Positions 1 through 64,000 of a stretch of 64,000 bases of DNA are shown here, piece after piece. Every line of letters starts with the position of its first letter. The first letter of the stretch is position 1. The DNA lies in NCBI GenBank assembly GCA_949152475.1, contig OX424561.1, positions 26,096,481 through 26,160,480 on the forward strand. The letters are read 5' to 3'. A program made the position numbers and the translations under genes. This stretch comes from Terebella lapidaria. Its lineage: Eukaryota; Annelida; Polychaeta; Terebellida; Terebellidae. The notes beneath the pieces are model-generated. The model saw nothing but the letters and a program-made list of their open reading frames with translations, was not told the origin of the DNA and made no database searches.

Positions 1-450
1 CCACTCCCCCCTCCAAAGCCTGGTTGACTGGTGTGTGTACATGGTAAAAAAATGAAGTTCCATCCCTCAGAATACAATAGTTGGTTAATAAGCCAACACA
101 CACGACACAACATGCTTGGGGAATGATTTGCCCTGTCCACATTTATATTGTACAAACATGTATTGTTTGAATGTTTTGTTATTCAACTCTATTTCACATG
201 CAATGACCGAATCATCGTTGTTTTAGTTAGCTGGGAAATGTTTGGCTTTGGTTATAATATGAATGCGAAAATTCCGCTGTATTGTACAAGTTTTGAAATC
301 ACAAAATTCGCCAAGACGACACAGCCTTCTTTTAGTCACGTATCATTTAACATTTGACAGGAGCACCTGAAAAAAATATCACGAACATCCTGATTAAATA
401 TACTAATACTCTGAATAATATTGGCTGGGTAATTCTCCATTCATATAGGC
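1..450. other. Unassigned sequence at left edge
   Basis: AT-rich sequence with only short open frames that resemble no protein family I know. I see no repeat shared with the rest of the window. It may flank, or be a decayed 5' part of, the DIRS element that becomes recognisable from about 450. Confidence 0.4.
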
Positions 451-462
451 TTTTATGTCTAG

Positions 463-2050
463 TTGGACCAGGGGTGTCAGGCCCGGGGAGCAGGATTGCC
501 TTCCGCCTGTTCAGGTCACCCTTTCGCCTGCTACTATGGAGAATTCTACCGCTCTTTTCTCTTTGCTGGGTTCTTCAGCGTTGACAGCCTCGTCGGCTTC
601 CCCCACCGTGATGACGAGCTCGACGGCTCAGCCTACACTGCCAGGTCCCTCACAAGTGGTCTCTTCAGCCGTCCTTTTGTCTGGGTTTCCCAAGCTGTTC
701 CAGTGGTGAGTGTGTCCAGCATTGTCTCGTCCATGTCGGCAGCCTTGGATGCCCCTGCGGGTGTTTCCCTTCTCGCCCCCCCCCCCCCTCCCCAGCAGTT
801 ACCTCCAGAGATCTTCGGTCAGTAGTCTGACGCAAACTCAGGGGAAGACTCGAGTTGTGCGGGCAGGACGAGGCTACCCCTACCACGTCTGCTGGGCCAC
901 CACCACTGGTTTCGGTTCCGAGGAAGCGACCTTCTTCCGTTGCAGCTTCCGTGATGGCTCCCAGTGACAAGCGCCCACGACTTGACACTGAACTGGCGGA
1001 CAGTGAGGATAGTGAGGAGGATCTTTCCTTCGACCACAAGCTGGACTTAGTACGGTCCACCTTGGAACCCACATTTTTCCCAGCCGAGCTGAGGCCCACA
1101 GTGTCCCAGCTTCCCAGGTCACTTCCGGCATCCCAGCGGTCCCTGGAGCGACAGCCATGGCGAGGCCTCCCCATCCCGGACGGTCTCTGAGAGGAATATT
1201 TGCGTCGTCGAACTGAGACTCTAGATCAGGGGAAGACTGAGTTGGGGAAGTTCCCCCGTCGGCCTCCTTTCCGCAAGAGAGACTATCTGCCATCTAACCC
1301 GGATTACCTAGACAAGTCGGTGGTCTTCCCTGAGGCGGCGGCCCCTTAGCTGGGAGATAAGGCTCGCCCATTGACTGTACAACCTGACACGTTGCTTTCT
1401 TTGAACCATGCCGATCGAGCAGCTACTTGTGTGTCCTCCCTGGGGGGACTGGTTCCGGACCGTGGCCCACCGTCAGCTATAGTGTGCCCAGACAGCTCTG
1501 GAAGCCTTGGAGTCTCCTCCGGCAGAGTTGGCGGCCCTCAGGGACCACCTCCGTTCGGCTTCCCAGCTCTTGGAATCCTGCGACCTGGCGTCATCCCACC
1601 GTATGGAACAGACCACTTGTGTGGAGTGGGTCCTCCACTTGCTGAGGCGGGATGATTTTCTGGGTCAGGCCAAGTTTAAGCTCCCTCCGGCCTTGGTTAT
1701 GGAGCTATGCTGTGCTCCATTGGTGGAACCTGAGGCTGCCTCTGCTCTGTCCTCTCCCCCGCCCCTCTGCATACGGCTCGTGAGCTAACCGGGCAGGTTA
1801 GCTCTGCTTACAGAGACCCTGGCCAAGGGCCTAGCCTCTCCCCTCCAGGCTTACGCCACACCTTCCAAGCCCCAGCCGTCGGCCAAGCCTAAGGATAACA
1901 GGACAAGAAGCCCTTTCGAAGTCCAGGCTCAAGGGCAAACCCAAGCCAGCAGGGGAGAAAAGGTCCTCCACCCTCGTGGCAGGTGAGTGCTCCACAGATA
2001 CCACTCCCTGCGGCGGACTCCGCAACACCTCGGGCTGCCACACCTTTGTT
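463..2050 (+). pseudogene. DIRS gag-like region, copy 1
   Basis: A series of short open pieces in shifting frames. The clearest are 855-1190 (acidic, with a SEDSEED run) and 1507-1788 (helical, with LRRDDFLGQAKFKLPPALVM). The second piece is repeated in the copy-2 gag at 4236-4676, which has kept more of the frame and continues into a Lys/Pro/Ser-rich basic tail. Copy 1 has replaced about 20 bases near 1795 and lost the frame there. Its position before a DIRS reverse transcriptase makes a structural or nucleic-acid-binding ORF1 product likely. That is inference, since DIRS gag sequences are poorly conserved. Confidence 0.65.
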
Positions 2051-3810
2051 TAAAAATTCAAGCGAGCCTGTGGGCGGGCGCCTGGCAAATTATTGGCAAG
2101 AGTGGCAAGCACTCGGGGCCAGCCCGTGGATCGTGTCAGTCCTTCGCAGGGGATTTCACATCCAGTTCAGTCAGCGTCCTGTACTGTCCATAGAGCCCAT
2201 TCCCTTTTCGCTCCCTGGAGCTCACGCCAAACGGCTAGCGCTTTCACTGAAGATCGCCAATATGATGGCCAAAAACGCGCTCGAAATAGTCGGAATTTCC
2301 TCTCCCGGTTATTACAGTATCCTGTTCTTGACTCCCAAGAGCTCAGGAGGGTGGCGTCCCATGATCGACCTGTCATCTCTGAGCCGCCACGTCAAGACCA
2401 AATTCGCCATGGAAACGGCGGAATCGATCCGCTTGTCTCTTCAAAAAAATTCTTGGGTGGTCTCCCTGGATCTGAAGAATGCGTTCTTTCACATCCTGAT
2501 TCACCCGTCCTCCCGCAGGTACCTGCGCTTCGTGCACCAGGGCACCGTGCATCAGTACCGTGCCTTGCCGTTCGGACTGTCCCCGGCCCCATGGATCTTC
2601 ACGATGGTCGTGAAAGAATTGCAGATACTGGCCCACAAGGGAGGGCATCCTCCTCTACCAGTACCTAGATGACTGGATTATTCATCACCAATCCCCCGAG
2701 GTCTTAGCTCGGCACTTGCAGTGAGTTCTGAACTTGTGCAAGCGCATGGGCCTGGTTGTCAACCTCCAGAAATCGGAGTTAGCACCAGCCCAGGACTTTG
2801 TGTTCGTGGGCTATCGGTACAAAACCCAGCTGGGTATGGTTTTCTCGATAGAGGAGCGTTTGGAGCTCCGCAGGTTCTTAGACGAACCCAGTCAGTCATC
2901 TCAGACCTGGCAGTTGATGCTTGGGCTTCTGGCGGCGACCGAGAAGTTGGTCCCTTACGGTCGACTCCACATGCGGGAGTTGCAGATAGACTTTCGTTCT
3001 CAATGGCTAGCAGCCTCGGGTTCCTCACAGCAACTGGTTTCCTTTTCCCCAGCGGGGCGGGCATCCATAATGTGGTGGATGTCTACCGCCAACCCTACTC
3101 GGGGCTCACCCTTTTGCTAGCCTCCTCCCTCCAAGCACGTCTACGGAGGGCTGGGGGCGCACCTAGATTTCAAGGAAGCCTCCGGGATGTGGGCGGAGCC
3201 CAAGAGTTCTTGCATATCAACCGGCTAGAGTTGGAAGCGGTTTCGCTGGCCCTAGCTCATTGGGACATGGAATGTGCTAGTCACGCTGTCGCTGTCACGC
3301 GTGTCCACAGACAACTCTACTGTCGTGGCCTACACCAACGAGCAGAGGGGTATGAAGTTGGTTACCCTTTGTCGGCAGGCCATGACTCTTCTCCTCTGGT
3401 GCCGGGCTCGTGGCATTCACTTGCGAGCATGTCACATTCCGGGTCGGTTTAATGTATTGGCGGATCAGCTGTCCCGCAGCGGACAGATCCAGCCAACGGA
3501 GTGGTCAATGCATCCTCTGGTGTTCCGTTCCCTGTGCCTCAGGTGGGACCGCCCATAGTAGATCTCTTTGTCACCAGGTGGAACAAGAAACTTCCCATGT
3601 TCGTCTCCACTTTTGGACCCCCTTGCGATGTCAATTGACGCGTTGTCCACAGATTGTGACGGCATGTACGGGTATGCGTACCTTCCAGCGATTCTGTTGC
3701 CCAAAGTATTGGCCAAAGTCAGGTCTCACGCGAGCAGAATTCTCCTGGTCGCCCCATACCAGCCGCAGCATCCGTGGTTTCCAGAACTTCTGAGTCTGCT
3801 GATCGATTAA
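2051..3810 (+). pseudogene. DIRS reverse transcriptase and RNase H, copy 1
   Basis: The reverse transcriptase reads well from about 2130 in the frame of 1983-2672: GGWRPMIDLSSLSRHV, VSLDLKNAFFHILIHP (first catalytic Asp kept) and LPFGLSPAPWIFT. A one-base gain in a G run near 2640 shifts the frame just before YLDDWIIH, the active-site box. An in-frame TGA follows at about 2721 and a TAG at 3118. The thumb and RNase H part reads in 2734-3120. About 16 bases are missing near 3138 relative to copy 2. A conserved downstream segment, with motifs such as PVDLFVTRWNKKLP-like and LLVAPYQPQ, ends near 3810. The segment 2672-3137 appears identical to 10322-10787, stops included. Confidence 0.85.
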
Positions 3811-4121
3811 CCGGTGGCTCTTCTCCTTCGGGAGTATCTCGTCAAGCAACCCCAGTCACAGCTGTTTCACAACAGGCCCGGGAGTTTGAGCCTTCGCGCG
3901 TGGCTTCTGTCCAGCGATCCCTTCGAGCAAAGGGATTTTCTTCAGAAGTGTCCAGTAGGATCGCCCGCCCTAATAGAAATTCGTCCTTGGGAGTAAATGA
4001 GTCCAAATGGCGAGTCTTCGCTGCTTGGTGCAATAGCAGGCAGGTTGATCCATTCCACGCCACTGCTCAGACAGTAGCTGATTTCCTCTTGGAGAAATTT
4101 CAGGCGGGCGCGGAACCCTCA
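3774..4121 (+). pseudogene. DIRS tyrosine recombinase, N-terminal fragment, copy 1
   Basis: The frame from 3774 carries the SAM-like N-terminal core-binding domain: RSLRAKGFSSEVSSRIA, SKWRVFAAWC and FLLEKFQAG. It matches the start of the recombinase in copy 2 almost residue for residue. After the EPS near 4120 the frame continues into gag sequence instead of the STLARYRTALAKT of copy 2, so the catalytic domain is absent. This is the junction between the two tandem DIRS copies. Confidence 0.85.
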
Positions 4122-4674
4122 GAATCCTCCGGCAGGGTTGGCGGCCCTCAGGGACCACCTCCGTTCGGCTTCCCAGCTCTTGGAATCCTGCGACCTGGCG
4201 TCATCCCACCGTATTGAACAGACCACTTATGTGGAGTGGTCCTCCACTTGCTGAGGCGGGATGATTTTCTGGGTCAGGCCAAGTTTAAGCTCCCTCCGGC
4301 CTTGGTTATGGAGCTATGCTGTGCTCCATTGGTGGAACCTGAGGCTGCCTCTGCTCTGTCCTCTCTGCATACGGCTCGTGAGCTAACCGGGCAGGAGGAG
4401 TCCGTTTCTGCTAGAAAACTGCTTACAGAGACCCTGGCCAAGGGCCTAGCCTCTCCCCTCCAGGCTTACGCCACACCTTCCAAGCCCCAGCCGTCGGTCA
4501 AGCCTAAGGATAAGAAGGACAAGAAGCCCTTTCGAAGTCCGGGCTCAAGGGCAAACCCAAGCCAGCAGGGGAGAAAAGGTCCTCCACCCTCGTGGCAGGT
4601 GAGTGCTCCACAGATACCACTCCCTGCGGCGGACTCCGCAATACCTCGGGCTGCCACACCTTTGTTTAAAAATT
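4122..4674 (+). pseudogene. DIRS gag-like region, copy 2 (5' truncated)
   Basis: The open frame 4236-4676 includes the LRRDDFLGQAKFKLPPALVM segment, then ARELTGQEESVSARKLLTET and a basic Lys/Pro/Ser-rich tail. Copy 1 has lost part of this by a small substitution or deletion, so copy 2 is the better guide to the gag C-terminus. The 5' part of gag is absent because of the junction at about 4122, and the 3' end is cut by the insertion starting at 4675. Confidence 0.65.
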
Positions 4675-4729
4675 AGCCCAATGGGCTAGAAAGGTTACCG
4701 GAGAAATATACAGAGTTAAGCCGAGAAAG

Positions 4730-6250
4730 TTGAAGGTCAAATTCAAGGTGACCACTGAAATCGCCATATCTCTAACCTTGAAAATGGGATCAAAGGTTAA
4801 ATTCTAGATCACCAAACTCTTCAGCATACATCATTTCCTATATGTTCACTATGGACCACTAGGCTGTAAATTTTATAATAAGCGAGATATAAGCCATTTT
4901 GTAATTTGACTTTGAAAATAAAATGACTGACCTTGAAATTTAGGTCAAAGGTCAAATTCAATATCATTAAAATATTCAGAATATATCATTTCCTATATGT
5001 TCACAATTGATTCCTAAGCTGTAAAGTCGATAATAAGCCAGATATCAGCCATTTTGTCCTGTTGACCTTGAAAATGAGGTCAAAAGTCAAATTCAAGGTC
5101 ACTAGAATATTCAGCATATATCATTTCCTATATGTTCACAATTGATTTCTAAGCTGTAAAGGCGCTAATAAGCAAGATATTGGCCATTTTGTCCTGTGAC
5201 CTTGAAAATGAGGTCAAAGGTCAAATTCAAGGTCATGAGAATATTCAGCATACCTGTATGTTCGCAATTGATTCCTAAGCTGTACAGTCGATAATAAGCG
5301 AGATATTAGCAATTTTGTCCTGTGACCTTGGAAATGAGGTCAAAGGTCAAATTCAAGGTCATGAGAATATTCAGCATATATCATTTCCTATATGTTTACA
5401 ATTGATTCCTAAGCGGTAAAGTCGATAATAAGCGAGATATTACCCATTTTGTCCTGTGACCTTGAAAATGAGGTCAAAGGTCAAGTTCAAAGTCATGAGA
5501 ATTTTCAGCATATATCATTTCCTATATGTTCACAATTGATTCCTAAGCTGTAAAGTCGCTAATAAGCAAGATATTGGCCGTTTTGTCCTGTGACCTTGAA
5601 AATGAGGTCAAAGGTCAAATTCAAGGTCACGAGAATTTTCAGCATATATCATTTCCTATATGTCCACAATCGATTCCTAAGCCGTAAAGTCGCTAATAAG
5701 CAAGATATTGGCCATTTTGTCCTGTGACCTTGAAAATGAGGTCAAAGCTCAAATTCAAGGCCACGAGAATATTCAGCATATATCATTTCCTATATGTTCA
5801 CAATTGATTCCTAAGCTGTAAAGTTGATAATAAGCGAGATATTAGCAATTTTGTCCTGCGACCTTGGAAATGAGGTCAAAGGTCAAATTCAAGGTCACGA
5901 AAATATTCAGCATATATCATTTCCTATATGTTCACAATTGATTCCTAAACTGTAAAGTCGATAATAAGCGAGATATTAGCCATTTTGTCATGTGACCTTG
6001 AAAATGAGGTCAAAGGTCAAATTCAAGGTCACAAGAATATTCAGCATATATCATTTCCTATATGTTCACAACTGATTCCTAAGCTGTAAAGTCGATAATA
6101 AGCGAGATATTAGCCATTTTGTCCTGTGACCTTGAAAATGAGGTCAAAAGTCAAATTCAAGGTGACGAGAATATTCAGCATATATCATTTCCTATATGTC
6201 CACAATTGATTCCTAGTCTCTAATTTCAATATTAAGTGAGATATTAGGCT
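4730..6250 (+). repeat. 134-bp tandem repeat array 1 (about 11 units)
   Basis: The period is regular: the word CCTATATG recurs at 5387, 5521, 5655, 5789, 5923, 6057 and 6191, exactly 134 bp apart. Each unit holds TGACCTTGA, then AGGTCAAAGGTCA, then TCAAGGTCA within about 40 bp, followed by an AT-rich part with ATATATCATTTCC and a GATTCCTAAGCTGTAAAGTCG segment. The first units are more diverged. No ORF is supported. Confidence 0.93.
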
Positions 6251-6596
6251 TAATGTGTCCCATTATAAAGCATAGGAAAATTTAACATGGGAAAGTCACA
6301 TTTGGGCCGAGTTTGGGCCCAAAATGGCCCACTTCAAGCGATTCAAGCGCAACGAAATTTATACTTGTCACAGGGGTACATATGAGGAGTGTTTTTCATC
6401 AATAAGAAAAAAAAGTTACTGAACAGATTTTGAGAAAACGACCGTCGAAGTCCAAAATTGGCCATTTTTCGACGAAAACGGCCGCTCTGACCTTAAAACC
6501 AAGGTCAGAGGTCAAATTCAAGGTCACGACAATATTCAGCATATATCATTTCCTATATGTCCACAATTGATTCCTAGTCTCTAATCTCAATATTAA

Positions 6597-7309
6597 CCTC
6601 TTCACTACTCATGGTTACGCTGCGTAACCATACCACACCCCTGCTGCTGTACTGATGGTTACGCTGCGTAACCATAACTTTGACAACCCACAAATGTATA
6701 TGTAACTGAGCACTGAATATATTCAATATTACATACGCCCGAAAATGTATCTACACGCTAAATTAACACATACATATTGCCACCGGTTGAAATCTACGAC
6801 CTTAATTATTTGTTTAGCTAATTGATTAACTAACTTATTAGACACATGTGACGTCACAAATACTCATTGCAATGGATCGATACACATATTATTGTCACTA
6901 AAACTGTTATATCTTCATAACTAATCAAGATATTGACACGCTATGAACACTATTTTAACCCACGAGATTCACTCCATCAACACTAAAAAGACGAAGAGGC
7001 TACAAGTACGTAAGTAAAACGTATTGGGTAATAGTTCATTAAAAATTCGAAAATGGCTGTCTGGTGGAAACAAAAGTGAAAAATCAACCATGTTTTGATC
7101 GCCAGAAACTTCCTTTCCTCTGTAACCAGTGACATTATCAATTCATGGGGTGAAGGGATAATATTTAGAAATAGCACATTAGAATACGGGATAATATATA
7201 GAAATAGCACACTAGAATACGACTTTTAAACAAAAAAATAGAAATTCTATAAATTTGTATATGAATCGGCTCAGTATGGAGGCTGAGGGGTGGCTCAGTA
7301 GCGAAAAGG
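6597..7309. mobile_element. TTAA-targeted MITE (piggyBac-like), nested in H1
   Basis: A 713-bp block flanked by TTAA at 6593-6596 and 7310-7313. Its ends are imperfect inverted repeats: CCTCTTCACTACT on the left against CCTTTTCGCTACT read from the right. The host sequence without the insert is present nearby (about 7917-7935, ATATTAAGTGAG), so the insertion point is exact. The left part holds two copies of a perfect hairpin around GGTTACGCTGCGTAACC (about 6613 and 6657). There is no transposase. TTAA duplication is the hallmark of piggyBac-type elements; the family assignment is inference. Confidence 0.8.
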
Positions 7310-7313
7310 TTAA

Positions 7314-8378
7314 GTGAGATATTAGGCTTTAATGTGTCCCATTATAAAGCATAGGAGAATTTAACATGGGAAAGTCCCATTTGGGCCGAGTTTGGGCCCA
7401 AAATGGCCCACTTCGAGTGATTCAAGCGCAACGAAATTTATACATGTCACAGGGGTACATATGAGGAGTGTTATGCATCAATAAAAAAAAGTTACTGAAC
7501 AGATTTTGAGAAAATGGCCGCCAAAGTCCAAAATCAGGCATTTTTCGTCGAAAACGGCCGCCATTTTGAAAAAAATGCGAAAATCAAAAAACTAAAAAAT
7601 ACCTCCCTCTCGAAATATTTTTAGGCATTTTTGTGCAAAATTTTAGAAGAATTTGATCGTAAACTTTAAAGATAAAATTGTTGACGGACGACGACGACGA
7701 CGGACGACGGACGACGCCGGACGCATCGCCATGCCAATAGGTTACGGACCATAGGTCCGGTAACCTAAAAACGACCGTCGAAGTCCAAAATTGGCCATTT
7801 TTCGACGAAAACGGCCGCTCTGACTTTGAAACCAAGGTCAGAGGTCAAATTCAAGGTCACGACAATATTCAGCATATATCATTTCCTATATGTCCACAAT
7901 TGATTCCTAGTCTCTAATCTCAATATTAAGTGAGATATTAGGCTTTAATGTGTCCCATTATAAAGCATAGGAGAATTTAACATGGGAAAGTCCCATTTGG
8001 GTCGAGTTTGGGCCCAAAATGGCCCACTTCGAGTGATTCAAGCGCAACGAAATTTATACATGTCACAGGGGTACATATGAGGAGTGTTATGCATCAATAA
8101 AAAAAAGTTACTGAACAGATTTTGAGAAAATGGCCGCCAAAGTCCAAAATCAGGCATTTTTCGTCGAAAACGGCCGCCATTTTGAAAAAAATGCGAAAAT
8201 CAAAAAACTAAAAAATACCTCCCTCTCGAAATATTTTTAGGCATTTTTGTGCAAAATTTCAGAAAAATTCGATCGTAAACTTTAAAGATAAAATTGTTGA
8301 CGGACGACGACGACGGACGACGACGCCGGACGCATCGCCATGCCAATAGGTTACGGACCATAGGTCCGGTAACCTAAA
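7314..8378 (+). repeat. Two direct copies of the element right-end module
   Basis: About 463 bp at 7314-7772 and a near-identical copy at about 7916-8378. Both contain AAAATGGCCGCCAAAGTCC-like segments, poly-A-rich stretches, a GACGACG microsatellite and the terminal hairpin around GGACCATAGGTCC. A shortened first copy lies at 6255-6520. Similar modules recur at the ends of every related element in the window. Apparent short ORFs are chance reading of this module. Confidence 0.8.
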
Positions 8379-8439
8379 AAATTCTGCTAAAACCATAAAG
8401 GCATTTTTGCCGAAATGCCTTAATAATCAGAGAGATATT

Positions 8440-9240
8440 AGCAATTTTGTGCTGTGGCCTTGAAGATGAAAGGGCAAAGGTCAAATTCAAGATCATCAAA
8501 ATATTCAATGTATATCATTTTCTATATCATGTCCACAATTGATTCCCAAGCCATACAGTCAATAGAGGAGCTAGATATGAGCCAGTTTGTCCTTGGACCT
8601 TGAAAATGACGTCAGAGGTCAAATTCAAGGTCACGAGAATATTCAGCATATGTCATTTCCTATATGTCCACAATTGATTCCTAAGCTGTAAAATCGATAA
8701 TAAGTGAGATATTAGCCATTTTGTCCTGTGACCTTGAAAATGAGGTCAGAGGTCAAATTCAAGGTCATGACAATAATCTGCATATATAATTTCCTATATG
8801 TTCATAATTGATTGCTAAGCTGTAAAGTCGATAACAAGCAAGATATTAGCCATTTTGTCCTGTGACCTTGAAAATGAGTTCGAAGGTCAAATTCAAGGTC
8901 ATCAGAATATTCAGCATATATCATTTCCTATATGTCCACAATTGATTCCTAAGCTGTAGAGTCGATAATAAGCGAGATATACGCCATTTTGTGCTCTGAC
9001 CTTGAAAATGAGGTCAGAGGTCAAATTCAAGGTCACGAGAATATTCAGCATATATTATTTTCTATATGTCCACAATTGATTCCTAAGCTGTAGAGTCGAT
9101 AATAAGCGAGATATAAGCCATTTTGTGCTCTGACCTTGAAACTGAGGTCAGAGGTCAAATTCAAGGTCACGAGAATATTCAGCATATATCATTTCCTATA
9201 TGTCCACAATTGATTCCTAGTCTCTAATCTCAATATCAAG
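8440..9240 (+). repeat. 134-bp tandem repeat array 2 (about 6 units)
   Basis: Same unit as array 1, more diverged. Several units read AGGTCAGAGGTCA instead of AGGTCAAAGGTCA at the direct repeat, and TCAAGGTCA is kept. It is preceded near 8398-8424 by a hairpin formed by AAGGCATTT and AAATGCCTT, similar to the one at 24119-24138. Confidence 0.88.
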
Positions 9241-9607
9241 TGAGATATTAGGCACAATGTGTCCCATTATAAAGCATAGGAGAATTTACCATGGGAAAAT
9301 CCCATTTGGGTCGAGTTTGGGCCAAAATGGCCCACTTCGAGCGATTCAAGCACAACGAAATTTATAGACATCATAGAAGTACATATGAGGAGTGTTATGT
9401 ATCAAAAAGAAAAAAAGTTACTGAACAGATTTTGAGAAAATTGCCACCAAAGTCAAAAATCAGGCATTTTATGTCGAAAACGGCCGCCATTTTGAAGAAA
9501 AAGCGAAAATCTAAAAACTAAAAAATACCTCCTTCTTGAATTATTTTTAAGTATTTTTCTGCAAAATTTCAGAAAAATTCGCTGGTAAACAAAAAAGATA
9601 AAAATGT

Positions 9608-9614
9608 GGACGAG

Positions 9615-9646
<32 letters not shown>

Positions 9647-9710
9647 ACGACGACGGACGACGGACGCAACGCCATGCCAATAGGTTATCGGACCATAGGT
9701 CCGGTAACCT
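9608..9710 (+). repeat. GAC microsatellite and right terminal hairpin of H1
   Basis: About a dozen GAC units, then the constant GCCATGCCAATAGG and the 27-bp hairpin whose arms are GGTTATCGGACC and GGTCCGGTAACC. Short Asp- or Thr-rich frames over the microsatellite are not genes. Confidence 0.85.
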
Positions 9711-11468
9711 AAAAATTCAAGCGAGCCTGTCGGCGGGTGCCTGGCAAATTATTGGCAAGAGTGGCAAGCACTCGGGGCCAGCCCGTGGATCGTGTCAGTC
9801 CTTCGCAGGGGATTTCACATCCAGTTCAGTCAGCGTCCTGCACTGTCCATAGAGCCCATTCCCTTTTCGCTCCCCAGAGCTCACGCCAAACGGCTAGCGC
9901 TTTCACTGAAGATCGCCGATATGATGGCCAAAAACGCGCTCGAAATAGTCGGAATTTCCTCTCCCGGTTATTACAGTATCCTGTTCTTGACTCCCAAGAG
10001 CTCAGGAGGGTGGCGTCCCATGATCGACCTGTCATCTCTGAACCGCCACGTCAAGACCAAATTCGCCATGGAAACGGCCGAATCGATCTGCTTGTCTCTT
10101 CAAAAAAATTCTTGGGTGGTCTCCCTGGAACTGAAGAATGCGATCTTTCAAATCCTGATTCACCCGTCCTCCCGCAGGTACCTGCACTTCGTGCACCGTG
10201 CATCAGTACCATGCCTTGCCGTTCGGGCTGTCCCCAGCCCCATGGATCTTCACGATGGTCGTGAAAGAGTTGCAGATACTGGCCCACAAGGAGGGCATCC
10301 TCCTATACCAGTACCTAGACGACTGGATTATTCATCACCAATCCCCCGAGGTCTTAGCTCGGCACTTGCAGTGAGTTCTGAACTTGTGCAAGCGCATGGG
10401 CCTGGTTGTCAACCTCCAGAAATCGGAGTTAGCACCAGCCCAGGACTTTGTGTTCGTGGGCTATCGGTACAAAACCCAGCTGGGTATGGTTTTCTCGATA
10501 GAGGAGCGTTTGGAGCTCCGCAGGTTCTTAGACGAACCCAGTCAGTCATCTCAGACCTGGCAGTTGATGCTTGGGCTTCTGGCGGCGACCGAGAAGTTGG
10601 TCCCTTACGGTCGACTCCACATGCGGGAGTTGCAGATAGACTTTCGTTCTCAATGGCTAGCAGCCTCGGGTTCCTCACAGCAACTGGTTTCCTTTTCCCC
10701 AGCGGGGCGGGCATCCATAATGTGGTGGATGTCTACCGCCAACCCTACTCGGGGCTCACCCTTTTGCTAGCCTCCTCCCTCCAAGCATCTCTTTACGGAT
10801 ACGTCTACGGAGGGCTGGGGGCGCACCTAGATTTCAAGGAAGCCTCCGGGATGTGGGCAACCAAGAGTTCGTAGCATATCAACCGGCTTGGAAGCGGTTT
10901 CGCTGGCCCTAGCTCATTGGGACGTGGAATGTGCTGGTCACGCTGTCGCTGTCACGCGTGTCCACAGACAACTCTACTGTCGTGGCCTACACCAACGAGC
11001 AGAGGGGTATGAAGTTGGTTACCCTTTGTCGGCAGGCCATGACTCTTCTCCTCTGGTGCCAGGCTCGGGGCATTCACTTGCGAGCATGTCACATTCCGGG
11101 TCGGTTTAATGTATTGGGCGGATCAGCTGTCCCGCAGCGGACAGATCCAGCCAACGAAGTGGTCACTGCATCCTCTGGTGTTCCGTTCCCTGTGCCTCAG
11201 GTGGGACCGCCCACAGTAGATCTCTTTGTGACCAGGTGGAACAAGAAACTTCCCATGTTCGTCTCCACTTTCGGACCCCCTTGCGATGTCAATTGACGCG
11301 TTGTCCACAGATTGGGACGGCATGTACGGGTATGCGTACCTTCCAGCGATTCTGTTGCCCAAAGTATTGGCCAAAGTCAGGTCTCACGCGCGCAGAATTC
11401 TCCTGGTCGCCCCATACCAGCCGCAGCGTCCGTGGTTCCCAGAACTTCTGAGTCTGCTGATCGATTAA
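9711..11468 (+). pseudogene. DIRS reverse transcriptase and RNase H, copy 2
   Basis: The reverse transcriptase frame 9792-10190 reads GGWRPMIDLSSLNRHV. The first catalytic Asp motif reads SLELKNAIFQ, with Asp replaced by Glu, so the polymerase would be crippled even without frameshifts. Eight bases are lost near 10197 relative to copy 1, shifting the frame before LPFGLS-like sequence. The YLDDWIIH box is present at about 10312-10335. The same in-frame TGA (about 10372) and TAG (10768) as in copy 1 follow. Near 10788 copy 2 keeps HLFTDTSTEGWG, the RNase H active-site region, but an extra G then shifts the frame. The final segment 11286-11468 ends LLVAPYQPQRPWFPELLSLL. Confidence 0.87.
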
Positions 11469-12533
11469 CCGGTGGCTCTTCTCCTTCGGGAGTATCTCCT
11501 CAAGCAACCCCAGTCACAGCTGTTTCACAACAGGCCCGGGAGTTTGAGCCTTTGCGCGTGGCTTCTGTCCAGCGATCCCTTCGAGCAAAGGGATTTTCTT
11601 CAGAAGTGTCCAGTAGGATCGCCCGCCCTAATAGAAACTCGTCCTTGGGAGTAAATGAGTCCAAATGGCGAGTCTTCGCTGCTTGGTGCAATAGCAGGCA
11701 GGTTGATCCATTCCACGCCACTGCTCTGACAGTAGATGATTTCCTCTTGGAGAAATTTCAGGCAGGCGTGGAACCCTCGACATTAGCGCGCTATAGGACC
11801 GCTCTGGCCAAGACTGTCTTGCATCGTACCAGCGATAATCTCGGTGAGGATCAAGACCTGAATGCCTTGCTCAATAACTTTAAAGTCAAACATTCACTTT
11901 CTCGTAATTCTGTTCCGGAGTGGGATCTATCCCTGGTGCTGAACCGTTTGGCGTCTGCTCCCTTTGAACCTATGTCCTCTGCCCCTTTGAAGTTTCTTAC
12001 CTGGAAGACAGTCTCCCTGCTGGCTCTGGCTTCCGGACGTCGCAGGGGCGAAATTCGCTGGTGGGAGGATGGCCTCAAGGTCTCCTTGCAGGTCATTCCT
12101 TCCTTCCTAGCGAAAAACCAGCTTGCATCTTCTCCTCCATTGGCTTTCACGATTCCGGCCTTGGCGTCGTCTGTACGCCCGAATCTGGAGGAAGATTCTA
12201 CTATGCCCGATGCGGGCTTTGCGCTTGTACCTTAAGCGTACAAAAGGTCTCCGGGCTTGCAAACGACTGTTGTTTATATCACATCAGTTGAAATTTCAAT
12301 GGGACATACGTTCTGCTACCATCTCGTCCTGGATTCAGAAGTGTATCCACACTTGCTATGATTTGACTGAGCAGGACTCCGCCTATTCGTTCAAGGTATG
12401 CGCCCATGATGTTAGGGCCATGGCAGCCTCCCTTGCTTATTTGGGATGGGTTCCCCTCGATCAGGTCATGCAAGCATGTCCATGGCAATCCCATAACACC
12501 TTTACGCCTTTCTACCTTAGGGACTTGACTTGA
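11400..12533 (+). pseudogene. DIRS tyrosine recombinase, copy 2 (one frameshift)
   Basis: A full-length recombinase apart from one frame change near 12190. The N-terminal core-binding domain and the catalytic Arg box (LLALASGRRRGEIRW) read in the frame of 11312-12235. The rest reads in the frame of 12123-12533, with LCPMRALRLYLKRT, TISSWIQKCIH, the H-x-x-R box (CAHDVRAMAASLAYLGW) and the nucleophile region FTPFYLRDLT just before the stop. In DIRS elements this enzyme inserts the circular DNA copy without a target duplication. It overlaps the end of the preceding RNase H frame, as is usual in DIRS elements. Confidence 0.88.
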
Positions 12534-13013
12534 ACGGGAAGTGAGGGCTACCACCTCGGGCTCGGACCCGTGGTAGCTGCTCGCAGTGTTGTCACCCCTT
12601 GAGGTTGATGTGGTCCACCCTGTACATACGTTGATGTTATGTGGTTGGGAGTTCCGGTTAGAGTTACCGTCAGGTTTGTCTCCTATGTCAGTATGGTCGT
12701 ACTCCTCAGTTCTGTATGCGTTGCGGCCCAATTGTGTCGGCAAGGCATATCATTGTACATACGTTACCTATGACCGGAAGCCAGTCACTCGACACCCTGA
12801 GGTAAGTTGTATAACTTACTACCCTATGTTATTGTTTAAAATCATAAATGTTTTGGGTTTTCTGGGGGCACCCATTTTAGTTTTCTCCAAACATTCGGGA
12901 GGAAAGCCTAGCTTCATTCCCTTGTTGGGAGTCTGGGGTCGAGCTTTCCGTTATGTCAGAGTTTATTTTGGAGTACCCCTCCTCCGAATTCTATTCTGAT
13001 TTTACCCGTAATC

Positions 13014-13314
13014 TGTTTTGGAGGTAAGATATAGGCATATAACTGGTCGTTTTGTGTCAATAAAACTAGTGTTATACTATACTTACCTCCAAAACACATT
13101 CAGAGTGCCCACCCGACCAGCCCCACGTACTCCTTCTTGTTGGTTTCCTTAAATCGACGAGAATGACGTCACGTTTCCGGTCACGTGGGTTAGTGACTTG
13201 AACAATTCATTGTCTAGCCCATTTTCCAAATGGTGTTCTCTCTATGGAGAACTCCTATGTCAGTAAGACTAATAAGCCATAACCCGAAATGTGTTTTGGA
13301 GGTAAGTATAGTAT
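13014..13314. repeat. Inverted and direct repeats at the DIRS 3' end
   Basis: TGTTTTGGAGGTAAG occurs at 13014-13028 and again at 13292-13306. Between them 13074-13097 is the exact reverse complement of 13291-13314 (24 bp). DIRS elements carry terminal inverted repeats and an internal complementary region that template end completion, so this is probably that apparatus. The stretch between 12534 and 13014 is non-coding 3' sequence of the element. Confidence 0.75.
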
Positions 13315-13840
13315 ATAAACGTAGTAAGTCTTTTGTCCGGTATATATTTTATATCTGCAGTAATAATATTAATTAGTTAATATCACTAACTTATTTCAAC
13401 AGTTGAATCATATTCATTATCAGTGAATGTGGATAAAGAAATCAATTGTATTGTTGGGAATTGGATAAGCTAATTTATCTGGTAAGAAATAATTTCAGTA
13501 GTTGAAAGTATTACTGCATGGCATAAAATTAGTTAAGGCTTGGAACTTTTATTGCTGACATTGATGAAAGACACTGGGGCAGCAGTGCTATTTTGTTATA
13601 AGATATTTTGTCTGAATTAACATAATAATTTAATATAATTTGGGCAACAGAGATGACAGGGCATCATGGGAATACACCCATGTGGTCGTAGGCGACCGGA
13701 AAACGTCTAGTTGTATGAACATCAAATACATATATTGTAACGGTTCTAGGGTTGATATAGTAGTGGCATATGTTCGTTGGGTTGAGGTTCGCTCCCCAGC
13801 CTTGCTTTACTGACCGGATGCCTATGAGTTTGGCTCTGTG
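13315..13840. other. Unassigned AT-rich sequence
   Basis: Between the DIRS 3' repeats and the minisatellite. AT-rich and without an ORF or repeat that I can link to other parts of the window. Confidence 0.4.
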
Positions 13841-13844
13841 CCTC

Positions 13845-14480
13845 GTCTCAGACTGCAGGGGTCGCTTGGTTGACTCTGGTTCTCCGGCTGGAATGGCCGC
13901 TTGGCTGACTCTGGTTCTCCGGGTGCAAGGGTCATTCGGCTGCTCGACTGACTCTGGTTCTCCGGCTGGAGTTGTTACTCAGCTGACTCTTTTTCTCTGG
14001 CTGCAGGGGTCGTTCAGCTTATTCTTGTTCTCGGGCTGGAATGGCCGGTCGGGTGACTCTGGTTCTCTGAATGGAATTGTTACTCAGCTGACTTTGGTTC
14101 CCTGGCTGCAGGGGTCGTTCGGCTTACTCTGGTTCTCCGGCTGGAATGGCTGACTCTGGTTCTCCGGCTGGAATGGTTGCTCAGCTGACTATAGTTCTCC
14201 AGATGCAGGGGTTGCTTGGCTGACTCTGGTTCCCCGGGTGCAGGGGTAACTCGGCTGACTCTGGTTCTCCATCTGGAATGGTCACTTGGCCAACGCTGGT
14301 TCTCTGGCTGTAGGGATCGTTTGGCTGACTCTGGTTCTCCAGCTGGAATGCTCACTCGTCTGACTCTTGGTCTCCTGCTGTAGTGGTGTTTCAGGAGACT
14401 TTGGTACTCCGGCACTTTGGCTTTGGGTTGTTTCGGTTGACGTCGGTTCCCTGGCTGCAGGCCGTCTCGAGTGGTAGTGG
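13845..14480. repeat. Degenerate minisatellite, unit about 35 bp
   Basis: About 18 units built on TGACTCTGGTTCTCCGGCTG followed by a variable GAATGG- or CAGGGGTC-type end. Successive units start at 13871, 13906, 13949 and 13984, so the period is close to 35 bp with some longer spacers. Long frames on both strands (13770-14153 plus, 14080-14415 minus) are by-products of the repeat and are not reported as genes. Confidence 0.88.
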
Positions 14481-15152
14481 GTTTGGTCTGCAGTCACTCC
14501 TCACCTGCGCAAAGTAAGGATCGCCAATCATTCGGGTTTTAGTCCGCTTTCCTCATCGACCTCTTTCTCTTCGTCTGGTTGTTCAGTTGATAGCTCGGGT
14601 TCTGAGCTATCTCAGACGTTATCAGCTTTATTTTACCCGACTGGTCTTCCAATCAATTCTACGTTCAACTTTGTGGTTGACTTTACTTCTTGAAATTCTC
14701 TAAGTTCGGGCCGACTCAAAGATCAACTCTCGGCTTGATTTCAAGGTTTCTTGACGAATCACACATTCGGATGAAATTGTTGCAGATACATCTAGAGAGG
14801 AATTTAACTATGATTGAACTCAACCACATGGGCATAAACTGATATGTTGATGATTTATTCATCAAATTGTTTTGTTCAAAATAGTGATATCTGGTAATGA
14901 AGAGCGCAGCAACATTTAAAACAGACTTCCTCCGCAAATCGCTATTTCTGACGTTCAAATACCAGTCAAAGTGTAGTTTTTCAATTGAAATAATGCATAA
15001 ATGTTCTTGAAATGTATTTCATTGGATTCCTCAACCTTCAAAACTTAAGAAAAGACACCAAGGTTACACTTCTAGCTTGTCTAGAAGCAGAGAAAAAACA
15101 AAAACAAACTTTTTGATCGGATGCAGCGGCCATCTTGGAAAAAGTCATTTTT
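14481..15152. other. Unassigned sequence
   Basis: Mixed-composition sequence without a supported ORF. Nothing repeated elsewhere was seen. Confidence 0.4.
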
Positions 15153-17538
15153 AGGTTACCGGACCTTTGGTCCGATAACCTATTGCCATGGCGTTGCGTC
15201 CGGCGTCCGGCGTCCGTCGTCCGTCCGTTCACATTTTTATCTTTAAAGTTTATGATGGAATATTTCTGAAATTTTGCACAAAAATACCTAAAAATATTTC
15301 CAGGAAAGGTTTTTTTTAGTTTTCTGATTTTCGCATTTTTTTCAAAATGGCGGCCGTTTTCGTCGAAAAATGGCCAATTTTGGACTTTGACGGTCGTTTT
15401 CTCAAAATCTGTTCAGTAACTTTTTTTCTTATTGATGCATAACACTCCTCATAGGTACCCCTGTGACATGTATGAATTTCGTTGCCCTTGAATCGCTTGA
15501 AATGGGCCATTTTGGGCCCAAACTCAGCCCAAATGGGACTTTCCCATGTTAAATTCTCCTATGCTTTATAATGGGACACATTAAGCCTAATATCTCACTT
15601 AATATTGAGATTAGAGACTAGGGATCAATTGTAGAGATATAGGAAATGATATATCCTGAATATTCTGGTGACCTTGAATTTGACCTCTGACCTCGGTTTC
15701 AAGGTCAGAGGGCCATTTTCGTCGAAAAAGGGCCAATTTTGGACTTTGACAGTCGTTTTCTCAGAATTTGTTCAGTAACTTTTTAGGTTACCGGCCCTAT
15801 GGTCTGATAACCTATTGGCATGGCGTTGCGTCCGTCGTCCGTCGTCCGTCGTCGTCCGTCGTCGTCATCCACATTTTTATCTTTTTTGTTTACGGGCGAA
15901 TTTTTCTGAAATTTTGCAGAAAAATACTTAAAAATAATTCAAGAAGGAGGTATTTTTTAGTTTTTTGATTTTCGCTTTTTCTTCAAAATGGCGGCCGTTT
16001 TCGACGAAAAAGGCCTGATTTTGGACTTTGGCGGCCATTTTCTCAAAATCTGTTCAGTAACTTTTTTTCTCTTTGATACATAAGACTCCTCATATGTACT
16101 TCTATGATGTCTATAAATTTCGTTGCGCTTGAATCGCTCGAAGTGGGCCATTTTGGCCCAAACTCGGCCCAAATGGGACTTTCCCATGTTAAATTCTCCT
16201 ATGCTTTATAATGGGACACATTAAAGCCTAATATCTCACTTAATATTGAGATTAGAGACTAGGAATCAATTGTGGACATATAGGAAATGATATATGCTGA
16301 AAATTCTCGTGACCTTGAATTTGACCTTTGACCTCATTTTCAAGGTCACAGGACAAAATGGCCAATATCTTGCTTATCAGCGACTTAACAGCTTAGAAAT
16401 CAATTGTGAACATATAGGAAATGATATATGCTGAAAATTCTCATGACCTTGAATTTGACCTTTGACCTCATTTTGAAGGTCACATGACAAAATGGCTAAG
16501 ATCTCGCTTATTATCGACTTTACAGCTTAGGAATCAATTGTGAACATATAGGAAATGATATACGCAGAATATTCTCATGACCTTGAATTTGACCTTTGAC
16601 CTCATTTCCAAGGTCACAGGACAAAATTGCTGATATCTCGCTTATTATCGACTTTACAGCTTAGGAATCAATTGTGAACATATGGGAAATGATATATGCT
16701 GAATATTCTCGTGACCTTGAATTTGACCTTTGACCTCATTTTCAAGGTCACAGGACAAAATGGCAAATATCTTGCTTATTAGCGACTTTACAGCTTAGGA
16801 ATCAATTGTGAACATATAGGAAATGATATATGCTGAAAATGCTCGTGACCTTGAATTTGACCTTTGACCTATTTTCAAGGTCACAGGACAAAATGGCCAA
16901 TATCTTGCTTATTAGCGACTTTACAGCTTAGGAATCACTTGTGAACATATAGGAAATGATATATGCTGAAAATGCTCGTGACCTTGAATTTCACCTTTGA
17001 CCTATTTTCAAGGTCACAGGATAAAATGGCCAATATCTTGCTTATTAGCGACTTTACAGCTTAGGAATTAATTGTGAACATATAGGAAATGATATATGCT
17101 GAAAATTCTCATGACCTTGAATTTGACCTTTGACCTCATTTTCAAGGTCAACAGGACAAAATGGCTAATATCTTGCTTATTATAGACTTTACAGCTCAGG
17201 AATCAATTGTGAACACATAGGAAATGATATATTCTGAATATTTTAATGATATTGAATTTGACCTTTGACCTAAATTTCAAGGTCAGTCATTTTATTTTCA
17301 AAGTCAGATTACAAAATGGCTTATATCTCGCTTATCATCAAATTTACAGCTTAGGGGTCCATAGTGAACATATAGGAAGTGATGTATGCTGAATAGTTTG
17401 GTGATCTAGAATTTAACCTTTGATCCCATTTTCACGGTTAGAGATATGGCGATTTCAGTGGTCACCTTGAATTTGACTTTCAACTTTCTCGGCTTAACTC
17501 TGTATATTTCTCCGGTAACCTTACTAGCCCATTGGGCT
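15153..17538 (-). mobile_element. Hairpin-ended element, inverted copy (H2)
   Basis: Reverse orientation of the family seen at 4675-9710. It starts with the AGGTTACCGGACC hairpin (15153-15183) and ends with the AGCCCATTGGGCT palindrome (17525-17538). Two right-end modules lie in series (15153-15710 and 15784-16260), the second with its own hairpin, followed by the 134-bp array. ATTTTT flanks both outer ends. Non-coding. Confidence 0.75.
16260..17480 (-). repeat. 134-bp tandem repeat array 3 (about 8-9 units, inverted)
   Basis: Same unit as at 4730-6250 on the other strand: TGACCTTGAATTTGACC and TTTGACCTCATTTTCAAGG recur in each unit. Most units keep the TGACCTTTGACCT direct repeat and the flanking TGACCTTGA. 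Confidence 0.92.
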
Positions 17539-17940
17539 AATTTTTCCATTGTCTGGACACTTTTTGAGAAGGTTACCCGGTCTAATATTTTTCTTGACAT
17601 GAAAACCTACAGAATGACACCAAGAAACCTAATATGCCCGATTTGGCGACGAAAACCTATTTTAGAGGTCTCCTGGAAAATGGCCTAAGGACTAACCGGT
17701 GGAAAAATTACATCGGTAGAAAATCGCTAGCATGCCTGCCGGCGACCCGCCAGAGCCCCTTCAGATGCCCACCAAGTGCCGAGGGGATCGAGGGGAGGGG
17801 AAACGGGAGGTTTCAAATACTTCAAACTTCATTCGTGATCAATATAAAAGCGCAACATCAGCTAATTAGGGCTCTAATAATTTATTATTGTATCGCTTGT
17901 GGCGTGTAAAGACATGGTCTACGCTCTAAGGCTGCCTGGT
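17539..17940. other. Unassigned sequence between elements
   Basis: Flanking sequence between H2 and a LINE fragment. It has no ORF with family resemblance and includes a GC-rich patch around 17740-17810 with no recognised identity. Confidence 0.35.
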
Positions 17941-18715
17941 CAAAGTCACATATACCTTCTCCGGGAAGAAATCTTACTGTAATAGCAAGACTGTCAAAAG
18001 TACTGGGGGAAAAGCAGAAACTTATGTTGCTCGAAAGTTTTATATTGTCTCACTTTAACTACTGTCCACTAGTCTGGCATTTCTGTAGCGTAACTAGTTT
18101 GAAGAAAATCGAGAAAATACAAAAACGTGCACTACGATATATATGTTTTCAATGATTTTAACTCATCATATGAAGAACTGAGAAAGAAATGTGAAAAACC
18201 ACTGTTGTATGTACATAGGTTGAAACTCATAGCAATGCATATATATAAACGCTGTGTCATAATGTTCCTCCTTATATCGATGACCTTTTCCATGCGAAGG
18301 AGCAAAAATATGATATGAAAGATTCTAGTATTGTCAAAATACCCAAGTATAACAACGTAAGTTACGGGAAAGAAAGTCTTAGATACCAAGGTCCGGCCTT
18401 ATGGAATAAACTGTTTACCACAATCAAATCTAGTGAAAATTACAACACATTCAAAAGAATGATAACAGCATGGACAGGCCCAAACTGTTCTTGTACAGTC
18501 TGCAAAGTTTGTATTTTGAACCAGCTGTGATGCGCATGTGATGTTTCTATAGTGTATAAATGTATTATGTACAACTGATCAATGTATCTTCATTTGTAAA
18601 TATTTTCCTCTCATTGTAATCATGTCGGTAAATAGCCAATTGGCTAATGTTTTATGTTTTGTTGATCCGACGTTAAATAAATCTTATCTTATCTTTTATC
18701 TTATCTTATCTTATA
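17941..18715 (+). pseudogene. LINE reverse-transcriptase C-terminal fragment with 3' tail
   Basis: A 5'-truncated non-LTR retrotransposon. From about 17981 it reads ESFILSHFNYCPLVWHFCS and SLKKIEKIQKRALRYI, then NDFNSSYEELRKKCEKPLLY with a frame change. From 18315 it reads SYGKESLRYQGPALWNKL ending in a short Cys cluster (CSCTVCKVC). These are the conserved segments after the polymerase palm in CR1/Jockey-like LINEs. It ends in a CTTAT microsatellite at about 18685-18712, typical of such 3' ends. A related fragment lies inverted at 57010-57521. Confidence 0.82.
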
Positions 18716-18734
18716 TATCAACGTCTAATGTAAG

Positions 18735-19020
18735 TGTGGAGTGTCGCCGAATGTCTTATAAACCTGTCCGCACGTTCAAGCTATAACCGTGGTGTCACTA
18801 CTAGGTAGCCACCACGTCACAACGCTACAGTGCTTTGCCCTTTCGGAGAGACCTCGTCCCCGACGTCAGCTGTATCCCACTGTTGAGCCACATCACACGG
18901 CGGTGATGCGAGTCAACAGCGGGGGCCGACGCCGAGAGAAACCCATGTGGCTCGAAAGGCCAGGCACCAATGTAAAGTTCGGCGACCCCACGATAAAGAG
19001 GTTTATCACACACTATAAAG
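18735..19020 (+). mobile_element. Diverged TRIM-like element (truncated)
   Basis: Homologous to the miniature LTR element at 19187-19633. It holds part of the 5' repeat (to about 18829), an internal segment from GTGCTTTGCCC to GGCACCAA, and the first 50 bp of a 3' repeat (TGTAAAGTTCGGCG). About 100 bp of the left repeat and most of the right repeat are missing. Confidence 0.7.
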
Positions 19021-19186
19021 TATAATGCTACAAGACCCAAAAAGGTGTGATAACCATTTCTCTATCACCCTACTTCAAATTATTCTGTATCACTCGCTGA
19101 GCCACATCGGGCCGAAACTACTTTTTTACTGCGGATTACGTGAAGATCGTTATTACGTAAAAGAACAATGTGAAGTTATATATATG

Positions 19187-19633
19187 TGTAGGGTTCGGTG
19201 ACCCCACGATAAAGAGGTATACCCCATTACTGGAGTGTCGCCGAATGTCTTATAAATCCGCCCACACTGCAGCATCATAACCGTGGTGTCACTACTCGCG
19301 CACACCACGTCATAACGCTACAGTGCTTTCCCCTTTCGGAGAGACCTCGTCCCCGAGGTCAGCTATATCCCACTGTTAAGCCACATCACAGGCCACATAT
19401 GCACCCACTCGCACATGGCGGTGATGTCAGTCAACAGCGGGGGCCGACCCGGGAGCGACGCCGAGAGAACCCAGTGGTTCATAAGGTACGGCACCAATGT
19501 AGGGTTCGGCGACCCCACGATAAAGAGGTATACCCCATTACTGGAGTGTCGCCGAATGTCTTATAAATCCGCCCACACTGCAGCATCATAACCGTGGTGT
19601 CACTACTCGCGCACACCACGTCATAACGCTACA
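19187..19633 (+). mobile_element. TRIM-like miniature LTR element (copy 1)
   Basis: Two direct repeats of 136 bp (19187-19322 and 19498-19633) begin TGTAGGGTTCGG and end AACGCTACA, so they carry the TG...CA ends and TGTAG/CTACA inverted tips of LTRs. The internal part is 175 bp (19323-19497), too short for any protein. TATG stands on both sides (19183-19186 and 19634-19637), a 4-bp target duplication. This is the architecture of terminal-repeat retrotransposons in miniature. I could not identify a primer-binding site. A second copy is at 55892-56337. Confidence 0.78.
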
Positions 19634-19807
19634 TATGAAAACGATCTTAGCAACCGAAAGTCACCAAGCCGACTTGAGATTTTTGGACATCACAGCAGGC
19701 ATATTCATGAATATTATAAATTTAATATTATTATATGAATAATCATTCACAATTTTCGTATGATCTACGACAATATCTAGAACTATGTCTGAACAGTTGT
19801 GTGTGAT

Positions 19808-19948
19808 AAAATAAAAACCACGCTCGTTTGGTCTGGCGGATGAACACAGAATACACTCGTCCTTCGGACTCGTGCATCCTGAATTCATTCGCCAGACCAA
19901 ACTCGACCGATATCTTCTTGCGGAAAACACACTCGCATGGTTTTATAT
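19808..19948. repeat. Fold-back hairpin with CTTCGG loop
   Basis: The arms GTTTGGTCTGGCGGATGAA (from 19826) and TTCATTCGCCAGACCAAAC (ending about 19904) pair around TCGTCCTTCGGACTCG. Outer arms ATAAAAACCA and TGGTTTTAT extend the stem. The coding frames across it are palindrome artefacts. Confidence 0.75.
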
Positions 19949-19954
19949 ATATAT

Positions 19955-20076
19955 ACCCCCTTACCAGAGGTATACCCCATTACTGGAGTGTCGCCGAATG
20001 TCTTATAAACCTGTCCGCACGTTCACGCTATAACCGTGGTGTCACTACTAGGTAGCCACCACGTCACCACGTTACA
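19955..20076 (+). repeat. Solo LTR fragment of the TRIM family
   Basis: AGAGGTATACCCCATTACTG to CACGTTACA, matching most of the 136-bp repeat of the element at 19187-19633 but lacking its first 25 or so bases. It resembles the diverged subtype at 18735. Confidence 0.7.
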
Positions 20077-20467
20077 TATGACACAGGGCAAACTTTGTCA
20101 GTTCACCTCCTGATAAATGTACCTCTTGTATTTTTAGCACATTTACACCTGATGCTAATTCGTCATTTACCAAGTGGAATGGAAAATTTTAATAAAAATG
20201 TATCGTTTGCATGATATAGCATGCTTTTAATAATACCTTCTGAATAGATTGATACAAATGTAGGTACTCTACAGTTTGTGTGTGTCCAGGCATAACCATT
20301 TAGTGTATTAAAAATGTCCTGTCCAGAATATCTTCACAAGTGTTGCTTCACTCAAATTCCAGTCGTGACCAGTCATATTCCATTCGTTACGCGCATCGTA
20401 ACCCAATATTTTTCGCCAATGTGTATACAGTATTCTACATTACACGTGTGTCATGATTAATACAATG

Positions 20468-22391
20468 TTATGCCTTTTTGCTGCATATGAAAAACCTATT
20501 GAATAGGTCTGCGGGGCTCGGGTCCGAATCCAGTGAGAATCCAGCGTCTTCCAAGAGGTCCCTAATGGTCTCCAAGCCGGGTCCCGCTCCCAGTCCCTGG
20601 CTGCCTGGCACGATCAGCGAGGCTGGCAGACAGTGGTAGCAGCTGATGATGTAGGCCATGGTACCGACTGTTTTCTGCACGGGGTCTACCAGGCTGTCGC
20701 GCGGGTTCCGCGAGAGGTTCACCTCGTAGAGACCTAGCTTGCCGTCGACTTTCAGAACCCCATGGACTGATGAGAGCGCCTTCGAAGCATGCGATATGTC
20801 GTGCAAGACGTCTCGGATGATGACCAAGTCGAAACGTGCACGCCACGCGTCCGGCGCCTCGGTGGCGTCTTGCAAGAGGAGCTCGACGTTCGCCAGGCTG
20901 GCCGCGGCGAGACTGGCTTTGGCCTTGTCCAGCAGCTGCTCGGACAGGTCGATCCCCACGAAGGAACTCCGCGGGAACTGCTCGGCCAAATGAAGGAGGA
21001 GAGCTCCATTGCCACAACCGAGCTCCAGTACTGTGATACCTGAGTCTGTGGATTAAGTAAAACTAGTACATTCAGTCTAGAGTACATGCAATGGCCTACA
21101 TGTACAGTAGGTAGAATAATTGGCTATCTGGAATATAATGTCACCACACACACACGCGTAGGCCATATGGATTTTCAGCCTGCGAGGTTTCCTCTAATGT
21201 AACATGTTCATACCTAGTTTGTCTCTGATCCCCGGAATGTTGTCTCTGATGTGATTAGCACAAAATTGCAGTCCCGGGGTGTTTTTGAGTGTCCGTTCGT
21301 CGAAAAATGGTAAAACATCGTCGAACGGCAGGCCTGCATACAGAAGTGATTGTACATGTAGGATCTATTGCCCTTGGGACTGATTCGTGTAGGCAGTGCA
21401 TGTGACTTGCATGTACATGTGGTATCAATGTCAACCGTAGAAAATGTCATAAACTATGGCATCAGGTATAATAGTGTACATGTATGCATGTAGAATTGTA
21501 CTTAGAACTCTGTTTTCTACATGTAATGTGGTAATTCTCAAATACCCTCAGAATGAAAAGTCTTGCAAGTAGTCCACGGACTAGCTTACCAATCGGACCG
21601 TCCTGCTTGAAGCACTCGAGGAGCTTGTAATGGGGCGCCACGAGGGCAGTGAAGGCTGGGCCCAGCACCGTGACAACGTGGCCGCCGTCAGAGAGCACGG
21701 CACGTCTGTGCTCGGGCAGACTGAACCGCTTACCGCTCGCGTCCACATCAATGACGTCACACATCACCATGTGGTGTAGCCACTCACGTACGTACCTTTG
21801 GGTGCACAGACGACGTTACACGTACAATAACCAAAGTTTGAAAAAAGTAAAAGTTCAACATACATGTAGAGGCCAAGGCCAGGCCTATTTCTGAAGGGTT
21901 ATTGGGGTTTATCTGTGTGTGATACATTCTAGATCACCATTTATGTAGGTTGTTGATTGTGACACAATATGTACTTATTTCTTCACCATGTCAACATACA
22001 AGCATCTCGAATGTATTGGATGTTATCATCGTTTATTGTATTCCTAAGATTGTGTATTTTGGGACAATTCCATGAAATATTATATAAAAAGATATTCACT
22101 GTATATTCATATATATTGACGCCTGTCAAGTTTACATATATAATAACACCAGCATTCTACAAATTATTTTGTAATTTTATGACTCGTCTATAAATACCTT
22201 TCTTTGCACTGTACTCTTGCTGCCAGTTCACTAGAACTCAACTGGCCACCATCCATGTCAAATGCCTCGAACAGGTTCAATTTTATGCCCAATGAAATTC
22301 CATACATCTTGAACCCCGCCAGCAGTGTATCGGTCATTTGCTTCTGGAAGTCCTCCTTGGTTTCCCCAGCGCTCGTTGGTGATTTAGCCAT
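20468..22391 (-). CDS. SAM-dependent methyltransferase, Rv2258c-like (4 exons, complete)
   Basis: Proposed exons on the minus strand are 22391-22198, 21795-21590, 21333-21214 and 21045-20468. They sum to 1098 nt (365 residues plus stop), all with GT-AG junctions and compatible phases. The N-terminal third is the winged-helix domain of this family: LLAGFKMYGISLGIKLNLFE, then KERYVREWLHHM across the first junction. The SAM-binding Rossmann domain follows, with motif I VLELGCGNGALLLHLAEQFP, the acidic SFVGIDLSEQLL, and FDLVIIRDVLHDI. The product should methylate a small molecule in the cytosol; substrates of the animal members are unknown to me. Length is normal for the family. The start is the ATG of MAKSPTSAGETKEDFQ; an untranslated upstream exon cannot be excluded. 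An intact gene with no neighbour sharing its role. Confidence 0.92.
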
Positions 22392-22655
22392 GGTCGCTGT
22401 TGTAATTTGTCCACTTCCAGAGCATGAACTGTACAGCAGGAACTACACCACATGAGTGTGATTTTCTCGGGGATTTTCAGATACCACATATATAGGCCTG
22501 TACATGTAAACGGGATGGAAATGTGCTCCCCTATTATGAATTGTGTGCACATAATCTAACTTAATCATAAGATCTACTGGTACGTGAGTACACAAAATAT
22601 TTCAGCCATTTTCCATTTAATGAACCTAATTTCTTGCGACAAATATATAGACAAA
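22392..22655. other. Upstream region of the methyltransferase gene
   Basis: The 5' flank of the methyltransferase on the minus strand. I see no convincing core promoter motif or ORF. Confidence 0.3.
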
Positions 22656-24140
22656 CTAGACGTTAAGGCCTGAAGGCCTTGGAGGCATTTCAGGTGAAGC
22701 ATGAAAAAAACAAAATACTGACTCAGCAAAAACATGATAAATTCCCATTGAGACCTATAAGACATTTGTGCAATTACATGTATGTGAAGGACAAACTTCG
22801 TACCCCTAAGACTATCTGTTCGCTCTACGACACATCGTTTCTGAGATATCGACGAAAAGCGAAAGATGCCGACTCATCGAAAAAAATTAAGGTCAAGGTC
22901 AAAGAAAAAAAAAGTGTCGACTCAGCGAAAAAATTTACGGTCAAGGTCAAAGGTTATCCCTAATACCCTTAAGACATGTTTGTCTAGGGCGAAAAGTCTG
23001 AAAATAACGTCCGTTTCGCTCTACGACGGATCATTTCCGAGATACCGATGAAAGCGAAAGATGCCGACTCAGCGAAAAAAATTAAGGTCAAGGTCAAAGG
23101 TCATCCCTAATACCCTTAAGACATATTTGTCTAGGGCGACGAGTCCGAAAATAACGTCCGTTTCGCTCTACGACACACCGTTTCCGAGATATCAACGAAA
23201 GCGAAAGATGCCGACTCATCGAAAAAAATTAAGGTCAAGGTCAAAGGTCATGGATAATACCCTTAAACATGTTTGTCTAGGTCGAGTCCGAAAATAATGT
23301 CCATTTCGCTCTACGACGCACTGTTTCCGAGATATCGACGAAAACGAAAAATGCCGACTCAGCGAAAAAATTTAAAGTCAAGGTCAAAGGTCATCCTTAA
23401 TACCCTGAAGACATGTTTGGCTAGGGCGACGAGTCCGAAAATAACGTCCGATTCGCTCTACGAAGCACCATTTCCGAGATATCGACGAAAACGAAAAATG
23501 CTGACTCAGCGAAAAAATTCAAGGTCAAAGGTCATTCACAATACCCCTAAGACATGCTTGTCTAGGACGACAAGTCTGAAAATAACGTCCGTTTCGCTCT
23601 ACGACGCACCGTTTCCGAGATATCGACGAAAAAAATTGAAGGTCAAGGTCAAAGGTCATCCATAATACCTACTAGACATATTTGTCTAGGACGACGAGTA
23701 CGAAAATAACGTCCGTTTCGATCTACGACGCACCGTTTCCGAGATATGCATGAGAGCCTCAAGGATGACTCAGCTAAAATTATTTCGAGCCCTAGGTCAA
23801 AGGTCGTTTGACAGATCGGCCTCAAAATCAATAGGCTTCTACCCTGGTGATATATGAACCTCCATGCAAAGTTTTACAGTCACTGCCATAATACTTCTTG
23901 AGTTATCGTGCGGAAACCAAAAACATGAATTTCATCCTCACGGACCTCACGGACCCCGGAGCCGGCTCAAAAACAATAGGCTTCTTCTACACAGCATTTC
24001 TGACCAGCGGGAAAAATTTGGCGAAGATACATCGAGGCAAACTGAAGTTATCGTGCGGAAACCAAAAAGTGAAAAAAAAAAATAAAAAAAAAATAAATAA
24101 AAATTGACAAACCATAAAGGCATTTCTGCTGAAATGCCCT
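22656..24140 (+). mobile_element. Second type of hairpin-ended element with tandem core
   Basis: The left edge carries a palindrome around AAGGCCTGAAGGCCTT (22664-22679). The right edge carries a hairpin GGCATTTC/GAAATGCC (24119-24138) after an A-rich stretch. The core is a 145-bp tandem array. The architecture mirrors the 4675-9710 family, but the ends and repeat unit differ. The right-end hairpin also occurs at 8398-8424. The exact boundaries are my estimate. Confidence 0.55.
22800..23790 (+). repeat. Tandem array, unit about 145 bp (6-7 units)
   Basis: The CGCTCTACGA word recurs at 22821, 23017, 23164, 23307, 23454 and 23595 (spacing 141-147, the first longer). Units contain AAGGTCAAGGTCAAAGGTCA, which is three AGGTCA half-sites in a row, plus TTTCCGAGATATCGACGAAA. 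Frames such as 23273-23665 that repeat a Arg/Lys-rich 48-residue pattern come from the array and are not genes. Confidence 0.88.
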
Positions 24141-24284
24141 AATTATATGTAGGAATCTCCATGCCATGGTGGCTGGAAAGGTAAGCAGAAAAATGTAAAT
24201 TTCAAGGTCATCAATCAAATCGTCATAATTCTTATTTTGAATGTGCCAATATCTAAATAAAAAAAAATATCAGACACTTCATGT

Positions 24285-24590
24285 TTTAACCTTTCAAAGT
24301 CACTGGAAGGTCAAATCAAAGGTCACCCCAGAAGTCACTATATGTTTTAACCTTTCAAAGTCACTGAAAGTCAAATCAAAGGTCACCCCAGAAGTCACTA
24401 CATGTTTAATCTTTCAAAGTCACTGGAAGGTCAAATCAAAGGTCACCCCAGAAGTAACTACATGTTTTAACCTTTCAAAGTCACTTAAGGTCAAATCAAA
24501 GGTCACCCCAGAAGTCACTACACGTTTTAACCTTTCAAAATCACTGGAAGGTCAAATCAAAGGTCACCCCAGAAGTCACTTCATGTGACT
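24285..24590 (+). repeat. 60-bp tandem array (5 units)
   Basis: CCTTTCAAAGTCACT, AGGTCAAATCAAAGGTCA and CCCCAGAAGTCACT recur every 60 bp. Since 60 is divisible by three, an open frame with a 20-residue repeat runs through it (24241-24588); I treat it as an artefact. Each unit carries two AGGTCA half-sites 6 bp apart. Confidence 0.88.
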
Positions 24591-24639
24591 TCCCATCCGA
24601 ATGTGCCAATATTTAATATCTATCTTGAAATGTTCTAGG

Positions 24640-27600
24640 CATTTAGTCCATACAGTTCCCATTCTGAAGGAGCAAGGTCACCAAACGAATTCCTTTGCAA
24701 TTATATGGAACCACATGATTTTGAAACTATGTTAAAGTCTATCAACGGCACGTCCTATTTTCATCTAAACTGTCGAAGCCTGTCTTCCAATTGGAATTCG
24801 TTTGAGGAACTTGTGAATCAGATGAATGGGGAAAAGCATGGTATTGATTTTATTGGAATCAGTGAGGTATTTAACTGTGAGAGGGATGAACGTCTTGTTT
24901 TACCTGGATATTGCAAGCTGATCACTCGTTGTCGCGAAGATGACAATAGAGGGGGTGTTGGACTGTTTGTGAAAAATAATGTCAATTTCAAAATTAGAAA
25001 TGACTTGAGCGTTTTTATACCCAATGTATACGAATCATTATTTATTGAGGTCATGAACAATTCCAACACACGGGCTAATAACATAGTTGGGGTTATATAC
25101 AGACCGAACACCCAGCCCAAAGCAGATATCGACATATTCTCCAACACAATACAAGAGGTAATGGACATAGTCAACATTGAACAAAAACATTGTTTACTAA
25201 TGGGAGATATGAATATAGATTTACTAAAATATAAAGCTCATGCAAAAACAACGGATTATGTTGATAATTTATTCTCTCACTCTTTCATGCCCGTAATAAC
25301 AAAACCGACAAGGATAAGCCATTAATCTGCAACACTTATTGACCATATGTATACTAACGAAAACAGTACTTCTAAATTAACATCAGGGATTATAATCACT
25401 GATGTAGCTGATCATTTCGCGACATTCTGTATCATTGAAGGTAAGCACAAACATAAAGGAAAACAAAGTTTTGAAAAACGAGTCATAACAGATATAACAA
25501 TTGAAGTCTTCAAAGAATATCTTAATAACACAAATTTCACACACATATACAATGAAACAAATCCAGATGACGCATACAGCAAGTTTCACGAATTATATAT
25601 GCAATCATTTAATAAAGCTTTTCCAATAAAATTAATTACTCCCAACAAAAGGTATAATAAAATAGAACCCTGGGTCACTGCAGGTATGATGAATTCTATG
25701 AGGAAAAAATCAAAACTGTTAATAAAAAAACTACAGCACCCAACCGATGAGAATACAACAAGATACAAAAGGTACATAAATATATACAACAAACTGAAAC
25801 ATATATTAAAAACAGACTACTTTAAACATATGATAAACCTAAATCAAAATAACATGAAAAGAACATGGCAATTACTTAGAAAAGCTCTTGGTAAACAAAA
25901 TAATAAATCTGGCTTTCCACAAACATTCATGATAAACAATACCCAAGTTTCTGATAAACAGGTCATAGCAAAAGAATTCAATAGTTATTTTGCAAGTATA
26001 GGTAAGAAAACAGGTGAAAATGTTCCCCAAACAAGCAAAAATTATTTGGAATATATGCCCAAACGAAACTTAAACAGTATATTCATTGAACCGATAGAAG
26101 AACACCAAGTTATAGAAATAGTAGAAAAACTAAAACCAAAAACTAGTACAGGACATGATGGTCTATCCTCGAAATTGATTAAACAAACTATCACGAACAT
26201 TCTGACACCACTAACATATATAATAAATAAATCACTTGAAACAGGAATTGTACCAAATGAACTGAAAATTGCTAAAGTAATCCCAATCTATAAAGCCTCT
26301 GATACTGACAAGTTGTCCAACTATCGGCCGGTCAGCTTGTTACCAGCATTTTCTAAAATATTAGAAAAAATTATGTTTAATAAAATTATTGGATTTTTCA
26401 ACAGTCAAAGTTTATTCTATAAACACCAATATGGTTTTCGTCCTAAACACAGCACAATACACCCGATTATACATCTACTAAATGCATGTGCTGAAGCTCA
26501 TAATTCTTCTCCGAAACAATTAACACTGTCCATTTTCTGTGACCTCTCTAAGGCCTTTGATGTGATAAATCATGACATATTATTGAGAAAACTAGAAATT
26601 TACGGCCTTAGGGGGGTTGCAAATCAATGGATAGAGAGCTATATGTCTGATAGAAAACAATTTGTCGAATTCGAAAATGTTAAATCAGATGTTGTTCCAA
26701 TAAAATGTGGTGTACCACAAGGGTCTATATTAGGACCACTTCTCTATCTTATATACGTGTATGTGAATGATATTCCTAACTCTACAGATGCCAGTATACT
26801 TTCATATGCTGATGATACTTCCCTGTTTATATCTCATAGTGATATCAATACTCTGTTTGATGAGGCTAATTCAGAAATTAATAAATTGTACAAATGGTTC
26901 TGTGCCAATAAACTATCATTAAATGCCAAAAAGACTAAATTTATTGTATTGAGAGCCCCGAACCAGAAATGCAATTTCCGCAATTTAAAGGTATTGATTA
27001 ATGGAATACCCTTGTCTCAAATTGGATCAGATTTTGAAGAGAAGAACACTAAATTTCTAGGCTTGATTATTGATGAAACTCTGTCGTGGAAGTATCACCT
27101 CATCCATGTAAACAACAAAATATCCAAAGCCCTATACCAAATTAAACAAGTAAAAAATCAATTAACAACCGAAAGCTTGATAACACTATATTATGCAATG
27201 GTACACCCATATATTACATATGGAATTACAGCGTGGGGAAATGCCACAGCCGCAAATTTAAACAGAACAAATATCTTACAAAAACGTACCATAAGAACTG
27301 TGCATAAAGTTAAATATAATAGTCACACTGAACCACTTTACAAAAGCTCCAATATACTGAAGGTAAATGATCAATACAAATATGAAGTTTGCATGTTCAT
27401 GCACGACTTTGCAATGTCTAAGTTACCTATATCATTTTCAAACGTCTACAAGTACAATCATGAAATTCAACAAACACATATTACTCGACAATCTAAGGAA
27501 TTATGTGAAAAAAGGTGCAATTCTAGTTTTGCAAAAAAACTTCCATTATATAATTTCCCTGTCATTTGGAATTCAATTGTACAGCAAATTGGCAATTATG

Positions 27601-28126
27601 ATTCCAAACATACTTTCAAAAAAGTGTTAAGAAATTATATGACGTCTTTCTACTCTTCAACCATAAAATGTACAAATGTTTTTTGTACAAGTTGTCGCAC
27701 TTGACTGATAGTTTGAATTGGTCTACACAGACCTTTTATTTCATTAGAGCCTGGTTATGGTCACGGTATGATGCATTCCTCTCCTCCTCTCCACTGGTGT
27801 TTCCTTGTCAGGCCGGGCAAGCCTTACAAATCAAAACTATCAACTCAACTTTAGTATTATTCATATCTATAATATAAATATTATACAGTAATATATTTAT
27901 ATTTGGTATATGTGTTTAGGTTGTTTTGTAAATGTTCACATTTTTTATTCCGAATTATGTTATTTTTTCTAAGGGACCAAATGGAAGACAGCAGATGCTA
28001 ATTTGGTACCCTTGTTTTCCATCAAACCCTGAAAATATTTGCACATATCTGTATATATATTGACTCGTACTGCTGATGTGAAAACGAAAATAAATTCTAT
28101 TCTAAAATTCTAAAATTCTATTCTAA
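24640..28126 (+). mobile_element. LINE (non-LTR retrotransposon), nearly intact ORF2
   Basis: Contains an endonuclease-reverse transcriptase reading frame (24705-27704), a 3' UTR, and an ATTCTA-type repetitive tail at about 28094-28126. No ORF1 is visible upstream, so the 5' end may be truncated near the 60-bp array. The tail and the C-terminal Cys cluster fit a Jockey/CR1-type LINE; the clade is inference. Confidence 0.88.
24705..27704 (+). pseudogene. LINE ORF2: APE endonuclease and reverse transcriptase, one internal stop
   Basis: A single frame of 1000 codons broken only by a TAA at 25323-25325, in the endonuclease just before SATLIDHMYTN. The APE endonuclease (residues about 15-245) shows FHLNCRSLSSNW, GISEVFN, GGVGLFV, VGVIYRPN, LMGDMNIDLL and DVADHFATF. 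The polymerase shows YRPVSLLPAFSKILEKI, QYGFRPKHSTIHPI, CDLSKAFDVINHDIL, GVPQGSILGPLLYLIY and the SYADDTSLF active site. A two-residue gain (YVYVNDIP) lies just before the active-site box. The C-terminus ends in a Cys-rich tail (CTNVFCTSC). It nicks target DNA and primes cDNA synthesis from RNA. With one stop and no frameshift, this copy is young. Confidence 0.9.
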
Positions 28127-28524
28127 CGAACCGCGAGATGTGACTGCCTATATTCCCATAACACTTAACTAAGCTTTGTATCTACAACATTCTGTCTACT
28201 TCAATCAATGTTACCTCGACAATTTCCACTCCAGGTCAACTTAGGTGAAGTTCAAGGTCACCCAAACATGAAAAAGATACCGATATCAGACGTCTCATAT
28301 GATTATATCTAAAACCTGAGGTCTATGTACAAATGTATCGGGCCCAGAGGCCAATTTGTGCACATCATTTCATTTTGGGCCGTTCTGGCCTATGTAATGT
28401 ATGGGGCCTTATGAGGAAGTTAAGGCGCGCCATCTTTTATAGCAACATCGAGCATCCCAATTGGCGTGTCATCAAATACAAATCCCGAAACTGCTAAGAA
28501 ATTTTTTTTAGATAAAGAAAAATT
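28127..28524. other. Unassigned sequence between LINE and H3
   Basis: Contains scattered GACCTTG/AAGGTCA words like the nearby arrays, but no clear period and no ORF. Confidence 0.35.
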
Positions 28525-31220
28525 AGCCCAAAGGCTAAGATAGGTTACCGGACAATATATAATAGCTATTTTGTTCCGTGGCCTTGAAAATTAGGTCACT
28601 GGTCAAATTCAAAGTCACGAGAGTATTCTGCATACCAGTATATGACTTCCTATAAACTCACAATTTATTACTAAGCTGTAAATTCAATAATAATCGAAAT
28701 ATTAGTCATTTTGTGCTCTGACCTTGAAAATCAGAACAAAGGTCAAATTCAAGGTCATGACAATATTCAGAATATAACATTTCCTATAGGTTCATATTTG
28801 ATTCCTAAGCTGTAAAGTCGATACTAAGCGAGATATTAGCCATTTTGTGCTCTTGACCTTGAAAATGATGTCAAAGATCAAATTCAAGTTCACGATAATA
28901 TTCAGCATACATCATTTCCTATATGTCCACAATTGATCCTTAAGCTGTGAAGTCGATAATAAGCGACATATTAGCCAGTTTGTCATGTGACCTAGAAACT
29001 GAGGTCAAAGGTCAAATTCAAGGTCATGACGATATTCGGCATATATCATTTTCACATGTCAACAATTGATTCTCAAGTTGTAAAGTCGACAATAAACGAA
29101 ATATTAGCCATTTTGTGCTCTGACCTTGAAACTTAGGTCAAAGGTCAAATTCAAGGTCATGACAATATTCAGAATATAACATATCCTATAGGTTCATAAT
29201 TGATTCCTAAGCTGTAAAGTCGATAATAAGCGAGATATTAGCCATTTTGTGCTCTGACTTTGAAAATAAGGTCGAAGGTCAAATTCAAGGTCACAAGAAT
29301 ATTCGGCACATGTCATTCCCTATATGTGCACAATTGATTCCTGACCTGTAAAGTCGATAATAAGTGAGATATTAGCCATTTTATGCCTGACCTTGAAAAT
29401 GAGGTCAAAGGTCAATCAAGGTCATCAAAATATTCAGCATTCATCATTTCCTATACGTCCACAATTTAGTCCCAAGCTGTAAAGTGGATAGGCGAGATAT
29501 TAGCCAGTTTGTCCTTTGACCTTGAAAATGAGATCAAAAGTCAAATTCAAGGTCATCAGAATATTCGGACTATATCATTTCCTATAATGTTCACAATTGA
29601 TTCCTGAGCTGTAAAGTCGATAATAAGCAAGCTATTAGCAATTTGGTGCTCTGGCCTTGAAAATTAGGTTAAAGATCAAATTCAAGGTCACGAGAATATT
29701 CAGCATATATCACTTCCTATATGTCCACAATTGATTCCCAAGCTGTAAAGTCGATTTCAAGTGAGATATTAGCCATTTTTGTGCTTTGACCTCGAAAATT
29801 AGGTCAAAGGTCAAATTCAAGGTCATCATAATATTCGGACTATATCATTTCTTATATGTGCACAAGTGATTCCTAAGCTGTAAAGTCGAAAATAAGCGAC
29901 ATATCAGCCATTTTGTGCTTAGACCTTGAAAATGAGGTCAAAGGTCAAATTCAAGGTCATCAAAATATTCGGACTATGTCATTCCCTATATGTGCACAAT
30001 TGATTCCTAAGCTGTAAAGTTGACAATAAGCGAGATATTAGCCATTTTGTGCTCTGACCTTGAAAATCAGATCAAAGGTCAAATTCAAGGTCATGACAAT
30101 ATTCAGAATATAACATTTCCTATAGGTTCACAATTGATTCCTAAGCTGTAAAGTCGATATTAAGCGAGATATTAACCATTTTGTCCTGTGGCCTTGAAAC
30201 TTAGGTCAAAGTTCAAATTCGAAGTCATGAGAATATTAGGCATATAACATTTTATATATGTCCCCAATTGATTCCTAAGCTGTAAAGACGGTAATAAGCG
30301 TTTCAAGATAACTTTCAAGATATCAGCCATTTTGTTCTTTAACCTTGAAAATGAGGTCAAAGGTCGAATTCAAGGTCACGAGAACTTTCAGCATATATCA
30401 TTTCCTATATGTGGATTCCTAAGCTGTAAGGTCGATATTAGCCACTTGTGCTCTGACCTTGAGCACAAATACGGTCAAAGGTCAAGTACAAGTTCATGAG
30501 AAAATTTTCAATACATAAGATTTCCTATATGTCCACAATTGGTTCTAAGCTGTAAAGTCGATGACTAGCGAGATATTAGCTTTGTTCTCTGACCTTGAAA
30601 ATGAGGTCAAAGGTCAAATACCAGGTCACAAGAAAATTCAGCATATATCATTTCCCGTATTCCACAACTGATTCCCAAGCTGTAAAGTCGATAATGAGCG
30701 AAATACTAGCCATTTTGTGCTCTGACCTTGAAAATACAAGGTCAAGGTCATGAGAATATTCAGCATAATATATCATTTCCTATATGTCCACAATTATTCC
30801 CTAATCTCTAATCTCAATATTAGGTGAGATATTAGGAATAGTGTGTCCCATTATAAAAACATAGGAGAAATTAACATGCGGACGTCCCATTTATGCCAAA
30901 ATGGCCCACTTTGAGCGGTTCAAGGCCAACGAATCTTATACGCATCACAGGGGTACAAATGAGGAGTCTTATGGATCAATTAGAAAAAAATACTGAACAG
31001 ATTTTGACAAAACGACCGTCAAAATTCCAAAATCAGGCATTTTTCGTCGAAAATGGCTGACATTTAAAAACTAAAAAAACTTTCGTGAGAATATTTTTAG
31101 GTATTTTTGTGTAAAAATTTCAGAAAGATTCGACCATAAACTTTCAAGATGAAAATGTGAACATACGGACGACGGACGCAACACCATGCCAATAGTTATC
31201 AGACCAAAGGTCCGTAACCT
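28525..31220 (+). mobile_element. Hairpin-ended element (H3)
   Basis: The left end has AGCCCAAAGGCT and AGGTTACCGGAC. The right end has the TATCAGACC/GGTCCGTAACCT hairpin at about 31193-31220, followed by AAAAAT, which also precedes the left end. The interior is almost entirely the 134-bp array plus one right-end module (30800-31190). More diverged than H1, hence older. Non-coding. Confidence 0.75.
28560..30830 (+). repeat. 134-bp tandem repeat array 4 (about 17 units)
   Basis: The longest array in the window. Units keep CTGACCTTGAAAATG, AGGTCAAAGGTCA and TTCAAGGTCA with substitutions and small deletions. The spacing drifts more than in array 1, especially after 30300. Confidence 0.9.
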
Positions 31221-31949
31221 AAAAATGGCCAACAAATCCAAAATTCGGCACATTTTATTCCCTGCCAAATTTAAGAGATTTGACTGTAAATTTCGAAGAC
31301 AGGTTTTCGAACCATAGGCCTACTAAAATATCCAAAGCTGTACATCCCACACATCTATGGACTTAACGTATGGTTAGTCTATGATCCTAACGCACACCTA
31401 ACTTTGGGCAGCCAGCTAAAAAAAAACACGCGAATATTTCGTCCTCTAAAAATTATATGGAACGGAGTAGCAGTGTTGGCGTGATGTCAATTACTAGCCT
31501 GCTCTTGACGATATGAAATGAGGGTTATAGATCTAGACACAAGTTATATAATTATCTGCGAAATTGGCCTAATTTCTGACGACATTATTACAATGATGAA
31601 CTACTCATATTTATCATTTGATGCTGAATTGCCCGTGACAACTTGTGCCCGTGTCCCGTGACATATATCAAACTCACCTCAGCGCTACGCGTGGCGTACG
31701 ACACTCAATATGATTTGCACGATGATCACGGATGACGGACAGCTCCGTCATGTTCTTTATTACCGATAAAACGCACGAACAGGCGTCATGCACATTTCAC
31801 ATCGAATTTTCACTCGTGGGACAGGATCAAACAAACATTAGGTGGGCATACACATCTTCAGTTTTTTTTTTTGGCCACAGCTAGATCGTTGAAAATTATG
31901 GAAATATAATGGTCTATCACCACTTCGGGTGCCATTTTTATGGTACCGG
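31221..31949. other. Unassigned sequence
   Basis: AT-rich; no ORF and no repeat recognised. Confidence 0.35.
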
Positions 31950-32690
31950 CGGTGTCATACGGTCCGATAACCCATTATATACGTCCAAGCCGGACAAACA
32001 TCGAGGGTTCAGGGGACTGCTGTTTAGACCGACATTTTGGCTTATGGGCTATTTTTGAGAACTTGGGGGCTAATTTCGGAAATAAGGGGCTAATCAGATA
32101 GGAAATTGAACATGGGTAAACCCTTTCCGTGCAGACGTCCGTCCGTCAACATTTTTAGTTCACAAATTTCCTGAAAACCTGCACAAAAATAACTATTTCA
32201 TGTATTTTTCAGTTTTTCAGTGGCAGCTGTGTTTTTGACGACAAATGCCCATTTTTGGATTTGGCGGCCGTTTTTGACTTTTGCGGCTATTTATTTGTCT
32301 GATAACTTTTTTTGCTAATTTATGCATAAGACAACTATGGAATCCCGGTCACGACATGCCGATTGCGAGTCATTGTTTTTCCAAAGTGGCGGCTGTTTTT
32401 TTTAAATGAAAAATGCCTATTTTTGGAATTGGAGGCCATTTTTGAACTATGGCGGACACTTATGGTCTGATAACTTTTTTCTGATTGATGCATAAGACTC
32501 CCCACTGTGATTTGTATTCGTTGCCCTTGAATCGGTCTACGGGCGAAAAATATTTTTCTCAGATCAAGTCAATATTCATTTTAAGTTATTTTTAGCCAAA
32601 ACAAAATTCTTTTTTCGCCATTTAAATTTTTTTTGGGGGACTTTACCCAAATTTGAGATTTTTCCAAAATTTCGCCCAATTTTCCTTCAT
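31950..32690 (-). repeat. Degenerate right-end module of the hairpin-ended family
   Basis: An inverted, strongly mutated copy. It starts with TACGGTCCGATAACC, followed by GTCCGTCCGTCAACATTTTTA and two rounds of a TGGCGGC...GATAACTTTTTT pattern, with an end resembling the modules of H4. No coding potential. Confidence 0.6.
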
Positions 32691-32839
32691 AATGGGAACT
32701 GTATGGAGCATATAGATCTATATTGCTGTTTCAGCGTCTTTCTCGGTATATGGTGACTAAATATTGTCACTCGAGTCAGTCACTTGGCGTATCTAGTAAT
32801 GGAATGAAATAATATTATACGCTTTCCAACAATTTCCTC

Positions 32840-33372
32840 GGATAAAGCTGAGGAATACTCTCCCATACTCTCCAATAAAGCTGATGAATAATCTCCCATA
32901 CTCTCCAATAAAGCTGATGAATACTCTCCCATACTCTCCAATAAAGCTGATGAATACTCTCCCATACTCTCCAATAAAGCTGATGAATACTCTCCCATAC
33001 TCTCCAATAAAGCTGATGAATACTCTCCCATACTCTCCAATAAAGCTGATGAATACTCTCCCATACTCTCCAATAAAGCTGATGAATACTCTCCCATACT
33101 CTCCAATAAAGCTGATGAATACTCTCCCATACTCTCCAATAAAGCTGAGGAATACTCTCCCATACTCTCCAATAAAGCTGAGGAATACTCTCCCATACTC
33201 TCCAATAAAGCTGAGGAATACTCTCCCATACTCTCCAATAAAGCTGATGAATACTCTCTCATACTCTCCAATAAAGCTGATGAATACTCTCCCATACTCT
33301 CCAATAAAGCTGAGGAATACTCTCCCATACTCTCCAATAAAGATGTTGAATACTCTCCCATACTCTCCAGAA
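32840..33372. repeat. 33-bp minisatellite (about 16 units)
   Basis: The unit CTGATGAATACTCTCCCATA plus CTCTCCAATAAAG is repeated with almost no length change and only point variants (GAT/GAG, one CTCTCTC). Because 33 is divisible by three and the unit lacks stops in one frame of each strand, 11-residue-repeat frames run through it on both strands (32884-33432 plus, 32780-33508 minus). I do not annotate these as genes. Confidence 0.93.
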
Positions 33373-33899
33373 AAGAGAAAGCGGAATATAAAAGAACAAC
33401 AAAAAGAAAGGGGAAAACGAATGAGAGAATAACTAATGCTTCACAAACAATTGAAAATGAACGGACTAGAACGGTATCCTCAGGGTCTTGGTATCCCGAT
33501 TCCTTCAAATGTTAAGGCACTCAAACATATACGGACATTTATAATTGTAGAATTTGAAAGCATGATCCGGTAGCTGATTATTTTGCAAATATAATATAAT
33601 GTGACGTCATTAGCATTCCGTGGCTTAATTAGGCATTTTATCAAGTGGTAAAGAGCTATTACCTTTTCAACAAATCATGATACATATCATGTATGAACAT
33701 AATAATAGACTGTTCTGTTTGGCTCAATTAGTGTCTTCAAATGCATCAACTTCTTATTTTTCCATGAAAAAGTTTTTTTTTCACGAAAACTTATTTATTT
33801 TTTCCGCCATATTTCATGACCCTCATTCATGGGCCCGATATGTACTTAGAACACATCACACAGCAACTAGTAGCTGGGGGGGGGGGGGGGCAGAACCTT
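33373..33899. other. Unassigned sequence
   Basis: Follows the minisatellite. Contains a G homopolymer at about 33878-33890 and no supported ORF. Confidence 0.35.
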
Positions 33900-34680
33900 C
33901 AAGCGACATAGCGGCGAGCGAAACAGGCTCTCCTTGGTCCAATTTCATGGCCTTAGAGAGTTTATGAATGCTTGATTTGGGGCAGATCGAGGGTTCTGAA
34001 TGAGGGCCAAAATGTGAAATGTCGCGAAGCGAGTTGGCGAAGGGGCCCCAGAAGCTGAAAGGATATGCATGCCCAGTTGTTTTTCTAGAGGTTTCTTTTG
34101 ATCCATCCCCCTTTCCCCTAAGAGTTTTTGCATAGCTAATTTGGAGCAGATATCTGATTTGCGGGAAGGTTCATTTGTGAAATGTTCCTAAGCCAGGTGA
34201 AGCAAGCCCCTGTCGGCCGGGGGTCTGGGGCCCGCTCAAGACCCCAGACGCTGAAGGTGTATGCATCCCCAGTGATGTGTTCTAGGATTCTACTTGGTCC
34301 AAATTTCATGGCCTTGGAGAGTTTATGAATACCTGATCTTGGATGAACCCAGGCCGTGTTCTGAAGGAGTGCCAAGATATGAAATGTCGTGAAGCGAGGT
34401 GGTGAAGACCGAGGGTCTGGAACCCGCTTTAGGGCCCCAGAAGCTGGAGGGTTATGCAGTGGTGTGTTTTATGGGTTTCCTTTGGTCCATTTCCTATTCC
34501 TCCCCAGAGTGTGTTGCATGGCTGATTCAGGCAAATCAAGGATTTTGAGGGAAGGTCTAGTTGTGAAATGTCGTTAAGGAAGTTAAAGCAAGCCCCTGTT
34601 GGCCGGGGGTCTGGGGCCCGCTCAAGGGCCCCAGAAGCTGGCGGTATTCACGTGCCTAATACAGCATCCCAGAGCTCTCC
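33900..34680. repeat. Degenerate direct repeats of about 160-200 bp (4 units)
   Basis: GAAATGTCG- or GAAATGTTC-type words at about 34016, 34178, 34380 and 34565 each precede GGGTCTGGGGCCCGCTC-like and GGCCCCAGAAGCTG-like segments. The units are diverged and of unequal length. No protein family was recognised in the frames. Confidence 0.65.
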
Positions 34681-35128
34681 TGGGTCTAATTATCAAGTAT
34701 TACTCAACTCCCATAAATGCACGATCACTGTAGTTGAAACAAAAAATGATAATATTACTTGGTTTCGGACCCCATCAAAGGATTAAATGCATTTGGCTAT
34801 TCAATACTCTCAAATCAGCTGAAAGGTAATGGCTGAACAGTGAAAGTCACGTTCGTGAGGCTCTCCTCAATTCTTCTCTCATGTGCATTACTTACGCATT
34901 ACTGGACAAACATTTCGGAATGTTTATGCAGGTAATTGGCCATGGATTAATATCGTGATTACTTCATGTGGATACCATATCAGAATCAGCCCTAATAGAT
35001 GAAGGATATTTCAAGTTTTTGCTTTCGATATGACCAGCCATTGGTGCTTTCCGTTTCGCACCAGTTCACATACCTGTGGGCCCTGTAGTCTACGTCACCG
35101 CTTTCTGCATTTGTTTACAACCGTGAAC
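34681..35128. other. 5' flank of the NADAR-fusion ORF
   Basis: No repeat or motif recognised. The reading frame is open back to 35030, but the residues upstream of the Met at 35129 do not look conserved. Confidence 0.35.
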
Positions 35129-36340
35129 ATGAGTGGTCCTGTACTGCGACAGAAAACACGCAACTCCGATGCCGATCAAGCTCCAGCCTGGGCAAAAGCA
35201 CTCAATGAGGAGACTATTGCAGCATTCAAAGGTGAACTCTCGTCGGCCATAGAAAAGTTGGACAGAAAATTCACCGAACTCTTAAAGCCTATCCAGGACG
35301 AGAATACGGCACTCCGCGAGGACGTTGATGGTTTACGAGCGGACGTGGACAAGCTTCGTGAAACTGTGAGTCTTCAACAAGGTATGATTGAGTATCTGCG
35401 ATCGACCACAAAAAGTAACAAAAATCGTCAGATACGAATGGAGTCATATTCAATGAGAGAGAATATCATCATATCCGGAATTCCCGACACAACAAATGAA
35501 ACCGAGTCTGATCTTCGATCAACACTGACGGACCTGTTCACCAATGATATGTCGGCTGAGATGTCTGATGTCACCATCGTACGCTGTCACAGACTTCGTA
35601 AATCTGCCGCTGAAACTGGTCCCAGGAAGGTCATTGTTCGATTCTCGACCCATCCGGGTAAGAAGGCGATAATGAAGTGTGCTCGGAATTTGAAAGATCA
35701 CGACCCACCCATCTTTATTAACGACCAACTACCAGCTGAACTCAATAGCCACCGAGGTACGTTGAGACCTGTCATGCAACTCGGTATCAATAATGGGAAA
35801 AAATGTACCCTCGTTCAGGGAAAACTCCTCGTCGATGGCAAGTTGTACACAGTGGACAACGTCAGGGATGTTCCGTTCGACATTTCAGATGTAGGTACAG
35901 AAAGAACTGATGAGTATGTCATGTTTAGTGGGAGATTGTCTCCCTTCAGCAACTTTTATACCCAGCCCAAACTGTTCACACTCGATGACATGTCATTCTG
36001 TAGTTCTGAACAATACTTTCAATACCACAAAGCCATGATCCACGAGGACTACGCCGTCGCCGCGGAAATCCTTGACAGCACTGATCCTGTGGCCATCAAA
36101 CATGCGGGGGACAGAGTCAAAGTTGGCGATGACTGGGTCAAGAGAGCCCCAGCGGTTATGAAAACAGGTGTCTTAGCGAAGTTTTCCCAGAACCCTGACC
36201 TATCTAAAATTCTCGTTGACTCAGGTTCCAGGTCCATCCAAGAAAGCAATCGCCACGACGAATTCTGGGGCACTGGTGTTTCTCTGAAGGACGTAAATGA
36301 TGACTGTGCAAGTAAATACATGACAGACTCAATGAACTAA
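35129..36340 (+). CDS. LINE-ORF1-like RNA-binding protein fused to a NADAR domain
   Basis: 403 residues if it starts at the Met of MSGPVLRQKTRNS (the frame is open from 35030). Residues 33-94 are a predicted coiled coil with heptad-like ENTALREDVDGLRADVDKLR. Residues about 106-200 match the RRM-like domain of LINE ORF1/Transposase_22 proteins (RENIIISGIPDTTNE, IVRCHRLRK, RKVIVRFS). A C-terminal nucleic-acid-binding extension follows (GKLLVDGKLYTVDNV). Residues about 264-387 are a NADAR domain with LSPFSNFY, SSEQYFQYHKAM, the Trp of GDDWVKRAPAVM, VLAKFSQNPDL and HDEFWGTG, so its conserved Glu and Trp are present. NADAR enzymes cleave N-glycosidic bonds of ADP-ribose-type or riboflavin-precursor substrates. 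No polymerase frame adjoins it. Its last 15 codons lie in a repeat also present at 36753. Confidence 0.88.
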   Translation: MSGPVLRQKTRNSDADQAPAWAKALNEETIAAFKGELSSAIEKLDRKFTELLKPIQDENTALREDVDGLRADVDKLRETVSLQQGMIEYLRSTTKSNKNRQIRMESYSMRENIIISGIPDTTNETESDLRSTLTDLFTNDMSAEMSDVTIVRCHRLRKSAAETGPRKVIVRFSTHPGKKAIMKCARNLKDHDPPIFINDQLPAELNSHRGTLRPVMQLGINNGKKCTLVQGKLLVDGKLYTVDNVRDVPFDISDVGTERTDEYVMFSGRLSPFSNFYTQPKLFTLDDMSFCSSEQYFQYHKAMIHEDYAVAAEILDSTDPVAIKHAGDRVKVGDDWVKRAPAVMKTGVLAKFSQNPDLSKILVDSGSRSIQESNRHDEFWGTGVSLKDVNDDCASKYMTDSMN

Positions 36341-37983
36341 CACATTTGGAGATTGATGCTTTATTGAGCTACACTAAAACTATGTATGATAAAACAAAAA
36401 CATATGTATGATGAAAAAACATTCTGTGTATGTATAAAAGATACATGTATACAATAAGAGAAATATACTGAGACCACAAGGGTGGGTGGGTGGGTAATTT
36501 GATGCGAATAGGGTGGCGTCCGAGTGGCTGAATAAATTCCCGAGAACTAGGGCCGAATTTATAAGGCAGGGAACAAACAAACAATTAGTAAACATGTACA
36601 TAAACTGTGCGACTGAGCTAAGCGCCAAGTTACTGGCCCGGAACAATGAAATACATGAATTGGTTATTTACAACAGCTACGGGGAATGCACGTTGTTTAC
36701 AGTGGCGATCAAAACACTAACATTTACTCAATACAATAGGATTGTATAACATTAAATGATGACTGTGCAAGTAAATACATGACAGACTCAATAAAATAAC
36801 ACATTTGGAGATTGATGCTTTATTGAGCTACACTAAAACTATGTATGATAAAACAAAAACATATGTATGATGAAAAAACATTCCAAGAATCCCCTGGTAG
36901 GAAAATAAGAGTAGAGTAACCTACATACCTTGAACATACTGTTTTACAAATGAAGCTTTTTTACCCGTCTCCAAAAATAAATAAGACTGATAGGCCTGAG
37001 ACTTCCAATCTCCTAACATTTGAATGACGTCGGATGGAATGCCCACGCTGAGAGACCAAGAGGCCGCACCACGACGGAAACTGTGTCCAGAGAACAGACG
37101 GTCATCATAACCTAACATGGAACGGTAACTTTTTAAGTTGCGGACAAATGTTTGAAGGGAGAGTGAGACATATCCTGTAGGGGTGGTACCATAAACGGAG
37201 GACCTTGGAGATCAGACCCTTGAGTAATGACGAAGGCTGTAAGTACTGCCGTAACTGGACATGAAACTGACCCAGGTATGGTAACCAGTGGAACCTCGAT
37301 GCAGCGTTGATGTAACTGAATGGTCTTAGAATGTCTGATTTTTATGACAACACCCCAAGAGGCTGGAGTAAAATCACACCGACGCAAGTGTTTAGACGGG
37401 TCGAACGATGATACTGGTTGCAAAACACTGGATTTACGGAAAAAGCCAAAGAACATGGTTAAACATACGGCCCAAAAGATACGATCCTTAGGGGAGTGCA
37501 GGTCTAGAACCGAGTGAATTTGGCGAAGGATACCAGGGGTTATAGGCAACTTCTTATTGACGTGGGAAGGAATCTCTCTGTTAATACCACGAATGAGAGA
37601 CTTTAAGAACCAGTTGTCAGACATAGGGTTGGGATGACTAGATTCTATGTGCAGTAACCGGACAGATGACAAGTAACGGGTTATGGACTTAGGAGAGAGC
37701 CGCTTAGACAAATGAACCACATACCTAGCTAAATAAACATGTACATACTGTGCGACTGAGCTAAGCGCCAAGTTACTGGCCCGGAACAATGAAATACACA
37801 ATTTGTTTGTTTGAATGAGTTTACAACAGGAGTATACTGACTGAGGACATAAGTGACAAGTTACTGGCCCGGAACAATGAATTACATGAATTGGTTATTT
37901 ACAACAGCTACGGGGAATGCACGTTGTTTACAGTGGCGAGCAAAACACTAACATTTACTCAATACAATAGGATTGTATAACAT
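36294..37983 (-). mobile_element. Tyrosine-recombinase element with split direct repeats
   Basis: Two repeats are interleaved. Repeat A: 37983-37736 and 36752-36591. Repeat B: 36883-36753 and 36424-36294. Read on the minus strand the order is A1, recombinase, B1, A2, spacer, B2, with B1 abutting A2. This A1-internal-B1A2-B2 layout is the split direct repeat arrangement of Ngaro/PAT-type recombinase retroelements. No reverse transcriptase or RNase H is present, so the element is either non-autonomous, deleted, or a different kind of recombinase element (Crypton-like). A1 carries an internal gain of about 60 bp relative to A2. B1 contains AATAAA on the minus strand, a plausible poly(A) signal for the recombinase. 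The NADAR ORF ends inside B2. Confidence 0.7.
36921..37801 (-). pseudogene. Tyrosine recombinase (one frameshift)
   Basis: The N-terminal part (37801-37133) reads LSPKSITRYLSSVRLLHIES, LKSLIRGINREIP, FFGFFRKSSVL (catalytic Arg) and IRHSKTIQL (catalytic Lys). A one-base shift near 37150 moves to the frame of 37118-36921. That frame carries GHSFRRGAASW (His-x-x-Arg), LGDWKSQAYQSYL (Trp and nucleophile Tyr) and ends at YVQGM. All six catalytic positions are visible, split by the frameshift. The last residues sit at CAAG/GTATGTAGG, a good splice donor, with TTTTCCTACCAG 24 bases further on, so a very short intron is possible. The recombinase type occurs in Crypton and Ngaro-like animal elements; I cannot place it further. 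Confidence 0.82.
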
Positions 37984-38400
37984 CAAAAGATCGCGACGAC
38001 CACAGCCAATTCAACGGAAAGAACTTGATGGGCAGAATACTTGAGGACATCAGGGAACAGCTAAAGTAGTGACCAATTCCATGAACTCTAGTAAGATCTT
38101 GCATTTATATTACACTTTGTTATTTCTAACAAACTGTTACTATGTGCACACTGTGATTGTGATTTTTTTCTTCTTTTTTTCACCATACATAAATGCATAT
38201 ATGATGAGTAGGGTAAATACAAGAACTAGGTGACCATTGGTGTGAAAATATTCTTGGGAATAACATCTTGCACATGTTTGTTGGCCAATATGCGATATTA
38301 ACCACCATGCACAAAGTATCATGTTTGTCGTAACTATACTCCCACCTTATATTGTTTGTTACATACTTTATATATGTGTGTACATGTATGTAAACATTAT
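37984..38400. other. Unassigned AT-rich sequence
   Basis: Right flank of the recombinase element. No ORF or known repeat. Confidence 0.35.
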
Positions 38401-38401
38401 A

Positions 38402-38543
38402 CAAATATTGACTTTTGGTGAAGTGAATACGTGAAAATATGTACCTCTCGCAAAAGACATATTCACCGAGCTTGCGAGGTGAATATGTCTTTGGCGAGAG
38501 GTACATATTTTCACGTATTCACCGAAACCAAAAGTTAATATTT
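38402..38543. repeat. Fold-back hairpin (about 142 bp)
   Basis: Arms of about 65-70 bp run from ACTTTTGGTGAAGTGAATAC to ATTCACCGAGC and pair with the returning sequence ending CACCGAAACCAAAAGT. The flanking CAAATATT/AATATTTG extends the stem. Words such as GCGAGAGGTACATA recur at 38812-38910. Frames on both strands here are mirror images of one another and are not genes. Confidence 0.85.
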
Positions 38544-38811
38544 GTTTTATTATATAATACATGTGAAAAGTTCATGCAAATACTGAAGCAATGTTTATGT
38601 ATGACGTGGATTTATGAGATAAACATAATACATCTAAACCTATCATTTGTTGATTAGAATAAATACTGCGCCAGTCACGCCTTTAGATTTCAGTTTGATG
38701 TCAATATTTCAGGAATACTATAAACAAAAGAGGAATGATTTCTGAAACAAGCTCATTCGACTCACTATATCACTGGATACGCGATATAACATGCAAGAAA
38801 AACCATTTGAG

Positions 38812-38910
38812 TTGCACTTTGGCGAGAGGTACATATATGTGATATGGACCGATCGGTGAATATCAAAAAAACTTCACCGGCTGGTCCGGTGAATATGTAC
38901 TTTTATGCAA
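38812..38910. repeat. Second, diverged fold-back related to 38402-38543
   Basis: GGCGAGAGGTACATATATG and GGTGAATATGTACTTTT are imperfect inverted arms around TTCACCGGCTGGTCCGGTGAA. It appears to be an older member of the same fold-back family. Confidence 0.65.
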
Positions 38911-38984
38911 AGACACGTGACCTGCTTTTAACCAATGACAACGTCGAGATTCTTAGTAGTATAAATAATATCTGTTACACTCTA

Positions 38985-39090
38985 TGTGTATGTATATGTA
39001 TATGCATATAGGTATATGTGTGTGTGTATATGCATGTATATGCGTGTATACATGTCGGTTTGAGTATGTATACGTATATATATATATACA
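38985..39090. repeat. TA/TG microsatellite
   Basis: Alternating TATATG, TGTGTG and TATATA runs. Nothing else seen from 38911 to 39329. Confidence 0.75.
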
Positions 39091-39329
39091 ATTAATGATG
39101 AGGAAAATTACATATCAGCTGTTTTGTCGTGTTGTTTTGGTTGTGGTAACGTGACTCTCCCACGCAGTCTGCAACTGTAGCCTAGTTGAAAACAACTCAA
39201 TACATAGTAAGTCGTCCATGCATGTAACCACCTAAGTAGAGTCCATAGTAAGATTGGTAACTGTGTGCGTGGGCGGGTCACGTGCCCATTAATCCATCGG
39301 GTCAATGAACTCTGGGACAATTTGTTTTT

Positions 39330-40063
39330 AGGTTACCGAACCATGGGTCCGATAAACTATTGCCGTCACGTTGTGTCCTGCGTCCATCTAGCCGTCCGTC
39401 TGTCCATCCGGCGTGAACAACCTTAAGTCTACGGGCGAATTTTTTTCTGAAATTTTGCACAAAAATACCTAAATTATATCAAGAAGGGGGTAGGGGGTAT
39501 TTTTTAGTTTTTGCATCTTGCACTTTTTTCAAAAGGGCGGCCGTTTAGAAATTGGCACTTTCAAATGGGAAGACATATATGGCGACTTGTGTGGTGACCT
39601 TGAATATGACCTTCGATGGCATTAAAAGGTCAAAACCTTTTTGGGTTAAAAAAAAAAGTGCCCAGATTTGCCTCTACAGATGAAATGCTTGCAGCTTATG
39701 TTTGCATTATGAACATATAGGAAGACATATATGGCACAACTAATATTGACCTCGAATTGACGTGAGATGAACTTGAATGCCAAATGTCTGATTCGGAATG
39801 TGTAATTGGCCTGAGCGGCCTAAACGCTACACCTAGATATATCTTTGTATTATGAACATATAGAAAATCAAATGCCGCGCACATACATGTACGTGTAATA
39901 CTAGTATTGACATTGAAGTTCCCACGGATGACCTTGATTGGTAAATCTCAAGGTCATATGTTCACACTGATAACCTTGATTGATAAATCTCCGGGTATGT
40001 TCCCGGCCAATGCTGCTCTGGCGAAACCAAAATTATCCGGCGACCTATCTTAGCCTTTGGGCT
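39330..40063 (-). mobile_element. Hairpin-ended element, short inverted copy (H5)
   Basis: Starts AGGTTACCGAACCATGGGTC, with the CGTCACGTTG-type right-end module, and ends at the AGCCTTTGGGCT palindrome. It is followed by a T run and preceded by TTTTT. The core has only single GACCTTGAA/AAGGTCA words, not a full array. The frame 39962-40384 on the minus strand spans its edge and is not supported. Confidence 0.65.
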
Positions 40064-40334
40064 TTTTTTAATTATTCGGCATATATGTATTCTAAAGTTT
40101 TCTGCTTCACTGAGCACATGGGAGGGATTGGGGATAAGTTTCGGGTAACTTTCAGTTATTAACTCAGTCATAGTGACATGTATTTGATATGCTTTAAGTG
40201 CTGGGGAGGGATTGTTACATCGTGTTTTGTTCACACCACGCCTGCCGCCCGCCTCAGTGTACAGGAACATCTTATCGATGTCTACAGATAACATAGTTGA
40301 CTGAGACGAGGTCTCGACTGATGACAGATTCAAT

Positions 40335-43300
40335 TTGGCTTCGCTATATGATTCGCAAAACACTAGCGAAGATTTTGAGAACAACTTTAAATTATTTGAC
40401 AGTAATAATCATGGTTACTATGAACCAAACCAAGTACCGACACTGATAGAAGATAAATTTTCATCCAAGCATGGCTCTGCACATGTGCAATCATATTTTC
40501 ACCTAAATTGTAGAGGATTATCTTCTAATTGGGACAAATTTCACAATCTCATATGTGATATGCACACAAGCAAATTCTCTTTCGACTGTATTGGAGTTAG
40601 TGAAGTTTTTCGATGTGATCGGGATGATCGTCTTAAGCTCACTGGATATCACAATATTATAACTCGTTGTCGGGAATTTCTTACGGCTTCAGAGGGGGTG
40701 TCGGTCTATTCATAAAAGACACGATAAATTTTAAAATCCGAGATGATCTGTCTGTTTTCATCCCGCATGTCTATGAGTCATTGTTCGTTGAGATTATTCA
40801 AAAAATCGGTAAGCACATAGTTGTTGGTGTTGTCTATCGTCCCAATTCCTTTCCCCGTGCTGACGTAGATATTTTCAGTGCCACACTGCTTGAAGCGCTG
40901 GATCATGTCACGAATGAAAACAAAACGGGTGTAATTATGGGTGATATGAATGTGGATCTGTTAAAATATGGTTCCCATGTTAAGACAGATAATTACATCG
41001 ATGGTATTTTCGCAAGAGGGTTTGTTCCTCGAATCATCAGACCAACTAGAGTTACACACACATCTGCTACTCTACTGGATCATATTCTTACTAATGACAT
41101 TACTGTTAATGCCCATTCAGGAATTGTTATCAATGATATTGCAAACCATTTTGGTGTTTTCTTTTCATCATTAACAAAACATGAGCGAAGCGAACCTCAA
41201 CTAAAATATTCTCGCTCATTCGCTGATGAAAATATTTTAAAGTTCAATACAGAACTAAGTTGTGTTGACTTTTCACCAATATTCCTAGCAGACTGCCCGG
41301 ATGATGCCTATATGAAACTAAACGAAATAATAAAAGTACCATTCAATACTTCATCTCCTGTAAAATGTACAAATGCCAAAAATAGACAAATAAAGCGCGA
41401 ACCCTGGATGACAGACGGACTGATGATTTCTTCTCGCAATTTATCGAAATTATTCCTTAAAAAATTACACAAACCAACACCAAAAAACATTGCCTGTTAT
41501 AAAACGCACTTGAACATTTTCAATAAGGCTAAACGCAAAGCCAAAATTTCGTACTACAAGACTGTTATCGAAAATAATAAACAAAATAATAAACAGATTT
41601 GAAAAGTACTCAGAAAGGCTATAGGCAAGGAAAATGATAAGTCAGAGTATCCACAGTCATATAATATTGATAACCATCAGGTAAGCAATAAAGATGATAT
41701 AGCAAGTGCCTTCAATAATTTGTTTGCTAATATTGGCTACCAGTCAATCATAACGTGCCCATCTCGAATAGGAATTTCACAGACTATATGCCCAATCATA
41801 ATGTAAATTCCATGTTTCTAGATCCGATTCTTCCGTCTGACATACTGCATGCACATTGCGAATAAACTGAAACCCAAAACAAGTTATGGTGCTGACGGCA
41901 TTTCCACAAAATTACTTACAAAAATAATAGATATAATTGTGCTTCCTCTTGCCCATATAATTAATTTGACATTTTCAACCGGATTTTTCCCGTCGGAACT
42001 CAAACGTGCGAAGGTCATACCTATATTCAAATCTGGCGACCCATGTTCCCTAAACAATTATAGGCCGATTAGTTTATTGTCATCAGCTTCCAAAATATTT
42101 GAAAGGATCATGTACAACAAAATCATGAATTTTTTGAACTCAAATAATATACTATATCGTCATCAATATGGCTTCAGAGCGAAGCATTCAACTATTCATC
42201 CTATAATTCACCTATTGAATCAATGTGCGGAATCCAGTAATTCATCCCCATCTAAACTGACCTTGGCTGCAGTCTGTGACCTAAGTAAAGCCTTTGATAC
42301 CATAAGCACCGATATTCTGCTGTACAAATTAAACATATATGGGATTCGTGTGCTAGCTAATGAATGGATAAAAAGTTATTTAACAGGTAGAAGTCAATTT
42401 GTTGACTTTGACTCGCATTTATCTGACAGTCTACCAATTAGGTGTGGAGTTCCACAGGGATCTATCCTAGGGCCCTTATTATTTCTTATTTATATTAATG
42501 ATATTAATCACAGCACGGAAGAAAATATCTTATCATTTGCAGACGACACAACTCTCGTGCTATCTGACGACGACCCGACTAAATTATTCACTCGAGCAAA
42601 CATAAGTCTCGATAAACTCTTTAACTGGTTCTGTGCAAATAAACTTTCTTTAAATGCTTCCAAAACTCAATATATGGTCATTCAACCAAGCGGAATACAT
42701 CGCCGGATGATCAATAACAACAATTTGGTAATCAATGGCGTTACTTTGACACGCACAAATGCATGTAATTTTTTAGGCATAATGATTGACGAATCTCTCT
42801 CGTGGAAACAACAAGTTGCCAATATAAATAAGAAAGTTTCGAGAGCATTATTTGCTATGAAACAATTGAAAATTTTCCTTCCCCAAGAAAGCCTGCTCAC
42901 TTTATATTATGCTTTGATCCATCCCCATTTAACTTATGGTATACTTGCCTGGGGAAATGCCAGTCCGGCGGTATTACAAACAAGAAAATGCAGCAAACTG
43001 CGGAAGACGACATTAGACCTTGAGCATATCATCAGCACCACGACAGCTGAATATATCTTACACAACGTTACCCCCCCCCCCCCCCAAAAAAAGAGAGAAA
43101 GAAAGAAAGCCATAATTTCATCCCCTATGTGATTCCAATTCATTTCCGTATACTAGGATGAAAAACATGGCCTAATCATATTACTAATAAGTAAACATTT
43201 ATTTTAAAATCGATCAATGGAACAGATACGCCTGCTAAAATGATATGGAACCTCATTAAAATATCCTCAAAACATTGGAAACTATGAGGAATATCTGCAT

Positions 43301-44228
43301 CTGGTATCATCAGATATAGCCTAACACATGCCTTTACTTGGCAAATTAAAATACCAGTTAAGAATAAAAAGACTTCGCAATCCAGCACAGAACACCAGCT
43401 TAATTGTCATGTTATAAAATACGTCAAATTACGGTAAATGTAGCCGCGGCATCGCAGACGATTCGCTGTGTTTACTTCATAACGCCAAAAAAGTCCACAC
43501 GCAGATGCCCACATGCATGTATGCATACACGAATTGCTGAACAGAAATTGTGTTCCAAAATACGCGTGATTGTGGTAAAATTTGCTTTGCATTCTGGGAA
43601 CGTCAATTTCCATCGGCTCCGCCATTTTGGGACGTTTTTAGATAATTTGAACATTTACGTAATTTTCTCAAACCTAGCACATCGATTCATGCCTCATATA
43701 TCTGTGCAATAGTCAAAGTTTCCCATCAATTCGAGAGATTTTATGTCAACGACGAAGAAAATCCTCATTTGAAGTAAGTTTACATGCCAAAACGTGCGTC
43801 GATAGGTTGGCATGAAACCTCCATGAAAAAGTCAGCACATAGACATGTAGAGGGTTGGGGGCTTCGCCCCCAACGCTCTAATGTCAAAAACTGTACTTAT
43901 GCAAAAACGGGCCATGAGAACGATACATATTAAACAATACAATAGCCACACTGATCCACTCTTCAAGCGGTGTGGCATTCTGAAAGTAACTGACCTGCAT
44001 CAGCTCCAGATTATGCTTTTTATGTATGACTATATAAATGAAAATCTACCCAAATCTTTCGATAACGTGTTCAGTTTAAATATTAATGTTCAAACTTATT
44101 ATATCACGCGACAGTCCCAGTTATTCAATATACCCAGAACTAAATCTCGTTTTGTGGATAAACTCCCCCCTTTTCACTTCCCCGTAGTATTTAACAGATA
44201 CTCATCAAATCTGAAACTGCCTTGTTAA
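40335..44228 (+). pseudogene. LINE ORF2 pseudogene: endonuclease and reverse transcriptase
   Basis: The endonuclease begins in frame 40335-40715 (SYFHLNCRGLSSNWDKFHNL, FDCIGVSEVF) and shifts near 40690 to the frame of 40667-41602 (GGVGLFIKD, GVVYRPNSF, IMGDMNVDLL, TSATLLDHILTN). A TGA at 41600 stands where the other copy has Trp of RTWQLLRK. A further shift between 41700 and 41849 precedes the polymerase (41849-43000): YRPISLLSSASKIFERIMY, QYGFRAKHSTIHPI, CDLSKAFDTIS, GVPQGSILGPLLFLIYIND, SFADDTTLV. The terminal domain resumes after an insertion at 43881-44228 (QKRAMRTIHIKQYNSHTDPL, YYITRQSQLF). Three lesions plus the insertion make it inactive. Confidence 0.87.
42985..43878. other. Insertion inside the second LINE
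   Basis: Interrupts the polymerase C-terminus after GNASPAVLQ and ends just before SKTVLMQKRAMR. It contains a C homopolymer (about 43071-43085), a GAAAGAAAG stretch, and at its right edge the perfect hairpin GTTGGGGGCTTCGCCCCCAAC split as arms GTTGGGGGC and GCCCCCAAC (43854-43874). I recognise no family in it and could not define a target duplication. Confidence 0.6.
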
Positions 44229-44265
44229 AAAAATGCAGTCAAGCACACCGTCAAATCCACTTATA

Positions 44266-44350
44266 CACCTGGGATTGTCACAGTTCACAGCAGATTGATA
44301 TGCATTCAGAATGCATATCAATCTGCTGTGAACTGTGACAATCCCAGGTG
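44266..44350. repeat. Perfect palindrome, 42-bp arms, 1-bp centre
   Basis: 44266-44307 (CACCTGGGATTG... to ...TGCATTC) is the exact reverse complement of 44309-44350. It lies about 40 bp beyond the LINE ORF2 stop. It could form a cruciform in DNA or a very stable RNA hairpin. A young fold-back MITE or an assembly fold-back artefact are alternatives. Confidence 0.9.
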
Positions 44351-44520
44351 CTCTGACTGTCGCTAAAACTTATCATCTACATCTCCTTTGAATTCGTCTT
44401 TCGAGTTGATGTTATTTGTATATAGTGCATGATTCCATTGTCTCGAGCAGGTATCTATTTGTAATAAATACCTCCCACAGAGGTATCTATTTCCAATAAA
44501 TACCTGTCCCAGGTATTGAA

Positions 44521-45872
44521 TGAAAATAAATCAATACTGGTGGACACAATAAACACACCGGAATTGTATTTTTTATTGCCAAGCATATACATGTATCAGA
44601 CTTATATTACTCGATGTACATAAACAGCTGATCGCTATGGTGTGTGAGTTTAATCCATGGGTCATAACAGACTAACAGTTGTTAATTTTTGGACATTTGG
44701 TTCATGAAATCATCCGCCTTCTGCAGAAATCCAGTGAAAAAAACGTATATATCCACAATATCCTTGGAATTCCGGAGGTTTTGATAGTAATCCTGCGATA
44801 TTCCACATCCGCAAATGTACCGGAATCCTAGAGAAGCCTCCAGAGATCACGCATAACATAATTTTCCTGCAAACATGAATGAAAAATACAAGCATGAATG
44901 TTTGATTTTTCCTCTTCAAATCTAGTTTATAGCTATTCAGCATAGGTATTATGGGAACAATTTGAACAGAACTTTCACTCCGCCATATAAATTAAATGCA
45001 CGAATAGCACACAAAAAAACTTTTACTTACCAGTCGGACGTTGAAGTCATGGAAGTCATGGATCAAACTTTATAATCGCCGTTGTGGTTTACGAGGAATT
45101 CTGTAAATACATGTGTACAAATCGTTTTTTATTTTCTTATAAGGATTGAAAGAACGAAGGATAAAGATATTTGTTCGGGCATAAATTATGATTCAATTCT
45201 TTGTACACGGGTACAACCCGTTGGATAATGCAGAAGGAGAAAATGGTAATTTTGTTTCGAACTCAAAGAAAAAAGTGATATACTCACCGGTTTACAAATC
45301 TGGTATGTTGTTCATGTACTGCATCTGGTTAGACAAAATATTTTGAGTCATTCCCAGGAATAAGATTTTGCAACTGTATCCAACAAACAAGCGCGTCAGA
45401 ACACGCGTTTATATCCGCATGCATCGTATCCATGTGTTGCATTTTTCATCACGAAAAGTTGATGTCACGTAGCTTGCTGTTTCAAAAGGTTGAGCAATAC
45501 TCACAAATGCGTTACTAGGGGGAGAAAACAGCTCAAAGGCACAATGCGAGTCCACCAGAAACACACTCAATTGGAACCATGCATACTGTAGCCATGACAA
45601 CGGAATGCGGGCTAGGGTTGAAGGTACAAATCTATGAGCTGAGTCATGTGGTGAAGCAGTTTCTGTAGCGATTAATAGATCCAAAGCTTTCCTGACGGAT
45701 ACACTTGATTGGGCAAGTACTGTGCGTTGCATTTGCAGTTTTGTTCTTTTGATATATAGTGAATTTCGTAAAGTGTATGGGGGGGGGGGGGATGGTAGTG
45801 GCTTGAACCAGAAATGTGTGCGCGTGTGTGTGTGTGTGTGTGGGGGGGGGGGGGGGGTGCATGCACTATGTC
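44521..45872. other. Unassigned sequence with simple repeats
   Basis: No supported gene. Contains G homopolymers at about 45780-45790 and 45842-45857 flanking a TGTGTG run. Confidence 0.4.
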
Positions 45873-45969
45873 GGATAATGCCTACGGCTTCGTATTCCTC
45901 ACGAATAGAAACCTCGGCCTTCGGCCTCGGTCTCTATTCGTGAGAAATACTCAGCCCAGGGCATTATCC
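45873..45969. repeat. Fold-back hairpin bounded by GGATAATGC/GCATTATCC
   Basis: Inner arms CTCACGAATAGAAACCTCGGC and GGCCTCGGTCTCTATTCGTGAG-like sequence pair around a CTTCGG loop. The outermost 9-10 bases form matching inverted ends. Neighbour 46041-46140 has the same ends but a different stem. Confidence 0.8.
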
Positions 45970-46040
45970 TATACTTAATATCGTTCGTTTTCTCGAAACA
46001 AATACCCCCCCCCCCCCCCCCAGCCTCCGCTCTATATATA

Positions 46041-46140
46041 GGATAATGCACAAGGACGAGGGTCTCTCGCCAATAGTGGCCGAGTGCCCGAAGGGCACGA
46101 GGCCACTATTAGCGAGAGACCCACGTCCGCGTGCATTATC
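46041..46140. repeat. Fold-back hairpin, same ends as 45873-45969
   Basis: GGATAATGCAC and GTGCATTATC bound arms GGGTCTCTCGCCAATAGTGG and GCCACTATTAGCGAGAGACC-type sequence with a GCCCGAAGGGC loop. A C homopolymer (about 46006-46021) lies between the two hairpins. Confidence 0.8.
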
Positions 46141-47022
46141 TGACTTAGTGCAGGGGTCCCTATTTGCAGAAATAGTAACCTGCTGGTAACTATGTTCAAT
46201 AGTAACCTTTCAACAACAAAGGAAACGGCCTCAACCATGCACTAACCTCAACGATGCCTACCATTATGAAACAAGCGTACCCGAACATGCGGATTATATT
46301 GTTGCATATGACAATAGCGCACTGACAACGCCAGGTTTAATTTTGACTGAATATCGATACTGACTGATATTGACTGAACAGATATCACGGTAAGTGTAAT
46401 TTTCCTACAACAATATGGCAGAATTTAGCCACAAAACTATAATTTCCCATATGCTCATAATGAAATCCTAAGGTCTACATATTAAGGTCTAAGGTACATA
46501 TTATGTAATCATGACAAAACACTCAATGGAGATTAACCACTCAAGGTCATGTGAGGTAAGGTTTGAGGGCACCAAACGATGCACTGAATATGACTTTCTA
46601 TATGTTCATAATATAAACATAAGCTCCATCTTCATGCTTCATGTGTCAGCATCATGCACAGTGTCCAACGACGAAGTGATACATCACAAAGGTACATAAG
46701 GAGAATTTTGTACATGATTTTGAAGAAAATTGTCTGAATAGATTTTGATAAAATGGCTGCCAAAGACAAAAATCATTGTGTCCTTCGACAAAAATGTCGT
46801 TTTGACCTTCCAAGGTCATTGAAGGTCAACTTCAAGGTCACCACTGAAACCGCAGTATATGATTTCCCGTTTGAATGTGCCAGAGTGTAGATCTGATCTA
46901 TCTTGAAGTGTTCTAGGAACTTCGCATACAGCTCCCAGTATGAAGGAAAACTTTAAGCGGACGATTTTTTTCCAAAAAGAATTCAATGGCGAAAATTTTA
47001 TGACCCATTTTATAGGTATTTT
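46141..47022. other. Unassigned sequence with AAGGTCA words
   Basis: From about 46500 to 46960 the text resembles worn parts of the hairpin-ended family (for example GACCTTCCAAGGTCATTG and AAATGGCTGCCAAAG) without defined ends. No gene. Confidence 0.4.
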
Positions 47023-48839
47023 AGGTTACCGGACCTATGGTCCGATAACCTATTGCCGTCACGTTGCGTCCGTCGTCCGTCCGTCGTCCGTCGTCCGTCG
47101 TCCGGCGTCCGTCGTCCGTCGTCCGTTGTCCGTCCACAGCTGTATCTTTAAAGTTTACAGGCGGATTTTTCTGAAATTTTGCACAAAAATGCCTAAAAAT
47201 ATTTCAAGAGGGGTTTTTTTTTAGTTTTTTTATTTTCGCATTTTTCTCAAAATGGCGGCCATTTTTGACGAAAAATGGCCAATTTTGGACTTTGGCGGCC
47301 ATTTTCTCAAAAACTGTCTGATCAGTTTTGAGATTTTTGTTTCAAAAGATTCCCCTTATGTACCTTTATGGTGTGTATAAGTTTTGTTGCCCTTGAATCG
47401 CCGGTCTCCGTGTGGCGGCCATTTTGAATTTTTGACGGGTCGGCGAAAAAATTTTTTTTGCCCCAAATCGCGTTACTATCCATTTCGGGCCATTTCTAGG
47501 CAAAAAAAAAATTTTTCACCCTTTGAAAAAAATTTTGGACTTTTTTCCTTCATAATGGGAGCTGCCCGGACTGTACTCATAGAACGCTTAAAGATAGAGC
47601 TTAGATATTGGCACTTTCAAATGGGAAGTCATATATGGCGACTTGTGTGGTGACCTTGAATTTGACCTTGGATGACCTTGAAAGGTCAAAATAGCCATTT
47701 TTGGGTCGAAAAATGCCCAAATTTGCAGCTTTTCTGTCTTTTCTCGAAAACTGTCTGATCAGTTTTGAGATTTTCGTTTCAGAAGATTCCCCTTATGTAC
47801 CTTTATGATGTGTATAAGTTTTGTTGCCCTTGAATCGCCGGTCTCCGTGTGGCGGCCATTTTGAATTTTTGACGGGTCGGCGAAAAAATTTTTTTTTGCC
47901 CCAAACTGCGTTACTATCCATTTTGGGCCATTTCTAGGCAAAAAAATTTTTTTCACCCTTTGTAAAAAATTTGGGACTGAAAATTTTCGGCACTTTTTTC
48001 CTTCATAATGAGAGCTGCCTAGACTGTACTCATAGAATGCTTGAAGATAGAGCTTAGAAATTAGCACTTTCAAATGGGAAGTCATATATGAAGACTTGTG
48101 TGGTGACCTTGAATTTGACCTTGGATGACCTTGAAATGTCAAAACAGCCATTTTTGAGTCGAAAAATGCGCAAATTTGCACCTTGTTTGTCTTTGATCGA
48201 TAACTGTCTGATCACTTTTGAGATTTTTATTTCAAAACATAGTAATTGGGGTTTTTGACATGATGTGTATAAATATGTATATAGTGTATAAAGTGCCTTG
48301 AATTGCTCAAAAGGCTAGAAATTTAGGCTGAATAGGCCCCAAATTTAATTTTTGGTCGTTTTCCTTCAAATTTATCTGATCAGTTTTGAGATTTTTGTTA
48401 TAAAACATGCTAATTGGGGTCCCTTACATTGTGTATAAAGATGGAGTGCTTTGAATTGCTTAAAAGGCCCCTTGAGTGTGTAAATTGGCCTCTACAGCCA
48501 AAAAATGTTTGTAGGTATAGCTGGAATTGGAAGTCATATACATGTATACCACATATATATGTGGCTTTTTTGGGTGACGTTGAACTTGACGTCAGATGAC
48601 ATTGAGTGCTATATCTCAGTGTCACGTCCAACAAGAAATGTGTAAATTTCGTTTATAGACAAAAGACTTGTAGATAGACCTTGTATTTGTATTTTGAACA
48701 TACATGAATACAAGGTTATATGCTGCACACTTAATGATGACATTGAAGTTCACGAAGATGATTGGTTTATCTTAACGTCATATCTCACCTGTCCTGTTTC
48801 AACTAAAGTTGTCCGGTAACCTATCTTAGCCCTTGGGCT
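47023..48839 (-). mobile_element. Hairpin-ended element, inverted copy (H4)
   Basis: Begins AGGTTACCGGACCTATGGTCC, followed by a GTCCGTC microsatellite, and ends TAGCCCTTGGGCT. The core differs from H1-H3: a direct repeat of about 440 bp (CTGTCTGATCAGTTTTGAG near 47317 and 47750, with later partial copies) replaces the 134-bp array. T-rich flanks lie on both sides. Frames such as 47384-47653 and 48181-47759 are chance. Confidence 0.72.
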
Positions 48840-49415
48840 AATTTTTTGGTTGACATTACACATAATTCAACATTGTAAGGGAAAATTTCATGGAAAATTT
48901 CTGTTTTCAAACGCATAATGTCATATTGATGATTATGCGAAAGTCTTGTAACAATCACAGGAATTTCACATTTTATCCCCTCTGAGGATATCCCCTCTTT
49001 ATCCCATCTCCCCTCTTTATCCCCTCTCACTGGAACTTGTCCTTAAGTGTCTAAACATGAACATGTATCAAGAGATATGTCTCGCCAAGAAGAAAAAAGC
49101 CTCGACCGGATGGCATTTTGGAAAAGAGTCAGAATATGCCAAATTCCATGCTTTGACCACAAAATGACCACAAAATGGTACTTCTCCGCCAGGCTACTTC
49201 GTGCCTTCGAGCCGACAGTCCAGACTGTGAAAAGGTGCCAGCTCGTAGTTCCCATCCAAAATCAATTAACGGGATCGATTTCTTGGTGATTTTTCTTGGT
49301 GATTTCCTTACCAAGATTGAACTTGTAGAGACACGCGGCTGAAATACATATTAGCAGAGCTGCTTGTTGCTTGTTGGAGGAAGACAGCTCAATTTTTCTG
49401 TGAATGAGTGCCCCG
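48840..49415. other. Unassigned sequence
   Basis: Contains a short CCCCTCTTTATC repeat at 48978-49026 and no supported ORF. Confidence 0.35.
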
Positions 49416-49419
49416 TCAT

Positions 49420-49870
49420 CTGCTCCAGAAGGCAACAGCAACCACTGCTCCAGAAGCTCCAGAAGGCATGAAGGCAGTAGCTCCAGAAGGCAACAGCAAC
49501 CACTGCTCCAGAAGCAATAGCTCCAGAAGGCATGAAGGCAGTAGCTCCAGAAGGCAACAGCAACCACTGCTCCAGAAGCAGTAGCTCCAGAAGGCATGAA
49601 GGCAGTAGCTCCAGAAGGCAACAGCAACCACTGCTCCAGAAGCAGTAGCTCCAGAAGGCATGAAGGCAGTAGCTCCAGAAGGCAACACCAACCACTGCTC
49701 CAGAAGCAGTAGCTCCAGAAGGCATGAAGGCAGTAGCTCCAGAAGGCAACAGCAACCACTGCTCCAGAAGCAGTAGCACCAGAAGGCATGAAGGCAGTAG
49801 CTCCAGAAGGCATGAAGGCAGTAGCTCCAGAAGGCAACAGCAACCACTGCTCCAGAAGCAGTAGCGTTCC
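49420..49870. repeat. 64-bp minisatellite (about 7 units)
   Basis: CACTGCTCCAGAAG recurs at 49501, 49565, 49629, 49693 and 49757, exactly 64 bp apart, then after 88 bp because one 24-bp subunit (CTCCAGAAGGCATGAAGGCA) is doubled. Long minus-strand frames in all three phases read the same Leu/Cys-rich words and are artefacts. Confidence 0.9.
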
Positions 49871-51173
49871 TAATCGAACGCATCACCGTCTTTCCAGTCT
49901 AAGCAATTCAGGCTTATGAAGATGGCACACATACAGAAAAGGAACACTTTTGTACATGTTGCGTCACATCCGGTGGGTATATATGGCAGTCATCTTGAAT
50001 TTTGCCCAGTGGGATCGACGTGGACTATTCTATGGGATTCTACAAGATCTCGCGAGTCACTGTGCAGAAATTCAGCTTCGACACCCAAATGTCCACCTAG
50101 TCTAATGTTTACAATAATTCTTTGTTTCAATTGTTCAACTGAGAAATTGCAGTACATGAAGTATTTTCATAAGTATAACAGTAACTGTTATTGTTTTTAT
50201 TTGGACTGCTGATGCCACAATCCGAACATAATTGCTTATTGCACAATGGGGGATCCAGGGGGTAACTAATTCTGGAATTCGAGAAGAGTCGAAGAAAGAA
50301 GGTAAAACTTGGGGGAAATGGAGGACATAAATGAGAGGAGAGGTAAAGATTCAAATGAAAGTGGGAAGAGAAAATTGGACCACGAGCAAAGGGTCATTCA
50401 GTGAACTGATCTAAACAAAATGAATGGAAATGGGACTGGTGCCACATGATCAATCAATCAATCAATCAATCAATCATGTTGCAGGAATGCATACGACAGA
50501 TGTGCTGGTTTTATCAGAACAACACAATAATTTCAGCTAACTTGCCCTATGGACATACACGTATCTGAATGCCTGATCACATCGAACTTTTTCGCAGCTA
50601 CTTGGTTCAGCATCCGGTGGAATGCGATTTAAACAATGTTTCGCTATTTGGTAATATATGTAGCAGTAAATACTGGTGTGAAGTTTTGTCTACATCTAAT
50701 TGTGAGAATCAGCCACTGACCGAGAAAGCTTTGAAACAAGTTTTTTTTTCACAATTTGCACTTGTGCTACTATTTTGATCAAGTGAATAAATATACATGT
50801 ATTAGGCTGTCCCACTCACATAATTTGAACATACCCTCAGTGTCCCACATGGTTGGTCGACTTTGCGCTTGAAAAAAAGAACTGACACGTGTAAAATGGC
50901 GAAAGAAGCATCACCATATAGGCGATCAGAATTTGCTGTTCAAAGTTTAGTGTAATGTTAAAATTGTTTTGAATTTGAAAAAAAAAGAAATAAAATATAG
51001 TATAAATTTCAACACTAATCCATCAGATGAAAAAATATTCAAAAAGTGTTATATATGTGGGGTTCATATGATAAGGCAAAATGAAAATAAAAACAAACAA
51101 ATAAATATTGAAAATTGTTTTTATCCAAGCTCCGCTCATGTATCGACGTCAATACCCGCATATACCGGTTGAT
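49871..51173. other. Unassigned sequence with an ATCA microsatellite
   Basis: No gene supported. About seven ATCA units at 50450-50476. Confidence 0.4.
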
Positions 51174-51179
51174 AGGCCG

Positions 51180-52062
51180 TATGCCGTGCCGACAGTTTCA
51201 AAACTTTCGGAGCGCGCAGTGACACTCCCACTGCGCGCTCCGAGAGTCTCAGAGCGCGCAGTGAAATCTCGGAGCGTGCTGGGACATTTGGGAGCGCGCG
51301 GTGAGAACTGTCAGAGTGTGCTGGTGAATCTGGGAGCGCGCAGTGAAATCTCAGAGCGTGCTGGGACATCTGGGAGCGCGCAGTGAAATCTCGGAGCGTG
51401 CTGGGACATTTGGGAGCGCGCAGTGAGAACTGTCAGAGTGTGCTGGTGAATCTGGGAGCGCGCAGTGAAATCTCGGAGCGTGCTGGGACATTTGGGAGCG
51501 CGCAGTGAGAACTGTCAGAGTGTGCTGGTGAATCTGGGAGCGCGCAGTGAAATCTCAGAGCGTGTTGGTAAGTCTGGGAGCGCGCAGCGAGATGTGAGAG
51601 CGTGTGGAATTATCTGGGAGCGCGCAGTGAGAACTGCTCGATCACTGCACGCTCCCAGAAAACCTAACACGCTTTCACATCTCACTGCGCGCTCCAAGAT
51701 TTACCAGCACGGTCTGAGAGTTCTCACTGCGCGCTCCCAAATGTCCCAGCACGCTCCGAGATCTCACTGCGCGCTCTGAGACTCTCGGAGCGCGCAGTGG
51801 GAGTGTTTCCAGTTCTCACTGCGTGCTCCCAGACTTAGCAAGACGCTCTGAGATTTCACTGCGCGCTCCCAAATGTCCCAGCACGCTCTGAGATTTCACT
51901 GCGCGCTCCCAGATTCACCAGCACACTCTGACAGTTCTCACTGCGCGCTCCCAAATGTCCCAGCACGCTCCGAGATTTCACTGCGCGCTCTGAGACTCTC
52001 GGAGCGCGCAGTGGGAGTGTCACTGCGCGCTCCGAAAGTTTTGAAACTGTCGGCACGGCATA
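51180..52062. mobile_element. Fold-back element built of GGAGCGCGCAGTG repeats
   Basis: An 883-bp inverted structure. The outer ends TATGCCGTGCCGACAG and CTGTCGGCACGGCATA are exact inverted repeats, and the similarity of the two arms continues inward for more than 150 bp. AGGCCG stands on both sides (51174-51179 and 52063-52068), a 6-bp target duplication. The interior is made of some twenty copies of GGAGCGCGCAGTG or its complement joined by spacers such as AAATCTCGGAGCGTGCTGGG, direct in the left arm and inverted in the right. No protein is encoded; the open frames are repeat artefacts. It lies 237 bp before the XDH-like start codon. Confidence 0.85.
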
Positions 52063-52298
52063 AGGCCGAGGCCTATACGTATACATATAGCTATATATAT
52101 CATGTGTACCTGTCAGTTGTTTTTTGCCGAATGTGCTCTATAACTGAACAGAAAAGTGGGGAAAATAGTTATTATGAAATAGTTTAAATACTATCGTTTC
52201 AGTAAATGATTTAGATAATTCTGTTATGTCGATGTAGAAGACTCAATTTGGTCTTGATCACAAATAGGAGACAACCCTCAGTCTAAGTGAACGGAGAC

Positions 52299-55200
52299 AT
52301 GTCGGGAGATGAGTTGGTGTTCTTTGTCAATGGCAGGAAGGTAAGTGTACTCGGATTGTATTGCGTTAATTGTTATCACATACAAAAACAAATGGATCTT
52401 ATATTTTAGGCCACACCAAATTGTAATGTTGGTCGATGGATTTTTTTACCAAAATCTCTGTACGGAGGCGATATTATTATTTTTTCTAAATGTGAATTTT
52501 CCATCAATGGATTTTATGACAAAAATTTCATGAGGAGGTTTTTTTTGTTAAATACATTTTTCAACATGAAAGCATGCGGAGATACATTTTCAATAGAGAT
52601 TTTTGAAAAAAAAAAATTTTTCAACATGATAACATGCGGAGATACATTTTCAATAGTTTTCCTATAATATATACTACACTTATGTATCACAGATTTGTCA
52701 CCTGCAAATACTGCTACACAAAGAATCACATCAAAGCAACCATTAAAATCTTAGTTGATTTATTGTAAAAAAAACATGTATATCATTGAAACTACATCTA
52801 AGAGCAGCTGTTGGATTTCTACGGAAGCCCGTAGAGGCCAGATAATGAAAGGTGTGAAAATATATTTATCTGGCGGCCGCCACTTAATAATCTGGCGGCC
52901 GCCACATAATTATCTGGCGGCCGCCACTTAATTATCTGGCGGCCGCCACTTACTGTAAAACGACTAATATTGGCGGGCGATTTATTTGGCGGATTTGGCG
53001 GTAGGAGAAAAACCGCCAAATTAAATCGTCCGCCAAATTAAGTAGACACATGTTGAGAAATATATGTGGTTTTGAAACCGTCAAATTAAATCTCCGCCAA
53101 ATTACGTGGGGCACACGCCCTAGTACCCAAATAAAAGTCGTGACATGCTGTATTAATGACAATACTGTTTTTAATGAGACCATGTTATACGGGGTATTGT
53201 ATTATAGGGGGGGGGGGGGGGGGGTGTTGATATGCAACTCGTAGCGAGTTGATAAACAAAATAAGGGGGTACACTTAAGTTTTGCGGTATTCAAATCATA
53301 TATATATAAACCTCTGTGGCGATTTTGCTCTAAGCACACGGCAGGTGATTGTAAACATACATGTCATTTATGTGGCCTTTTCGTTCTTGGCCTTGTTTTG
53401 ACACGCTCCGTTCGAGCGTGCGTTGCCACGGCAACGCATTGTAATTTACGCTCCAGTAAACTATAACAATGGTTTGATTATACCTCGCGTGCGTCCTACA
53501 GCTTGTGGTGTATTATATATACACTGGAAGCTACTCGATCGAGGAGATTGTCCGAGAGAGAGTAACTGGGACGCACACGAGGCTCGCCATGAGCTTTGTG
53601 TTCCCTAGTTGCGAGTAGTGGGCTCCTAGAGCCCTGGGGACGATTTCCATGGGGAGGCCCGGGCTGGGAGAGACAATTTGCTGACTCGGGGGCGCAAGCC
53701 CTGTGGATCGCCAGTTCTCTCCCTTCCCGGGACGTGTGACATAGGCTCTGGCCAGCATGTCGGACTGTACGGGGTTCCGTCCCCGAGGCAGACCGCGGCT
53801 CGCCAGGCCCCTCCAGTTAACACCGTGGTTATGAACCAGTTTCTGAACGGTGTCCGTAGGCCTGGGAGTGTCGGGTGGGCTGTTACCTGGTTACCGTTAA
53901 TGCTAGAGTGGTTACCGTGTCCGCAGTGACCTCCGGTGAGCGGCGCCGCCGCAAGGATCCGGAATAGCAGATGCGCGTCCGCAAGGACTCGTGGTGAGAG
54001 GACTATCCTCGAGGATCCCGAAGAGCGGACGATAGTCAATAACTTTACACCTCTTTGGTGGTATTTTATTCAGCAGATATCTGACAAGTTTTTAGCCACA
54101 AATAAATGCACTGCATGCATAATACTGGGTACAATGGCTCCGAGTAAACGTCTAAAACAAACTATCAATTTGGTCATTTTTTGCAGATTTTCGATACAAA
54201 GATCAATTAGGTGGCCAGAAAACATGCGTTTTTCTTAGAATGCATTGCAGTGAGGTATTCTGCTCATTGGGACACCTCATGCATACATAGATCTGTGCTC
54301 AGTATTGACGGATTTATATCTATTTTTATTGTATTCCAGAAATTGCGTATCCAACCGGACATCAACGCACATCATTAAGGCCACATGGTATTAACCGCTT
54401 AGCCAATCAGCGAGCGTTTCACACTCAGGCAATTTCAAGGGAAACTTGTGAAACATCACCTCATGTATATTTTTTTATGCCAGATTTATGAACAGGCGTA
54501 TATATGTTCATCTGAAAGAATACGCTGCTGGGAAATAATGTCCTGGTTTTCAAGGAAGTATCTTCTTATTGTCCTTCACAGGAGCTGAGGAAGCAAAGGG
54601 GTTCTACCTGAGGTATTTTCAGAGCCATCCATGGGAATCTGAATTAATTTGGGAATATTTAGATATCCTCGAATTTGGCATTTTCCACAGAAAAGACTTT
54701 CTGAAGCTTAACGAAGATTTTTTGCTGTATGTGAATCAGAAGGTTCTCCTCTTTCTGTCGGTATATCATATTTGGAAGTGTTACAAATATTGGCGAAGAT
54801 GTGAACAATGCAATGACAAACACACACTTCTCGAAAACACAAACAAAAGGCAACTCTAGATGACCAGAGGTAGTAACAAAACGCAACTCAAGGTGGCCTA
54901 GGGTTAACATACAGTTGAATGGCCAATTTATTTAATACTATGTAGCCTTAATGATGTCATAAAACCCCGCACACAACCAGAACATGACAACCCTCCTAAT
55001 ATGGTCCAAATAGGTCCATACAGAGAAAATATTAGGGTTGTTGCTTCAAACAAGCCGAGTAGAGGTGTTATCGCCCAATGACCTTCATACTATAAGCACA
55101 TATGGGTTACATTGGGATAAGGTACCCTTTACAGTGAAGATATATGCATAGAATGTGTCAACTATTCAAGTATGACTTAGAAATTACTGAAAAACAAAAT

Positions 55201-58200
55201 CTAACATCCTGAGTAGAAAGAACACGAACACAAAACTCATATGTCACCAGTTACTCGGAGCGAGCTGATAACAAAATAAGGGGGTATACTTAAATTTTGC
55301 AGTATTCAACTCATAAATACCGACTTCAGGTAAACCTTTGTGGTGTTCTTTTGTTCAGCAGATAGCTGCCAAGTTTTTCAGCCACAAATAAATGCACTGC
55401 ATGCATAATATTCCAAGTAATGGAGACGATGGAGACGAGTGAAAATCTGAAAATGAAGTATAAATTTGGTCAATTTTGGCAGATTTCCTGATATGAAGGC
55501 CACTAAAGTGGTCGAATAAGGTTACTTTTATCCATATTACATTGCAGTGAAGTATTCTGCTCATTTTGACACCTCCTGCAAACATTTAAGCCCAATATTG
55601 CCCAAGTTATGTCTGTTTTGATGATTTCGAGAACTTGTGTTTTCGACCGTACATCAACGCACATCAATCATGATGTCATAAACCCCCGCACACAACTAGA
55701 ACATGACAACCCTCCTAATATGGTCCAAATAGGTCCATATAATGAAATTATTAGGGTTGTCGCTTTACACAAGGCGGGTAGAGCCAACTCAAAATATAGA
55801 GCACTTATCACCCAATGACCGCCATACTAATTGTGCGTCTGTCCTTTTTGCCGCACATTCGACATAGTAATCACACAATAGTATTGCTTTGTGTAGGGTT
55901 CGGCGACCCCACGATAAAGAGATATACCCCATTACTGGAGTGACACCGAATGTCTTATAAATCCGCCCACACTGCAGCATCATAACCGTGGTGTCACTAC
56001 TCGCGCACACCACGTCACAACGCTACAGTGCTTTCCCCTTTTGGAGAGACCTCGTCCCCGAGGTCAGCTATATCCCACTGTTGAGCCACATCACAGGCCA
56101 CATATGCAACCACTCACACATGGCGGTGATGCAAGTCAACAGCGGGGCCGACCCGGGAGCGACGCCGAGAGAACCCAGTGGTTCGAAAGGTACGGCACCA
56201 ATGTAGGGTTCGGCGACCCCACGATAAAGAGGTATACCCCCATACTGGAGTGTCACCGAATGTCTTATAAATCCGCCCACACTGCAGCATCATAACCGTG
56301 GTGTCACTACTCGCGCACACCACGTCACAACGCTACACTTGTTAGCTATTAAACATCTTCTGCATTTCTTGCACACTTATTCCAAATATTGTACAGTGGT
56401 TTTCTCTCAAGGCGATCGTTCGTTGTCGTTTTACAAACCCGGCCGCTATATAAAAAAAAAATGGTGTGAAAAATCGTAGCGGCGATTTTTTATATAGAAA
56501 GTGAAAATCACTTTTGAAAATGAGGCGATCCCAACGACCAACATTACAATTTGGTGTGGCCTTATACAGACATATTCACAAAACTACGTTCTGTACTTCG
56601 TCATTATAACAATCGTTTTAACTTTTGTTACCGAATGATGTTCATAAATACTAATAAATCAACTACATATTGCATGGTGCCGTAATACCGCAAAATATGC
56701 AGATATTTAAAGAGAAAACAAAACCTGATTTCACAGGACAAAAAGTAAAGGCTAAATTGAAATGCTATTTTGAATCATACACTCTCCAAACATCTCTACG
56801 AGATTCATTCTAAAACCCCCAAAATACGACCATAATTGTGCAGTTGTATCCCTGCATAACGATTCTGAAAAAAATAGGACTGGGATCACAATAGAAGATT
56901 TGATTGAGTACGAATTAGATCCTGATTTACTGGCACCAATGCCCGTTGCTTCTCTAGACAGAATAGGCTGATAATAAAGAACTATCTGCCTATAGCTGTT
57001 TCTTCAGATACACACAAAAACGGTAAGATAAGATAAGATTTAACGTCGGTATATAGGGATAGCAATAAACATTAGCATACAAGATTCTATTCCCCGACAG
57101 ATAATAAATAAAAAAAAATAACATCATGATTTATGAATGAATATGACAATATGTACATGATGAAATGCTACATAATAGAGATTTTACGTAACACACATGA
57201 ACCACGTGTACACTTTTTAGGCACCCATACTGAAACCTTTCCCTTAAAACAATTTATGTCTGAATATTTAAAATCATTACTCAGTGAATTCCATAATTTG
57301 GCACCTTCATAACAAAAAGATTGCTTTCCATATTTTATAGTACATTGTACCAAGAATCCTCTGGCTGCATCCGCCTGAAAGCAATCTGGAATTCGATCGA
57401 GGCCGTACAATGGTGTTGATTTCAATTTCAAATCAGGATACTTCCTGGTATTACGAATTGAATAAAATATTAAGCTTCGAATTGGCGATTGACGGAGAAT
57501 CGATATAACGCGAAGCAACAACGAACTGAAAAAATCAATGAGGCTAAATGATTCGACACTGTGTGACTAGGGTTTTACCAATATATCTCTTGATTTTTGG
57601 TTCAGAAAACTGATGTAACGGCAGCATGATATCTTATAAATCATACATGTAGCTCTGCGTTAGTTTTGTGAGAACATGTATCTACAAATAAGCATAACTT
57701 TTTACCAGATAATGAGGAAACATTCATTATCAAACAGAAAGTTTTGTTTTGTCATTTTCATGAACCATGATATCAAAATTCATGTCCGTGCTTATACACG
57801 TATGTATTACGTATAAATCGTTATCCGAACAGGTGGTGGAAAAAAATCCTCAGCCGGAACAGAGCTTGCTTCTCTACCTTCGGGACAACTGTATCCTTTT
57901 CTTTTTGGTCATGTGAAGCTGTATGGAAAATATTATAAACTCCGTAATTATTTCATATCAAAACGAATCCATGGAAATCGTCTAAACCAAACCTAGCCAT
58001 ATAATAATGAAAATTTAGGAGTCATTTCAAAGTATGTGGGCCACTCTCTCGAGCTCCTCATATATGGCCTATGGCCTATCATGGTCTATTATATATGACC
58101 TACGGTATTTACTGATATACATGTAGTCCAATATGTATTGGACCTTGACTTCTGACCCCAGTGATGCTGAAAGGCACCAAGTCAGGTTGTGACCAGGGGG

Positions 58201-61200
58201 CGTGTGGAGCCTGTACGGTCATGCTCTCCAAGTATGACCGAGGACAAGACAAAATACGGTTAGCCTCCAACAATTAGCCGATGGAGAACTAGCAGAACCA
58301 GAATTTCAAAGATGGTGATGCGATATTTGCATAGTACATCCATATAGTGCTCTTATAAGGAATATTTCCGAATATCAAATTCAGTGTCTTCAAAGGGGAT
58401 TGTGTAGGAGCTCCGTGTTCTGACTTGTAATTTGCAACCAATGGCAGCTCTTGACCCAACAGTCTGAACCCACGTATAGCACTTTTGTTCTAGCCACTCT
58501 GCAGTGACGGCGTGTCTTGTGCCCGTGTGCTCTGTCCATGGTCTAGCAGTGACCACTGTCCAGGGAATAGGCAGTGTCAACACCAAACTACACCCTGTAC
58601 AGGTCTGTTACCTTGGTTACGTGCTTCATGTGACATCAAGGATCCTCTACAATATTATAGAAGATCCTTGGTGACATTTCGTTCGTACAAATATATAGGA
58701 ATTTCGAAAAAAATACCCTTGGAATTAAAACAGATTTGGACAAATTTCTTTCATCCAAACCATTCTGTTATCAACAGAAGCAAACACTGTGAAAACTACT
58801 TTGTATGGTTGTTTCCACTGTAGAACTGATCACCACTAGTGACCATGCCCCCATTTAAAGGATTAAGGCTAAATTCAAGAATAAAAAAATCATTGAAAAA
58901 ATATCTATTCTCAATTAACGTGTTCAGTACTGGACTAATCTCTGACTACAAGTATGTAGTTTTCCATACTACTCATACTTATGACAGGAGATGTTGGTAC
59001 GCGCACACGGTACACAGTGTGGCTTCTGTACGCCGGGCTTTGTCATGTCCATGTGCACACTGCTTCGGAACAACCCAGAACCCTCAATGGCTGATATAAA
59101 CAGGGCTCTCAGGGGTCTGAAAATGAGCATTGTTTATGTATTTTACACTTGCGTACCTAATTATGTTGGGTCATAAAATCTGGCTTGATAAATGTCCAAT
59201 TATTCTATTGCCCCCACGTTCCATGGACAGGTAATCTTTGCCGTTGTACTGGATATAGACCGATTCTGGATGGATTCAGACCCTTTGCGAAGGTATTTTG
59301 AGACATTAATGAACCTAGCTGCATACCCATATTGATAACATCGGCTTCCAAGCGACAATTGTATACCAAACATGCGTGTACCAGTAATATGCTCTGGAAA
59401 TTCTAATTATCATTAAATTAAAGTATCATCGTGGACTTTTTAATTTACTATCTCAAGCTATATCTAGTCAAGTAAAGATTGAGGAATTACACTTGCTGCG
59501 AGTTGATGATTACCGCAGGTTAACTCCTACAGTTGAAAACAATATTATTATGTAGAGCTGGTATGCGTGTCCTATTCCTTACACGACAGGACTGTCCAAT
59601 GGGTGATCAGTGTTGTCGCCGGACGTCCCCAGAACCAGGAACAGTCATCGACAGTCCGGTCAGCAACGTGTTTGTGGAGTATATTAGCAGAAATAATAAT
59701 CGTATATCATGCATGTTGATGATAAACCTTCTCAAACTTAGTATCCATACACTCAACTATATAAATGTTGACCTTGTTTTTGCAGGCAGCAAAGGTCGCG
59801 TATGATCCATCGCAGGATATTATTTTCCCGAGCGAGTTACAGGTACATATAGGCCTATGCCTCTTGTGAACATTGATCTGTAATGTAGCCTACACTTATA
59901 GGTTTACCATCTCGGTGTTTGGATTCTGCCTTCAGTTAAATGACCAGCACGATAAAGAATCATCCCATTGAATAATCCCATTAATAATCATGTTAAAGGA
60001 GCCTGAACTGAATATGTAAATACAAGTACCGGTATTTACAGTTGGGAGTCTAGGGCTAGCTGAAATACATTGAAAATAATTCCAGTCCCTTAATTGCTTG
60101 ATATGTGTAAATTTTAGCTGTCTCCAGCCCTGGATCAAGAGAGCGTGACTTTCCGATCTGGATCAGTGACCTGGATCCGGCCTACAACGCTCCAACAGCT
60201 CCTGTACACCAAGGCTCAGTACCCTGGATCTAGGGTCGTCTCGGGCAACACCACTATCAGTATGGATTCGTGGAAAACATCGTCGATCTTTTTTGGCATA
60301 TAAATCCCGACGAGACCTTTCCGACGAGACCTTTGTATTCCGTATGGTAGATGTATAAATATTTTTTTCCTGCCAGGTTTGGAGAGAAAGTACAAGGACA
60401 AGCACTATCCTGTCCAGATTTCTGTCTCACATGTGGCAGAATTACATACGATAACTACTACAGAGACCGGACTACAGCTTGGAGCCGCTGTTACACTGGC
60501 GCAAATCGAGGACTACATCGGGGAGCTTTTGGAGAATGGGGAGACTCCTAGTGGTGCTTACCTTACATACTTACATTAATTTATCTGATATCCATACGTA
60601 GTGTACGCAATGCATTTTGTGATTCTTGCTTTTTTTTTAGATCCCAATCATTGCGGATTGGTGGCGTTTCAAGAAATGCTGAGGACGTTTGCAGCACAGC
60701 AAACCAAGAACGTCGTGGTATGCAGGAAACACATCAAATTTCTGCAGAATTACATGTAATATACGATCGTTTGTGACAATTTGTGATGATAGCATTCATA
60801 ATATCCTATAATCACACTTCTATTTCGATTTAATTTGTTCAGTCCATAGGTGGTGCGCTGGTGTCTGCCTGGTCCAACTCTGACGTGATACCGTTGATGT
60901 GTGCACTGAATACCCAAATCACCGTGGTTACTCGAGGTCCATTTAATGAAAACAATACGTTTTTGTCGATAAAAATGCATGATAATAATTGCGATCGCAT
61001 ACGCTTGCCATATCGCCTATTGGTTCACACTTTTTTCCCACCAAATAAACCAGGTCGACCTGATAAGGTTGTTACACTTGGTGCAAAGTTCTACGAGTCA
61101 CGAGGAAGTGTACCGCTGCAGGAGAATGACGTCATTTTGTCGGTGGAGATTCCGTTCCAACAGAAGGTTTGTATGAATGAAATGCCCAGTGAGTGGAAAA

Positions 61201-64000
61201 GTTAGAACCTGGAAAACCCGCACAAATATCAACGACTGTGCATACATGTACTACATTTAGTTCAGAGCTGCCATATTTGTGAAATTATATGACGAGGAAG
61301 AACTAGAATGACCCGCAGTTGAAAGTAGGTTTGCAGTACGTCCCGTCCGGGAGAATCGCGAGTTGCCCCCACAAGTGACACAAGCGTTGAACACGCTGAA
61401 AACTCTCCATTTTACCCTACCAATTTCATGCTATTCGTAAACGCTTGTCTACAATTTTAGTAATTACAAATGTTTCACCTCGAACATTGCGAGATTCGGC
61501 CTCTCTTCTCACCCTCTAGGACCATTTGGTATACAGCATCAAACATGCCAAGCGAGATTTTGACACCCCACTCGTCAGTTTGGCAGCAGTTGTGACACTG
61601 GATGAGAGCCACGCCACAGTCAAGGACATGAGACTTTACTATGGGAATATCTCCGGTCCGGTTTATTTTGCTGAGCATATTGCAAAGACCCTTTCTGACA
61701 GGTAAAATGCATGTAGGGTGAGACCTTTAGCATGCGTACTTATATCCACGAAGATTGGTATAAGGCATACCAATAGTATTGCCCAGTAAAAGTTACATGT
61801 ACTTTATCGATTGCTTCAAATTGATCTCGTCCCAACTCCCGCACCCTTAGGCCCTGTGACGGCACGCTTCCTGGTGTGATCCAATCGTTGCTCAAGGAGG
61901 AGTTTTCATCCTTAGAACTCACAGACGCTTTGAGAGGTTTGGTAGATGGAGCTACCTGGCAACTGATGATGAAGATTCTGAAGGATGCACGGGGCGAACA
62001 AGTGGGTATTCATGGGTATATGAAGAGATATTAGAGCATCTTTACCTTGGTGTGCTGCAAAATTGTTTGCTCGATCTTCCGTAAATCATCAACAAGAACT
62101 TCAACAATCCTCACTGTAGCAATTTATATTATCAGTACAATGTATACCAACATTAAACAATGCAGGCCATCCCAGCCGAGGAGTTGAGTGCCCTGACTGC
62201 TCTGAACAGAGGCCCACCTGAGGGCACCCGAGTGTATGAGGAGGTTCCCAGTGACCAGGCCGAGAGTGACGCGGTGGGTCGCCCAATCCCGCACAGAGCA
62301 GCTCGACAGCAGGCCACAGGGGAGGCCTTGTATATCGATGATATGCCAAGTAGAGAAGGTACGTGTTTATCCTTTCATTTGAGATCCAACTGATAATTTA
62401 CACATTATGTGAGGCAGCAGCTAGTCTATTTGTTTGCGGTTGATATTTGAGATGGATTTAGTTCCATTGAAGTAAATGATGATCCGCTATGTCGCAGGCG
62501 AGCTGTACCTGGAGCTGGTGACGAGTTCGGTCGCTCACGGCCGCATCCTGTCCGTAGACAGCTCAGAGGCTATGAGACTCCCCGGGGTGGTCGACATCCT
62601 CACCGCTAAAGACGTCCCGGGCGACAACAAGTTCGGCGTGATGATTCCAGACGAAGTTGTTTTCGCGGAAACTGAGGTGAGTGGCAATGTTTCCGATAAT
62701 ACAAGTAATGGATAAACGATTGTTTTTGTTCTGGCTTAGATAATGCCTTTTGGAAATTCAAAGCTAACTCTAAAACTAGGTTAATGATTAGACCTATGTA
62801 TACGTGTAGCGTCTTTGTTGACGACAACGTCTTGATGTTCCACATTGTTCCACAGTCGTTCTTCCCCTACAGGTGACCCATGTTGGACACGTCATCGCTG
62901 GCGTTCTGGCGACTTCGAAACTTCAAGCGCAGAAAGCAACCAAACTCGTACATGTGGAGTATGAGAAGCTCGAGTGTATCACTACCATCCAGGTACTCTT
63001 CAAGGAGAAACACTGCTATAAATCACCTTCACATTTACTGGTGACATTTGATTTATCGCATGTGACGACGCAAAACTAAAATACGATGCAGGAAGCCATA
63101 GACAAGCAGTCCTACTTTGACGCCCGTCCGTGCATGTCGGCGGGTGACGTGGCTGTCGGGATGCGAGAGTCGGACGTGGTGGTGGAGGGGGAGGTGGAGC
63201 TAGGCGGCCAGGAACACTTCTACATGGAGACTCAGCGGGCACTCGCAGTACCACTCAAGGAAGACCAAGAGATGACACTACACGTGTCCCATCAGAATGC
63301 ATTCAAAATGCAGGTCACTATGGGTTCGATAAGATTACATGTAGATGTACTTCCTGTTGTTATTTTTGTTTTGTTCTGATACGATAAGATGAGCAAATAT
63401 GACTTACCTGTAGTGTTGGTTTATGTACTTATTGTGTAGGTATACCTTAAACTATCTTCCACAATGAAATATGTCGTCGAGCACTTGCAATCCTGGAGAC
63501 ACCCGTCATGAATTCCTCCAATTTAGGGATGGGTGCGAACTTGGGTAATACTTCTTGAGTATAACAAACTGCAAATTCCATCCCATCCATATTCGTTGCT
63601 ATTGATATTTAGGAGGTGGTTGCCAAGACTCTGGGCATTCCTTACCATAAAGTGACCATCCTGACCAAGAGAGCAGGTACTTGTAGGTTTGATACGCAAT
63701 ATTTTCTGACATGATGGTAGGAATACAGCAGAGTTCTGACCCACAACGATACTACTCACATTGCATTGTTGTGATCAGGTGGTGGTTTTGGCGGGAAAGA
63801 AACCAAGCTCATGGTCGCATTGCCTGCAGCTGTCGGTGCATTCAAGTAAGTCCAAGTTGAATTTGGTGCATTCAAGTAAATCCAAGTTGAAATTTGATAC
63901 GGCATGTACGTCCATTTACAATGAGTTTCAGCAAATATCATGCACTTTCTCTGTACATTTATAAATATTTACTCTAACCAGACACAAGCGTGCTGTCCGC
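52299..64000 (+). CDS. XDH: Xanthine dehydrogenase-family molybdenum hydroxylase, 5' 22 exons (partial at right edge)
   Basis: Exons: 52299-52340, 57833-57890, 58162-58258, 58494-58602, 58988-59114, 59231-59292, 59590-59667 (or to 59678), 59786-59842, 60118-60259, 60377-60553, 60641-60717, 60843-60936, 61054-61166, 61520-61701, 61851-62001, 62166-62358, 62498-62676, 62873-62992, 63092-63313, 63613-63676, 63779-63845, 63982 onward. All are GT-AG with compatible phases (about 810 codons). XDH oxidises hypoxanthine and xanthine to urate in the cytosol. The [2Fe-2S] ligands fall at C43, C48, C51, C73, C113, C116, C148 and C150, the mammalian XDH numbers. The FAD domain (about 210-520) is divergent: [14 protein letters not shown] replaces the usual SIGGNIITASPISD-like segment. 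The Mo domain shows [10 protein letters not shown] and GGGFGGKET, including the active-site Glu. Residues separating XDH from aldehyde oxidase lie beyond the window. Confidence 0.92.
52872..52960. repeat. 22-bp repeat with GGCGGCCGCC core, four copies, in XDH intron 1
   Basis: GGCGGCCGCC at 52872, 52894, 52916 and 52939, each followed by ACTTAAT-type spacer. It is followed by scattered CCGCCAAATTAA words to 53100. The core is self-complementary. Confidence 0.85.
53203..53224. repeat. G homopolymer in XDH intron 1
   Basis: About 20 consecutive G. Similar runs occur at 33878, 45780, 45842 and (as C) 43071 and 46006. Confidence 0.85.
53236..55110. repeat. Dispersed repeat, copy 1 (interrupted), in XDH intron 1
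   Basis: Pieces at 53236-53330 (AAATAAGGGGGTACACTTAAG), 54046-54310 (GCCACAAATAAATGCACTGC) and 54951-55070 (ACATGACAACCCTCCTAATA) match, in the same order, a shorter copy at 55250-55830. The 715 bp between 53331 and 54045 is absent from the second copy. It is GC-rich and has no identified function. Confidence 0.65.
53422..53435. promoter_or_regulatory. RFX/X-box-like palindrome
   Basis: GTTGCCACGGCAAC matches the RFX consensus GTTRCCATGGYAAC at 13 of 14 positions. It sits in intron 1 of the XDH-like gene inside the GC-rich segment. A single chance match is possible. Confidence 0.3.
55250..55830. repeat. Dispersed repeat, copy 2, in XDH intron 1
   Basis: More compact version of the 53236-55110 repeat. 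It starts TTACTCGGAGCGAGCTGATA and ends near CACCCAATGACCGCCATACT. No protein was recognised in either copy. Confidence 0.65.
55892..56337 (+). mobile_element. TRIM-like miniature LTR element (copy 2)
   Basis: LTRs 55892-56027 and 56202-56337, each 136 bp with TGTAG...CTACA tips, and a 174-bp internal part. They are almost identical to the element at 19187-19633. The flanks TTTG and CTTG agree in three of four bases, so the target duplication is imperfect. It lies in intron 1 of the XDH-like gene, in the same orientation. Confidence 0.78.
56338..57009. other. XDH intron 1, unassigned part
   Basis: AT-rich. A small inverted repeat around AAAAATCGTAGCGGCGATTTTT lies near 56468-56490 (arms AAAAATCG and CGATTTTT). 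No gene. Confidence 0.4.
57010..57521 (-). pseudogene. LINE 3' fragment in XDH intron 1, antisense
   Basis: The open frame 57521-57168 on the minus strand ends with [20 protein letters not shown], the LINE C-terminal pattern also seen at 18315-18530. It is followed by a TTATC-type tail at about 57018-57036. A 5'-truncated insertion. Confidence 0.75.

Follow-up and report, generated by a model that had tools for sequence, protein, structure and literature searches.

Domain composition of the protein

The stretch 35129-36340 of the window (i.e., the whole 64,000 nucleotides of Terebella lapidaria DNA analysed) translates into 403 open codons, in agreement with the uninterrupted frame described by a sequence-only reading. 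By its profile and structure matches, the encoded protein is a type II LINE ORF1 protein fused to a YbiA-type NADAR, and the fusion is real. The NADAR/YbiA profile PF08719 matches residues 271-387 with 90.7 bits (E 1.6e-25; cut-off 35.1) and TIGR02464 also matches the protein (E 1e-24). Two solved NADARs are matched as well, i.e., 8bau (1.2e-11) and YbiA 2b3w (5.3e-7).

The preceding part resembles L1 ORF1p: residues 69-205 match 2ykp with E 4.5e-5 when the single sequence is used. With a profile of 32 family ORF1s the values become 2.5e-34 for 8bau and 2.2e-14 for 2ykp, the L1 ORF1p chains falling on profile positions 57-219. The likeness to Transposase_22/L1 ORF1 holds for these PDB chains but not for the Pfam profile, whose score of 18.8 bits is lower than its cut-off of 22.4 bits. 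The coiled coil is assigned from the L1 ORF1p match and from generic Pfam matches. The window protein has the coiled coil, the L1-type RRM and the CTD of type II LINE ORF1 proteins, and the domain plan first proposed for it (an L1-ORF1-like RNA chaperone joined to a NADAR enzyme) was right. The features of the locus are collected in Table 1.

Table 1. Features of the NADAR-bearing LINE copy and of its insertion (window coordinates)
Feature	Position	Strand	Basis
LINE copy, about 6.4 kb of element split by later insertions	34829..44426	+	blastn against C15, C1 and C12 copies
ORF1, LINE-derived part, residues 1-391	35129..36301	+	translation; alignment to L002-L004
Probable coiled coil, residues 33-105	35225..35443	+	generic coiled-coil Pfam matches only; position by analogy to L1 ORF1p
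L1-ORF1p-type RRM (110-187) and CTD (about 188-255)	35456..35893	+	PF02994 18.8 bits, below cut-off; PDB L1 ORF1p 4.5e-5 (single), 2.2e-14 (profile)
NADAR domain without C-terminal end, residues 264-389	35918..36295	+	PF08719 1.6e-25; 8bau 1.2e-11
Insertion composed of two pieces of one element in head-to-tail order (borders accurate to a few bases)	36302..37986	.	direct repeats; sister-copy alignment
Remains of tyrosine-recombinase-like ORF of the inserted element, frame broken	36945..37801	-	motif by eye
Displaced NADAR C-terminal end and true ORF1 stop	37987..38069	+	alignment to near copies
ORF2 with broken frame, coding for endonuclease and reverse transcriptase (approximate start)	40203..42980	+	matching C15 ORF2 domains
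ORF2 C-terminal part, end approximate	43886..44363	+	blastn against C15 copy

An insertion in the window copy

A genome search found three copies that are 97-98% identical to the window protein, the match covering residues 1-391 only. The frames of these near copies continue past residue 391 and end with ...KDRDDHSQFNGKNLMGRILEDIREQLK*; the same stretch is found in the window at 37987-38069, i.e., behind an insertion of about 1.7 kb that separates the NADAR codons from their C-terminal end. The last residues of the 403-aa frame (about 12) are thus formed by insert sequence, and the true stop is displaced. The window copy lacks the C-terminal G-N-G-R positions of NADAR, which 81-82 of the 82 other copies keep. 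The domain had looked complete and the ORF intact from the window alone; the sister-copy alignment and the missing G-N-G-R positions rule out that the 403-aa ORF is an intact protein. That the window ORF1 reads on through the insertion border is due to chance, and the window copy itself can hardly be functional. The open frame had been attributed to youth or selection; this is wrong for a disrupted copy, and selection is seen in the family.

The inserted element carries direct repeats (36294-36424/36753-36883 and 36619-36760/37850-37991). Its recombinase-like ORF is located in the second of the two pieces, with an open stretch at 37133-37801 and, beyond it (about 36945-37130), the motif GHSFRRGAA...LGDWKSQAY, recognised by eye when translated. 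A Pfam scan of the open piece 37133-37801 gave no match. We presume a likeness to the recombinases of Cryptons. The recombinase-like ORF and ORF1-NADAR do not form one element, the former having been inserted within the latter.

The LINE element and its sister copies

Comparison by blastn with the copy on contig C15 recovers the window element in five pieces (34829-36301, 37984-38400, 38962-42980, 43886-44264 and 44306-44426) with 96.7-98.6% identity. Its 5' end, at 34825-34829, is common to three near copies (within 4 bases). The C15 copy has two open ORFs, an ORF1 of 416 aa with a NADAR of 118.2 bits over profile positions 11-163 and an ORF2 (EN-RT) of 1075 aa. This ORF2 contains PF03372 (endonuclease) and PF00078 (RT), is continuous with ORF1 and is matched by the window. 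The element is thus a LINE, i.e., an ORF2 with endonuclease and RT lies downstream in one and the same element. In the window, ORF2 is disrupted by frame changes and insertions, one of which (42981-43885) separates its C-terminal part from the rest.

Two other features of the window must be mentioned. A 45-bp near-perfect inverted repeat with a 10-bp gap (38423-38522) lies within the insertion 38401-38961 between the ORFs. A second ORF2 of the same kind (kind I, see below) is present at 24705-27704, with an RT ORF of 785 aa (PF00078 9.7e-32; 56% identical in RT) preceded by a 206-aa ORF that is endonuclease-like by eye and has no Pfam match.

A large family with three kinds of ORF2

The genome searched comprises 761.6 Mb in 438 contigs. 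The window protein gave at least 103 matches among the best candidates scored. At least 150 NADAR places, all over the Pfam cut-off, were counted (the best 150 of 973 candidates). In each of the 20 places fetched with their flanks, a long ORF ends in NADAR; one of these 20, L052, is a chance frame (see below). Among 32 aligned ORF1s of the family, identity to the first sequence falls as low as 24%.

Kinds of ORF2 were assigned by blastp from those located behind eight NADAR copies, L052 included. NADAR-ORF1 stands before three kinds, one of them L1/Tx1-like: (i) kind I is that of the window family (L002, L005, L047 and, more distantly, L049); (ii) kind II is found in L033, L048 and L052; (iii) kind III is found in L044. 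Kind III is classified as L1/Tx1-like because it is close to human L1 ORF2p (218 bits for L054 vs. 64.7 at best for kind I). The match of the window family to R2 is 51.2 bits, vs. 81 for L1/Tx1-like L054. The RT scores of the window family (64.7 with L1 ORF2p, 51.2 with R2) speak against its membership in Tx1, in a comparison with L1 and R2 references.

Among the matches listed, a NADAR-ORF1 lies less than 9 kb upstream on the same strand for 17 of 104 ORF2s of kind I, 14 of 41 of kind II and 22 of 55 of kind III. On the contrary, the controls with the listed ORF2s (wrong strand, 200-kb shift) both gave 0. Conversely, a listed ORF2 is found downstream of at least 38 of the 150 NADAR places. 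These pairing counts are lower bounds, since the best candidates were scored per search and many LINE copies are 5'-truncated.

The recurrence of the fusion also bears on a trivial explanation of the locus, i.e., a LINE fragment read by chance in frame with an adjoining host NADAR gene. The genome does contain a chance frame, albeit of a different kind (L052, where a Gypsy protease-RT runs into a 5'-truncated NADAR LINE). However, the fusion is found in many dispersed copies with ORF2 behind, which refutes read-through for the window; its probability is close to nil.

Some copies are of interest by themselves. L052 (G000:C8:827400-830200) is an 808-aa frame with Gypsy protease and RT running into NADAR. 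Its reading as a Gypsy PR-RT-NADAR polyprotein was rejected, a 5'-truncated NADAR LINE being inserted into the Gypsy frame; such a frame is a trap for automatic annotation. L044/L054 (G000:C1:96351900-96358200) is an L1/Tx1-like LINE with three ORFs, i.e., ORF1-NADAR, a SGNH/GDSL esterase and an EN-RT ORF2 that is split in that copy. The esterase ORF is separate and has 225 aa (PF13472 1.2e-15 on 166 aa). Three ORF2s (L057, L058 and L232) bear an N-terminal ...G(D)(I/V)xxNPGP motif, weaker in L053 (...GNIELHPGP). We take this motif to be like a 2A peptide; it suggests co-translational cleavage of the ORF2s that bear it.

Conservation of catalytic residues and selection

Conservation was studied on 83 NADAR stretches, i.e., 38 NADAR-only loci, 44 of 50 ORF1 loci and the window; the six ORF1 loci left out were disrupted, truncated or redundant. 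Nearly all come from best-scoring matches, thus the set is biased toward good copies. None of the 83 stretches contains a stop. The equivalents of P. nicotianae E43, E125, D130, W89 and W133 are kept in 82, 83, 83, 82 and 80 of them, respectively; L210 is the single copy without E43. The conserved Glu and Trp first noticed in the window copy are indeed present there, and the equivalents of E125, E43 and K50 are all kept in it. Neither the absence of a significant NADAR profile match nor the loss of the catalytic Glu, both named by the sequence-only reading as evidence against itself, is observed: the profile match is strong, and the YbiA-type Glu is found in 83 of 83 copies and the second Glu in 82.

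The position equivalent to K50 is more variable: Lys in 67 copies, Arg in 2 and Gln, Leu or Met in 14 (the replaced copies being L044, L050, L051, L214-L217, L221, L223-L228, L230 and L231). Ten of the 14 copies lacking Lys or Arg have a kind III ORF2 within 9 kb. Kind III also follows three Lys-bearing copies among those checked, thus the loss of K50 occurs within kind III and not across all of it. The E. coli C7 NADAR requires the corresponding Lys, which coordinates phosphate; Arg at this position keeps the activity in vitro, and E88 and D171 matter (PMC11543638). Because of this essential Lys, part of the kind III NADARs may be altered or inactive.

The same 14 copies give some weight to the idea that NADAR has no catalytic function and serves for binding or packaging, holding nucleic acid or ADP-ribose. 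A mere binder should nevertheless let the two Glu drift, and both E43 and E125 are kept in all 14 copies without the lysine, as they are in 82 and 83 of the 83 copies. We consider a purely binding role improbable and keep an enzyme as the preferred reading.

The dN/dS ratio over NADAR was calculated by the Nei-Gojobori method for 36 pairs. It is 0.08 at dS 0.9 between the L033 kind and the L034/L042 kind and 0.16 at dS 1.2 between the L012 kind and the L015 kind. A third contrast (L210 vs. the L035 kind) gives 0.34 at dS 0.17 and rests on one decaying copy. Values near 1 throughout, the other outcome named beforehand as adverse, are thus absent from the two best contrasts and from the third. 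For 13 cross-group pairs (dS 1.27-1.5) the ratio is 0.41-0.58; these are probably saturated and are not relied on. Near-identical pairs have too few changes for dN/dS, one RRM ratio reaching 1.49. When L033 and L034 are compared part by part, the ratio is 0.17 in the coiled coil and 0.08 in both RRM-CTD and NADAR. NADAR is under purifying selection in this LINE family.

Origin of the NADAR module

In a tree of 67 NADARs, one branch splits the 28 LINE NADARs from 39 bacterial and viral ones with a support of 97/94. In the same tree, 21 LINE NADARs (window group, kind III group, L047-L049 and L052) are separated with 99/96 from the L033 group of seven together with the bacterial and viral rows. 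Because this second split joins the L033 group with the bacterial and viral rows, one NADAR origin holds only if the root of the tree is on the bacterial/viral side. It must be noticed that the outgroup consists of bacterial and viral rows found with L033-group seeds, no host animal NADAR being included. A single uptake of NADAR by LINEs is therefore allowed by the tree, not proved. L033-type NADARs have up to 46% identity to plasmid relatives, 47% to bacterial genome relatives and 48% to viral-contig relatives.

An exchange of ORF1/NADAR between kinds of ORF2 was also considered. Although the tree sets L048/L052 apart from L033, also of kind II, a topology that joins them passes the AU test (p-AU 0.22); the data thus prove neither exchange nor common descent.

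UPF0029 at the place of NADAR

A search with the coiled-coil/RRM/CTD part only also retrieved ORF1s with long frames that are absent from the listed NADAR matches. Twelve were fetched, and UPF0029 was found at the C-terminal end of all ten scanned (E 5.5e-16 to 8e-26), several of these ten being copies of one family. UPF0029 is present at 150 places at least in the genome (the best 150 of 381 candidates), not necessarily all in ORF1s. These ORF1s (L182-L193, e.g., G000:C12:34211900-34213800) are type II-like and have UPF0029 (IMPACT/YigZ) instead of NADAR. One of them, L182, precedes an open EN-RT-like ORF2 of 1156 aa (L232), which is kind II-like by eye.

IMPACT, an inhibitor of GCN2, contains UPF0029, and its binding to GCN1 occurs via an RWD domain (PMC5054600). 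The Pfam scan of the UPF0029-ORF1s showed no RWD domain; since this GCN1-binding domain is absent from the Pfam matches, inhibition of GCN2 is not claimed for them. No report of UPF0029 with a retrotransposon or a LINE ORF1 was found in the open-licence literature.

Proposed function and comparison with known systems

L1 ORF1p coats its own element RNA. By analogy, the coiled-coil/RRM/CTD part of working family members would coat the element RNA, and this coating would place the NADAR enzyme on the element RNP. NADAR would there strip ADP-ribose from guanines of the element RNA or single-stranded cDNA and so undo a modification made by host or other ADP-ribosyltransferases. The best explanation of the fusion is that NADAR on LINE ORF1p removes ADP-ribose from element RNA or cDNA; we infer activity, substrate and benefit from sequence comparison, and we give this explanation about an even chance of being correct. 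In such a case NADAR-ORF1 would have a counter-defence role.

Removal of ADP-ribose from guanine by NADARs has been demonstrated in vitro on RNA and ssDNA (PMC11833690, PMC11543638, PMC11125620). A search of the genome for a host guanine ADP-ribosyltransferase (PF22596, Scabin-like) gave 0 matches; control genomes were likewise silent, so this result decides nothing.

NADAR might instead act on small molecules (free ADP-ribose derivatives, NAD-based alarm signals or NAD caps), its fusion to ORF1 serving mainly for co-expression. The conserved catalytic residues fit such an activity, and for phage NADARs, soluble ADP-ribose derivatives have been proposed as the main substrate (PMC9503650). Those of eukaryotic RNA viruses, on the contrary, are argued in the same source to target mainly macromolecules, and in the 32 aligned ORF1s NADAR is joined to the RNA-binding part, never being an ORF of its own. 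Small molecules are thus rather unlikely as the main substrate, and removal of ADP-ribose from element nucleic acid is preferred.

The closest known case is that of oyster: the ORF1 of several Crassostrea gigas Tx1 LINEs holds a YbiA-family NADAR, which perhaps processes RNA intermediates (PMC12477816). The likeness is a LINE ORF1 protein with a YbiA-family NADAR; the difference, in a comparison by description only, is that the window ORF2 is probably not L1/Tx1-like (64.7 bits at best to human L1 ORF2p). The Gypsy elements of Ectocarpus, with a YbiA-family NADAR in Pol (PMC12477816), are likewise retroelements that have acquired NADAR. Among the open-licence literature matches listed, no other report of NADAR in a retroelement was found. 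The type II ORF1 of L1/CR1/L2/R1 LINEs has the same coiled coil, one RRM and CTD; the additional C-terminal NADAR or UPF0029 is outside the five ORF1 types in the relevant part of PMC4120745, where ORF1 types and modular exchange are described. With E. coli YbiA (2b3w) and the P. nicotianae NADAR (8bau) the family shares a domain-wide sequence match, the YbiA-type Glu and the ADP-ribose-binding residues; these are stand-alone enzymes, whereas here the domain is fused to an RNA-binding element protein. What is new here is (i) NADAR in other LINE lineages, (ii) the evidence of selection and (iii) the swapped UPF0029 module. The only animal NADAR named in the part of PMC11125620 concerned is the C. 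elegans SNA-3, which takes part in trans-splicing; according to PMC11833690, NADAR is absent from vertebrates.

A broader scheme is put forward tentatively, as possible although doubtful: the C-terminal end of ORF1 would be a slot for accessory enzymes, NADAR having been taken up once and serving three LINE lineages as an ADP-ribose-erasing counter-defence, and UPF0029 would be a second module that may act on another stress response. The swap of UPF0029 at the same place suggests a role of ORF1 as a platform for accessory functions. The physiological uses of NADARs are poorly understood. A large LINE family that keeps NADAR under purifying selection suggests that retrotransposons are under pressure from the ADP-ribosylation of nucleic acids, and it offers a direct way to test this.
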